64,000 nucleotides of DNA from NCBI GenBank assembly GCA_034638255.1, contig JAWPGT010000003.1, positions 930,001 through 994,000 of the forward strand, read 5' to 3'. Positions 1-64,000 of this stretch are shown here, in pieces (within the stretch, counting starts at the first letter, position 1; each line of letters starts with the position of its first letter). Source of the stretch: Coprinus comatus (taxonomy: Eukaryota; Basidiomycota; Agaricomycetes; Agaricales; Agaricaceae). The notes beneath the pieces are model-generated. The model was not told the DNA's origin. It ran no database searches and saw only the letters and a program-made list of their open reading frames with translations. The translations under genes and the position numbers were made by a program.

Positions 1-2163
1 ACTCAAAAGCTCCCTCTGTGGCACCATCACAGCACAGCAAGACCCCTTCTCAAATCAAAAAAGCCCCTTCTCAAATCAGCAAGGCTCCTTCGCAAAGTAA
101 TGGAAATCAAATTGCAAAGACGGCGTCGCAGGTGTCTGCTAAACAACCATCTGTTGCCGGTTCTCATAGAGGTCAAGACAGGGCCCAAACCCCCTCCCAG
201 GACGGCTTGGATGCTCAAGAGGCGCAGATCGTTGCTGATGCACTTGCTGGGCGTACACCACGCACTTCATACTATGCAGAAACATTGGAGCCTGAGATCA
301 CGGAGGCCTTCCATGATCATGAGCTCTGTGTTTTGTTGCATCAAGAAGCCGATGAGAATTTACATGAGTATGTCAAGAAAGCGCTGAGGAAGGCGGTTCG
401 ACAAAGAGTCAAGAGGTTAGGTATGAGATATGATGCCGAGGTAAGCCAATGTCCATTCGTTTGTGTGTAATGGGGAAATAATATACCATATAGACTATCA
501 AACATTATCGCAAGTCATTCCACGAAAATGACAATGTCAATCTCTTAAGCGCTCAGCTTGATTCTGATGTAAGTCTCTTATTCAAATATTTCACTTCTCG
601 TACTTAAATGTGCTTTCCACAGGAACCACCTAAGTGGGCCTCAGATCTCAAGCGTGAAATCGTTATTATGCAACAACGCCTTGAAAGCATCGGAGAGAAT
701 CTCCGTCCACAAGAACACTCATTCCAAGGATCCCGGTTTGCTTATGAGGGCGACGAATACACACAAACACCAAGAACGCAAACTGTTCCTATTGAAACAC
801 AGCCCACCGGAACCATGGCTGATTCAATGTATCAACATGGAGAGGAATTTGATGATAATGCTACAGAAACCGCCAGACCCCATCAGACAGAAGGGACATC
901 CCAGTTCCAAAGCTATGGAATGCCTGAATTTGATCGTGATAACTCTCCAGGATCTATCGTTCTTCAAGAGGAGCTTTACAAACTGCGACAAAAGCCTGCG
1001 AGCCAATCTGGTCGTTCCCATAACACTTGGGAGGTCACTCGTGGTGAAGATGGAGAAGAGATGTATGATGATGAAGACGAAGATGGTGATCATGCGCCTT
1101 CTGGTTTACCCACAATTCCTGATACCAATGGTGACGCATATCAGCAGGAGAGGACACCTTCACCACCCCTCCCACCTCTGCCTCACGGGCATGACGAACA
1201 TGACGAACACGATGAACAAGATATGGCTATTGGTCAACATAATGGAGATTATAGCATGGACCAACAGCAGGAATATCCACTTTCTCGTTGGCAGAGAATT
1301 CACCAAAGATTGTTGAACTGGACTATGATGTGGCCAATGTCGGAGTTTGACAAGGCACTTAACAGCACTACACGTGGCAATCAGATCGATGAAGTTGCTT
1401 TGACTATCTGGTCTACCCAATCGTACAAACGCTATGTGAGAGCAAAGCTAACGGAGAGTCCTAATGGAATTGTGGATAGATTGTTTATTCCACCCACTAT
1501 CGCTGACGCAATTAGTAATGCTGTTTTCCATGGAAGACATGGTGATGCTTGTGGAATGTTGAAGGATTTGTGGACACCCTTCGGGATGGAAGGCATGCCG
1601 AGGTTGTTGATCGCACTTGCAACACATAGATCGGATCCTAGTCATTGGGTTGTTCATCGGTGAGTTTTTTTTCTGGGGTTGTAGAAGATATTAAACTTAC
1701 TGTTATGTGAAGGTACTCATTACCTGATGGTAATCTGACTACTTATGATACCTACCGTGAACGTACGCTTCCCGACGGTCGAGTAAGTGAATAATTTTTT
1801 AAGAGAAATCAATATATTAATAATTCTTTTCCCCCTCTTTTTCAGCCTCTTGGTTGGTGGTTTGCAATTCGAGTAGCATGGCCAAATGCGTCCTATCCAG
1901 ACCCAGATAACCTAGTACAAAAGATGGTTCGACTTCATAGACCAATGCAATTACCAATCGATAATTCCGTTGCCGCCGCTGGGATTTGGAGAAATTTGTT
2001 GATGGGTTCTAGAGCTGAGAGAAGTTTGGATTTGGAGAGGTTGAGAGATTTGATTAATCAGGATGTTAAGAATTTGAGACAGAGGAAACAGATGGGTAAG
2101 TTGTCAATTGCTCCTCCAAAACCAAATTGGGAGGAGATGTCGAAGAGTCACCCGGAATATTAG
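1..2163 (+). CDS. Conserved basidiomycete protein of unknown function, 5' partial
   Basis: The reading frame is open from base 3 and runs through five exons (donors near 438, 568, 1661 and 1783; acceptors near 494, 622, 1712 and 1845) to the TAG at 2161-2163. The N-terminal part seen here is a repeat of APSQ-like units (KAPSQ, KTPSQ, TASQ) followed by an acidic, His- and Glu-rich linker, so it is probably disordered. The C-terminal 270 or so residues form a folded-looking block with motifs such as STTRGNQ, VDRLFIPP, GRHGDACGML, LGWWFAIR, HRPMQLPIDN and SRAERSLDLERLRDL. I recognise this block as strongly conserved among mushroom hypothetical proteins but know no function for it. The start lies left of the window. 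Confidence 0.75.
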
Positions 2164-3448
2164 TATTAAATTTTCTTTTACTCTTTTTCTCTCTTTAAAA
2201 ACGTTTTCTTTTTCCCTCTCTCTCCTCTTTCCTCTTTAGCGTAGTAAACCTTACCTGTTGACTGAGCTTTTGCCTTACGTCAATTGATATTTCACAAACT
2301 TAAATTTTCCTCTTTCCATTGTGCGTGTTGTGTAGTATTCTTGCTTATGTTGTACTATAGAGAATTCTGATTGGATGAACTTTTTTCTTTTCTTTTTTAG
2401 TTACACATTGTAGATAGTTTAGTGAGTAAGCAGGTAGAGCTTTTTTTGAGAATCTGACAATGAAATTTACGATTTTATGAGTTCGATAATTATATTGATT
2501 GTGATGAATGGATGGATTATGGTATCTATGGAGTAATCTCATTTCTCTTTCCTTCTTTCCTTTCCTTCCTCCTCTGGTTCGACTGGCAGGGACGTTGCTC
2601 TGAGAATGTTGGGTTTCAACGTATCCTCTGTTAAGTTCAGGCAGCATACGCAAGTGGTCACATTAAGTGTTCAAATGCTTATACATGATGGCCCAATGCA
2701 TGTATACCCATGTCCCAAATGGACGAGTCTTGAAGCTTGAAGTATCCATAGTTGTCTCCGTTGTGATAAATTCATCACAAATTGACGAGGGAATTCAGTA
2801 AATCATTGATTGAATGTTGTTGTGTTGGAATCGGAATTGGTATCGTTTGTTGTGGCTGTTGGACCTAAACAAAAAATATTCATTATCAAGACCCCCTAAA
2901 GTTCAGTACCAGTAGCGGAACTTTTTATTTTTATTTTTTAAAAAACTGACCATTAGGAGACAGTGGGCCTGTTTGTCTAGGTTCTCTCGTAATTGGTCGT
3001 TACGGAATTTAGTGGAAGAAGAAGTGTGTGTTGATGTTTTTTGCTTTTGTTTTTGTTGTTTTTTAAATGCTTGTTTGGCAGAGGATTGTTTTTTGTTGGT
3101 GAATGTCGATGTATGTCTTTTGAGAGGCATTTTTGGAGATATGAGATGTTTTTTGGGATTATCAATTAGTTTAGGTGAACGTTTGGAAGAAAGTTTTGGG
3201 TTACGTAATATGTTAGAGGTGGTGTGGGAAATATGACTTAGCTTACATCATCTAGGTATTGAAGGAGAGAAACCAACTCAGTCTAGTGCATTCACGATCC
3301 AAGCATCTCGTATATCAATTGTCTCTCTAATCAAGAACAAGACGAACAAGCACACACGAAGAAATAGTAGACACTTGAAAACGAAATATAACATTAGAAT
3401 AAATAATCAGAGAAAACTACTCACAACGACATACATACAGAAAAAAAA
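2164..3448. other. Intergenic region, about 1.3 kb
   Basis: This lies between the end of the unknown protein and the YSH1 start. It holds T-rich and CT-rich stretches, as expected of fungal UTRs. The short ORFs on both strands near 2900-3236 are low-complexity (poly-F/C or poly-K) and I see no gene in it. The last 40 nt before the YSH1 ATG are A-rich. Confidence 0.5.
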
Positions 3449-6400
3449 ATGGCCGATTCGGCGACTCTTAGCGTGACGATGCTTGGTGCGGGTCAAGAAG
3501 TTGGTAGATCGTGTTGTGTATTGCAATATCGTGGAAAGACACTTGTTTGTGATACGGGTGTTCATCCGGCGTATAGTGGAATGGCGTCTTTGCCTTTTAT
3601 TGATGAGTTGGATTGGAGTTCTGTGGATGCTATATTGATTACGCAGTGAGTTTTTTTTTTTGAGTTGGAGTCGGTTTTGTTTTGAGAAGGTTTTATGATG
3701 TTGACTGTGGTTATAGTTTTCATTTGGATCATGCTGCTGCTTTGACTTATATTACTGAGAAGGTGAGTGGCGGTTAGTGTTTTGTGGGCTAGAGCTCTAG
3801 TTGATGAGGACGTGGGCGGTTTTGGTTAGACAAACTTTAAAGATGGAAAGGGAAAGGTTTATATGACACATCCGACGAAAGCTGTTCATAAATTTATGAT
3901 GCAGGACTTTGTACGAACAAGGTGCGCTCATACATATCATTCCGCTCAACTATAAGGGTTTTAAATCTAATTTTTAGTTCTTCGTCTTCTGACGCGCTAT
4001 TTTCACCTCTTGATATGCAAATGTCTCTTGCTTCTATCATTCCCGTTTCAGCACATCAACTTATAACAGTTTGCCCTGGTGTTTCATTCATTCCTTATCA
4101 TGCTGGACATGTTCTTGGAGCTTGTATGTTCCTCATTGATATTGCTGGTCTGAAGATTCTATATACTGGCGACTACTCTCGCGAAGAGGATCGACACTTG
4201 GTGAAAGCAGAACTACCGCCTATACGACCGGATGTACTCATCGTGGAAAGTACCTATGGTGTGCACACTGGTGAGAGTAGAGAAGACAAGGAACTACGGT
4301 TTACGAATCTTGTTCATTCTATTATTCGACGTGGTGGTCATGTTCTATTACCAACTTTTGCTCTTGGACGTGCTCAGGAACTGCTTTTGATTTTGGACGA
4401 ATATTGGAAGAAACATCCTGATTTGCATAATGTGCCAATTTATTATGCTTCGGGTCTTGCTAGGAAGTGTATGGCTGTCTATCAGACGTACATTCATACT
4501 ATGAATGCTAATATTCGGTCACGGTTTGCGAGACGTGATAATCCTTTTGTGTTCAAGTAATTCCCTCCTTTTGTCAATTATATTGATCACCATCTGACAT
4601 TGTTCTCCATAGGCACATATCAAATGTCCCGCAAACAAGAGGTTGGGAAAAGAAGATTGCTGAAGGGCCTCCATGTGTTGTACTTGCGAGTCCTGGTTTC
4701 ATGCAAGTCGGACCTAGTCGTGAATTATTCGAACTCTGGGCACCTGATGCACGCAATGGTCTCATTATCACTGGTTATTCGATTGAAGGCACACTGGCAA
4801 GGGTGAGTGGGTGTTGGTTGTTTTTCAGGGGCGTCTTGGTCTATCGTCTCTCCTTGTCTGTATATATACCTGCAATGGACAAACTGTTTTCCTCATCACC
4901 AAAAAAACTCCCTCGCGTCGTGAATTTTGCCTCTTTAATGTTATTCGGCCAAGTCTCCCCATACCTAAACACTCTCTCCATATCCATCCTCTTCATCTCA
5001 TGAGTTGTTTCATTGTGAAATTGAATCTGTTTCTTTTTTCTGGTTTTTTCTTTTAGGAAATCATGACAGAACCGGAAGAGTTCATTTCGCTCAAGGGAAA
5101 TGCAATACCTAGACGGATATCAGTGGATGAGATTTCGTTTAGTGCACATGTGGATTATGCGCAGAATTCCGAGTTTATTGAACAAGTTAGAGCTCAACAT
5201 GTTGTATGTCCTTTCCCCCTTACTATTACATTTCCCCACATGGATAAATTCATGTTTTATTTTATTTAATGTTTTGACTTTTTTTTATTGGCTTTGTTAT
5301 TCTAGGTATTGGTACATGGAGAAGCGACCGGAATGGGTCGTTTAAGAGCGGCTATGTCAACAAGGTTTAAAGATAAAGATGAAGATGTTAAGATTCATAC
5401 GCCAAGAAATTTGGAAACGTTGAATTTGTCATTTAGGGGTGAACGTGTGGCTAAGGTGGGTTTCTCCAAATACTTTTTTTTTTACAATCCCGGCCCTCCA
5501 ACTCCTTTTCCGTCGGACTTGGGCTTGGGCTTTCGGGGATCCGTGTGCATTTATTTTTATACATCTCTCGGAGTTCTGCCTCTTAAACTTTTTTTTGGCT
5601 TCGTATGTCGTTTGTCATTGTCATCGTCGCGTTGGCGTCGTGTTACTTGTACCCCTTGTCCTGACGTGCCTTGTTGCTGTGGTTGTCTTAAAACAACTTG
5701 CAACTTGGTATCTGGGTCTTTGGGTTTGAGACTAACTCTTCTTAGTTTGGTCTGGCACTCCATCCCAATCCCCTGGATTATTATCTTTCGTTCCATTCCA
5801 CAACTTACCCCTAACCTCTCTTTTTGTGCCTGAGGAACTCAAACTCAAAACTCAACTTACTAACACTATTTTCATCATCATTCTATAGGCTATTGGAACG
5901 TTAGCAGACAGAGCACCTCAAACGAATGATATTGTTTCTGGGTTATTGGTTGCTAAGGATTATTCCTATACTCTGCTTGATCCTAGGGATTTGAAAGATT
6001 TCGCAGGGTTGAATACTTGTGTTTTGACTCAAAGACAGAAGGTTGTGTTGGGTGTTGGTTGGGAATTGGTTAGATGGCATTTGGAAGGTATGTTTGGGAA
6101 GGTTGAGGAAGGTAGGGATAGTGATGGTGTACCTACTATGAGGGTATGTTATTTTTATTTTTTTATCTGTTCGCTTTTTTTTTATGCTTTGATATATATG
6201 TTGATTTTCTGTTTGTTTGTTTTCAGGTTATGGGAGTGGTGGATGTGAAATATACTCAAGAACATGAGTTGACGTTGGAGTGGGAGTCGAGTTCTAGTAA
6301 TGATATGATTGCTGATTCTACCTTGGCACTTATCACTGGAATTGATAAAAGTCCTGCTTCGGTGAAACGTACGTTGTTTTTTACCGATATTGGTATTTGA

Positions 6401-7461
6401 TTTAATTTGACTGACATACATCTTCTCTTCTTTTCTTTTTTTTTTTTTTTGCTTGTTGGTTCGACTTTTTCGTACTCGGGAATTGATATATGCTCATAAA
6501 CAACTAAATTTAAAACGCGCACAAAAACAACATCCATATACATATACACACGCACATGCAACAAAAAATAGTGACGACAAATCCACATTCACATAATGGA
6601 CATTCGCATGGAGATTTAGATAAACATAAACATCCACATGCAAATCCTGAAGGTGATCTTGCTTCAATGACTAGGATTCAAAGACTTGCTATGTTTTTGG
6701 AAGCACATTTTGGTGAAGTAGAGTTTCATCAACCTGATGAAGAGCAGGACCTAGACCAAGAACAAGAACTCCATCAAATCCAAAAACAGACTATTAACAA
6801 TCAGGATCATCAAAACATGAAAGGCGATCAGAATCCAAGAAAAGCTCAGGATGATCAAGAGAAGGAACGGAAGAATGTTGATGAAGCTAATAAAGACGGA
6901 GAAGGTGAGAAAGATGGTGATGGTGATGGAGAAGGGGAAGGAATAAAAGATGGTGATGGGGAAAGAGAGGTAGAAGATGAGGATATGGAACAAGGAGAAG
7001 AAAAAGAGAAGGTGAAAGAACCTTCTTTGGTTGTTAGACTTGATGAAGCAGATGCAAGAATTGGTTTGCTATCCCTGGTACGTGATTCCCGGCATTTTTT
7101 TTGGTTCTTTTTTTGATGGTGGTGGCTGTTATTGTTGTGTTGTTGTTGCATGAGAATTTGTTTTGTAATGACGATGGTTATTTTTGGAAAAGTTATTGAT
7201 TGTGTTTATTTTTAGACTGTCACAAGCTCGAACGAGGCACTCAAGAAGCGTGTGGAAACCGTTTTGGATATGGCTGTCACAACTGTCAGCTCGTTAACTG
7301 AGGCATTCAGTTCTGGCGTTCCGGTTGTTAGCGATGATGCGGTGTTATCAGTGGGGAAGGGATCCAAGTCTCTGGAGAGTAATGATCATGAGGATCATAA
7401 TAAGGAGGTGGAAACCAAAGGGTTGAATGCCGCAACGAACGACGACGAGAAGACTGCTTAG
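3449..7461 (+). CDS. YSH1: mRNA 3'-end processing endonuclease, CPSF73/Ysh1 type
   Basis: This is the metallo-beta-lactamase/beta-CASP endonuclease that cuts pre-mRNA before polyadenylation in the nuclear cleavage and polyadenylation complex. The opening [13 protein letters not shown] is the family start. Splicing CA|T at the first intron (about 3647-3715) gives the metal-binding HFHLDH. Further motifs are [32 protein letters not shown], the beta-CASP segment [31 protein letters not shown] and [11 protein letters not shown], so all catalytic ligands look present. I infer about 11 exons and 850 residues, longer than human CPSF73. The excess is a C-terminal insertion of about 100 residues rich in Asp, Glu, Gln and Gly (about 6720-7010). 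The gene is followed by a convergent membrane-protein gene. Confidence 0.95.
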
Positions 7462-7815
7462 GAGAAGGGTATTAGCAATGATTAGATGGCCGGTTCTTTG
7501 GTTGCGTAGGTATCGGATTACTTCGGTGTTTTTAATATTCCTCTGAGAAATGTAAATAGTAATGTTACATACAACTTGTTACTACAATTGTCTATGAAGA
7601 TGCAATGCTGATGAAAGGTTACATGGTTATCGAAAGCAGTAAAAGACAGCAAACAACAAATGTCGATGGGATAAATAAGGATATCAAATAATGCGGGTAT
7701 GAAATATATGAATGTGGATCATTTTGGGGGATTTGATGGGGTAGTGATTGATTTAGGCTTGGGCGATACTAGCAACAAGGATTATTAAACTAATGAGCAG
7801 GTGGATCAGTTAATG
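7462..7815. other. Intergenic region between convergent genes
   Basis: This is shared 3' flank of YSH1 and the minus-strand membrane-protein gene. It is AT-rich and I see no ORF or RNA gene in it. Confidence 0.5.
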
Positions 7816-8319
7816 TTATTGTTTAGATACCCACCTCCACTGCGATGCTGCTGCGCCTGGTCTCCATCTCCATTTCTCGCGGTAACGGAGTTGTCGTCTG
7901 ACCTTGTGAATTTGCACAGCCAAGACGAACATGAGGCTGGTTTCGATGAAAACGATTGCACATGTTGTGATCATTGCCCACGCTCGGCCGGGAGGTGCAG
8001 ATGACAGATGGCCGGTGAGAAGGCGAATAGTGTAGTAGATGGCCACTGCAAGGACTGCGGTCCAGAGTGTGGCTAGAGTATAGGTAGCAATGACTATGAG
8101 TTTTGAGAAGACCTTGAGAGAGCCTGTGTTGTTATCTTCCGAGTTTGAAAGCAGTAGAAATACGGCATGGAGGACGAAGGTGAGGATGAAGGCAGCTGGA
8201 ATAATCCAGAGTGCTGTGGAGACGGGTATGATAAAAGCAGCAAGTGCGAGGGTAAATGTGGTTGCGGCAATGGAGGAGCAGAGGAGAGGGAATATTGGGG
8301 ATGGGAGGGAGACGTTCAT
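7816..8319 (-). CDS. Small four-helix membrane protein, MARVEL-like topology
   Basis: This is a single uninterrupted 167-codon ORF starting at ATG 8319. Four hydrophobic segments are evident: about residues 8-30, 36-58, 72-98 and 110-134. The short C-terminal tail is basic (HKVRRQLRYREKWRWR), so it is probably cytosolic. Length and topology match the small MARVEL-like tetraspan proteins common in mushroom genomes, but no diagnostic motif lets me assign a family. It shares a very short upstream region with CTF4, which is transcribed the other way. Confidence 0.7.
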   Translation of the reverse strand: MNVSLPSPIFPLLCSSIAATTFTLALAAFIIPVSTALWIIPAAFILTFVLHAVFLLLSNSEDNNTGSLKVFSKLIVIATYTLATLWTAVLAVAIYYTIRLLTGHLSSAPPGRAWAMITTCAIVFIETSLMFVLAVQIHKVRRQLRYREKWRWRPGAAASQWRWVSKQ

Positions 8320-8396
8320 TAGTTGTTGTGATCATGGGTACTCCTCACTATATATATGTAATCCCAATTTCCAATTAGATCGGACTTGGGTCACAG

Positions 8397-11300
8397 TCGC
8401 GCTACGTCACGCGCTTCCATTCAGGCGCGTCCTTTACTGTAGTCCTTAATGCACAACAACACGTTCTATCAAATCCAGCACATCCAGACGGTTATACTTG
8501 TCTGGCTTTCTCGACAGATGGCTCGTAAGTCTCAATATCACATTGTAAATATACTTTATCAATACTCCATAGGTACGTCTACACCGGCGGAACGGACTAC
8601 CTCGTACGAATATGGTCCCTCGAAGGGGAGGGAATGAAGGAGCCAGAGTCTGCCACCGATGCTGAACATGAAATCTCCTTGCTATCTGCCTCCGTAGGGC
8701 TACCAACCCTGTCACAGCACACTCTCCATACTGATGCGCAACTTAGCATGATTTCTGGCTCTCAGCAAGCGACGATCTAGTCAGAAGATATGTCAAACAC
8801 GAAAGTCAGCTCAATGGCTTTGTAACAAGTACAAACGGAATACGCATACGTTCGGTTGCTATCGATCCAAAGGGGAAACGAATTGCTGTTGCTTCCGAGT
8901 TAGTAACATCGGTCGCTCTCAGTATCCTGCTCTAATTGCCGATTGCAGCGAAGTAGCAATTAAAATAGTTGACGCCGAAGATAACTCAGTAGTCCAAAAG
9001 CTGGATGGTCATACCAAGGGTGTTCGTCGGGTTACTTGGGATCCAACGGGTTCCTTATTAGTGTGTTTCAAAAGGCATTTTCAAAAGAAAATTAGACTAA
9101 TAGTCTGTGACAGACATCTTGTGGCTCAGATGGGAAAATCATAGTGTGGAATATGACAGGCGACCAATTCAAACTGGAAAAGGTAATTGACGGGATCATA
9201 CCTGCTGTAGTTGATCAAGAGTGAGTCAGCGCTCGTTGAGATAGCTGAGCGCTCATGCTTTCTCAGGTCGAAGGAGTTTCAGCTTTATGATTGTTCAGTG
9301 GTATGGCATACTTCTGGACAACACTTTTACGCTGTTTCCAGGTCGCATGGTATCTGATCCATTTATGACATCTTTTCCTTCATTTAACATTTCCCAACAG
9401 AGATAGTCACGGTAAATAAATCCAACTGGGCCAAAGGTTCCTCATTTGTGGACAAGGATGTCACCGGCGCAGTAACTGCACTCTCCATTTCACCAAACGG
9501 TGTTTATCTCGCATCGGCTTGTCAATCCAATGTGTATATTTGGTCAACACAGACCCGACGAGTGGTTATTCAGTAATGACCACCTACTTATTTAAATATG
9601 TCTATCTAATATCTTTGTTCAGGCACACTACCAGCAGTACTGCTGCCACCATCACCTCACTTGCTTGGTGTCCAAAGAAGAATCACTTGGCATGGACTGA
9701 CAGCAACGGAGAATTCTTCCAGTGGCATAAACCAATACCAGATACCCTACCAGACCCTGTAAGACCAAGTATATCCACAAATGCGGCAGCTACCGTATCC
9801 ATGAAACCAAAGACTGGGCTAGATTTATTCGGTGAAGAAACCGGAATAATTGACGGGGAATCCACCGCCGAGGGCGATGAAATCCCTGACGTTGATTTGG
9901 ATGCCGAGGACGACTATGATAATTGGATCGTGGATGACCTCGGAGGTGGGATGCAAGATGAACCTGCCATTGGCCCAAAAGTTGGCGATGGATACATCAA
10001 GGAAATGGGTATGTCCTGTATCTCCTCCGGTTGATTGTGTTGATTAAGATTGATTTAGTTAGCATCACAAAGGCCCAACCACCTTTCCAGCCTGGATCAA
10101 CCCCTATGGAAAACAAAAGATGTTTCTTGGGTACGTGTTGTGCTTATATGTTATTTCCGCTTCAGCACCCGAACTTAGCAACATCTGCACAGCATACAAC
10201 CTTCTTGGTGTAATTGAAGTGACAGATCAAGATTCGCACCATATAGTGAATGTTGATTTCTTTGATCGTTCTACCCGACAAAGTTATCATTTCACAGATA
10301 CATTTAAACACAACCTCGGCTATCTCGGTTGGTGATCCATTTTTAAAACCTCAATCTCTTCTCATGATCCCATCATCGTTACAGGTGAACGGGGGACCGT
10401 GTTCACATGTCTACCTGAGGGCGAACATCCAGCACAAGTGCTATTCAAACCCTATGGCGCATGGACTGTGCCAAAAGAATGGACTTATCAACTCAAGCGC
10501 AAGGATTCTAAGATCCTCGGTGTGACATGTGGTGGCCTACCCCCTTCCTCAAGCCTAAGACAGAGCACCGATAGTGAGTTACAAGGATATGGAGACGTAG
10601 TACTTGCTACTACCGAAGGCGATTTAACGTTTTTGAGTGGAACAGGAAGGGAGAGAAGAATTATGGGTCTCGGCGGAGATTTTGTTACGATGGTTGCTGG
10701 ACCTGAGTGGGTTTTCGTCGTCTATCGAGCAGGTTCGACGACAATTGATGGTGAGCGTTTCTTGATCTATTTACAATCTTTTGTCCTGATGTTCTTTGTG
10801 ATATCAAGGATCCCAAAATCTGTCATATTGTATTATCAATTTTAATGACTTCAGTGTGAGACAGAGAGATCTTCTTCCGTTACCGAAGGGCCATACATTG
10901 AAATGGGTTGGGCTGACGGATCAGGGCGTAAGTATCTCAACTCATTTAGTTATTGTCTAATTTTAATTTATCCATTTATATAGGCACCTGCAACTTATGA
11001 TTCAACAGGCTGTGTACATGTCTTGACCAAGTTTAGAGTTCCCCATCATGCTTCATGGGCACGGATACTAGATACAAACTTACTTGAACGCCGCCAAGGG
11101 AAAGATGAGTCTTATTGGCCTGTTGGTATCAGCGAGAACAGTTTCCTTTGTTTGATCCTCAAGGTAAAAACTGGTTCCTTTTAATTATATCTTACTATCA
11201 AACTGACTAAGGGGATAACAGGGAAGACAAGAATATCCTAGTTTCCCTCGTCCCTTGATTCAAGAATTACCTATCAATTTCCCTTTCCGTCGCGAAGAAC

Positions 11301-12717
11301 CTCTTGAGGAAGCGTGCGTTTTTTTTTTTTTTTTGTTTCTACAATCGCTACCCTTCCGATTTATTTACACTTTATTCTTAGTATTGAACGACAAATGTTG
11401 TATACACAAATAGCCCTTGATTCACTGGATGAAGAATTGACAACAGACGACATCGTAACACGTGAACGTACCATTGATAAAGAATTCCTCGTACTTATTC
11501 AAGCAGCTTGTAAATCCGACAACGTCGCGCGTGCCATTGAACTTTCCAAACTTCTACATCATCTTCCTTCGTTCGACGCCGCTATTAAGATTGCAGGGTT
11601 TTATCATCTAAGAGGTTTACAAGAAAAATTAGAGATTTTGAAAAATGAAAGAGAGGAGAATGAGGATAGGTTGATTGTAGCAAGGAATAAAAGGAAAAGA
11701 TGGTTGAAATCTGAAGCTGCTCCTAGAGAAATTGCTTCTGATGGTGGAAGTGGTGGTGTTAATGGAAATGGAAAAAAGTATGATCCATTAGGTGATACAA
11801 GACCACCACCAGCTATTGAAAGACCTGGAATGTCTCGTGTTACGATGCCAATTGTTGAAAGGACGAAATATAGTTCTATGGCTCCACAAACACATTTAGC
11901 GGTACAAGAGGAATCTCAAGCGTCGACTAGTGCTACTACAAGATCTCCTAGTCCTATGCCTTGGGATGTTTCACCTGATGATACGGGAGTAGGAACGGGA
12001 AAGCGGAAACGGGATGTGATTGAAGAGTCGCAGGCTTCTAGTGTTCCTGCTTCGAGTCAGGTTTCTTCTATAGCTCCTCCTCCACCTAAACATAGTAAGT
12101 GTCGTTTTTAAAACAAAAACTCAATTGCGCGGTTTATGTTATATTGATTACTTTTTATAGAAACAAATCCGTTTGCGAGGAAAGCAAATTCAACTATCCC
12201 CCATGATCCCCCGAAAAATCCATTCTCAGGTCGTAAAACTGGTCTTCTGGCAGAAAGTAGTAAGAATACGATAAAGAAGAGTGATAGTTTCTTTGAAAAA
12301 GTTGAAGCTGCGGAATTGGAACCTACCACGAAACGAGGAAAGAAATCGTTATCTTCTAAAAAAGATAAAGATACTGGTAGTAGCGGAAGACAAGCAACAT
12401 TATTTGGAATGATGCCTAGAGCTTTCCAAGCTGCTGAAAAACCCATTCCAGAACCTTCTCAAAAGCCAACGAAATCTCAGAAGAAAAATGTTAATGTTAA
12501 TGTAACGGAGGATGTCGATGAAGATGTGGTTATGGTTAATGATGAAACTCAGGTTGATGATGATAATGATGTGGGAATTGGAGAGGAAACGCAAGAGTTG
12601 TTGAGTACTTATGGAAATGTGGATGCTAGTGATAGTCAGATGACGGAGATGGATGGGAAAGGTTTGGAAAAGACTCAATTGTTAGGGGATGATTCGCAGG
12701 AGACGCAGATGATTTAG
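8397..12717 (+). CDS. CTF4: Replisome hub protein Ctf4/Mcl1 (WDHD1/AND-1 family)
   Basis: Ctf4 trimers couple the CMG helicase to DNA polymerase alpha-primase at the fork. The protein opens with WD40 repeats ([47 protein letters not shown]). The middle holds the SepB/Ctf4 propeller ([39 protein letters not shown]) followed by the helical bundle ([23 protein letters not shown]). The tail is long and disordered, with a QATLFGMM motif near 12390. Its many introns are about 50-60 nt. The start is unresolved: the frame is open from about 8379 but has no ATG before the first WD repeat. A first exon at 8334-8357 with a 39-nt intron would work, but that intron is unusually short. Confidence 0.9.
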
Positions 12718-12974
12718 ATATTGATTTACTATTTTCTTTTTCTTTTCGCTTTTCTTACTGTTTTATTTAGCATCAGTGACATATATGCATGTATTTACTT
12801 TCAACAACAATTAACATCACGCTGTAGGGATGTTTACTAGGAAACAGGGTGATAAACAGACATAGTCTATCAGAAGAATGAGGGGGGGAGGTCAGAATAT
12901 TATTTTTCACAGCTGTACAGTACATTATCGCGTTAATATCTTTCATCCTTTTATTGCGGTTTTCCTTAAGGCTA

Positions 12975-13584
12975 CTACTCCGAGTCAGACTCATCATCCG
13001 GCCACGCTTGCGCGCACCTAGAGACCAGGACAGGGACTTTCTTTTCCTCAAGTGGTTCTTCTAAAGGACTGAAATTTCTCGTCAACTGGATTGCAGAGGC
13101 CTTCTGGATGATCTCCTGTTCCAAGTCCTCAATATTAGGACATTTAACAAACATCTGGGCATCATGAAGACGGTGAATAGCCTCTTTAAACCAAACACGA
13201 CATGTAAATGCTGGTTCATTTCGACGTTGGTCCTCCGGGATTTCCATAGGTATATCCTTGACATAAAGCTCTAAGGTCTCGGAGTCTAGTCCACTTGTGA
13301 TACGTCCAAGTTTGAGGAACATTATTTGAGAAGGATCGGAACCTATTCCGGACCATTCTATCATTTGAAAGTTCCAATCTTTCGTTTCAGTGATTGGATC
13401 GATGGTATCTATCGCATGCATTTTCCAACCACATTTGTTATCCTTTATAACCATTGGAATCCGCCTAACCGTGATTTAGGTTAGGGTGGCTCACCTTGAG
13501 TATACATATACACCAATGGAATTTCCCAGGGGTAAGAAGTTGGGTAAGGCCAACGAGTACGTCATTAGGTCGTGGAGTCCACAT
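12975..13584 (-). CDS. DUF6914-like fungal protein
   Basis: Exon 1 starts at ATG 13584 (MWTPRPNDVLVGL) and ends within a Trp codon near 13512. A 49-nt GT-AG intron joins it to exon 2, which continues HWRIPMVIKDNKCGWKMHAIDT and ends at TAG 12975. The order of features (a HW near the start, then GW..HA, a hydrophobic central strand, a conserved Cys-Arg-Val-Trp, and a late helical segment) resembles DUF6914, a fungal family of unknown function. The 3' end faces the CTF4 stop 257 nt away. The family call rests on pattern memory and is tentative. Confidence 0.65.
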
Positions 13585-14437
13585 TCTAGTAGTGAGAACA
13601 GGTTTCAGAAATATTTAATTCTCAAGACTAGGCAGCTAAAAGGAACTTTGCCTTACTGCGTGGTGGGGAGATGAGTGTAGAGAAGAAAATAAAACAGTGA
13701 ATTCTAGAATATCCACTTGAAGTAGACCCAAGAAATTAGCTTTCAACAGGGACCTTCTGAGAGAAGCTTTTTTTCTATTTTTCGTTAAGAGGAGTACACT
13801 TCACTTTAGACGAAGGAGCATCAGCTCCAGTGGAGAATGGAAAGAAAAAAACTCCATGTCGCGGGACTGAGTTCAGAGTGACTAGGTGAAAACCAACAAA
13901 GTTTATACACATAAAATTACACTTAATTACTACTGAGAAGCGCATATGCAATATGGTTTTTTTTTGTTGGTTAAGCGAGTATTTTCCGAGGTAGATGTCA
14001 TAAAGAGACACTTCTCCACAGTGGGGCTCAATGAATGGAAGTCCATTTTGAACAAAAAGTCACCAAAAAACTTGGTCTGCAAAAGCATCCCTAATTGAGC
14101 GCTGAGCAGCTGACTTATTATAACTATCCCACATCCAATATACCTGAATAGCACTTATTTCTTACTCAATGTCGATATCAACGCCTAGCAGCATAGCCCA
14201 ATGGTATCTCCTCTAAGGAAAATTATGAACACAAGTACTGAACTTGAATTAACAGACATCAATTCTGATATAGAGCTTCTACAACTTGAGCCGGTTCCTC
14301 CTATGGAAATAGAAGGCTAACTGTTGTTCTGCTCATACGTGAAGCATATCTATAGTATTAGTATAATTTGATCACACTCCATAAATGTTTATCTCAAGGT
14401 ATCCAAGCTTTTCAAGCGGTAAGCCTTAGCGTGATCC
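13585..14437. other. Intergenic region, about 850 bp
   Basis: This separates the DUF6914-like start from the 3' end of the mtTFB-like gene. Short ORFs on the minus strand (13775-14154) lack coding character. I see no RNA gene or repeat in it. Confidence 0.45.
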
Positions 14438-16105
14438 CTACATAACCCTCGTCTCTTGCCGTGAGACAATTTGGAAATTGGAGATTGACAAATCCTACAA
14501 GAAATCAGGTCAGTATAATTGAATCATAATGGGGCACATAGGTAATATACTAACATCGGGTTTAAAGGGCCAATCAGTGAATGTATCAATCAAAATCTTC
14601 CATTCTTGAACAGTCAATTTACGAGGGGGTGTTTTTGGATTTAGGCGTTCATTTGCAGGTAAGGATTCCGCTGTTATTTTCTTAAGGATTGACCCTGCAC
14701 CTGGTGCTAATGCACTATCGAGAAAGATTGCATCAATATTTTTCAGCTAAGTTTCGGAAAATCAACTGAACATACGGTAAACTCGACTTTATGGGCGTAG
14801 CCTTTTGGACAAACAAACGACGGAGACAGTAATCCCATTCATCCATGGTACCCTTTTCAATCAGCTAAAATATATGAGTGATTTTGCGACAGTTGGGGAT
14901 CAGAGTAAGTATTACCTGTTCTTTCAAAGGTTCGGTGTTAATAGCCAAATAATCCATAGCGTGGGCGTATTTGGTTGGGAAGAAATGGTCTTTATAGGGT
15001 AATAGATCTTCGGGCGGGATAGCAGGTTTGCATGACACCGTTGCTTCCGCTATCACACTGAGTTTGCATCGTGAACCGGCATCTTTAATTGATGATGAAA
15101 TGCGCTGAATATCATCAGAGAATAAGAAATTTATCTAAAATTCAAACTTAAAAACCTACCTGCCACAAAGCAACAGACATGACAAAATGTAAAGGGATAC
15201 GACCGTACTTGAACAACCATTGCCTGTCGGGTATACTGCGGAAGAATTGTGAGACGAGTTGTTCGCCATGTACACGGTGGGGGATGTGAGAGATGAATTT
15301 GAGTCTGGAATGTTCTAATTAGGGTAGAAGGTGAGTCTAATGCGTTTGATTATGGGACTGAAAATTATTTACCATTAGACCAGTCCTCTATTTCTATATC
15401 CTCGAAGACTCCTAGCGACTGGATTGTTTCATATGCTTCCCATGAATACCCCGAAGCAGGGATGATTTGAACACGAGGATCGGATTCAAGAGGCTATCCC
15501 GTGGTTCGTCATAAGTTATTTGTGGAAAAGTAAAGGCTACACACCCTGAGAGCATTTAAGAAATAACCGCTATCCTCCATAATGATAAGCTTGTCGATCC
15601 GTTCTCTGGGTAGTGCTAACAGCGCTCTTGAAAGCGATCCAGGGCCTATGATACAAAGTATCCTCAACATTTGGGAACTGAGGCAGCGTCTACTCTCCAT
15701 ACCTGGGAACGCCTCCAACACCACTTTTCCTTTTGACCCCTCTGGAACAAAAGCTTCTGCCAATTTCTTACACGTCTCGAGATTGTATACCGACAAACGG
15801 GCCTTGTTCTCTTGACACCATGGAAAAAGCGGCGTCCATTGGTCTACAGGGGGTAGTTCACGTTCAAATACAAATGAATCTGCTATTTTTTTTAGCTTTG
15901 CAGTTTTAGATAGAGTGGGTTTATTTTGTTCTGCAAGAGCATCAGCAATGAGAGGATCAATTGGGTAACCCTTTTCTTTTTGCTCCGACTTGCTGAGAAC
16001 TGTAGAGGAGAAGGCGCGAGGACAATGACTCTGTCCTGTAATCCTAGTTGACACAGAAAGTGCTTGTGCTCTTTTGAGGAGCAAGGTGCCAGTGCGGAAA
16101 GCCAT
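14438..16105 (-). CDS. Mitochondrial transcription factor B / rRNA adenine dimethyltransferase-like protein
   Basis: The N-terminus is Arg- and Ser-rich and hydrophobic, as in a mitochondrial presequence (MAFRTGTLLLKRAQALSVST). It is followed by a methyltransferase fold whose SAM motif reads KVVLEAFPGPGSLSRALL once the intron at about 15659-15710 is removed. Motif II-like ERIDKLIIMED follows, then IPLHFVMSVALWQ further on. The family (RrnaAD, PF00398) contains both mitochondrial 12S-type dimethyltransferases and the Mtf1/TFB transcription factors. The divergent SAM motif (AFPGPGS rather than EIGPGxG) favours the transcription-factor branch. I infer about seven exons, ending at TAG 14438. The C-terminus (PPRKLTVQEWKIL) is helical. 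Confidence 0.75.
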
Positions 16106-16375
16106 TGTGTGGGCGTTTTAGACGTTTTGCACAAGGCGCGCCTGTGCCAAAAATGTGATCGACAGTCACATGCATTACATCAGTTTCTATAAATACTTTC
16201 ATTTCGTCATCTTCCTCCGGTCCCCGTCAATCTCTGCGATAACTGTTAATAAATTTCAGTATCTGCATCATTCTCAAAGTGCGTCATATGCATATGTATA
16301 TATCAAAAGAAAGTCACTAGACGACTTTAAAAGGGTTTTATAGTTATTTACAAAAGTACAAGAAGGATTCAGATA

Positions 16376-16422
16376 CTAGACACCACTCAATTCCGACGAA
16401 GAGGCTTCATTGTATGCTTGCC
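16376..16422. other. Alternative C-terminus of the repeat precursor
   Basis: If the last intron of the repeat-peptide gene is retained, translation continues through about 39 further codons to a TAG at 16376. The donor (gtgagt) and acceptor (ttcttgtag) are close to consensus, so I prefer the spliced short end. Confidence 0.3.
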
Positions 16423-16909
16423 TTAGGCCTACAAGAATGGGGAAACCCATTAGCCCTTCTTCAAATATTCTAGATAAGTGCGCGAAAGTACTCACAGACT
16501 CGGAAAATCCACCCCAAGAAGAAGCAGGTTGAACACGGTCAACAACATCAACATCACGTTCGGTGAATCCTCCCCAGGAGGAAGCTGGTTGAACACGGTC
16601 GACTACATCAACATCGCGCTCGGTGAATCCTCCCCAAGAGGAGGCGGGCTGAACACGGTCAACCACATCGACATCTCGTTCAATGAAACCACCCCAGGAG
16701 GAAGCAGGCTGAACACGGTCAACCACATCAACATCACGTTCGGTGAATCCTCCCCAGGAAGAGGCGGGCTGAACGGAGTCAACAACGTCAACCTAAATCT
16801 AATTAAGGACAATTGTCATCTCTATGAAGTGGTTTCTTACCTTTACTGGAGCTGCGAGAGCCGAGGACAAGACGGCAAGGACAATAAATGTGATAAAATT
16901 GTGCTGCAT
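16423..16909 (-). CDS. Secreted repeat-peptide precursor, candidate RiPP (dikaritin-type)
   Basis: Exon 1 (16909-16841) encodes 23 residues that look like a signal peptide: MQHNFITFIVLAVLSSALA followed by APVK. An intron (gtaaga...ttag) leads to exon 2 (16792-16496), 99 codons made of five 20-residue repeats with core VQPASSWGGF and spacer DVDVVD. A 67-nt intron leaves a final exon that is just GCC TAA. The predicted protein has 123 residues, no Cys, and almost nothing besides signal and repeats. This is the architecture of fungal kexin-processed peptide precursors and of ustiloxin/asperipin-type RiPP precursors. The neighbouring divergent gene is a UstYa oxidase, the enzyme class that cyclises such cores. 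Unlike known dikaritin precursors there is no Lys-Arg between repeats, only single Arg. A purely structural secreted repeat protein remains possible. Confidence 0.75.
16497..16796 (-). repeat. Five tandem 60-bp coding repeats
   Basis: Five 60-bp units lie head to tail with no spacer, all in frame. Peptide units differ at only a few residues (S for R before the first core, I for T in one unit, SES at the end), whereas third codon positions vary freely between units. The Ser-Ser-Trp-Gly-Gly-Phe codons, for example, use several different synonyms. Confidence 0.9.
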
Positions 16910-18074
16910 GCTGTTTAGGAGATGGAGATTTCTTGTCTCAAGTTCTGGTGTGTTTATGTATCGAGTCTCGACTGGATCGATGATTTTGACTAATTTATCA
17001 AGCAGACTTTATACTCCTTTGCTATACCCTTCAATTCCTTTGTCTTGAAGATAATTCTAGTTACTTCTACTGCCTATTTTGAGCCAATACCTGTCAGTAG
17101 AGGCATCATTTTTACAAAGTCACCTGATGATGTAATTTGTTTGCAGTCGTTCACAATTCACCTGGGAAATGTGGATCGTGACATTTTGCCGCTCAGTACC
17201 CACAGCGATATCATTCGAATAATTATAGGCTACATTCACACTCTTGCCAAACTTCAAGGGGCGCATGCCACGATTTACGGGCATCCGTCAGAAACTCAAA
17301 ACTCCTCTAAAATAGTGTTTGGAACCATTGGTTCCCCGGCAACCTGCAAAGTTTATTGACTATATTGAGAGCCATTGTACTAATATGGACCTAGGAGTCT
17401 TAGTGGCGTTGTGGTATTGTCATCTGCAATTGTAGGTCCAAGTATCCTCTTCCAAATTCCAATATCATTGGCATATTTTAGACGCTTATTACATTCGCAA
17501 CTTTATGGGTAGGTATTGAACTTCCGAACACATCGACTTTGAATTGATGAAGAAGTGCCGATGAGCAAGCGGTACCTGACCAGTGACCACTGGCAATTGG
17601 AGACCTCAGATAATAACATCTATCCATCAGACTTTAAAGAATGCGTAGTACTCGGGCCACGTCCCAGCAAGCAGCGCTGACTTGGTCCGGACTCCGGAGA
17701 CGGGCCTGGGAACGGCAAGTTATTGAATGAAGCACGCAACAACCTTATTTCAGTAAACTTATTACAATTGGAAACTTATTCAATCCCAACATCTTGAATC
17801 TACTCCATCAAGCACGGAGAAATGCCATGGTGAAAGAGTGGTAAACCTACGTAGTCCGGATTACATTACAGTGTACAGCGTGGCAACGTCAAAGCTCAAG
17901 CCATGGACATTTGAAAGCACTCTTCTTCGACTCTTTAGACAACCTGTCATTTCAGATATGGCCAAACTTTCAGGTGATCGTTAGAGTCGTCTTACTGTTT
18001 ACTAATAGAAAGGTAAAGCGCATTCACGAATATACCACCCCACCGACCGAGTGTTTTTCCTTCCTTCCCCCCAC
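16910..18074. promoter_or_regulatory. Divergent promoter region of the precursor/UstYa pair
   Basis: About 1.17 kb separates the two divergent starts. It holds a TATA box on the precursor side and a pyrimidine-rich tract just before the UstYa ATG. It also holds three copies of the palindrome TCCGGA, at 17686-17691, 17693-17698 and 17855-17860. The first two together form CCG-N5-CGG (17687-17697), the kind of inverted half-site read by Zn2Cys6 regulators, which control known dikaritin clusters. A 104-codon plus-strand ORF at 17045-17359 has no ATG start and no recognisable features. Confidence 0.4.
17007..17013 (-). promoter_or_regulatory. TATA box of the repeat-precursor gene
   Basis: TATAAAG on the minus strand lies about 98 bp upstream of the precursor ATG, a suitable distance for a short, strongly expressed fungal gene. 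It is read from sequence only. Confidence 0.45.
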
Positions 18075-19056
18075 ATGTCTAAAGCTACTCAATACAAGTC
18101 ACTGCCTAGTGATCCTGCTCAGGAACAGTTGCTCGACAGGAGCGGCTCTCAAGATGATAATTTCGTATATTCCCCATCGAAGAAGAGGGAATACTCGAGA
18201 CGCACTCTGAAGACCACCATCATCATTCAAGCTATACTGAACTTGGCCTTTGTGTGGTCATGCATTGTCTTTTGGTTGCGCAAAGACTCTGTGTATTTCC
18301 CAAAACCCCTCTATTGTAGGTTATTCAAACTATGATTACATTTGACGTTGTGCTCACTGATCGTTGTGACCAATACGAACAGCTCCTGCACAAGACTATA
18401 TTGAGTATGAAACGAAGGTCTTCACCGAAGGCTTCGCCGATCCTACAGTCTATCAAGGAGAGCCTTCTCCAGAGGTGGATCAAGCCTGGCAAGAACTTTA
18501 CGGCTGTAGGTACTACACGAACCACAAAGTACTAAAGATTAACTAACAATGTACATTATAGTTGGTGTTTCTTGGATAACAGCGGGAGAAGCCTCGCAGT
18601 TAGTCAACAAGACCGTTCCTATTCCGGGCGACGAGAGTCATTATCTGGTTCAACTTGATGTCTACCATCAACTTCATTGTCTTGTAAGTCCCTATTGAAT
18701 CCGAGAGTTTGATTCGATAGCTAATGAGGATTTATTCGGTTTAGAATATGCTAAGAAAAGCGTTGTACCCCGACTATTACGCAGACAAGGATGAACTCAA
18801 CCCAGATTCACATCTGCGAACTTTGCATTATGGTCATTGCATCGATAGTATCAGACAGTCCCTCATGTGCTCTGCTGATATCTCCCCTATTGTATGGCAG
18901 TGGATTGATCATTGGCAGCAAATTCGGATCGTCGGGAATATTGCGCACAAGTGTAGGAGCTATGATAAGATCAAGGAATGGGCTTTAAGCCGTGAAGTGA
19001 AGGAGGTTCCCCTGTTTGCCGTACATATGCACCCCGGAGAGCATTCTGAGCACTGA
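18075..19056 (+). CDS. UstYa-family (DUF3328) oxidase
   Basis: UstYa proteins are membrane-anchored, probably copper-dependent oxidases that make oxidative crosslinks in fungal RiPPs such as ustiloxins and cyclochlorotine. Here a basic cytosolic N-terminus is followed by one membrane helix (TTIIIQAILNLAFVWSCIVFW). The ectodomain then has SPAQDYIEYETKVF, YQGEPSPEVDQAWQELY and both family signatures: the HxxHC motif in YHQLHCL and the second motif HYGHCIDSIRQSLMC. I infer four exons with introns at about 18315-18380, 18505-18560 and 18684-18743. The total is about 265 residues, normal for the family. Both His/Cys signatures are intact, so it is likely active. The precursor 1.2 kb away on the other strand is the obvious substrate candidate. 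Confidence 0.92.
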
Positions 19057-20448
19057 ATACTTCTATGGGGACTACTACTTACTGGCTAGTATCCCATGTA
19101 GATGCTAGATACCACTTCGCTGAACATTGACCCAATCATCAACTACCTTGTACTACATATGTACCATTCTTCTCGAATCTTCATTAAACCTGTCATTGTC
19201 ACTTGTTAGATCTTTAGATCATGAATGCGGATGCGTGATGCGTCCCGGAGAGCTAATTATCGATCAATGGTTTTAGTACAACGAGTACTATTTCAGACTT
19301 TGACATTGACAAGTGTCGTAAAAATTAGGTCTCATGTGGTGTGTTAGTCACATTAAGTTACAAACTTCTTTCACGAAATGCCTTGGCTGTCGGAATGTGG
19401 TAGAAGCACCAAGCTCAGATATTGAATACTTTTACTCATTTACACCTAATCAACAATCATGTAGGGGTATTTATTGACATCGGTAGTAGGTACCCCCTGC
19501 TATTGAATGAAGAGAAGTACCCATTAATGGTTAATTATTGTGGATCCAAAAATATGTGCTTTCAAATTCAGGCCCAGGCATATCACTATAATTAATCTGC
19601 TTCTTTCCATTTTCTTCATGATGCGTTAATACAGGATTTGTATGGTAATCGATGGTAATCAATTGTGCGGTGTAGTCACTCTTAACTTGTGAGCCGAAGA
19701 GGCAATCGGTGAACCCAACAAGTCAAGGATCAAGCCATGAACATGAAAAGTTCCTGAAACAAACGAAATTTGTAAAGCACGGTGCAATTGTGGTCAGATC
19801 TAGCACATGCCTTGGGTGCAATGTGGGCATATGCATATGTCAATTACTTCGATTTTAACGAAAGGCACAAGCACATATGCTTGTGCTTCCTAAACTTCAT
19901 CAACAAATATCTTGACTTTCTCCGATGACAATGGCGGTAAGTGGGGTAGGACTCGGGGTTATCGCGGAGGAGCTTATATCCGGGGCTGTAATATTCCACA
20001 AGACGGAAAAAGGAATATCAGCTTGTCCGATCAGAAGCTGGGTGCTCATCCTTTCCGTAGTTCGAGGAAGAAGAAACGTTGTAGCACCACACACTTTAAC
20101 ATAACATCAAGTACTGAATCGGTAAAAGATTCCAATGAAAACAGAGCATCTGCTTCTATCATTAGATCTTCTAATTACCAGACAATTTACCCGGCTGGCT
20201 TCCTATCCTCTCGTTTCTTGGCGTTTGGTCGGGTTTCTTGTGTCACTTAATTGGCATGATATTCAGGCTTGCAACAATGCATTCCCAAGGGTTCATAACC
20301 ATGCTTGATATTATCAATTGTAACAGTCGGGTCGACGAGCCGAAATCAAGTCGAGCGAGACTATGGCTAAGTGTGCCATTCAAAGCAGCTTGAGCCTAAG
20401 GTAATAAATAGGCTTACCATCTTGTAGTAAGGGCATGAGAGGATACCA
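19057..20448. other. Intergenic region, about 1.4 kb
   Basis: No recognisable gene. Near 19900-20094 the minus strand has a 64-codon ORF without recognised homology, and the plus strand has a 112-codon ORF starting at TTG. I do not support either as a gene. Confidence 0.4.
19865..19886. repeat. Short inverted repeat
   Basis: Arms of 8 bp (GCACAAGC and GCTTGTGC) flank a 6-bp centre ACATAT. No terminator-like or RNA context is evident. Confidence 0.4.
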
Positions 20449-22739
20449 TCAAGAATCGAGGGTGGCTTTCTCGCCCATTGCTTGTTGAACTTCCAGTCGC
20501 TCAAGAACAGCTCTATGCAGGCTTGACTTGTTATTTCTTGTTTTCAGCCCCACAGGCATAGTACCTAGGGGAGATGGCGTAGAAGCTTGACCTGACGTTG
20601 GCTTATTAGCTTCTGCGTCTTCTGTGCTGCGTAGGTGGGCAGGGACAATGATAGGTATTGCGCGAGGTGGAGGGGGCCACTAAAAGTATCACTTTCAATA
20701 AGTAAATATTAATGAACTTGATTACGAACAACATACCCCACGGTTAGGTTGATTGAAGTGAAGTGCTGCCCATGGTGGGTAATCCTTTTCTAATCGGACA
20801 ATATGATCCTCAAGGGATTTTAGTCGTGCCCACAAAGTCTTTGGAGGTGAGGGAACTGTAGGTCCAAAATGAAACAATTAACTTTCCAGTGAAACGCTGG
20901 TAAAAGTGCATACATACCATAACGAACAGCTAAATGCGTTTCAATGTTGGACAGCCGATCATTAATACCTGGATGATGTTTGGGTAACAAACTTTGTTCA
21001 TCTATGGTTCCAATTGTGTTCCCTTGGCTACCAGTGGCCTGAGGAATGGATGTTTCAGTAAATTCCTTCTTCACTCTAGTCCTCCTGAGAGGTCCCTCGC
21101 CGTTTTTTGAAATATCATACTTCATCTGTAAATCTCTATCGATAGTCTTTGCATCTACCCGAGCGCAAGATGGTATCTGCTCCCCGTCACTGTTGCCATT
21201 TTCTTGAGCTCGTCTACGTTTCTCAGAAATATTAAAGACAAATTCGGCACGATTCGATGCGTCATTTCTTGCTCTATTTCTTGCGAGGAATACAGATATC
21301 TCCTTATTGGTCTAATGTGAGTTATGGTAGATTCAGCAACGTCGTATAAATGCATATATAATCTCATCACCGACTCACTGATGTGGGCGTTCTAGGCTTC
21401 TCGTCTATTACGCTGTCGAGATGGACATAATCTAATTTCCTCTCATCTAAGGCTCGGTCCGTTTCCATCTCTGCCAGCAGCATGTCATCGATTTCCATCT
21501 TCGATTTACCTTTCTGCGAGAAGGGCCTCAGTTTCATTTCTCTGGTGCTCTGATGAACTATGAGTTTTGTGTGGAAATTTGAAGAGCAAAGTGCAACATA
21601 CGTCTAGGTTTATCACGAACCTTTGCAAAGCATAAGCCACTTCGTTACGTTCCCATCTTCATTTATTACCAGCATATCACATTCAAATCCTCTCAGAGCT
21701 TGGGTCAGTCCAGCATCCTTCAAGAATTGCTTCACTACTTCATCCCAATGTTCAAATTTGGGTGGAGGACGCCGTGGAGGTGAAGTGGGCCTCTGCCTTT
21801 GTTTCAACATGTCCTCATTTTCTACATTAGTCGTAAACGGTCGAGTAGTAGCGTGGATAGTGGGATCAGAGTTACTCGTGGGTAATAGATTGTTTGAATG
21901 ACCTGAGGAATGCATCTGATAAGGAGTATATGACTGTTGAGAATAATGCGAGGTTGTCGGAACGCCTTGAGTAACGCCTCCAGGCGCAGGATATGTAGCA
22001 TATAATGGGTTCACAGGCCATCCACTGGTTTGCCAGTTTGTGTAGGATGGGTACTGTATAGTTTGCGGTCCATTTAAACTGGTTGCGAGTGATGCATAAG
22101 GGTTCAAATGACCTGATGTTTCTGGTGAATGTGGTGGCTGACTAGTACTGGTACTGGCAGCGTGCACTCCGTTGGACATTGTGGCGTGAAATTTATGTTC
22201 ATGGCAACTGTTGTGTTTTCCGAGTTTATTTTGTTTTTGGAGGATGACGCATGAGATGGTGGAGGTCCAGAGGACATTCCGGGAGTGGTTATGCCAGGCG
22301 CTAAGAGGGCACTATAATGAAAAGTTTTGATGGCAAGTGCACATCTGTTTGTCTTTTCCGTCAAACGCAAACATTGATCGTAATAGGCTACAGTCCCTTC
22401 CAGAGTTTTTAGGTCGCCCCCTTTAACACAAATTCACACTTACTCATCTGATACACTGCTTGATTGATACGTGCTAAAAGGTTTTCAGGTATAAGTGCAC
22501 CTAACCAATCGGAAGAAAACCAAGAAAAGGCAGGTTGAACGTGTGCGCCAATGATAATTGATAATAATATACGGGGAGCGAGAGACAGATCACGCTAACC
22601 TGTCCTGACCACGCAAAATACTATCCTCCGGAGAAGAAAATTTTGATTACTTAGCGTAAGTTCCAATTCCTAGTTCTAATAGAATGGAAACAGTAGCCCA
22701 GACGGACAAACCTGGAAGATTGGGGGGTTGTAACGGCAT
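20449..22739 (-). CDS. Conserved protein of unknown function with coiled-coil and Pro-rich C-terminus
   Basis: The start is ATG 22739 (MPLQPPNLP), continuing through small exons to a conserved-looking segment (TVAYYDQCLRLTEKTNRCALAIKTF). A long Ser/Pro/Tyr/Gln-rich disordered region follows. Then come a short motif (FEHWDEVVKQFLKDAGL), a charged helical part (ISVFLARNRARNDASNRAEFVFN) and a coiled-coil-like end (LWARLKSLEDHIVRLEKDYPPW) running into AALHFNQP and WPPPPRAIPIIVPAHL. The stop is TGA 20449. The exon joining the N-terminal part to the Pro-rich part needs an intron near 22100-22220, where two frame-compatible choices exist. The WAALHFNQP end reminds me of MAP3K12-binding inhibitory protein (MBIP)-like fungal proteins, but I am not certain. 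Confidence 0.6.
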
Positions 22740-22963
22740 TTAGTACTTTTCAGCAGAGACCGCCAGTGAAAAGGAAATCTTCTATGGGTCTAAGGTCACT
22801 CATCACTTACAAAAATATGGCGTAAATGACATGGGCGGGTTTAAGTGTGGTTTATAAATCAAATCTGACCGTCGGAGGAAATCATTGCTATTCCCATAAT
22901 TTCTGTTCTACAGGACCTGGTACTTGTATTAACCCAAGACCCAACAATCCAACTCCTCTTAAA

Positions 22964-24198
22964 CTAGACATTACATACATTCCCACTAACGTTAGAAGAC
23001 CAGTCAATGAACATTTCAATCGACCTAATTTGGGTGATAGAATCCGCTGTGGGAGGACCGTTAGACCAACAAGGATCTCCATTACTCCAAACATTCCATA
23101 ACCATGATCCAGCTTGTGTTGGGACCTATAGTGGCAAGTCAAATATTCAGCCTTTTACACGAATTCAAGTTGACGAAAAAAACACCGTACATTTGATGTG
23201 AGTTGGGCCTTTTGTTGTCCGTCAATGTAAAAAGTAGTAGCAGCGGAGGACCACTGAACCAGAAATTCTCAAGTTAAATCCGCACGAAGAGGGGGAAATG
23301 GCATCAAGCAAAAGCTTACATCAATTCTGTATTCTAACCGGATAATTTAGCATCGACATAAAATAATATTAGTAGGAGAGATGTTTCCTTACCATGGAAG
23401 CTGGTTCTAGGGTTGAAGGTGAACGGAACTGTTTGGTGAGTACTAGACCCTCCTGGAACAAGTGCCTATATTGCGAAACATTCCATTTATTAGTATACTT
23501 CCCTTTTTCCCGTCCGAGAGTGAATACTTGCCTGGTTTGTAGCCCAAATACCAGCTGGAACACATTGGCTTGAGGTATCAATTGTACTGGTGAGAATTTC
23601 CCAATCAATCTCCTGGTTATCGTTCACTAAATGCGCCATGGGTTAGTGAGTTTTCGGAACAATTGAAGGACTTGACATACAGTAGAAGAAGTTTCCTTCG
23701 ACAACTCCTGGGGTACTACTTGACTTCTGCACAGTTCTCACAGAGGTACTTGAACTGATCCCACGTAAATAGCTCGGCGCCTTGAATTGAACCACTTCCA
23801 GTATACGCCGAAACTTTCAGATTTAATGCGCCATTTGCTAATGCCACATTACTTGGGCTGAAGTTGCGTGGGACTGGTCCAGATGAAATTGGGTAATTGC
23901 TGACGCCTATGCTGTGGGAGCTGATGAAAGTGAGATAGAACCCTCGGTTTAGCTTCAAAATAAAGATGGTACAAAGTATGTATACTCACTTGAGAAAGGC
24001 AACAGCATCTCCACCAGCTGTGACACCAGAAAAGTCGACAAAAATTCTACGTCTGAATCCTCCTGTGATACCATTAACAACATAGGTATCACAAGTAGCC
24101 CTGGCTTCATGTGTTGTGATATTACTAGGGGCCTGAAGGGAGAGTTGTGATAGTGCCAAAGTGATCAAAGCGAAAAGACCTGTTGAGAATTTTGCCAT
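22964..24198 (-). CDS. Secreted GH16-like (concanavalin A-like) glucanase-fold protein
   Basis: A signal peptide (MAKFSTGLFALITLALSQLSLQ) leads into a single lectin/glucanase-like domain. Key parts are VALANGALNLKV, GVVEGNFFYLNDN, the catalytic-type signature QEIDWEILTS (pattern E-x-D-x-E), FHEYRIDWSS, ATTFYIDGQQ and WSNGDPCWSNGPP. GH16 enzymes hydrolyse or transfer beta-1,3/1,4 glucans, so a role in the cell wall or secretome is likely. There are seven or so exons, one intron starting with GC (about 23464-23530), and TAG at 22964. Odd point: near 23756 the frame shifts between AELFTWDQ and SSTSVRTVQK. A 52-nt intron could bridge it, but that would remove residues that look homologous to the family. 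A second, decayed copy lies about 2 kb upstream. Confidence 0.82.
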
Positions 24199-25395
24199 TT
24201 TGGAACTTGCTGGTGATAGAGGCCCAAAGTGACTACTGCTTTATATAGCGGATAAAGCCAAGAATAAGCAGATCTATGTTCCACCTGGGCCTCAAGAACA
24301 CAGTTGTTTCCACGTGGTCGTTCTAGCCCATAGGCGCCGGCCGCGATACGGGGCGGGTACGTCGGAACTTTGGCGATTGAATGACTTGTTTCAAGTTCCG
24401 GGCATTAGCAATTCACAAAGTGTTCTGAACATCTTACTGTGATGGTAGATGGAGGTAGGTAGATGGAGGTAGACGGGGAAATTTGGGATTGAAACTCTTG
24501 GAAAACTTGAACAATTTGTTTTACATTCAATTGTGGCATTTAAGATCATGGTCCTTCGGCGAAGAGGCTAGGAAATCAAATTTTCTAGCTGGCACGAGCA
24601 TGGTCAAGTGACGTTGGGGAAGTCGGTTGCTAGAGAGAAAAGAAGGTAAGCATAAATAGTTTGAATAGTCAGAGGGTCAGAAACGAATTTCAAAGTTGAG
24701 TTGTACTTTGTGAAACGAATCGCTTATTGCCGCAAATCCTGATTGCCGGTTTCAGTCCATACTTTCAAACTTCGCAATGTCCATTGGTCAAAAATTCAAA
24801 CACAAAGTTCAACTATGCCTCGCATCTAGGTCGTTAGCATCGAGACCTAGCCAGAATCAAAAGTTGCGTGATACATAGATTCGCTAATGATTTTTCTCGA
24901 TGAACTGATTGTTCAGACTTGCACTGGTAACTCGCAAATGTTCAGGGACCTTCACGGTAAAGTGTGAATCAGGAGACTTAATACTCGAACCTCTGACGGT
25001 TGACCGAGCCTGGCTACGAACTACATGGAGAAGTTCTGAACTACCACCGGCCAGGCTGTGATTATAGTCTCGAAGCATCGAATATCCACACACAGCTACA
25101 CGTAAACCACAGTGAACTGCCCTTGCACGAGAGAAAGTTAAGACCCTTTCCCACCACTGGTGACAATTTGCACAGGTTTGGACATATTGTACACTGACTA
25201 AGAGGACTCGACCCACTGGTAAGACCCATAAGGACGAACAATTATCACCCGTGAAATAGAGAAAACGATAGCTTCACGGGCATAAACTAAAACCTAAGCC
25301 CGCAAGCATAAACATGATAAAAATAAAAGCGCCATTCAATTCCCCGCGTGGTTCCTACTACTACACAGATTTAGTTGATGCATGGACCTTTGAGC

Positions 25396-25442
<47 letters not shown>

Positions 25443-25905
25443 AAAAAACATCATTCCCATCACGGCGATGTACTACAATGTAAGCCGTAGTATATATAGC
25501 ATCGGCCCAAGAGCCGGTCTATAAGGGGGTGTCTACATTCCGTACAACTATGTGGTGGACTGCACGGTGCGTTTCATTTGACCTGAAATTGAATTCATTA
25601 TCTGTAAGGTTACGATCTCATTCAAGTTATTCTAAACATTCCATAACTGTCCAGCTGGTATTTACCTACTCATAAAGTTTAGAGGAGAAAATCAGCACTC
25701 AGAAATATTGGTCTTTGTGGGATGAAAAATAAAATAAAAAGAGTCGTGTTGTGTTCTTATGTGCTTAGTGAATAAATGTCTTTTATCGAATACAGCCGAC
25801 ATCCAAATAAGATCATTCTGTAAAATGAATCATGGTCAGCGGATGTACTGGGAAGGAGAACAAATTGAAGCGAGTTTAATTTACGTCAATTCTGCAATTT
25901 ATATG
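24199..25905. other. Intergenic region with a long poly(T) tract
   Basis: No gene supported. Short ORFs near 24884-25216 on both strands lack recognisable features. The region contains a 41-nt T homopolymer, listed separately. Confidence 0.45.
25400..25440. repeat. 41-nt poly(T) homopolymer
   Basis: An uninterrupted run of T from 25400 to 25440. Read on the minus strand it is a poly(A) stretch, so it could mark the 3' end of a retroposed sequence lying to its right, but no such element is recognisable. Confidence 0.9.
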
Positions 25906-26245
25906 GTATGCTGGAAATTCTACTCTAGGGTCAAAGGTGAATGGAAGTATTGATCAATACTACCAGATACTACCGGTTCTACCAGGTTGTCTTGTGATAT
26001 ACTCCGTTTAGTATATACTTCGGCCCGACTTATAGAAAATGAACGTTTGCATGATTTGAAGTTTCAGATTTTTAGCCCATGATACTACCCTGATACTACC
26101 TTCAAAGGCATAATAGACCTTGGAGTAAGAGTGATGTCCCAAAAGCTTTAAGGCTTAACGCTTCGTGCCCTAACGCCACATTGTTAAATGGAAATTGCGT
26201 GGGAAATATACTCATACAGGTCAAGCAACAATTAGAAACAGGATA
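25906..26245 (-). pseudogene. Decayed copy of the GH16-like gene
   Basis: Several stretches match the intact GH16-like gene in the same order and strand. CTAGGGTCAAAGGTGAATGGAA near 25923 resembles CTAGGGTTGAAGGTGAACGGAA near 23406. A segment near 26165-26205 (NNVALGHEALSLKAF on the minus strand) resembles NVALANGALNLKV. The frames are broken and the active-site part is not found. It is a relic of a tandem or dispersed duplication. Confidence 0.6.
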
Positions 26246-26987
26246 TGCTATACTTACCAGTGTTGGAGATGGCATACATCGTTCGGCATCGAGATGCAGA
26301 TGGTAATAAGGCGTGCTCGTTCGAGAGGAAGGTATTTTATTAACCCGCTCGTTCATTCGTGGTACTGGGTGGTTAGTAGGTAGGCCCTGAGTAGGCCCAG
26401 AGAGAGAATTGTGCCAGGGTTGGACTGGTGAAACGACAATTTCTCCCTGATTTTCCCAGCTTGTCGAAAACGCCAGAAAGATAGTTGCATAGGGTAAAAA
26501 GGTTCTACATGGGCTTGAAGAACGTTGTTTGCTCCACATTATTCTTCTCAGAAGTCAGTGATCCATGTGTAGAATCTGACAGGGGCCAGGACGGATCGAA
26601 TATTCGAATATTGCATCATTTGAAATATTAGGTGATGAGAGAAATTGCGGGGTCTAAGTACAAGAAATTTGAGTTGAAAAGGAGCTGAATATTGGAATAT
26701 TGGTTCGCAGGGTATTCCAATGTCGCGGCAATAGTCCGGGAGAGGATTACTTTTTGCGACTAGCCAGTGTTATGATGATCAAATGACCTCAGGGAGAGGT
26801 GGTCAGAAATAGTTGTAGGGTTCAGAGTTGGAGGGGTCTGCGAGCATATCGGCTAGTGCAGTGAGTTCCATTGATCGGTGTCGGAGTGGCGGAGATAGCC
26901 TCGAGTGGGAGTTGGTGGGGTTGATCGGAGTCTGCCGTCAAACGCACATAAATGACCAGGTAGACTGATCACAAATCCTCCCACAAA
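26246..26987. other. Intergenic region upstream of the F-box gene
   Basis: No gene supported. An overlapping 145-codon minus-strand ORF here is mostly uninterpretable, apart from the GH16-like remnant at its end. Confidence 0.4.
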
Positions 26988-29215
26988 ATGCAGCTGTTCT
27001 CTTACTTTGCTCCTCAGAGGTCCCTGCCACCTCTCGCACGGACCCCCGGCGACATTCTCATCGAGATAGCTCTCTGTCTTGGCTCCCGTGCCGATGTTCT
27101 CCATTTTTCTCTGACCGTCAGTTCGAGTCTTCCCTTGTGGTCCTAACTAACGATATCTACAGTCAGCCTACATCTACGCACACGTATCTTCTGTCCTCTA
27201 CCAGAGTGTCGTCCTCACTACCATCCAGCAATGTTCGTCTACCCTCCGCATGCTTACACATCGCACGGATATTGCTCGGCATGTTCGTCAAATAATCATC
27301 AGACTTAACTCGAAAAGCACGCCGTCACTTACCGACGACGATAGCAAGATAATTTCTGCAGCAGTCATAGACCTTGCGGGCTCCATGGCCCTCGATGCTT
27401 TGTGCAAGTTCGACTGGGACGTAGACGAAATGCCGTTCCACGAGGACATGTGGTTCGCCCTTCGCGCTGGGTAAATTCGTCCATCGCATTGTAACCTCTC
27501 CCCACTCACTGCCGCTGTCTTGCAGGTGTCCCCAATTACGCCATGTTGGGACTAGCCTCGGTTCCACCCTGCCCACGCTCAATAGCCACGTGCGTTTGAT
27601 TTACTTCTTCGCCTCCTCTCCTTCAACCTTATTTCGCTCCAGTTATTCGACTTCCATGGCCTCGCTGGGTTCACTTTGCACCTAAAACCCGGCTTCTTCG
27701 AGTCGCATATTGATCTCTTTATGGAGGGTATGTCACTATTTCCCATATCCCAGATCTCGATTGATGGTTTTAAACAGAGGATCAACCGATTTCCCGAAAA
27801 CTCTGGAACATGCTCATTCACCGCTGCCCAGATTTGGAAAACCTGACTATCGACGGTACTTCTTCTATTCCAGCAGACATACACGCGCTCGTTCAAGGTA
27901 ATTGGCCAAAACTCCGAACACTATCACTTGGGGATATATGTATCGACTGGATCCCACGGCCGCTCACTCCAGGCGAGAAACGTCCCTTTATTGCCTTCCT
28001 GGAAAAACATAAGGAACTTCGACACATTCATCTCTCACGGCATAATATACAACCAATGCATTTTGCTGCTCTCGATCCCGCTAGCCTCCTTTCAGTGTCC
28101 TCATTTGCGGGAACACATCAGCAGCTTCAAGCATTGCCCCACTTACATCAGTATCTGCACCAAGTTGCTATAATTGAACCGGTAGAAACTAGGGAGGTAT
28201 CAGCTCCGACGGTAGCAGCGTTGTTGAGGGAACTAACGGCTCTCACGGATTTAAAAATCACGTTCGCTCTTCATTCCATGTATGATAGTGGTAATCTCCT
28301 CCGATCCCTGATACAATCATGCCCTAACCTGAGGCATCTTGACTTGACTTGTGCAAACAAACCCTCATTCCAATTGGTGAGTCGCTCTTTCCCCTACCGA
28401 TCCCAACCCTGTGTTGCAGATATCTAACTCCATCTCTGACATTTTTTTTTAACGAATAGGATGCTTTTGCCAAGACAATACGGGGCTTCCCGAAGTTGAA
28501 GACACTCAAGTTGACACTTGTCAAGTATCCAGGTGATATTACAATCGGTAACGGTGCAGTAAAAATTGCACAATCAAACCCACGTTTACACAGTTTCGCA
28601 ATAACCTTTATACCACCCCTATACCCTTCTTCCTTCTTCGCCTTCCCTGAAACGACACCGGCTGGACAAAATGAAACAATGTTACATCTAGGTGCAGGAA
28701 TGGGAGCTGTAGCTTCGGTTATGACACCGATTCAACCAATTAATCTTTCCTTCAATTTCCTTCCTCTACCAAAATATCAATATAACATTGGATCATATAC
28801 TTTACTTACCGACACACATGGTTTACCGTTAACACTTCAAGCAAGTGAATCATCATGTATAGCTTGGCCTTGGAGATTAGGAGAAACTATCCGTTCTAAA
28901 AAATATGAAACCGAGTTGGGACCATTTGGAAAACGAAGAGGAGGCAGAAATGGGTTTGGGAGAGGTATAGGTGGGGTTAGAGGGTTCTTTGGTATGGCGT
29001 TTGAAAGGAGTAGTGCTGGAGAAGAAGTAAGAATGATGATATTTTGTGTTGCTTTATTGGTTTTGGCTGCTTGGGGTTTTGGTGTGGGTAGTGGGAGAAA
29101 AGGATCAGGTCCAAGTACGAGAGTCGGTGTTGGTGTGGGTATTGGAATGGCAATGGGGAGTTTTCAGAGTACTACTGGGTTGGGTCTTAATCTTGGAATT
29201 GAAGGAGATTTGTAA
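26988..29215 (+). CDS. F-box-like protein with LRR-like repeats and a Gly-rich, possibly membrane-spanning tail
   Basis: ATG 26988 opens MQLFSYFAPQRSLPPL and an F-box-like helix pair (PGDILIEIALCLGSRADVLHFSLT), expected to bind Skp1 in SCF ubiquitin ligases. Leucine-rich-repeat-like units follow, as in mushroom F-box proteins (CPDLENLTIDGTSSIP, WPKLRTLSLGDI, CPNLRHLDLTCANK, FPKLKTLKLTLVKYPG). I infer about six exons. The last roughly 110 residues differ: a basic Gly/Arg-rich stretch, one hydrophobic segment (MMIFCVALLVLAAWGFGVG) and a Gly-rich end. This could tether the protein to a membrane, which is unusual for this class. The 3' exon is AT-richer than the body. TAA at 29213-29215. Confidence 0.75.
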
Positions 29216-29913
29216 TTGATATGCTTGGGTCAAAATAGTTGGGTGTATTTTTTTTTCTTTTCTTTCTGGTTTTTATGTGAGCTGTGTACTATGTTCTTGT
29301 GTTTTTGTTTTGGATACCTCGTTTAGCATTAGATGTGTAGAGCCTTGCATTAGTCGACAAAAACTAATTCAGCTGTCGTAGTGTAAATTATTGTTTTATA
29401 GCTCTATGTACAATACAACCATGGATTTCAAAAAAAAAATCATTCGCTCAACTTCCATAACTTCAACTCTCACAACCCTCGTGAAGGGGAAAGCGACATC
29501 TACATCCTCATCATTCAACTAAAAATGTACAAGGACTCGTAATGAAACATGTATTTATCGTTAAACACGTATGTATGATTACCGGGAGATCACAGAATTG
29601 AAGAAGCGGACCCAGTCAATGGGATACAAATAGGGAATATCAAAGTGGGGTTGTTGGGGTTATACTCGTTAGTACCTGTATATGTATACAAAGGTTTTTT
29701 TTTGGGGGGGGGGGAGGGGTGATAGATGAATCCATAAATTACGACGAGTTTTTGGGAAGTGTTTCAAGTTGGAGTTATATATATATATATAAAGATGTAA
29801 CGTTGGTGGTTGTTAAGATGTTGACGGCGTGCCCGAGGAAAAGGGAGAAAACGAGTAGGCGCGGGGATAGGTGTTATGATGGGGGTTGTTTTAAATCAAG
29901 ACCTGACACCCGA
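29216..29913. other. Intergenic region between convergent genes
   Basis: 3' flanks of the F-box and PRMT1 genes. It contains a G-run near 29704-29718 and an (AT)n microsatellite at about 29775-29791. No gene seen. Confidence 0.5.
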
Positions 29914-31527
<1,614 letters not shown>

Positions 31528-31787
31528 CTGCTTGCAAAAATATTGAACTTTTTCGGCTTCTCAAGAATCTCTCGGACTACCCAAAAAGGTACTTGCTGCA
31601 CGTGAGAGCCCGATGGTGGCAGTGCTGCCTAGTGCCTTGTCCCGCAGTCATTAATAATCCAAGGCTGCGCCACAACTGCCTATATAATGTGGTCTACAAT
31701 AGCTGCGGCGACAAATTATCCCCAAGGCTAGTATTTGCGACACTTGGTTGGCACTCTTGCTCACTTGCAACTTTTCTTCCAGACAGA

Positions 31788-32337
31788 ATGAGACAATCAT
31801 TAGATAGTCCTCCTCCATATGATACAAACAGTCATCAGCCACCAAGTACGTTCCATCAACCCTCACCCAAGAAATAACACTAAAGTTTTATTTACTTTTA
31901 GGTTTTCACGATGTGAAAGTAAAACCGATGACTGGTGCTTTGAACGCTCGCCCAACAGAGCCATTCTCACAAACGCCCTTTATGGCTGCTGGTCCCCCCT
32001 ATATCTTGCAGTCGCAAACTCTTTCCACACCTACGGTTTACCGATATACCAATCCAAGAACAGGGGAGAGGGTGGTGTCGCTTTTACCCCCAGATCATCC
32101 AGAAATGATCTGCTTGCGGACTGGGGAACACGTCCCAGAGACAAAGTTCGGCTTCTTGGGTATGTAGTCTCCTGAATCAAATTATTCGCTCTCTTTTCAA
32201 TCTCTGATGTACACATTATAGGCATACTCGCAGCGATCTTCTGGTTCCCCTTAGGAGTAGGTCTTTGCCTTCTTGATCGACGGGTCAAGTGTCAGCGCTG
32301 CGGGACCATGATTGAGGATGGCTTATGTGGACCGTGA
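31788..32337 (+). CDS. Brain protein I3 (BRI3)-like small membrane protein
   Basis: There are three exons: MRQSLDSPPPYDTNSHQPPS, then a Pro/Thr-rich stretch ending HPEMICLRTGEHVPETKFGFL, then GILAAIFWFPLGVGLCLLDRRVKCQRCG and the stop TGA 32335-32337. The PPPY near the N-terminus is a WW-domain ligand motif typical of ubiquitinated endolysosomal adaptors. The end is a hydrophobic segment between Cys-containing arms. This matches the BRI3 layout, related in shape to LITAF. About 143 residues. It is transcribed away from HMT1; the two starts are about 260 bp apart. Confidence 0.75.
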
Positions 32338-32536
32338 TACCACTGACACTCATCCTGAACCGCCGATTTTCGAACGTTTACCACAGACTATATTTTCATA
32401 TTCGATAACCTTGTAACGACGTCTTGCATGACTTGTATTTCCTGATGTATTTTCCAATTGCATAATTTCTTCCACGCAACGAATTTGTAAAATTAACGAT
32501 AATCCCTAGACGTAGAAACATTAAGAAAAGATATAA

Positions 32537-33097
32537 TTATGGCGTGTTATCCCAGTTGAGACCCAGAGCCATCTCGTTACCACCTCGAACGGCTGCTTCT
32601 ACGGCTTCCGCTAGCTCTCTCAAGGCTATGGTATCCTCACTTAATTCCTTTTGTTTTCGCCAGTCATCAATATCAGGCGGTGTGACTTCAAGTGTTTTCT
32701 GGAGTGCCCGCTCGCGGTCGCACCACGAAGCTTGTCGATAGACAATAGTAGAGCAGGAAGGTTGTTGTGCTTGGAAAGAACCTCACGTATTTTTTGGGAG
32801 GTAGCTAGGACGCAAATTTAGTCTAATTCAACCAAGAAGAGAAGTTGAACGTAAAAACGAACCAATGGCTTCATATTGACGGAGTTGTAAATCTTTCGGG
32901 TCATCGCGCTTCAGAGGATCAGGATAGGCCGACTCTTCGGGGACATAAGGCCAGTTTAGTGATGTTAGTGGTCGCATCTTTTTGGGTTCTTCAAGTTCCT
33001 GATCTTGATTCGAAGGCCCGGCTTGAGATTGTTCTAAATGAACCTGAATTTGAAATTTTGATGAGGGAAGGGGGATGGAAAGTACCAGGGGTAACAT
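32537..33097 (-). CDS. Small conserved protein of unknown function
   Basis: Three exons separated by introns at about 32812-32866 and 32730-32790 join LTSLNWPYVPEESAYPDPLKRDD, QLRQYEAIATSQKIP and SWCDRERALQKTLEVTPP. The ending is IDDWRKQKELSEDTIALRELAEAVEAA and MALGLNWDNTP, stop TAA 32537. The C-terminal half is amphipathic helical and looks well conserved; I do not recognise it. About 146 residues from ATG 33097. The first 18 residues are hydrophobic and less convincing, so the true start may be elsewhere. Confidence 0.55.
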
Positions 33098-33505
33098 TAA
33101 TCTGCATCTTCTCGATACCAGTCTCTACTTTCGACGTCGCTGAATGTTGAGAACATGTTGTTGCTAAAAGTATAGTTGGTGAATTTCGAGCTTATTTCAT
33201 GACTGAAAATGACTATACATTGGTGTTGTTTATAGCATGGGACTGAACAACTTGATAAGTTATCAATGGGCTATAGTTCAAAAAATATGCAACTGACATA
33301 CTAAGCAATGTAGCACTTTGAGCAGGTGTACTTTGAGAGCACCGTCGTGCAAACCTGGCACGTCTTGGGTTGTTTTGAAGTCATACCTACTGAAGATGAT
33401 GGAAATTACTGAGTAATGAATTACATAATACAAATACCCCAAACATGATGTAGATCAAGCGCGTACACATCTCTCATATTAACGTGTTGAGCTCCTCTCA
33501 TCAGG
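33098..33505. other. Divergent intergenic region, about 400 bp
   Basis: Shared upstream region of the small unknown gene and the gamma-tubulin complex gene. No further gene seen. Confidence 0.45.
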
Positions 33506-36500
33506 ATGGACCCCAGCATGGACAGTCCTCTCTGGTTCCGTCTCAACAAAGGTGATATTGTGAACGAGGACGTACAGCTGTCCCTGGAAGAGCTCCCGCC
33601 CATCTGCCCCCGATTCTTCGTTCCCAATATACAAGACAAACCTCAGGATCCCATCCTTGACAATATTAAACTTGCAGAGAGGAACAGAAATCCTGTCCAT
33701 AATTACGCAAAAACACGCTCTATTCTTCCTCCAGAACTGAATATCATCACTGATGATATACTACAACTCCCACCAATCGACCAGGAGGAATCAATATGGA
33801 CTAACATTCACCTCCCAGATGCTCGTAGAAAGGTAAATATTACTTTGCTTATTGGAAGGTGAAGTTAAGAAAATCATAGGCCCAGTTGCTTTCATGGGAC
33901 TCTCTTCGCCCAATAAACCCGCCACTACGTCCATTCACACCATTTCTTTCAGAAAGAGATGACTTAGTGTATGCGTCCGCACGCTATCAGTGAGCTCGTC
34001 ACTCCTCCAATATAATATAAGTACTTACGCTCGTCATCGTCAGTGTACAACCTCGACTTCAAGACGCGTCAACCCGTATCATCTACATACCTCAAACCAG
34101 TTTATTCGCCTCTCTGAAAATAACGGTCCTTGGCAACTCGTCATTGTATCATACATGGAATTCAGGAAAAGAGGAATTTGTTCAGAGAGATGTGAAGGAG
34201 GACCAGCGAGGCTTCCTATTACTTGATGGCAAAGACGAAGTTATCAGCGACAGGTATGAAGCGCATAGATCAAGGTTCTCATCAGTTCTGATATATCGTC
34301 AGCGTGACTTCACGATTCTTGAAGATTGGGACGTTGCTAAGACGCTTGGATCTGTTGCTTGCTAGACTGCGACATCGGTGCGTTTCTTATACGCATATAT
34401 CGACCGAAATCTCACTCTCTTTACTTTTTCGTTAGCTTTGCAAATGATGGGCCAACCGTTCATGCATTCGCACATGCCTTGTCAAATGTATTGATTTATC
34501 TCCGGAAGACTCTGACTCAATGTCCTCCATCGTCCCAGCAACTTAACAGTGGAAACATTGCACTTACCTATGTATGGTTGGAATATGCTTTACACGAAGA
34601 TGTTCTAGACTCTCTTGCTGAACTGTGTGGAGTTGTACGTCCCTTCAATTAGATGATTTATTCAGAAAATCTTACGCAACCACAGAGCAAAGACAAGTCA
34701 CCTTTGCAATACGAGAACCTTGACATGTCTCCTATCAATTTATTATCGCGCATTTATCGCCAATTGGATAAACACATCAACCAACAATCGCATAAAACCG
34801 TCATATCATCATTCGCATATATCTTGACATGCACCTCCCAGGAATATCTTCACCAAGTTGCCCAATCTGTCGGTTTTGGTTCTCAGCCTACTAAAAAACA
34901 GGAACGGATTGCTAATCTTGCTCTGGACGAATACACGTTGGACGAGGATGCTATCGAAGAAGAAGAAGATATTTTCCAGATTATGGACTCCATAGACAGT
35001 AATTTCCCTTCATTTTTCCCGCCAGAGCTTCTGGGAATACTCCCAGCCGCCCAGCGATCTCTCATTCTATTAAAGAAAGCACAACCCGATCATTCACTAC
35101 TCGGCCGATCCAATCACCATCCAAATGTTAATTGGTTTTGGAAGAAAGAAGATATCGAAGCTACTTGGTTAGCTCATGCCTTAGACAAAGACAACGTTGA
35201 TACTAAGAAAACATCCACTCTCCACCAATCTAATACCACCATTATCACCCAGAATTAAAAGATCTTGCAGTGTTTGACTTGGAACCAGGGACCGGAGTCG
35301 AAACTCCTACTCTTAATACTGGTACCAATCCAGAGGAGGCCGCTGGGCGATTTATTGAATCATTTCCAAACTCGTTACCCTCTATTACACCGACTCTTAC
35401 CCATCTCAGCTCAATCGTATTCTCAAATCTGTACAATCATGCGTCGAGTTTATCGTCTACATTATTGGAACTTTTTCTAGATCACCCTGGTGAACTTAAC
35501 TATCGATCCCATCTCATCCTGCTCAGGGACTTCTTGCTTCTCACTTCTTCCCCTTTCAAATCGAGACTGTCAGATGCACTATTTTCTGACAAAGAGGACT
35601 ACGAGATTGACAACAAGAACCGTACGATATCATTACACGCGTTACGACAAAGAAAGCAGATAACAGAGAGTACCCAACCTTGGGCTGTTGGACTGGCATC
35701 TGCACTACTTGAGCGGGAAATATGGCCACCCGTAGGTGCTGATCTCAGCTTTTTCTTGCGAACTGTAATCGTCGATTCGCTCGAGTATCCCGAAGGATCA
35801 AAAGTTCCGAAGCAGGTCGTAAACGACGCCGCCTGGAGGCTTGGCTTTGCTGTCCGAGACTTGCCTGTTGGATCGGGACGAGATAAATGGCTGAATCCTC
35901 TCTGTATGTACTTACTCTTGGGCTTTAATTCTAAATGCTAACTGCTATTGTAGGTGTGGAGTACGTTACATTCGCAATAGTTACATTATGATATGCTGAT
36001 CGAATTCTGTTAAAAGAGCTTTAGATTTCCTATACATGGATTACAAACCACCACATCCACTCGAGGTTCTGATTCCATACGAAGTTCTCGGGAAATATCA
36101 ACGAATGTTTACTTTCCTCTTGCGGTTACTGCGTGGTATGTCCCTGCTTCTAGGTTCATAGTTTTTTCCATTCTTATATACTTTAGTTGAACACTCTATC
36201 CATGCCGTGAATCGGATGATACGATCACAAACAGCACCCATTTTCCAGACCCTTGTGGCAGCGAGAAAACTTACCCTACATTTCAGGTTCATAGCTCAGA
36301 ACTTCATATCCTCACTTTCGGGATATGTCTTTGACACCGTTATTGGGGGAAACTTTGATCCCTTTCTCGCTCAGTTGACCCCTCAATGTAGCACGGATGG
36401 CACCGGGGAGCACTTCAAATTTACTGATGTATTTGAGCTTGCTCAGCGGCATTCAAATCTCCTTGATGATATCTTGAGTGCTTGCTTGATGAGGTCGGGT

Positions 36501-36884
36501 CAGAAAGCTGCTGGGGATCTACTCCGTCAATCTATTGAAACTGTGCTGGATTTTTCTGTTGTCATCGGGGAACTGCGTCGTGGACGGTTACAAGAGTATG
36601 AAGCGGCACCATTAGTAGAAGATCTATATGCGAGGTTCAGGAGGAAGATGTCGACTCTGGTAAGTGGTTCATTCTCGAAACATTATTGACTAGTTTTTTT
36701 GATACCGTAACTGGTATAGTCAAAGGTCCTGAAAGGACTGGTTGAGAAAAATTCCTCGAAATCCACGTTCGAGCATTTGCTTGTTGGCCAGCAGAATCTC
36801 CCGGGTGGGGTTGAAGCACTTCACCATCTATTGCTACGCCTCGATCTGTCCGATTGGTGGGTTAATCATAATCATACAAAATGA
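33506..36884 (+). CDS. Gamma-tubulin complex component (Spc97/Spc98 family, GCP5/6-like)
   Basis: These proteins assemble gamma-tubulin into microtubule-nucleating complexes at the spindle pole body. ATG 33506 begins MDPSMDSPLWFRLNKGDI. The family's C-terminal GCP domain is clear: EVLGKYQRMFTFLLRLL, VEHSIHAVNRMIRSQ, FRFIAQNFISSLSGYVFDTV and LAQRHSNLLDDILSACLMRS, ending LSDWWVNHNHTK at TGA 36884. About ten exons. Long acidic insertions in the middle (ALDEYTLDEDAIEEEEDIF) and divergence from the GCP2/3 consensus favour GCP5 or GCP6, but I cannot decide from sequence alone. It ends 60 bp from the convergent DUF6535 gene. Confidence 0.85.
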
Positions 36885-36943
36885 TATATGGAAATCTATC
36901 CTACATGTATGTCCGTTTACATAACTTACAGTTTCATTATTCA

Positions 36944-39781
36944 TTATTCTAAATCAGAAAAGTCATCTTCAAAGAAACTCCTTCCTGCCCCCTCCTCCAA
37001 TCCTCGTCGTAATTCTCTAATTCGATAAATGTGGTTCATCAATGTAGCATGGCCAAGTTCTCCTTGGTGTAGATCTGCATACTTTCCAAAAACCTGCTCA
37101 ACATTCTCCCAGTTGGGATCATAGGGTCGAACCTGACATAACTTAACTAACGCTGGTGCCCATACCTGCGATATATCTGGCAACCACCATCGTCCAGCAA
37201 CCACTATTGCACAAAATGTTTGCAGGAGGGCACTGGAAAAGATGGCATCAAAATGCTCGGAGGGTAGTGCACCTCCTGTTCCAAGAGCAATCCATGCACT
37301 ACTCCGAACAAAAGTACACAAAGTTCGAAGACTGTCCATTTGCAAACGTCGACCATCAATGCTCCCTGTATTTGCGATGTGGAGTAGGATCCCAAGTCCT
37401 CCACAGTCCAAAAACGCGCGAAGGGATGGTATGCTGGAGAAGGAAAGATGGACGTCAAGCAATCGAAGCGCGTTACAAACGACCTTTGGATGCTTGTGTT
37501 CGCTGAGAGTATTGATAAGGAGACATGTGAATAGACCCTGTTGGTCCTCATCCCTAGGTAAAGGAGGATACATAATATGGAGTATATCGGCCAACGTGTT
37601 TTCATTGATGTTTTCCTTGTCAACGCGATTGTCGAGGAAGAGTGTCATGAATGCACTCTTTGCTGAGTGGGAGAGGTCTGACGTGAAGTCATGTGGGTGG
37701 GTAACAAGGATATTAGCGAATCGTGCTAGCTCAAAGGCAATGATATCAAGCAATGGTTCTTCAATCACTCCATAGCGCATCGGCTTTTCCGCGATTTCGG
37801 AAAGAGTTTGCACGCTGACTTGCCAAAATACCTCCTTTCTTCTGTTCTCGTCTTGTCGGGTCCCTTGTTCGAGGAAATTACCGGTTAATGCAAACAAATT
37901 TAAGTAGATCGCATGTCGCACTGTCGATGGACCATTTATCCCCAACAAATGTAGCATCCGTATGAGAAGGGGAACAGCGCGTGAAACGATATCAACGATG
38001 ACGGTGGCCGGTAATTCCCAAAGAGCAATGCACTCTAGTAGTGTGTCAAGAATCCTATATTGCGTATACCACGATAATTTAATTTCGCCTTCGACGTGTC
38101 GGGACAAGAAAGCCAATAATCTTCCTTGAGCACCGTACCTCTCAAGAGAAGAGAGGGCCAAAACACAAGTTGCTGTAGCGCTGATTGTTGGTTGATCTAT
38201 GAGGTCGCAAAGGAGTTGTAAAGGTAGATCAAGTCGTTGGGGCCATTTGAATTTCGTCTGGTATGTTAGGCGCATCCAAGCACGACAATACTTCTCCGCA
38301 ACATGGGGATCTTTGATGTACCACTCCATTCCGAGAGTAGTGTCAAGTTGGAAACAAGCCTCGAAGCGCTCAAGAACCATCCCGACCGCCCCCGCCCCCC
38401 GAAGGAGCTCATAGCCTGTGAAATCTCTTGGAAAACCTGCAATGGCTTGAAGAGCCTGACATATCACTGCTTCCGTGCTTGTGGCCTCTTCAAGAAGCCA
38501 GATCAAAGCGCCGGCGTCAAGGATATCTTCTTCTATTGGAATAATCTTTATCCTCATTGACTTGGGACTGGAATTGAATTCTATGTCAGGATTTGATCCA
38601 AAAAGTAATAGATATTAAGGACGCACGTGTTCACATCAATTTCGTCTTGGAAATACGCAGACTTTTCCAAATCACTCTCTGAAGGTGTTGGTTCCGCCTC
38701 GCGTTTGCGTTGGGTTGGTTTCCACCAATTGTGTAAATGTGCAGATATAGGGTGTTGGTAAGGGCAATCCGGTGATACGAGAGAAATCCACATCGAAACG
38801 CAATAAAATGTATAGGCCAATACGACGATGATGATGGTTGCCAAGCTGATCGCAAGTTCTCCAGACCAGAGCATGACGATGACACCACTGAAAAACAACA
38901 ATAAAGCAGCATGTAACAGGAGTGGGAGTGAGTTGATCACAGCTAGGGTATGCCATGAACGGAAATAGATGTACCGGCGTTGTCGCTTTCGTGAGCGATC
39001 CCTCGGAGAACCTAATATATCCCTAGTATATGCGTGTAACCATTGCTTCGCAAGCATGGAGATTAATGCTGTTGAAAGGCTGCACGCCAGAGCAGAAAAC
39101 CAAAGACCATTGACACAGCGGATTTGAATGTCGCTTGGATCAACTGCTAGATCGCGTTCTAATGGCGGGTTGGACGTTCCGGAAGCACTGGCCTGTATGG
39201 CCAAGATTCTTAAAAGAATCTCATTAGTCTTGTCTGCCGGGTCTGGGACCATCATTTGATATGCTTGGATGATGAACGTCGTTAATACCGCAGAAAACAA
39301 ACCAGTCTGGCAAACATCGTTTACTATGCTTTTCTCGGATTCAGAGACGCGGAATACTCACAAACACGAGCAAGACATCTATTTCACGATGAGAAGCCTC
39401 GAGCATGGAACTGTCAGCTCTGGTGACTTCTTCGTTATACATGTGCCATATTAACGAATTCTCCGAATTCTCTTCCCCTGAGTCCGTATAACTGGTGTCT
39501 TCAGACAAGTAGGAAACCGCTATATCATCAAAAGTTGGTATCTACGCGCAAAGATACGTTGTGGTAACCTCACCATCATTTGATTTCTCAGAATAACGTG
39601 AGGGCGAGTTGCGAACTCTTAAATGCGGATGGTCTGCAAACAAAGTCTATTATAGCATAAGTCTCTCATATTAAAAGAAATATAGATCAACTAGTACCTG
39701 TGATCCACTGTGCTCAGTGCTGGATACAGGAGGCGAGGGTGGGGTATTCAAACCGATATCTATAACTGGTCGTTGGTCCAT
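36944..39781 (-). CDS. DUF6535 membrane protein with large helical-repeat C-terminus
   Basis: ATG 39781 (MDQRPVIDIGLNTPP) leads through three small exons into the DUF6535 signature IDVLLVFTGLFSAVLTTFII and then MVPDPADKTNEILL, after an intron at about 39300-39345. Further membrane helices follow (LISMLAKQWLH nearby, LHAALLLFFSGVIVML, ATIIIVVLAYTFYCVSMWISL). A 61-nt intron near 38560-38620 joins a 540-residue C-terminal part rich in Leu, made of alpha-helical pairs (VICQALQAIAGFP, CNALRLLDVHLSF) like an armadillo-type solenoid, ending with an acidic tail EDDFSDLE. DUF6535 genes are abundant in Agaricomycetes and their function is unknown. Confidence 0.88.
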
Positions 39782-40246
39782 CTTCGAGGGTCGGTGTCAC
39801 CAACTTCAAAGAGGTTTCTAAATTTCTCTCGTCTTCAGCCTTTTAAACATTCGTCTTTGATGGTTCACATGCTCTATGCGCTCATGTGCCGTCCATATAG
39901 CACAGCCTATATGACTCCATATGAATTGAGGTACATCATACGTATGATGTGCGGTACAGGGAAAGCGAACATCCCGACTCTCACATCAGACTTCCTTCAT
40001 TTTATTTATAAATATACTGATTCCTGCCAAAAATTCTCATGGATACTCCTGAATAAAATCCAGTTCCAACTTCGAGGAGATTTCAACATAATTATGAGGT
40101 GTTATGGGGTTGTAGGGATCATGTAGCTATTCCAGCACATATTGCTATGTAGTTAAGTACTATCAGTTCAGTTTAGAACAATGCCAATGCACTAAATTGA
40201 TCAATGCTGTTAAATGATGAAACAAACAACAAACGAGTTATTGAAC
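39782..40246. other. Intergenic region
   Basis: Upstream flank of the DUF6535 gene and downstream flank of the cyclase gene. A plus-strand ORF of 138 codons overlaps the DUF6535 first exon and is a shadow. Nothing else seen. Confidence 0.45.
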
Positions 40247-41559
40247 TCACTTCGGAGCGCTTGCAATACCGTTTATCACATTCGCGGGGCTTGAAGTAAC
40301 AAAGAACGAATACCTCCCTAAACTCTTACAGGTTTCTGATAATGCTTCCAGGTCGAACAGTTCTCCGATTGGGGTCTGTTGATTGATTAATATCTGTGTC
40401 GTAAGTTGTGATGTGTATGATATGAACACATACACCCCATAGTGGAAGAAGATATTCATGTAAATCGCGACCTTTCTTTCCGAAACTAGGTACAGGTTGA
40501 ACTTCAAATGAAGGAGTGTCGGCAACTACAGCAGCAAAGTGGTGGTTCCTTTCTCGAAGGTCAACTTTAGATTAATACCGATACGTCCACATACTCACCA
40601 TAACCACTCTACCTCATCTTTGCCTTGAAGAAGACCTACGAACTGTGGTAAAGTCTTATTTGATTCTTGCACTCTCTCGTCTTCCGATGCATGTTCATAC
40701 CAATGGACGTAGCCCATTCGCACGAATAATATATCTCCTAATTCCAATGTGAGTCCTTGTGCTTTAGCGCACTCATCTAGTGCTTGCGCCGTGATTGAGT
40801 GACTTTCGGTGGGGAGATATTTGTTCCCATTTTCCAAGGCATATGAATAGTAGTCAATGAGAACTCCTCTTCCAACGATTTTACCCTGGAAGGCTATTCC
40901 CAGGTTAGAACTTGGAAAGATCACCCGTCAGAAGTTTCTTTGCTGCGCACCGTGGATTCCATTTCTTTGAGGCTTATCAAATGATTGTGGAAGGGCACTT
41001 CCTTGCTCGTCAATAATCTCATTTGCGCGCAATCCATTGTAGAATAAGCCTTTCAATGTCGTGTTGCTCTACAATCACAGCCGATACGAATACGTCAAAA
41101 CAATGAACACACACCTGAATCAAGCCCAAAATGTTTAAAACCATCCCACTGTGACCCACTCTGTGTATTCATAGATATTTCATCATCAATTATATATTTA
41201 GGACCAGGCCATTTGATAAATTGATGCTGAAGGGGTTTCCGGCCGAATAATGGGGGCGATGGTTTGTGCAGAGCCCAATTGAGACTACAGACTTTGCCGC
41301 ATTTTATTTCTGTTTGCGCAGCCTTTAGAATACGTCGCTCAGTTAACAAGTTCAGTGACCCAAGCTCATCGATAGCTGTAGATCCTGATACATGCTCATA
41401 GAATCCCCAAATAGCCCCTAATAAATGAATACCATTGATAAGATACTGTGTACTACACAGTGGTGTTCACAAATAACGCTCACCTTCAGGATCGCCCTTG
41501 CGAAATGGGAGTTCACTCAAGGAGGGAAAGACGACATTATCGAAAGGCGATTCTGACAT
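40247..41559 (-). CDS. Cyclase-family (PF04199) metal-dependent hydrolase, kynurenine-formamidase-like
   Basis: ATG 41559 (MSESPFDNVVFPSLSELPF) starts a five- to six-exon gene. Family landmarks are LNWALHKPSPPLFGRKP, the metal-site motif SQWDGFKHFG, LKGLFYNGLRANEI, GKIVGRGVLIDYYSYA, LELGDILFVRMGYVHWYE, HEYLLPLWG and the terminal SLGRYSFFVTSSPANVINGIASAPK. The family includes bacterial kynurenine formamidase and fungal cyclases of unknown substrate that often sit in catabolic or secondary-metabolite loci. About 340 residues, complete. The stop is TGA 40247-40249. The substrate cannot be read from sequence. Confidence 0.88.
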
Positions 41560-42774
41560 TGATACTGGAGATAGGGAAGTTGTGTGTTCATGAGAATGCT
41601 CAAAGTACAAAGTATAATATACGCATCTTGTTCTCACGTCAACGCTCTAACTGTCGTCATGAGGTATGATTAAGGTATCACCTGGCATCACTCCCCTTCT
41701 GGCTTCTTCTGTCCCCGTTGACGTTGGACATTCCCTAAATGAGACTTGATTGAGTGAACGATTATTATGTTTTGATTGAAGCATTCGACTTGTGAGCAGG
41801 AGTGCGACACATATTGCACCGGATATGCAAGCATTTCCGTATCGGAGATTTTGAATTTTGTGTCGATATTATCTGAATAAAATGTTTACTTCATTAGAAC
41901 CTGAAGATAAAGGAAAGAGTATCAGATCCCAATAATTTCCCTTGATACTTTGTAACTTTGGAATTTGCTCCCTATTATCTAGTGGTTTTACTCCGGCAAA
42001 AATTTTGGCGACTAGTATATGAACGGCGACGATGGTCTGTTTACGAGGGTACACTGCACAGCGGACAAAGCACCAACTGGTACTTGTAGAAAGTAGGTGA
42101 CATTTCCTGTGAATGACAAAGTTTCTACACCTAAATGTCAAGGTAAAAGCGAGCCTAGGTCATCCAGTTCCCCTTTAAAGAAACTAAATGTTGTTCTGAA
42201 GGCAATTCAGGACACAAAAGTTTGGACATGTCCTTGCAACTACGGAACGGCCCACCAGAAAATCAACATCTGAGGCGAATTCCATGACGAGGTTGACGAG
42301 TTCCTGGTTGGCACCTACTACCATATATCCATAGCGCCTTCAAGTATCTTCAAGGTTCCGGGACCGATTTGAGGGCTACGAAGGTATTACGTGCCGAAGA
42401 AGTGACTCGTTTGTGACATAGGTTAATGTTGTAACTGGGGTGGTCCATGGCGGGAAATAAATAGGCCATAATGATAGAATCTGTTTCATCGTGTAGTTTG
42501 ATAGAGACACTTGAGGGTCAAGTTACCAATATATACCCGAGATTTTCGCAAGAGGTGGTGGCTAAGGTTAAGAAGCTATGGTTGGCGGAGCTTAAAACCC
42601 CAGATAGAGCTGACCGCATATACAAATGTTACTCGTATGTCTACATAGTAAGGCGTCAGATTGAGTAGTATTTAAACAGATTCATCCTGCGTCGATGTTC
42701 TTAATCTTAATTCAGTGTATCCATATGGGTATTTGCTATGCAATCTTATTGCCGGAAAGTCTCCTCTAGACCTA
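41560..42774. other. Intergenic region, about 1.2 kb
   Basis: No gene supported. A plus-strand 65-codon ORF at 42471-42668 and a minus-strand ORF at 41869-42141 (no ATG start) have no recognisable motifs. Confidence 0.4.
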
Positions 42775-44006
42775 TCAATCAACAACTGATTCTATACCCC
42801 CCAGCCTGATTTAGATTTTCGGCTCTTGTGAATAAATATAACTCGAATATAAGCATACGTACCATCTATACACTACGCGGGAATCCTTGTTTCTGCAACG
42901 AGGATCGTCTGCAGCGGCTGTATATGCAGCCAGTCCCGCATCAGCCAATGCTAATTTAGCACCAACTTCTTGTGCTGCTGCTATTGCAAGAGTCATATCC
43001 TTCTTCATCAACTGTACCTTAAACCCACCCTCATATCCTTTGCTTGTAACTGCATTAGGACAAACTCCTGGAACAGGATTTACCGTACTATTCACCCAAC
43101 TACCCCCAGAACTTGTAGCGAAACAATCGCTCAAAGTCTTTGGATCTAGCCCAAGTCGCATTCCAAGATTCATTGCCTCGGATGTAGCAAGGGCTATCAT
43201 ACCAGATAAGTAGTTGTTGCTCAATTTTGCGGCGAGACCGAGGGAAGGACCTCCCATAGCATAGATTGATTTCCCCATCATTGAGAAGATGGACCAGAGC
43301 AAAGTCAGGTGTTCTGAGGATTTATCTATGCCAACCATAAATGTCAATGTTGCCGCTGATGCTCCTGCAGTTCCACCAGAAACAGGTGCATCATGGAACG
43401 TTGGAGGATCATTCAACTTAGTTGAAGACCTAGACCTAACGGCTTCACCAATTTGTAGAGATGTGGCGATATCGATAGTCGAGCTAGTGGCAAATATAAC
43501 CGGCGAATCAATGTGAGCGGGGTTAGATACTACTCTTTAGTCTCTTACCAGTCCACGAAATGTTTTCCAGAGGTGTTGCTTGCACTCAGTAAACCATTTT
43601 CTTTATCCAGATATACGGAACGAACATGAGCACCTATCCAACCATTGAATAAATCGTAGTGGGGCTTCGCAAAGAAATGAGTATGCCTTCAGGTACGATT
43701 GTGATAATAAAGTCCTATCACCGGCACAAATCAGTTTCACGATAATGAAAAGAAGCTCTTCCTCACGCTTCGTTCAGCCACATCTCGAGAGTTACTAGCC
43801 AATCTGACCCGAGCACCTTGTTTACCCCTCTCTACATCAAACTGACCCTCTTGTTCTTCAAATCTTGTCATCGAGCTCGTGTCAATATCGTATATCCATA
43901 CAGTACACTCGGAAGGAATTTTTCTCCTTAGTTGACTAGCCATAGGAAATCCCATGGCGCCAAGACCGACCCATCCAAAGTTTAGCGGGAGAGTCGAGAA
44001 ATCCAT
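42775..44006 (-). CDS. 3-Hydroxyisobutyrate dehydrogenase
   Basis: This NAD-dependent enzyme oxidises 3-hydroxyisobutyrate in mitochondrial valine breakdown. The Rossmann start FGWVGLGAMGFPMASQLRRK contains GxGxMG. The substrate-binding signature is DAPVSGGTAGASAATLTFMVG, and the catalytic Lys lies in GLAAKLSNNYLSGM. The C-terminal domain is all-helical as expected. I infer five exons. One intron, about 43640-43692, starts with GC (GAAG|gcatac). The last exon is best read as W|LGGIESVVD ending at TGA 42775; without that splice the ORF runs to 42811. About 336 residues. No strong mitochondrial presequence is visible at this ATG. It is divergent from the CMD-like gene. Confidence 0.92.
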
Positions 44007-44757
44007 ACTTTTGAGAGAGATGGTGATATTATCCTATGTCTGGTTCAGGTTGTTGTTTTTAGCGCATACGTCAACGGAATTCCTTTAACCCCGTCGTACT
44101 CCATAGTGAGAATTTAAATACGTTCATGGAAAAAGTATAAATACGAACAGAGGAATCCGTGCGCGTGATGTCATTCTGTCTCATCCTCAGATTGCCATAT
44201 TCAGAACACAACGGGAAAGTCTCACCCGAACACCCGCCTCGGACATAAGTATGTGTGATGTTCTGGTGTGAGAGGCAAACATCTGAGTGTCATCTGCAAG
44301 TTCTCGTATCGATTTGCATAAGAGTGGGACTCATTGGACCGCATGCATAACTAGTGACCCACACGACAAGCCACCAATCCGACTCAAGGTAGTGACTTAT
44401 GGTCCTATCGAAAGTTAAAAGAAGTCCCAAAACACAAAATAGGCCTTTACCTTGGGTACAGATCATTATATACTAGGATAAGATTAGATACATTATCTTT
44501 GTCAAGACTCTCCGACGAGCCGAGACTTCCTCAGACTGAGGTTATAGGAAGGAATATGTGATGCAAGTGCCAACGAATAGACAGCTACCACATGATAAAG
44601 CATAGTATAGAATCTCAAAAGAAGTTAATATCGGATTGGACCTAGGTATCTTCAAATCGAAGAAATTCTTTTCGGAACTGGGATTAGTAGAAATAGGAGA
44701 CGAAATGGTCTCCTGTCGCATCCCAACACATTCCTCATAATTACAAACCCCCCAACA
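44007..44757. other. Divergent promoter region, about 750 bp
   Basis: Separates the HIBADH and CMD-like starts. No ORF with coding character. Just before 44758 the sequence is AC-rich. Confidence 0.4.
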
Positions 44758-45520
44758 ATGCCTGAACGACCTGAACGACCCAACGATGCTGCCCACAAGG
44801 AGATTTTCGAGGCAGGTCTAGCGGTCCGTCGCAAAGTCTTGGTATGTTTCTTTCATAATATAACGAGGTAATGAAAAAACTCATTGCCGTCTACTACATA
44901 GGGAGATGCATGGGTTGATAACATGTTGAAGGCCGTGAGTTGTGACTTGAAGAGTAGAGATTATCCAATGTTTGACAGGTTTAATTAGGAAAACACCGAT
45001 TTCATGACCTCGATGCAATTGGTGAGTTTATGCGATGCAGATCTTTAACAGAATTATATATCTGACAAAAATAATCAGCTGGCTACCGAGGCAAGCGCAT
45101 ATAGATATGGTGTTTTTCCTTTTGCTCATAGGTTTGAATAGGCTGCATGGGGAACTATCTGGACTCGCCCTGGTCTCGAATTGAAACAGCGCAGTATGAT
45201 TAATATTGCATTGCTTACCACTCTTGGGAAGGAATATGAGGTACGTCTACGACAATCAATATTTCAAGATAATACCCAAATCTGATGAAAATCATAGTTA
45301 AAAGGCCATTTAAGGTTAGTCGTTGCTTTGATAAATCCTAAACTACTGACTCACTAATTGACGTAGGGGAGCGGTCAGAAATGGTTTATCTGAGCTGGAG
45401 ATCCAGGAGACACTTCTTCAAACTGCTGTCTACACTGGTCTTCCCAAAGGTCTGCATATGTTCAGGATTGCGGACGAATGCATCAAGCAGTTCAAGGAGG
45501 AAGGTCTTTTGCCAAAATAG
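44758..45520 (+). CDS. Carboxymuconolactone decarboxylase-family protein (PcaC-like)
   Basis: ATG 44758 opens MPERPERPNDAAHKEIFEAG, followed by LAVRRKVL|GDAWVDNM. After short exons it continues ENTDFMTSMQLATEAAWGTIW, RPGLELKQRSMINIALLTTL and HLRGAVRNGLSELEIQETLLQTA, then VYTGLPKGLHMFRIADE. It ends at TAG 45520. This is the complete CMD domain of the alkylhydroperoxidase-like fold. Bacterial PcaC decarboxylates 4-carboxymuconolactone in the beta-ketoadipate pathway; fungal members are often of unknown substrate. Seven or so tiny exons. One intron, near 45091-45141, starts with GC (GAG|gcaagc). About 150 residues. Confidence 0.85.
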
Positions 45521-46459
45521 ATGCAAATTGTTGAATCCATTATTTACTGTAATATATACCATTGGTCCCGAATACCGATCGATGTTTCAAGCTTGTGCCA
45601 TAAGAAATGTCCGAGATTTTTGCACTGTTACTGTCAAAGTTAGGCTTAGTTATTGTTACGGATCGTGCGCCGAGAAAGGCGCACTAGAACGTCGAGGCTG
45701 GGACACATTTAGTCTTGAAGAAAATCAAAAAGGAAACTTGATTGAAAGAAAGAAACGGCACAAGGTCACCGAGAGTTGCTGCGATCTTTCCGAAGTGTCA
45801 GAATGGCTTCGCTGTAGCTATCCAGTTTTGCAGTGCGTTAGATACCACACCGATCAAGCCTATCGGCCGTGGCGTTTTAGTAAACGTTAAAAATAAGCTC
45901 TGTTTGTTCTTGGAATCCGCAGCAACAACCTTACAATAAACCATTTCAGCAAAATCACCCCGAACCTTTGATGACACTCGTAGGAGTAAACTTCAGATAG
46001 TACTCACAAGGACACAGAATAAATATGCTTCATCTATTGGAGACGACGACCAGTGTAGATTAGTTCTAGTGCATGTTGGGATGCTGCGAAGACCCAAAAA
46101 AATCACACGACCAACACAGCCTTGGCATTTTTAGAAAACAGGTCACCGCCTCGATTGTAAGTCTTTGATGCAAGAATTTCTTGGCTAAAGGCTGCTAAAG
46201 GTAGACAGAGGTAGACGGTATATTTGTGTCATCGCCATGGTCCAAGTGGAGTCGTAGAAGCATGGAAAGGTGAAGTCATACTCCATTTTGTGACATCCGG
46301 TGCCTTTTTCAGTTGTGACAAACATGACGTTCTCTATGTCACAGCAGCCACTGAAGTCTGTGCTAGTACTAATATATAAGAAACTCGAGGCTCCATCCAC
46401 GGTCCTTCTTCCTCCATTCCCTCAGCCCACGTTCTAAACCACAGTAACAAAAATCAATA
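45521..46459. other. Intergenic region, about 940 bp
   Basis: No gene supported. The plus-strand ORF at 45742-45939 has no ATG start and no recognised family. Confidence 0.4.
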
Positions 46460-47210
46460 TGCCCGCAGGACCAGCACTTCCCGGTCTCTTTTTATGCTTT
46501 GCAGCAATGGTTTTGCTCATCTTCGTATGTATTTGGTTTTTATGATGAACCTCCGATCATATGATGATCTAATTAATATTCACTCCATCTTGTAGACGTC
46601 CGTTTCCGTACCTACATGGGACGCAATATCCTTCCTCAATGTGGGAATAGAGCCCAGACAGACACGTTACGGAGTATTTGGTTTTACGGGGAGCGAAATA
46701 GCTATAGGATATTTCTTCCCGTAAGTTGGTGGTTCCGTAGTCGTACACGCAGAACAGCGTGCTGATCACTGCTTCCATAGCGATGACCGGCTCAATAATG
46801 GAATTTTGCACAACCTAACGAGGGCACTTATTATCCACCCTATAGGTCGGTCACTTTTATTTATTACGAAGATATATATCTGTTTATTCTAAATTACCTC
46901 TACAGCTGCTGGCTTCGCTGGAGTCGCATTTCTGTTTGGTCTGTGTGGAACTAGTGCTCGAACCCGCTTCGGAACCGTCTTTATGACACTCTTTTCTGGT
47001 CTAGCTGCCCTGGCAACTTTGGTTGCATTTGTCATCGACATGGTTCTCTTTGGAATTGCCCGAACACGATTCCGTGAGGATGGACTCCCAGTGCAATACG
47101 GCAATGCCAATTGGCTGACTTTGGGAGCCCTTGTTGCCCTATTGTTAGGCTTCTGTGCATCTGCTTGCGGAATCTTTGGAAGATATAGCAAGAGAAGAAA
47201 TACCCATTAA
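46460..47210 (+). CDS. SUR7/PalI-family tetraspan membrane protein
   Basis: Three exons: MPAGPALPGLFLCFAAMVLLIF, then VSVPTWDAISFLNVGIEPRQTRYGVFGF up to RALIIHPI, then AAGFAGVAFLFGLCG to the TAA at 47210. Four membrane helices are clear: N-terminal, AAGFAGVAFLFGLCG, FSGLAALATLVAFVIDMVLFGI and WLTLGALVALLLGFCASACGIFG. The first extracellular loop follows helix 1 directly, as in PalI/Rim9 and Sur7. PalI acts in ambient-pH signalling and Sur7 in eisosomes; which applies here is open. About 205 residues. Confidence 0.82.
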
Positions 47211-47536
47211 ATGATCTGCTTTTTATGACCCACCATTTCCTTCATGATATGAACCCTTTCGTTCCACGACTTTATTCCCCCCTTTTTAATTGATTACCCC
47301 TGCTTGTTTTTCCTTCTTTGACGGACAAATTGTATTTTCATTACAGAAATCTTCTAGAATCTTATTATTTTGTACCAAGTAGCGAATACACTGACCATGG
47401 ATGTATCCTGGATGTATCTTCAATTTCAACAAATATAGTACTCGTATCCACGTGACCCTAAGTCGTGTCGACATGCCAATGGTCCTATTTCTTAGACATT
47501 TCCTACAAGTCGTCAGCAACACGGGATTCTAACCAG
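47211..47536. other. Intergenic region upstream of the TAPT1-family gene
   Basis: Contains the 3' flank of the PalI gene and probably a short first exon with the start codon of the next gene, which I could not place. Confidence 0.4.
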
Positions 47537-50194
47537 GCCCAGCTGCTGTGCGACGACCAGCCGTTGTGACCGCTTTGGACACTGTTGGGGTCTCCAGGAA
47601 GCCAATGACGACATCATCATCGACTTCAAGCCATTTGAAGGACAGGAAGCCGCGCCGACGTTTTTCTTCTGGTAGTCAGGACGCCGTCCTCGCATCTCTT
47701 GTAGGAAACTCGAAAGGACATAACCTTCATACATTCCCCTCCGTCCCGGTCCTTACCAAATCCCAGAAAATAAATATCCCCCAGACACATCCCTTTCCTC
47801 CTGGCAAACGACAATCTCATATTTATGAACGTGGGTACTTTACCGACGGCTCAGACGTAGATGCCGAGATAGACTGGAGAACAGAACTAGCAAATAGGGG
47901 GCGCTCAACTTCAGATGCTATGCCAAATGACAACGGCTTGCTTTCACCAAGAACTCCACCTGTAGCATATGCTTCACTACCAGCAACACCTATCCTTCAA
48001 TCCAATGGATACGTCGAACCTGTTCCCACTTCCACTTTCCAACGCCCTCCAACGCCTATATTAACCGCACCCCCTCCCCCGAAGCGCGGACGGGTGAAAC
48101 AAGAAGTGAAATCGCATGATTTGTCCCCCTTTTCACTCTGGGACTATCTTCGAGAGGAGCTGTTGGCAACGGACTTCGACTCGCATCAGGAGCTAAAATG
48201 GGAAAGAGTCAGCAATTTCTTGAGTATACCAGTGGCCATGGAGAAGGTATTTTTCTTTCCTCTCTACTAACTTGTACAAATCATCTAACGTTGGTTATGC
48301 TTTTTTTTATTTAGATAATTGGATTTGGATTTGTTTTATGTTTGGATAGTTTCTTATATACTTTCACCATTACACCAATCCGATTTTGCCTCGCATTTGT
48401 TCGCTTGTTCACCAATCTATTCCGGCGGTCTGCTCCTCCGTTACCTCCATCTCAAAAAGCTGATCTTCTCAGAGGATTGCTGCTCATGATTTCTCTCCTT
48501 ATTTTAATTCCTTTAACGATTGCAGCAAAATCTACCACACTATTCGAGGACAAGATACCATCAAGCTATATGTTATATTTAATGCACTAGAGGTATATAT
48601 CTTGACATATTCCTATTGAAACCAGAAATTAAACATTTATTTAGATTGCAGATAGATTATGTGCCTCGATAGGACAAGATATTCTAGACTGCCTGTTTTC
48701 GCGGTCTACTTTAGAACCTCTATCCCATCGCATCCCCGTTACGACCAATACCTTTACGCCCTTCTTGTATTTTACTCTTGCCACAATGTATAATGGTAAG
48801 TATTACTGTCAGCCAATTTTATCGTCGTACTAATGCCTCGTAGTCGCCCATGCCCTAGTGTTGGTTTATCAACTCATCGCGTTAAACGTTGCTATCAATT
48901 CCTACGACCATTCGCTCTTGACACTCTTGGTCTCTAATCAATTCGTTGAAATTAAAGGGAGTGTTTTCAAAAAGTTTGAAAAAGACAACTTGTTCCAGAT
49001 AACTTGTGCAGGTAAGGAAGGACCTAAGTTCTTTGCCTAAATCCAAACTTAAAACGTAACTGCATTTTCTAGACATTGTGGAAAGGTTCACTTTAACCCT
49101 TATGCTTGGAATAGTAGCATTCCGCAATCTCATCGAACTAAGCGGGTCTGAATTCGACTTTTCTAGCGGATTTGTGTTGCCCAAAAGTTTTGGCTGGTTT
49201 AGAGGGAATAATGTGTTATGGACGATTTCCTATGTGCGTACTGAATACGGCCTTTTAAAATCATGCTGATCCTTTCCTAGCCTGTCCTAACCGTTTTGTG
49301 CTCGGAAATGCTCGTGGATTGGCTCAAACACGCATTCATCACGAAGTTCAATCATATTCGACCTTCGGTTTATGAGAGATACACCGATGTCCTCTGCCGC
49401 GACTTAGCGAGTGCTAGCGCGGTAGGAAGACGAGGTGCGAGGAAAGTAAGTAGGGCCTTGCTTTCATGACTACATACCATCCTAATTTTCGCAGCATTCA
49501 TATGTCGACCAATCCCCTCTTGTCGCACGAAGACTTGGTTTCGCCTCCCTCCCCCTTGCCGTCTTTGTTACGCTTGTGGGCTCTCAGTCCATCAGCCTCA
49601 TATTTTCCGACTTTGAAATGCCATCCTTCTCATCCCTGCCTTTGGTTGCGCCTCATAACATTGACTTTCATGCTGTTTTCCTTACATTTGACAGCGCTGA
49701 ACTGATCAAGTATGTCACTTTTGGTGTGATGGCCATGCTCTTCTGGTTATGGTACTTCTTTATTTTATCGAACAAAAGATCGATCTTAATTCCCCTCTCT
49801 CCCCCAGTTTCGTTGTGATCAAGATCATTCTAGGCGTCAATCTAATCACTTATGCGTGTAAACGTCAAGCAGGTATGGAGGAACGTGAAGCTGGTGATGT
49901 CGTAAATGATTTCGGGAGAGACCCAATCGGAGAAGGCAAGGAAGAACGAGTAAGTTGGTTCCATATCATTACTATCCGACTCCCCGAGTCAACGATCCGA
50001 ACCCCCTTTTCTAACTAACTACAAACTACAAACAGAAATATAACAAAAATTTGAAGAAATATCTTGATGGAGATCATGACGATGCTCCTCGATTGTCGGA
50101 TATGGGAGAAAGTAAGTCAGGAGGGTTGGGTAAGAAAGATCGAGTGAAGTTGGAGGATTTGACTCGGTATACTATGGTAAAACGGATATGGTAG
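47537..50194 (+). CDS. TAPT1-family (DUF747) multi-pass membrane protein, with apparent frameshift
   Basis: The N-terminal third is disordered (Ser/Pro/Arg-rich) with a conserved entry SLWDYLREELLATDFDSHQELKWERVSNFL. Membrane segments include LYTFTITPIRFCLAFVRL and LLLMISLLILIPL. The family core is IRGQDTIKLYVIFNALEIAD, LCASIGQDILDCLF, LVSNQFVEIKGSVFKKFEKDN, DIVERFTLTLM and ELIKFVVIKIILGVN. The gene ends VKRIW at TAG 50194. Members act in the ER and centrosome/cilium in animals; yeast Emp65 is related. At 48516-48523 the frame slips by one base (ILIPLT|DCSKIYHTIRGQ) without any GT-AG intron to explain it. Coding starts at an acceptor near 47537; the ATG lies in an unseen upstream exon. About ten exons. 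Confidence 0.85.
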
Positions 50195-51703
50195 ATGTGG
50201 TTAATGAAACGTCCCAGTGACTATAATTCAGAGACGAGAATAAATTAACTTTTCACTTTTGTGAAGTTACTTCGATGTGATCCTATCTGTTGATTTGAAT
50301 GCAAGAATGTAATAAATGTTTTTAATGCACTCGAAATAAATTACTCAAGAACAATGTGATTTCATATCTCTCTAACGAATGTGAAGAGATTTTCAAGATG
50401 TATATATGCTTTTTTGCAGACATTTTTCGACCCTGATATTCAGCTCATGAGTACAAAAAAAGTAAACCCAAAAAATAACATTGGATCAATCAATATTCAG
50501 TGAAGCTGTAGTAAACTGTAAGACTACTTTTGTCTACTATCATCAGCTTGAACTATCTGATTGCTCATTCTATGATATTGAAATTTCAAATAAGACATAA
50601 GAAAAAGGTAGAATAATTTTGTAACACACCATTGAAACATGACCAATCCTCCACATATGTCACCTCAACCACTGTGGTGACTGTTATCAACAATGGCTCT
50701 GGGGTGGTGCTATGCCTTCTTGATTGAATCCAATGGCACCATGTGATCCAATTGTGGTTATTATTGGTAATAGGTAGTGGTTGTAGAATATTGGTGATGA
50801 AGAATGTTGGTTGATGATGATATGGGATTTGGTTGTGGCTGCGTCGGCTATAGCATCTTCGTCCTTGAACCATGTCAAGTGGCAATAATGTCCATTCCTC
50901 TTGCCCAGTATATAACCATCCTCCCTTGTGCCCATATCTTCCACAAAGGTGATATACGTAACAGAGCACCAGTGGCTATTGAAATGTAATGTCTGCATCA
51001 CTGATTACCGACAAGGTACTATTCGGAAATGAATTAGAAGTCAGAGGGTCCTTTGATGTTTGATAGAAGAAGACACCAATTTTTCTACATACAATAACAG
51101 ATTTTGTTTCCCTTGCCACTGGGTTTGGAGAGTGGAATAGAGAAGGACTGTTAGTGATATATGATAAGTGTCGAATCTTGACTTCTATATTGGATTTGTA
51201 AAGGCAAATAACAATGTAACAAAGCTACTTTAGCTTTGTAGAAATGATTTCCGAAGTTTGAGCGAAAGGTCACCCTCCAGCACGACTCATGAGAGTCCCA
51301 CGTTTACTTCAGCCTGTGCTACTTGACTCAATATTCGCTCGGATCTTTCACAACTTACCGCAGAGTCGCCCTGTCTGTCATTTAATTACTTCCACAACAT
51401 GAATTTCTTTCCACACTATCCATTATCCGAGCTGGAGGCGAGTGGATGTTTAAACGTGTTCAGGCGTGAATGTATAAAAAAAACCCTGACCTGAACTCAT
51501 GATAGTTCTACAACGTGTTCTTGTCGCTCTCAGCTGTGAACCATTTATCTAGAGATGAATATTAGTTAGGGTTGGTCGGTTAGTTTTTAGAACATCATCT
51601 GAAGGTGTAACCGTGTACGAAGTCTACTCAAAGAACTTCTGAATTCAATAGGTGGTGAATAAAGAGGATCCCAAGGTCGTGGATTTGAAAGAGCAAAAAG
51701 AAG
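50195..51703. other. Intergenic region, about 1.5 kb
   Basis: No gene supported. Minus-strand ORFs at 50586-51001 are His/Ile/Thr-rich with no family resemblance. Confidence 0.4.
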
Positions 51704-51774
51704 TACATCGGACGGGAGTCGAACCCGTGCCGCTTGCTTGGAAGGCAAGCATGATACCGTTTCACCACCGATGT
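51704..51774 (-). tRNA. tRNA-Gly (anticodon UCC)
   Basis: On the minus strand the 71-nt sequence folds as a cloverleaf: acceptor ACATCGG pairs with CCGATGT plus discriminator A. The D-arm begins TGGTGAAACGG. The anticodon stem GCTTGC/GCAAGC holds the loop CTTCCAA with anticodon TCC. The T-arm is CGGGTTCGACTCCCG. No intron. The length is typical of tRNA-Gly. Internal A- and B-boxes (TGGT..., GGTTCGACTCC) are intact. Confidence 0.96.
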
Positions 51775-52235
51775 TGTTGTAACTTTTTCGTAAAAATACA
51801 AACTGGTATTACCTGTTGACTCTGTGGCGAGTTCTCCTGTTAATTACCTAAAGCGAATACATTCATCAATCTCTGACACGTATAAGTAACGAAACTAGAA
51901 CAATCCACTCCTTACTCCTCCCAAAACACACAAAAACGCTTTGTTTGTAATAACAACAAGTCATCAAATGTGTTACGTTACATTTGTTATTTGTTTGATG
52001 AAAGGACATCATACATAGTTACCCATTGTTTTCTTCGACTTCTTTTGCGACTTCTATGTGATACAAAATGTGTGCTATTTTAAACAGTCACAACTTCTTT
52101 CTTCCAACAGGCTGTGCGCACTGAGTAACCACAATGAGAAGAATGCTTTTTATATATATTAAGTTCATCTTGTTGTCGTTTTCTTCAACTTGTTATCCCT
52201 TCTTTCCAAAGCTATACCGTACTCCCAAATCCAGG
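51775..52235. other. Intergenic region
   Basis: AT-rich flank between the tRNA and the F-box gene. An in-frame ATG at 52134 could lengthen the F-box protein by a hydrophobic leader, which would be unusual for that class. Confidence 0.4.
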
Positions 52236-53965
52236 ATGAGAGGCCAGAAAAGCCTTACTGCCCAAGATTCACGATATATAAACAAATTTGAAAATCACCA
52301 GCTGGTACGTACCATCCTCTCCGATGAGGTTCCTAGAGATCCTACTGTCCGGTTACATATAAAGTGATAGACCAAATTCTAACCATTTATCAGGTTAAAA
52401 AATCTAGAAGAAAAAATGATGAACTACCGATTTCACAACTTCCAACTGAATTACTCTACGAAATTTTTAGCTCAAACACTCTTTTATCACATGAAGTTGC
52501 CACACATCCTACAGTTCTCAAAGAACATTGCAATTCCCAACGATACATTGCTCAAGTATGTCATCGGTGGCGAGAAGTTGCTTTGAATTGTACAGATATG
52601 TGGTGTAATGCTATTGACTTGTGCGCGGATGAACATTGGACCGCTGAAGTTATAAGACGCACCAGAAATAAACCTCTTACCATTTGCATTCCTCTTGGTA
52701 CACCAGAAGAACAATACATCTCTATACTCAACAGAAACGCGAAGAATATTCGATCATTATATGCATATATACAAGGCACCCTACGTGTGTCAAGGATCAT
52801 AAAAGTTTTGACCACACTCAAAAATCTGGAGGAGTTAAGTTTGATTACTCATGAGGCAGATCACTGTGTCTCTCAAGCTTTCTGTAGGAAGTTGAATTGG
52901 TTAGGATCTAATGGAGAGTCATGGTTTTCAAGTAAGCTTCGTCAAATTTGTCTCGCTGGTCCATCTCTCCCATTTCCTTCACACTCCATACCAAATCTTA
53001 CCTGTCTCCATATTCACCGATCTTGGGGAAGGAAGTCAGCAACCGAATGGCTGAACATTATTAAAAGACATCCACAATTGCAAGATTTATCATTGCGTAA
53101 TTGTATTGCCAGTGATAGGGAATCCTCACAAGTTCAAGCTCAAACCCCCATCAAGTTGGAACATCTGCAATCGCTAGAGCTTAGAACTAGTATAGGAGAA
53201 GATTGTGGTTGTGATGTGGTCTTTCGCGGATTATCTATTCCCCCTTCATGTGCATGTACCTTATGGTTTCATACCACTCAAACTGGATCGAGACCTACTT
53301 TTGATGCACTAAAGAATTACTTGATGCTACCAAACGACGTACATACACCTACGTCGCATAAACTCAGCCTACACATCAATCATTCCCAACATCAACTCGA
53401 CCTTCAAGTCTACAATGAACTTCAGGTAATATTGGATATATCTCTACAACTTCAACCACTTCGTGATTATTATATAACACAAAACGGATTGGTCTCAAAA
53501 TTGAAGGAACTTTTGATTGCTGTATATGAGAAGTTTAAAAATGTTGGGAGGTTTCATGAGGTGTGGATTTCGGGAGGAGATTATCCATGGGATATACTAT
53601 TGCAATTCAATGAGGTTCGAAGTCTAGGTTTTTTGGATGGTCAAAGTTTTTATGAATTCCTGAGGTTTGTGGCATTGAAAAAAATGATGGAGAAAATTAT
53701 ACTACTCAAAGTGGATCGGGATCGTCAAGCTGGATCGTCACCAATTATATACCCGAATTTACGATCAATTACTCTCGTGACTGAGTATTTGGATATGTAT
53801 GAAATTATTCAAGACGATGTGACAAGGGAGGGATTAAAGGACTTGGTTTTAAAGCATGAAATGTTGGAGATATTGTTTAATAGTAGTACTAATGGAATTC
53901 ATCGCAGATGTCAATTTTCGCAGGGTGGGATACTAGATGAGGTTGTATGTAATTGCCGATTGTGA
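52236..53965 (+). CDS. F-box protein with leucine-rich-like repeats
   Basis: Exon 1 (from ATG 52236, MRGQKSLTAQDSRYINKFE) is spliced through a phase-0 intron at about 52304-52390 to the long exon beginning VKKSRRKNDE. The F-box ISQLPTELLYEIF...YIAQVCHRWREVALNCTDMWCNAIDL is the standard mushroom form and should bind Skp1. Leucine-rich-like units follow (LKNLEELSLITHEA, IPNLTCLHIHRSW, HPQLQDLSLRNC, LEHLQSLELRTSI). The C-terminus is Leu- and charge-rich, ending at TGA 53965. The target is unknown. An upstream in-frame ATG at 52134 is possible. Agaricomycetes carry very many such genes. Confidence 0.85.
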
Positions 53966-54224
53966 ATGCTATGAACATTTTTTTCTCTCCAATTTTAGGA
54001 AACGATAATAATGTACTTTAGTAGTTCTTGCAATCGTGCTTTACAGATAGTAGTAAATACAGAGTCAAACACATCCATAACTATATTGAAGTTGCAACGT
54101 TGAAGTGTGGTAAAGATTGCCTTTTTGTATAATTTTTTAACAAATATCTTCAATCATTATATCATAATCGTAACTACAGAAAACAAAAGAACTCGGCATA
54201 AATTCATAACTTGACATAAAATCA

Positions 54225-55792
54225 TTAAAATCGTACAGTACCATTAGGTACATGAGTCACTCCCAACCTCCTAGGAGAAAGTGTCGCATGTCTAACTCTA
54301 TGTTCTAAACCTGCAATATGACTTGTAGGAGACTGAGGACTAGGAGGACTGGAGAGCTTATACATTGAAGATTTAGAATTTGACCTCCTAAGAGCCCTCT
54401 TAAGGCCAGAAGGTGATGGTGTGAATTGTAATGAAGATTGAGATGCATATAGAGAGGGAGAAGGAGAGGGAGAGGGAGATCTGTATGAAGAAGGTGGGGC
54501 AGGAGATCCTGGTTGAAGGAATGGTGAGTTTCCCCTAATAACAGGAGTTCTTAGATCATCGAAGGAGACACTTGGTGATATGCGAAGTTGTGACTGTTTA
54601 CCACCATTACGACTACCACCGCTGTTGCCAACACTAGATTTTAAATCAGTAAATGATTGTGAACTTTGAATTACTTGACCGTCACTTCTAGAACGTGAAC
54701 GCGTTATGGATGATGAAGTAGATGTCAAGAATAGACGAGTAGGAGGTGCCAAAAAGAAGTGACTTTCATCTGATAACGGAGGTGAAGGACATGACGGACG
54801 AGGAGGCGGAGGTGTTCTATGACGCCCCGAGTTCGATGGTGATATTGGAGATGACCAATATGGGAAAGGAACAGTTTTGTTGCGTTGACTTTGACTTGAA
54901 GGTGATGAAGGCGACCAGCCCGGACGAAAATGATTTGTATTGTGTTGACCCCTGTTGGGTGTTGATGGAGGTGAAAACGAAAGGCGAGAGGGAGTTTCGC
55001 TACGCTGACTTTCACCTGATGAGAATGAAGGCGACTGTAATAGACGAGAAGATGCTCTGAATTTTTGATTCTCGTCTGATGGTGTCGAAGACCTGAAAGC
55101 TCCACGGTTGGGACTCATTGCAAAGATCCTGTCCAATTGATGATGAGATGTACCAAGGTCTGCACGATGAATCAATCCATTAGGAAGGGCATGAACATGA
55201 GAACCGAAATCCGATCTCTGTGAACAATAACGGTCATCAAGTGGATATGGGGTTGGAGTACGTTTGTGCGACTTCTTGAGTGCGTGACCTAAACTATCAT
55301 TTGGAGAGATAGGTTGATTACAATACCGAGGATCAGGACAGTTAAAATAAGGCACCGGTATAGGAAATTTGTCGAGGATCTCTGAGAGTGAGTCAGGGTC
55401 AGAGATCTCACCCTCCAAATATTCCTCTGAAGGAAGAGTTCCAGAACCACTAGAGGATAAAGAGACTCTAGTTTCAGGTGTATTATCTTGTAATAAGTCT
55501 TCGTCAGGCATGGGACTCATGAAAGATGAACTTGTGTCATTTCGATGAAGAGTGAGGGAGGAGAAATTGCGGAGAATTGAAAAAGACCTGGATTTGTATA
55601 TCTTCGGCCGCCTGGGCAAGGTCAGACTCATAGCAGATACTTGAGTAGGGGTTGTGACCATAGTATCATCATCTTGTGAACGATCTTTCCGAGGAGTCCT
55701 GTCAAACATTATTATTTTAAGCAGGATAAGAGATCACAACTGGATACTCACTGCCGGAAGATATTGCGGAACTTGAAGTTAAATTGGCCCAT
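54225..55792 (-). CDS. Ser/Pro-rich disordered protein with about 20-residue internal repeats
   Basis: Exon 1 (55792-55752) encodes MGQFNFKFRNIFR. A 53-nt intron joins it to the single long exon 55698-54225, giving 504 residues. Composition is extremely Ser/Pro/Arg-rich. Between about 54730 and 55100 there are six imperfect units of about 20 residues with the pattern SPS...SQR..TP.R (for example SPSFSSGESQRSETPSRLSF and SPPSTPNRGQHNTNHFRPGW). Many SP/TP sites and RRSNSKS-type basophilic sites suggest phosphorylation by proline-directed and AGC kinases. No folded domain is visible and I know no family. The amphipathic, basic N-terminus might bind membranes. Confidence 0.75.
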
Positions 55793-56087
55793 ATCGAAAC
55801 TCGAGAAGAAGAAAGACAAGAAGGAGGACCAGCCTAGAGAATGACAGTAATAAAGGAAAGGCCAATTTCAATTTCAAAAATCATTTATAGCAGAAATTGC
55901 TAGACACAAGTCAATCAATTGGACACGGAGAGAAGATAGAACAAAAAATTCCCCAAGGTATTGGTTTATTTTTAGAGGTCCACGCATTGTGATGGCAAGA
56001 AGAAAGAGGTGTGACAAATGGGTTGTGTGACATCAGTGTATAACAAGTTTGTGCTTGGGTTAATCAGCACATATTTCTTGTAAAGAA

Positions 56088-59000
56088 ATGGAAGCAATTA
56101 CGATTAGGAAGAGGCCGAGGTCGGAGGCGGTGATTACGCAGCGAAAGTTTTTCAAAAAGACTGCGAGAGGAAAAGTGATCAAAGGTACGAGGGACTGTGG
56201 ACAATTGACTTGGGTGATCTCTCATTGTTTACCAGTCCTCCGTGAACGATATCTCCGTGATGATGTTGCCTGTGGAATTCAGAACTGCACTGCATGCAAA
56301 AGTCCTCTACCAAATACCCTTCCAGTCGCTGGAGCTCCTCACCCTCTCTACCCCAACGGCCATTTTATTCTACCAGACACCAATGTCTTCCTTTCGCAGG
56401 TATGTACTGTTCTGTTGAGGAAAAAAAACATGCTCAACTATTGTATAGATGGATTTGGTGGAGTCGCCATTGTTCACACCTCCAATCATTCTATTGCAAA
56501 CAGTTATGGAAGAAGTCCGCCACAGATCATTGCCATTGTACAACCGTTTGAGAGCATTAACTAAGATGGACGAAAAGAGGATATGGATATTCTACAATGA
56601 GTATAGATCGTGAGTAAACACAAGTTTTGGTCAAATTTATTCTCTTTGATCAAGCTTTGATTAGTGAGACCGCTATTATTCGGGAAGAAAACGAGACACC
56701 AAATGACCGCAACGATAGAGGTATAGTTCTTGCACAAGCGTGTATCTGAAAGTAATCTTATGCATACACCCAGGTATCAGGAAAGCGACGGAATGGTACA
56801 ACACACATTTGCAATTGACTCGACCACCCATCCGCGGCATTGCCCCACCAAAACTACCTACTGTCGTTCTCATGACAGAGGATGCGGCAAACAGAGCTAA
56901 AGCAGAAAAAACGGGTATCCCTGTGGTTTCAGGTAAGCATGGAACCTCCGATACAGCTCAAATTCTCTGACAAGACTTCAGTTCGAAACTATGTGGAACG
57001 TATGTCGAACTCTGGTCAGCTACTAGATCTATTGTCTACTGGAGACGATGAGCTTGAGCCAACCAAAGCAGTTGCAGGAAAACAACCTCTATACTCTGAA
57101 GTTCGTCCGAAAACCATCAAGGTGCTTTTTCTGACTTAATGACTCTAGTATCTGCCAAACACAACATTGGTTGCCGGTGTCAAAGCTGGTAAACTACACC
57201 AAGGATTCTTCAACGCAAATCAGTACAATTACCTTGAGGCAAGTATTTTATATCCGCCTTTGGATGAATTATGTCCTAACTTCGATTGAAGGGCAGTGTT
57301 GCAGTCCCTGCATTTAATAAACCCGTGCTTCTTGTGGGAAGAGAATGTATGAACCGATCCGTCCATGGCGATATTGTAGTTGTAGAGGTATTTGATGAAA
57401 AAGAATGGAAGGCTCCAGCAGACGAGGTGGTGGATCAAGACAGTGAGTTAGGTAGCACCTGTAGCTGAACATTTCAACTAACAGTCCACTAGCAACATTA
57501 AAGAATGATGATGTCGAAAACTCTGATGATGAAGGGGAAGAAAGTGACAAGGACGACGTCATAAAACGAGAATCCAAGATTATTAAATCTGAAGAAACCG
57601 CTCGATCAACTGAAAAACAACCTACAGGTCGTGTTGTTGGTATTATCAAACGCAACTGGCGCGCATATGTTTGCCACATCGACAGTACCTCACTAACATC
57701 TTCCAATCTTACTTCACTATCACAACAAACCGTCTTTGCAACTCCCGTCTCTCGTCTTCTTCCTCGTATTCGTCTACGGACAAGACAGGCACCTACACTG
57801 ATAGGTCAGAAGATCTTGGTTACAATTGATCGATGGGATGCGAACTCGAGGTATCCTGAAGGCCACTTTGTCCGAGCTCTTGGTAAGGTAGAAAGTAAAG
57901 AGGCGGAGCAAGAAAGTTTGCTATTGGAATTCGATGTTCCTTATAGACCGTTTGGTAGAGCTATCCTTGATTGTTTACCTTCGGAAGGTGAACAATGGGT
58001 TGTTCCTCAAAAGAGTGAATCAAGCAAGGAATGGCGAGATAGAGAAGATCTCCGTAATCTCGTTATTTGCAGTATTGATCCTCCGGGTACGTTTACTTTA
58101 CTCTTACCTTTCGCTTCACCTTCTAATCCAATCGCTTGGATACATAGGTTGCCAGGATATTGATGATGCTCTTCATGCTCGCCCGCTACCCAATGGAAAT
58201 ATCGAGGCTGGTGTTCGTGAGTGATTTTACCTCACTGCCTTATACAATTAAATGAACATCATTAGATATTGCGGATGTATCACATTTTGTGGATGCCGAT
58301 ACACCTATGGACAAGGAAGCTGCTGATCGTGGAACTACAGTTTACCTCGTGGACAAACGTATAGACATGCTACCTTCTCTGTTGGGTACCAACTTGTGTT
58401 CACTCCGTCCATTTGTTGAACGATTGGCATTTTCTGCAATTTGGGTGCGCATATACTAGTGTTATTATACGAGTATAGAACTAATGGGCTTGGTTTTCAA
58501 AAGGAATTAACACCTAATGCAGATATTGTTAATGTACGATTTACGAAGTCTGTCATTGCTTCTAAAGCAGCATTTACCTACGAGGAAGCACAAATTCGTA
58601 AAGATGACCCGTAAGTCTCCGTATTATTATTCTCCCGTTATCTATTTATTTACGTTAATCACAATAGGAACCAAAAGGATGATCTTGCCCAAGGCATTCG
58701 ACTACTTAATACACTCGCCAAGAAACTCAAAGAAAAACGAATGGCAGCTGGAGCACTTAACCTTGCCTCGCCTGAAGTCAAAATTTACCTCGATAGTTCT
58801 GAATCTACAGAACCTATTGATGTTGAACAAAAAGAATTAAGAGAAACGAATAGTTTGGTTGAAGAGTTCATGTTGTTAGCGAATATAAGTGTGGCTCAAA
58901 AAATTCAAGATACTTTCCCTCAAACTGCTGTTTTACGTCGTCATTTACCTCCTCCTAAAACCAATTTCGAGAAACTACAAGATATTTTGATGAAGAGGAA

Positions 59001-59867
59001 GAATATTAAATTGGATGTGTCGAGTTCCGGTGCTTTGGCCGATTCTTTGGATAAATGTATCGTAAGTTTGTCTCTTTCAAATATCCTCACCAAAAAGTAT
59101 TTTTCGCTTACTACAACCACAATCATATTATTTACATCCATAGGATCCTGAATTACCAGCATTCAACACACTCGTTCGAATCATGGCTACACGTTGTATG
59201 CTTTCCGCCGAATACTTCTGTTCAGGAAGTGTATCAAGAGATACATTTGGTCATTACGGTTTAGCTTCTCCAATTTACACACATTTCACAAGTCCAATTC
59301 GTCGATATGCGGATGTATTAGCTCATCGTCAATTATCAGCAGCAATCGGTTATACAACTCTTCATCCTTCATTACATTCAAAAAGTTATGTTGAAAGAGT
59401 TATGGGTGTTATTAATAGAAGACATAGAATGGCTCAAATGGCTGGGAGAGCTAGTGTTGAGTTTTTTGTTGGATTGGCTTTGAAGAATAGGAATGAGAGA
59501 GAGGGACAAGGGAGTGTTAAAGAGGAAGCGTTTGTTATTAGGACTTTTAGGAATGGATTGAGTGTTTTTGTTTCGAAGTATGTTTTTCTTTCTTCTCTTC
59601 TCCTTTTCCTCGTTGTTCTGCGATATTTTTTGACTGACATGTTCCAATAGATTGGGTATCGAAGGACTAGTAATGTTTAAACGCGATATCAAATTTGACG
59701 CTGAAAATTATACGATTACTGTTCCCAATGGAACTAATGGACAAGAAGTTACAATTGCGGTATTTGATAAAGTGGTGGTTAATATCGAAGTAGAAAAGGA
59801 TAGGAATACTCAAAGAGGAAAGGTTAAAATGACTTTGGTACAACCTGTTGATTCTAGTGGGTTATGA
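56088..59867 (+). CDS. DIS3: Exosome 3'-5' exoribonuclease and endonuclease Dis3/Rrp44
   Basis: This is the catalytic subunit of the nuclear and cytoplasmic RNA exosome. The N-terminal CR3 zinc motif [12 protein letters not shown] is followed by the PIN endonuclease domain ([44 protein letters not shown]) with its acidic residues. Cold-shock domains follow ([34 protein letters not shown]). The RNB domain has the four-Asp site [20 protein letters not shown], then [26 protein letters not shown] and the S1 end ([15 protein letters not shown]). About 14 exons and 1000 residues, the usual length. ATG 56088, stop TGA 59867. All active-site residues I can check are present. Confidence 0.96.
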
Positions 59868-60793
59868 TAAAGAGGTTTTAGGGGGTTTGAAAAAAGAAAG
59901 GTCACTCGTTGTTTTGGATGTTTGATTCAGGCGACCTGTGACTACTGAAAAACAATTTACAATCGATCTCTTGTTTGTTGAAGCCTTCCGAAGATTTGAG
60001 ATTAAGTTTTGTTTCAGAGGAGTTCGGAACTAACGTTAATAAAATTGATTTTGTTTTGTCTCATGTTCCCGAGAGTGCCGAGAGTGAAGTTTTTAGGGAC
60101 CCCCTAGTCGATACAGTTGACGATATTAACATTGCGTATATTGATTGAATTCATCGAGATGGTCATTTGAGATCTAACAAGACAAACAACAAAACTTGTG
60201 GTACAGCAATTGAGATATATTTCTACATATTGTTTTTCATTTCTTTTTTGTTTGAAAGATTCTGAATTTTATATACAGAAAATGGACAAGTGGAGAGGAA
60301 GGGCATGGGTAGATAGTAGATAAGACAGAGAGCATAGTGAGAGTCACAAGATATTGGTTTTTTTTTACGAGATAGGACAGACAACAAGGAAGTTAGAAGT
60401 GGAGTAGCATGGGGGGTACAAAAAAGATAAGTGATATATATATATACTGTAACCAAAAGAGAAAAAAAAAAGGAATGAACAAAGCGACTTGGAATATTGA
60501 ATGTTAAGTTAAATAAATGAATAGGATTGAAATTAAGAACAGTTCGTGGGGAGTAGTGGATTCCCTGAATGATGATGAATGAAAGAAGAAAAGAATGCTT
60601 CAGCAAACCCAATAAGAATGAGAGAACAGAACAAAGAAAGATGGAACAAAAACAAAAGTGAGTGAATAGAATGAAATAAGGTTGTGAATGCAAAGAGAGT
60701 GAGAGTTGGAGAGAATGGAGTGCATAGATCATAATATCAAAGCATAAGTGATTGCAGAGAGGATGAGAACGAAAAAGACATGGATAGTTTTTT
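59868..60793. other. Intergenic region between convergent DIS3 and CDC6
   Basis: 3' flanks of two convergent genes. It contains purine-rich runs and a short (AT)n tract near 60436-60446. The minus-strand ORF of 169 codons here is Leu/Phe/Ser low-complexity and not supported. Confidence 0.5.
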
Positions 60794-62918
60794 TTACTCT
60801 TCGAACGCGCCAGTGAACAGGTCCGCAGAGTTATTGTTCGAGGTCATAGCCTTGGACTTGATATCCTTGGCAAGCTTCGTTTGTTCGCGTTGCCAGATAG
60901 CTTTAACCTCTTCTTCGCATATATCAACATCAACACCAACCTCCTTTGGTAGGGTGGCGTCGATGCCAAGACCACATAAGAGTTCATTGTTCCAGATGCC
61001 TTCAACCAATCTTACAGTTCCAACATTACCCGCTGTTTGCCGAGTAATCCCACCGCCAAATGATGATGAGCGCCCAAAGGCACGGCGTCCAGCAGCACCG
61101 CCGGAAGCAGAAGAGGAAAGACAAACAAGCCCGTTGCCCTCGAGTACGTTCAACAGGTCACCAAATTCACTTCGGTTGACAGGCTCAAAGACACCGGCAT
61201 CACTTCGAGCAAGAACTGCACTGTAATATGTATGAAGTTGGTTTATATCGATGCTAGAAGATATCGACGTAGGAGCAGAATTTGTTCGGCGAAGTGGTGA
61301 AGCGTTGGATTTGCGTGGCGAAGCAGTCAAAGTAGCACTAGAAAGGCTAAGGCCGGCTTCCATACGTTTTGAGGCAATGATAACGGCAAGGAGGACGAGG
61401 CGTGCTTGAAGGTTGAGGTTCTTGACCTTCGTAACGGTCTCGCTATTACTAACGGTGGTAGTAGAAGTCGAGATAATATTAGAAAGCTTTGACTTAGCCG
61501 AGGAAGGTTTATAGGCCTTGAGGGCAGCGAGAATATGACTAGGTGTTACACTGACAACGGGTGCATCAGCTTTTTTAGCTGATGAGATTTTCGAAGGAGT
61601 AAGAGCAACGTCAATAGCACCACGTAGGACCTCAAAAAGACTCCTGACATCGCCAGTCATCCCAGCAATTTTCTTGGTCAAGAGAGTCAATGGCGGCGTA
61701 GGAAGGAATTTCGAGGGATCCGGCCCAGTACACTGTGATTGAACCTCATACAAAGGACGGAGTCGGCTCTGTAGGATTTCGAATAACTGGATTGAGGTGT
61801 ACGGCGCAAAATGAACAGTGCGGACATTGGTCGCAATCGAAGATGACGTTGAGGTCAACGTATGCGTGTTGGCAATACCAATAACGCGGAGATAGGATGG
61901 TGTTGCAGTGGACAAAGAGAATAGTGTTGACAAAGCTTGGGTATTGGGCGTGATATGATCGAGCTCATCAAGAATTAGTACACTGAAATTGAAAGTGAGA
62001 TTATATTCCTTAAAGCACAAAGTACTACTGACCATTTTGTATGAAGCTTCGTCAACAAGGCTTCGATTGCTTCACGACCCTTGAGCTTACGACACTTGGA
62101 TGGAGAAGAGTTTTCCTTCTTAGTAGCCTCAAGTTCCTCAAGCATGCGTTCCCAAAGCGCATCAAGGTTGTTCAATGCCATGCAATTGATAAATATAATT
62201 TTCATGCCGTTCATGTCGGATGAAAGCTGATCAAGAACAGAGTTGACTAGCGCCGTCTTGCCACAGCCAGGAGAACCAGAGATATAGAGTGTCGAATGTA
62301 CTGTATCCATATCCATTGAGGATAGATCAACGAAGGAGGCAATAAAGTCACGGATGACGGAACGTTCTGATTCACGACCGGCAAACTGGGTATCAAGACC
62401 ATTGCAAGTGGACCTCAGGAGAGTACGAGCACGGGTGTGTAGTGGCAGTGTAAAAGCAGGAGATGATGGTGGGGTAGTAATAGTTGATTGTGGTGATGGG
62501 ATTGCCACGGTGTCGGCAACGGTGGACATCGATGCGTGTCTCCGAACTCCTGCTGCTGTTTCATGTGAGTGAACGGCTACCAAAAGCGATATATTGCGGT
62601 GTGCTCACCAGTTTTAGTGCGCGTAGGGGACATGATCTCTGTGCCCGAACGTCTGAGTGCACGTGAGACTCGTGAATTGACGGGAGAGGGATCAGGCGTC
62701 AAAAGTCGAGGAGAAAATGGAGGAACATTTTCTTTATTTCCGTCAGCATCGACAGAGAGTGTCGATATACGGGGACGCTTGTGCACTGGAGTGGTATCGG
62801 GAGTTAGTAGCTGGTCCACCGACTTGGAGGACAGTGAGGTCAGCGTTGACGATTCCTGTTGCTGCTGGTGACAACGCTTCCCTAGGACCGAGCTACGTGT
62901 TACACGGGATGTCTGCAT
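60794..62918 (-). CDS. CDC6: Replication licensing ATPase Cdc6/Cdc18
   Basis: Cdc6 loads the MCM helicase at origins with ORC and Cdt1. From ATG 62918 (MQTSRVTRSSVLGKR) a disordered regulatory region carries many CDK-type SP/TP sites (LLTPDTTP, SPRLLTPDPSP, MSPTRTKT) and a KEN box in GNKENVPP. The AAA+ core has Walker A GSPGCGKTALVN, Walker B VLILDELDH (across an intron at about 61984-62034), sensor 1 VIGIANTH and sensor 2 region GDVRSLFEVLRGAID. It ends with a winged-helix domain (ARLVLLAVIIASKRMEAGL...YYSAVLARSDAGVF). Three exons, about 670 residues, TAA at 60794. Complete. Confidence 0.95.
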
Positions 62919-63047
62919 CGTCAACGACGTCGACTCGGGGATGAGGAAGGTGTCGAAGTGACCTGATGAGAAGAGAAGAAAGCGCGCTCTCTGCAAGTTA
63001 ACTCCATTTTAAAACTCCGCTCCTACCATCATCACTGCATCATTGAT

Positions 63048-63076
63048 CAAACGCGTAAACGCTAGACGCGTCGCGT
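63048..63076 (-). promoter_or_regulatory. Paired ACGCGT (MCB-like) sites upstream of CDC6
   Basis: Two ACGCGT hexamers sit about 20 bp apart, 130-155 bp upstream of the CDC6 ATG. MCB boxes (ACGCGT) are read by MBF/SBF-type factors in yeasts and drive CDC6/cdc18 expression at G1/S; the same logic is inferred here. Confidence 0.55.
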
Positions 63077-63202
63077 TCACCACGTGAAGAATCAATACCT
63101 GCAAAAATGAATCTATCTTGGTTTCATTTATAAACAAAAATATACAAACAATATCAAGCAGGTTCCTATGTCTTATGACAAAACGCCATGCTTCTACCGA
63201 AA

Positions 63203-63392
63203 CTAAATGCTCAAAATGCTCCGAATTGATGGCTAATTAGTGGATAAACCTCTGCCAGAAACCCCAGAAACCCCGCGAGAAATCTAGATACCTTACCCAC
63301 ATTATTAGACCTAATCCAAGAGCGAAATTGCAAACAGCGCGAGAAGAAATAGCTATTCCCACAACGTCCTCTGCATCGAAAAGAGTTGGGTC
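63203..63392 (-). CDS. Possible very small membrane protein, 5' exon not found
   Basis: A 133-nt exon-like stretch reads DPTLFDAEDVVGIAISSR followed by AVCNFALGLGLIMW. It is followed by a good donor (gtaagg), a 58-nt intron ending attag, and a short final exon PSIRSILSI with TAG 63203. The acceptor CACTAG precedes it. No start exon could be placed, and the only nearby ATG would need an intron too short to be real. It may be a genuine small gene or a relic. Confidence 0.25.
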
Positions 63393-63725
63393 CTAGTGGG
63401 TTACTTTCTATCAGCCATTTTGACCCGAGTGTCATTCTCTCTTATATCTAGGTCTCCACGCCGCTTTCCTTATTTACGCGTTAATACAGGTTAATAGTCA
63501 AATGCAAAGATATCGATAACCGCACACATAGATAATTTCAAATACTCATATTAGATTAGATATGTGTCTTACTCTAAGTTGTTATGTAGGACCCAGTACC
63601 AGAAGCTCCCAAAATTCAAATCCTTAAATCAAACTTGAGACCACTCTCAACTTAACCTGTTCTATAAGCTCTCCCAATCTACTCTACTTCTGTCCCGAAT
63701 TTGGCAGATATGATTGGATGACGTC

Positions 63726-64000
63726 ATGGGCATTCCGCATCACCATGAATCATACACTGATCAGTCTCTTGGCCTCAACGTCAACAACCATAAGATACTT
63801 CCCAATACCACAACTACAATGACGTTGCAATATTTGTCGCAGGAGCAAATTGACAAGGTATGTTTAACACTTCATACTGAGTTCGACCACCTTCCTCTAA
63901 CTCGAATCCGGATCCTGTAGTTCTACAACGACGGGTATGTACTCTACGAGAACACCAATATCACTACCCTCACTTACGATTTGTGATTGCAACTTCAATA
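63726..64000 (+). CDS. Phytanoyl-CoA dioxygenase-like protein, 3' cut by window edge
   Basis: ATG 63726 (MGIPHHHESYTDQSLGLN) or the inner ATG in TMTLQYLSQEQIDK begins the frame. After an intron at about 63859-63920 (gtatgt...tgtag) the next exon reads FYNDG and then either a new donor (gtatgt) or YVLYENT. The LSQEQIDKFYNDG start is the usual first helix of PhyH-family Fe(II)/2-oxoglutarate dioxygenases, many of which act in peroxisomes or secondary metabolism. The Fe ligands would lie beyond the window. Confidence 0.5.

Follow-up and report, generated by a model that had tools for sequence, protein, structure and literature searches.

A putative five-core RiPP precursor with an invariant tryptophan, encoded beside a UstYa gene in a probable basidiomycete

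Among the closest described systems to the locus reported here are the dikaritins, and the members described in PMC12048977 and PMC9233826, the latter of which also places victorin among them, come from ascomycetes. According to Huang et al. (2025; PMC12435403), the UstYa (DUF3328) proteins are binuclear copper enzymes, bound to membranes and bearing the signature HxxHC(x)nHxxHC, and the same paper places the helical domain of one of them, CctR, in the lumen of an organelle; a secreted precursor would meet such a domain there. UstYa genes are also known in basidiomycetes, with 16 in Pleurotus (PMC8893723), and a UstYa gene accompanying a repeat precursor is not new in kind in this group, because DUF3328 genes lie near 103 of 1680 basidiomycete KEPs (PMC7329392). 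The preliminary description of the present locus had held such pathways to be barely described in basidiomycetes, a statement that has to be qualified by this count; in the literature searched, no basidiomycete UstYa has been paired with its substrate by experiment.

In the definition used in Umemura's survey, a KEP has a signal peptide and at least three repeats of at least 8 aa lying between KR, KK, RK, or RR (PMC7329392), and these pairs are required both by that survey and by the first of the two methods of Vogt et al. (PMC7329392, PMC9769878). The second of Vogt's methods combines a repeat finder with inspection by eye, and dibasic pairs need not be present (PMC9769878). Here we describe a gene in a 64,000-nucleotide stretch of DNA (the window) that, judging from its sequence and that of its neighbor, probably specifies a RiPP precursor of the UstYa (dikaritin-like) type, secreted and with several cores, which would be oxidized by UstYa and released by cuts at Arg.

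The precursor gene and its repeat units

In our gene model, the precursor gene lies on the reverse strand at 16423-16909, just where the preliminary description had put it, and has three exons and a spliced product of 123 aa; both introns were placed by splice signals alone. Exon 1 (16841..16909) carries the start codon and the predicted signal peptide MQHNFITFIVLAVLSSALA, followed by APVK. The signal-peptide-like start that it encodes, MQHNFITFIVLAVLSSALAAPVK, scores 3.21 with a small-x-small site on a hydrophobicity heuristic (not SignalP). The predicted intron 1 (16793..16840; 48 nt, GTAAGA...TTTAG) leads to exon 2 (16496..16792), which holds the five core units, and the predicted intron 2 (16429..16495; 67 nt, GTGAGT...TTGTAG) leads to exon 3 (16423..16428), which consists of two codons, GCC TAA (Ala-stop).

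The core VQPASSWGGF is identical in all five units (5/5), so that the earlier claim of an invariant Trp-containing core stands; the copies, all on the reverse strand, are at 16745..16774 (core 1), 16685..16714 (core 2), 16625..16654 (core 3), 16565..16594 (core 4), and 16505..16534 (core 5). The linker (T/I)ERDVDVVDR occupies 4/4 internal core junctions (IER follows core 2), and the outer flanks of the array differ from it: core 1 is preceded by VDVVDS and has no upstream Arg, and core 5 is followed by SESA and then the stop and has no downstream Arg. Tandem Repeats Finder reports a 60-nt unit in 4.8 copies with a score of 378, the next-best of the seven rows for the window scoring 82. This tandem unit and the gene model together confirm the earlier account of a 123-residue protein built of five near-identical 20-residue units. 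The array appears to be unique: searched at the protein level, the 35.7-Mb genome yielded this precursor gene alone, and the degenerate pattern W-G-G-F-x-(D/E)-R occurs in it just four times, once in each of the first four units, whereas the control with the pattern reversed gave 0 matches.

The only aromatic residues in the core are Trp and Phe, the latter terminal, and the 123-aa precursor contains no Tyr and no Cys. It also contains no KR, KK, RK, or RR; Arg stands singly at 8 places and is followed by VQ or DV. The precursor thus has the repeats of Umemura's KEP definition without the dibasic sites, and it has none of the XA/XP (STE13) dipeptides of an alpha-pheromone-like KEP. Cycloamanides have an MSDIN leader and borosins have a fused N-methyltransferase domain; the window precursor begins with MQHNF, and no Pfam family matches it above the cut-off.

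Comparison of the units with one another indicates how the array has been maintained. When all ten core pairs are added up, the cores differ at 46 of 76.7 synonymous sites (pS = 0.60) and at 0 of 223.3 nonsynonymous sites (pN = 0), so that strong selection acts on the protein sequence of the precursor. The four linkers (six pairs) have 22 synonymous differences over 44 sites and 3 nonsynonymous differences over 136, and in the four full units, 13 of the 14 variable columns are third codon positions (hypergeometric P = 1.8e-7). From these patterns, the units look like old copies held identical in protein, rather than fresh duplications. It is accordingly very improbable that the gene is decaying or unexpressed, or that it is just a gene-like open frame, given the heavy synonymous change around an unchanged core protein, splice sites that fall in frame, and an intact UstYa gene next door.

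The missing dibasic sites would suit a protein that is not cleaved at all and acts as an intact structural or surface repeat protein, and a related possibility is that its peptides act on the hyphal wall, as with Rep1 of Ustilago, a repeat precursor that controls hyphal wall properties once it has been cleaved into peptides (PMC6339444). We consider a role of this kind quite unlikely for a product of just 123 aa that has no Cys, has a UstYa neighbor, and varies less in its core than in its linker (pN of 0 versus 0.022, although this gap amounts to one residue).

The UstYa neighbor and its relatives in the genome

In a model built from splice signals and homology, an intact four-exon UstYa gene (18075-19056, forward strand; 265 aa) is divergent from the precursor gene, with 1165 bp between the two start codons. 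Its product matches PF11807 (UstYa / DUF3328) with E = 5.8e-57 (193.5 bits versus a cut-off of 25) over positions 5-219 of 220, and it has both marks of the family, an N-terminal hydrophobic segment and HxxHC(x)nHxxHC. Exon 1 (18075..18315) encodes the N terminus, cytosolic by family, and the hydrophobic segment (residues 48-66); exon 2 (18383..18505) encodes SPAQDYIEYETK...; exon 3 (18562..18683) carries the first copper-ligand motif, HQLHC (18666-18680, residues 157-161); and exon 4 (18745..19056) carries the second, HYGHC (18826-18840, residues 190-194), and the stop codon (19054-19056). No solved structure matched the protein by sequence at E values up to 1, and no relatives of exon 4 were found in viral contigs. 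The divergent intergenic region (16910..18074) may serve as a shared promoter; a search for a shared promoter motif in it returned just weak two-copy repeats. Taking seven UstYa genes, a minimum count, for the 35.7 Mb, the naive chance that a UstYa start lies this near a given start is ~4.6e-4.

The genome has 11 matches to UstYa, which represent at least seven genes. When C-terminal parts are compared, two UstYa proteins encoded on contig C1 are the nearest to the window UstYa (47-48% identity), and the other four of the genome are 23-32% identical to it. The window UstYa and the two C1 proteins also group together with support of 98/97, apart from the other four, in a tree of 7 rows and 86 columns for which the program warned of long branches. 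At the C1 locus (C1:2567980-2576425), the two UstYa genes are accompanied by a serine carboxypeptidase gene, whose exons were joined by eye (Peptidase_S10, 1e-29), and by two small secreted precursors that are paralogous to each other and have one core each. The precursor at 2576193 (two exons) includes ...SRQRK-PASAGWPF-RSYDD, and the one at 2574840 (two exons, joined by eye), which was found through a signal region matching that of the former (E = 3.8e-4), includes ...SRR-PLIPQISHGWPF-RSYDDRDGNVA. In each, a single core follows a basic pair and has Trp near its end and Phe last (GWPF), with Arg after it. The window core, VQPASSWGGF-(T/I)ER, suggestively appears to share this general plan. 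A motif common to the window and C1 cores, written post hoc after both sets had been seen, matched 8 times in 148 kb, with 5 of the matches in the precursors and 3 outside them, whereas 20 shuffles averaged 2.2 matches; taken alone, this motif is weak. A DUF6535 gene also lies between the two C1 precursors, on the reverse strand (1.8e-10; segment positions L012:5416-5847).

The proposal of a RiPP precursor in the preliminary description is thus supported, and it is firmer than the shape of the protein alone would make it, because a UstYa gene adjoins the precursor gene and the C1 relatives of that UstYa also adjoin secreted precursors. The same facts weigh against the idea of a linear, KEP-type precursor from which Kex2 and Kex1 would free unmodified or minimally modified signaling or biotic peptides, with the UstYa being unrelated or having another substrate. 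Most basidiomycete KEPs do lie away from DUF3328 genes, as the proportion cited above implies (PMC7329392), and the KEP peptides of Coprinopsis, Lentinula, and Pleurotus are linear and minimally modified, some with a C-terminal Trp (PMC9769878). This idea nevertheless seems unlikely here, since there is a divergent UstYa gene at 1165 bp, since small secreted precursors also lie beside its nearest relatives in the genome, and since a precursor without a dibasic site falls outside Umemura's KEP definition.

The four further UstYa genes form a divergent group (C31:50639-52213, C9:576194, and C9:618110). In two of them, the first metal motif is altered, to HQISC in C31a and HQLRC in C9b, and one ligand position is therefore changed. 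Around the six other UstYa genes, 84 kb were scanned for tandem repeats and for protein repeats, and no secreted repeat like that of the window came to light. Two kinds of candidate precursor were considered and rejected: a two-copy motif at C31:57514, which is a short DNA repeat with no recognizable gene around it, and signal-peptide-like starts at C31:49076 and C9:574-575k, taken from a heuristic, thresholded list covering 5 kb around the UstYa genes, in which no core is visible. At C31:40358-43786, ~7 kb from the nearest UstYa match, there is a 1143-aa open frame with a 23-residue repeat.

Surroundings of the gene pair and proposed maturation

Thirty open frames at 3.9-44 kb of the window, covering part of the exons of its genes, were scanned individually. 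Pfam matches were obtained for Ctf4/Mcl1/WDHD1, PRMT, a beta-CASP/metallo-beta-lactamase protein, and an NAD-binding 6-phosphogluconate-dehydrogenase-like domain, and DUF6914 and leucine-rich repeats matched below the cut-off; the remaining frames had no Pfam match at E 0.01. The cluster seems minimal, because no further tailoring gene was recognized in these 30 frames and none of the 11 tyrosinase matches (0/11) is on the precursor's contig. The precursor and UstYa genes look like a two-gene cluster, for which other loci would supply the trimming enzymes. Peptidase_S8 (9 matches) and the motif HGTRCAGQ...GTSAAAP, which we take to indicate a kexin, led to a kexin-like gene in the genome; the Kex2 P domain had no match in the genome, perhaps as introns split the domain. 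Elsewhere in the window, gene frames at 23719-24240 (reverse strand) have a signal-peptide-like start, MAKFSTGLFALITLALSQ, at 24198, and two frames of this gene, scanned singly, gave no Pfam family; a run of 41 T is found at 25400-25440. The host is probably a basidiomycete, as is indicated indirectly by DUF6534, a family typical of Agaricomycetes that has 32 matches in the genome; its absence from the control genomes (0/14) carries little weight, since those named are bacteria and archaea.

As a UstYa-type precursor, the protein would be taken into the secretory pathway by its signal peptide. The membrane-anchored UstYa encoded next door, by family a binuclear-copper oxidase, would then oxidize each core, with the invariant Trp and/or the core-terminal Phe as the likeliest sites, to give a side-chain cross-link or another C-H oxidation. 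The terminal Phe and the Trp are equally good candidates, because in victorin the Phe at the core end is cyclized to a Leu (PMC9233826). A Kex2-type protease, or another with specificity for Arg, would cut the linkers on the C-terminal side of single Arg residues (in VVDR and T/IER); expression of Coprinopsis precursors in Pichia gave peptides that had apparently been cleaved at such single-Arg positions (Vogt et al. 2022, PMC9769878). Cuts at Arg would yield two copies of VQPASSWGGFTER, one of VQPASSWGGFIER, four of DVDVVDR, VQPASSWGGFSESA, and an N-terminal piece that includes core 1. Removal of the Arg by a Kex1-type carboxypeptidase and trimming of C-terminal residues by carboxypeptidase would leave about five copies of a peptide based on VQPASSWGGF(TE). 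The calculated [M+H]+ of VQPASSWGGF is 1035.489 in linear form versus 1033.474 after loss of 2H; the corresponding masses are 1265.580 versus 1263.564 for VQPASSWGGFTE and 1421.681 versus 1419.665 for VQPASSWGGFTER. Our guess at its function is that of a bioactive peptide, probably secreted and directed towards other organisms or acting in development.

If this reading is true, the copper-dependent UstYa family gains a substrate that contains Trp and lacks Tyr, and a probable basidiomycete has a compact RiPP unit of two genes; the combination of two genes and five identical cores makes for an easy test system. A broader proposal, which we offer only tentatively and regard as somewhat doubtful, is that there is a basidiomycete branch of UstYa RiPPs in which the enzyme would work on Trp (with terminal Phe) in place of Tyr and the five-core precursor would be processed at single acidic-Arg sites in place of dibasic ones. 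Its first known members would be the window gene and the two single-core C1 genes, and multi-core members like the window gene would be invisible to dibasic surveys.

Comparison with known systems

In the open-licence PubMed Central literature searched, the letters of the cores had no match, and no UstYa RiPP with a Trp core was described. Surveys that require dibasic pairs would miss the window precursor, because it contains none, and if our reading is true it points to a blind spot of dibasic-based surveys of repeat precursors. The C1 precursors differ from it in having basic pairs, but they have a single core each.

Several described systems share some of these features. CctR, the copper hydroxylase of cyclochlorotine, belongs to the same DUF3328 family and has the membrane helix and HxxHC(x)nHxxHC, but its host is an ascomycete and its substrate a non-ribosomal peptide, unlike in the UstYa role proposed here (PMC12435403). 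The Coprinopsis KEP 490115, whose products include QYKAPSW and QMRPPSW with their C-terminal Trp, resembles the window precursor in its basidiomycete repeats and in Pro/Ser before Trp, and peptides apparently cut after single Arg in Pichia match the cleavage proposed here, whereas it differs in having RR and STE13 dipeptides and linear products (PMC9769878); the main text of that paper contains 0 occurrences of UstY or DUF3328. The nearest lead is Umemura's KEP type P-3 (#165), reported in 2020 from Fonsecaea, Cladophialophora, Galerina, Psilocybe, and Coprinellus (PMC7329392). Like the present case, it has basidiomycete members, DUF3328 nearby in 4/7, and repeats in which W is accompanied by P, but it is defined by dibasic sites, and the two are likened by description only (PMC7329392).

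The preliminary description had likened the protein to the precursors of ustiloxin, asperipin, and epichloecyclin, and this likeness holds for the signal peptide, the repeats, and the UstYa gene but not for the dibasic Kex2 site or the Tyr. Characterized dikaritins have dibasic Kex2 sites and Tyr in the core (Phe in victorin), whereas the window precursor comes from a probable basidiomycete and has single Arg sites, Trp and Phe without Tyr, and no further tailoring gene recognized among the frames scanned. What it has in common with ustiloxin, phomopsin, asperipin-2a, and victorin is the signal peptide, the tandem near-identical cores, and a UstYa/DUF3328 gene beside the precursor gene, and with victorin, in which the Phe at the core end is cross-linked (PMC9233826), it further shares a core that ends in Phe.
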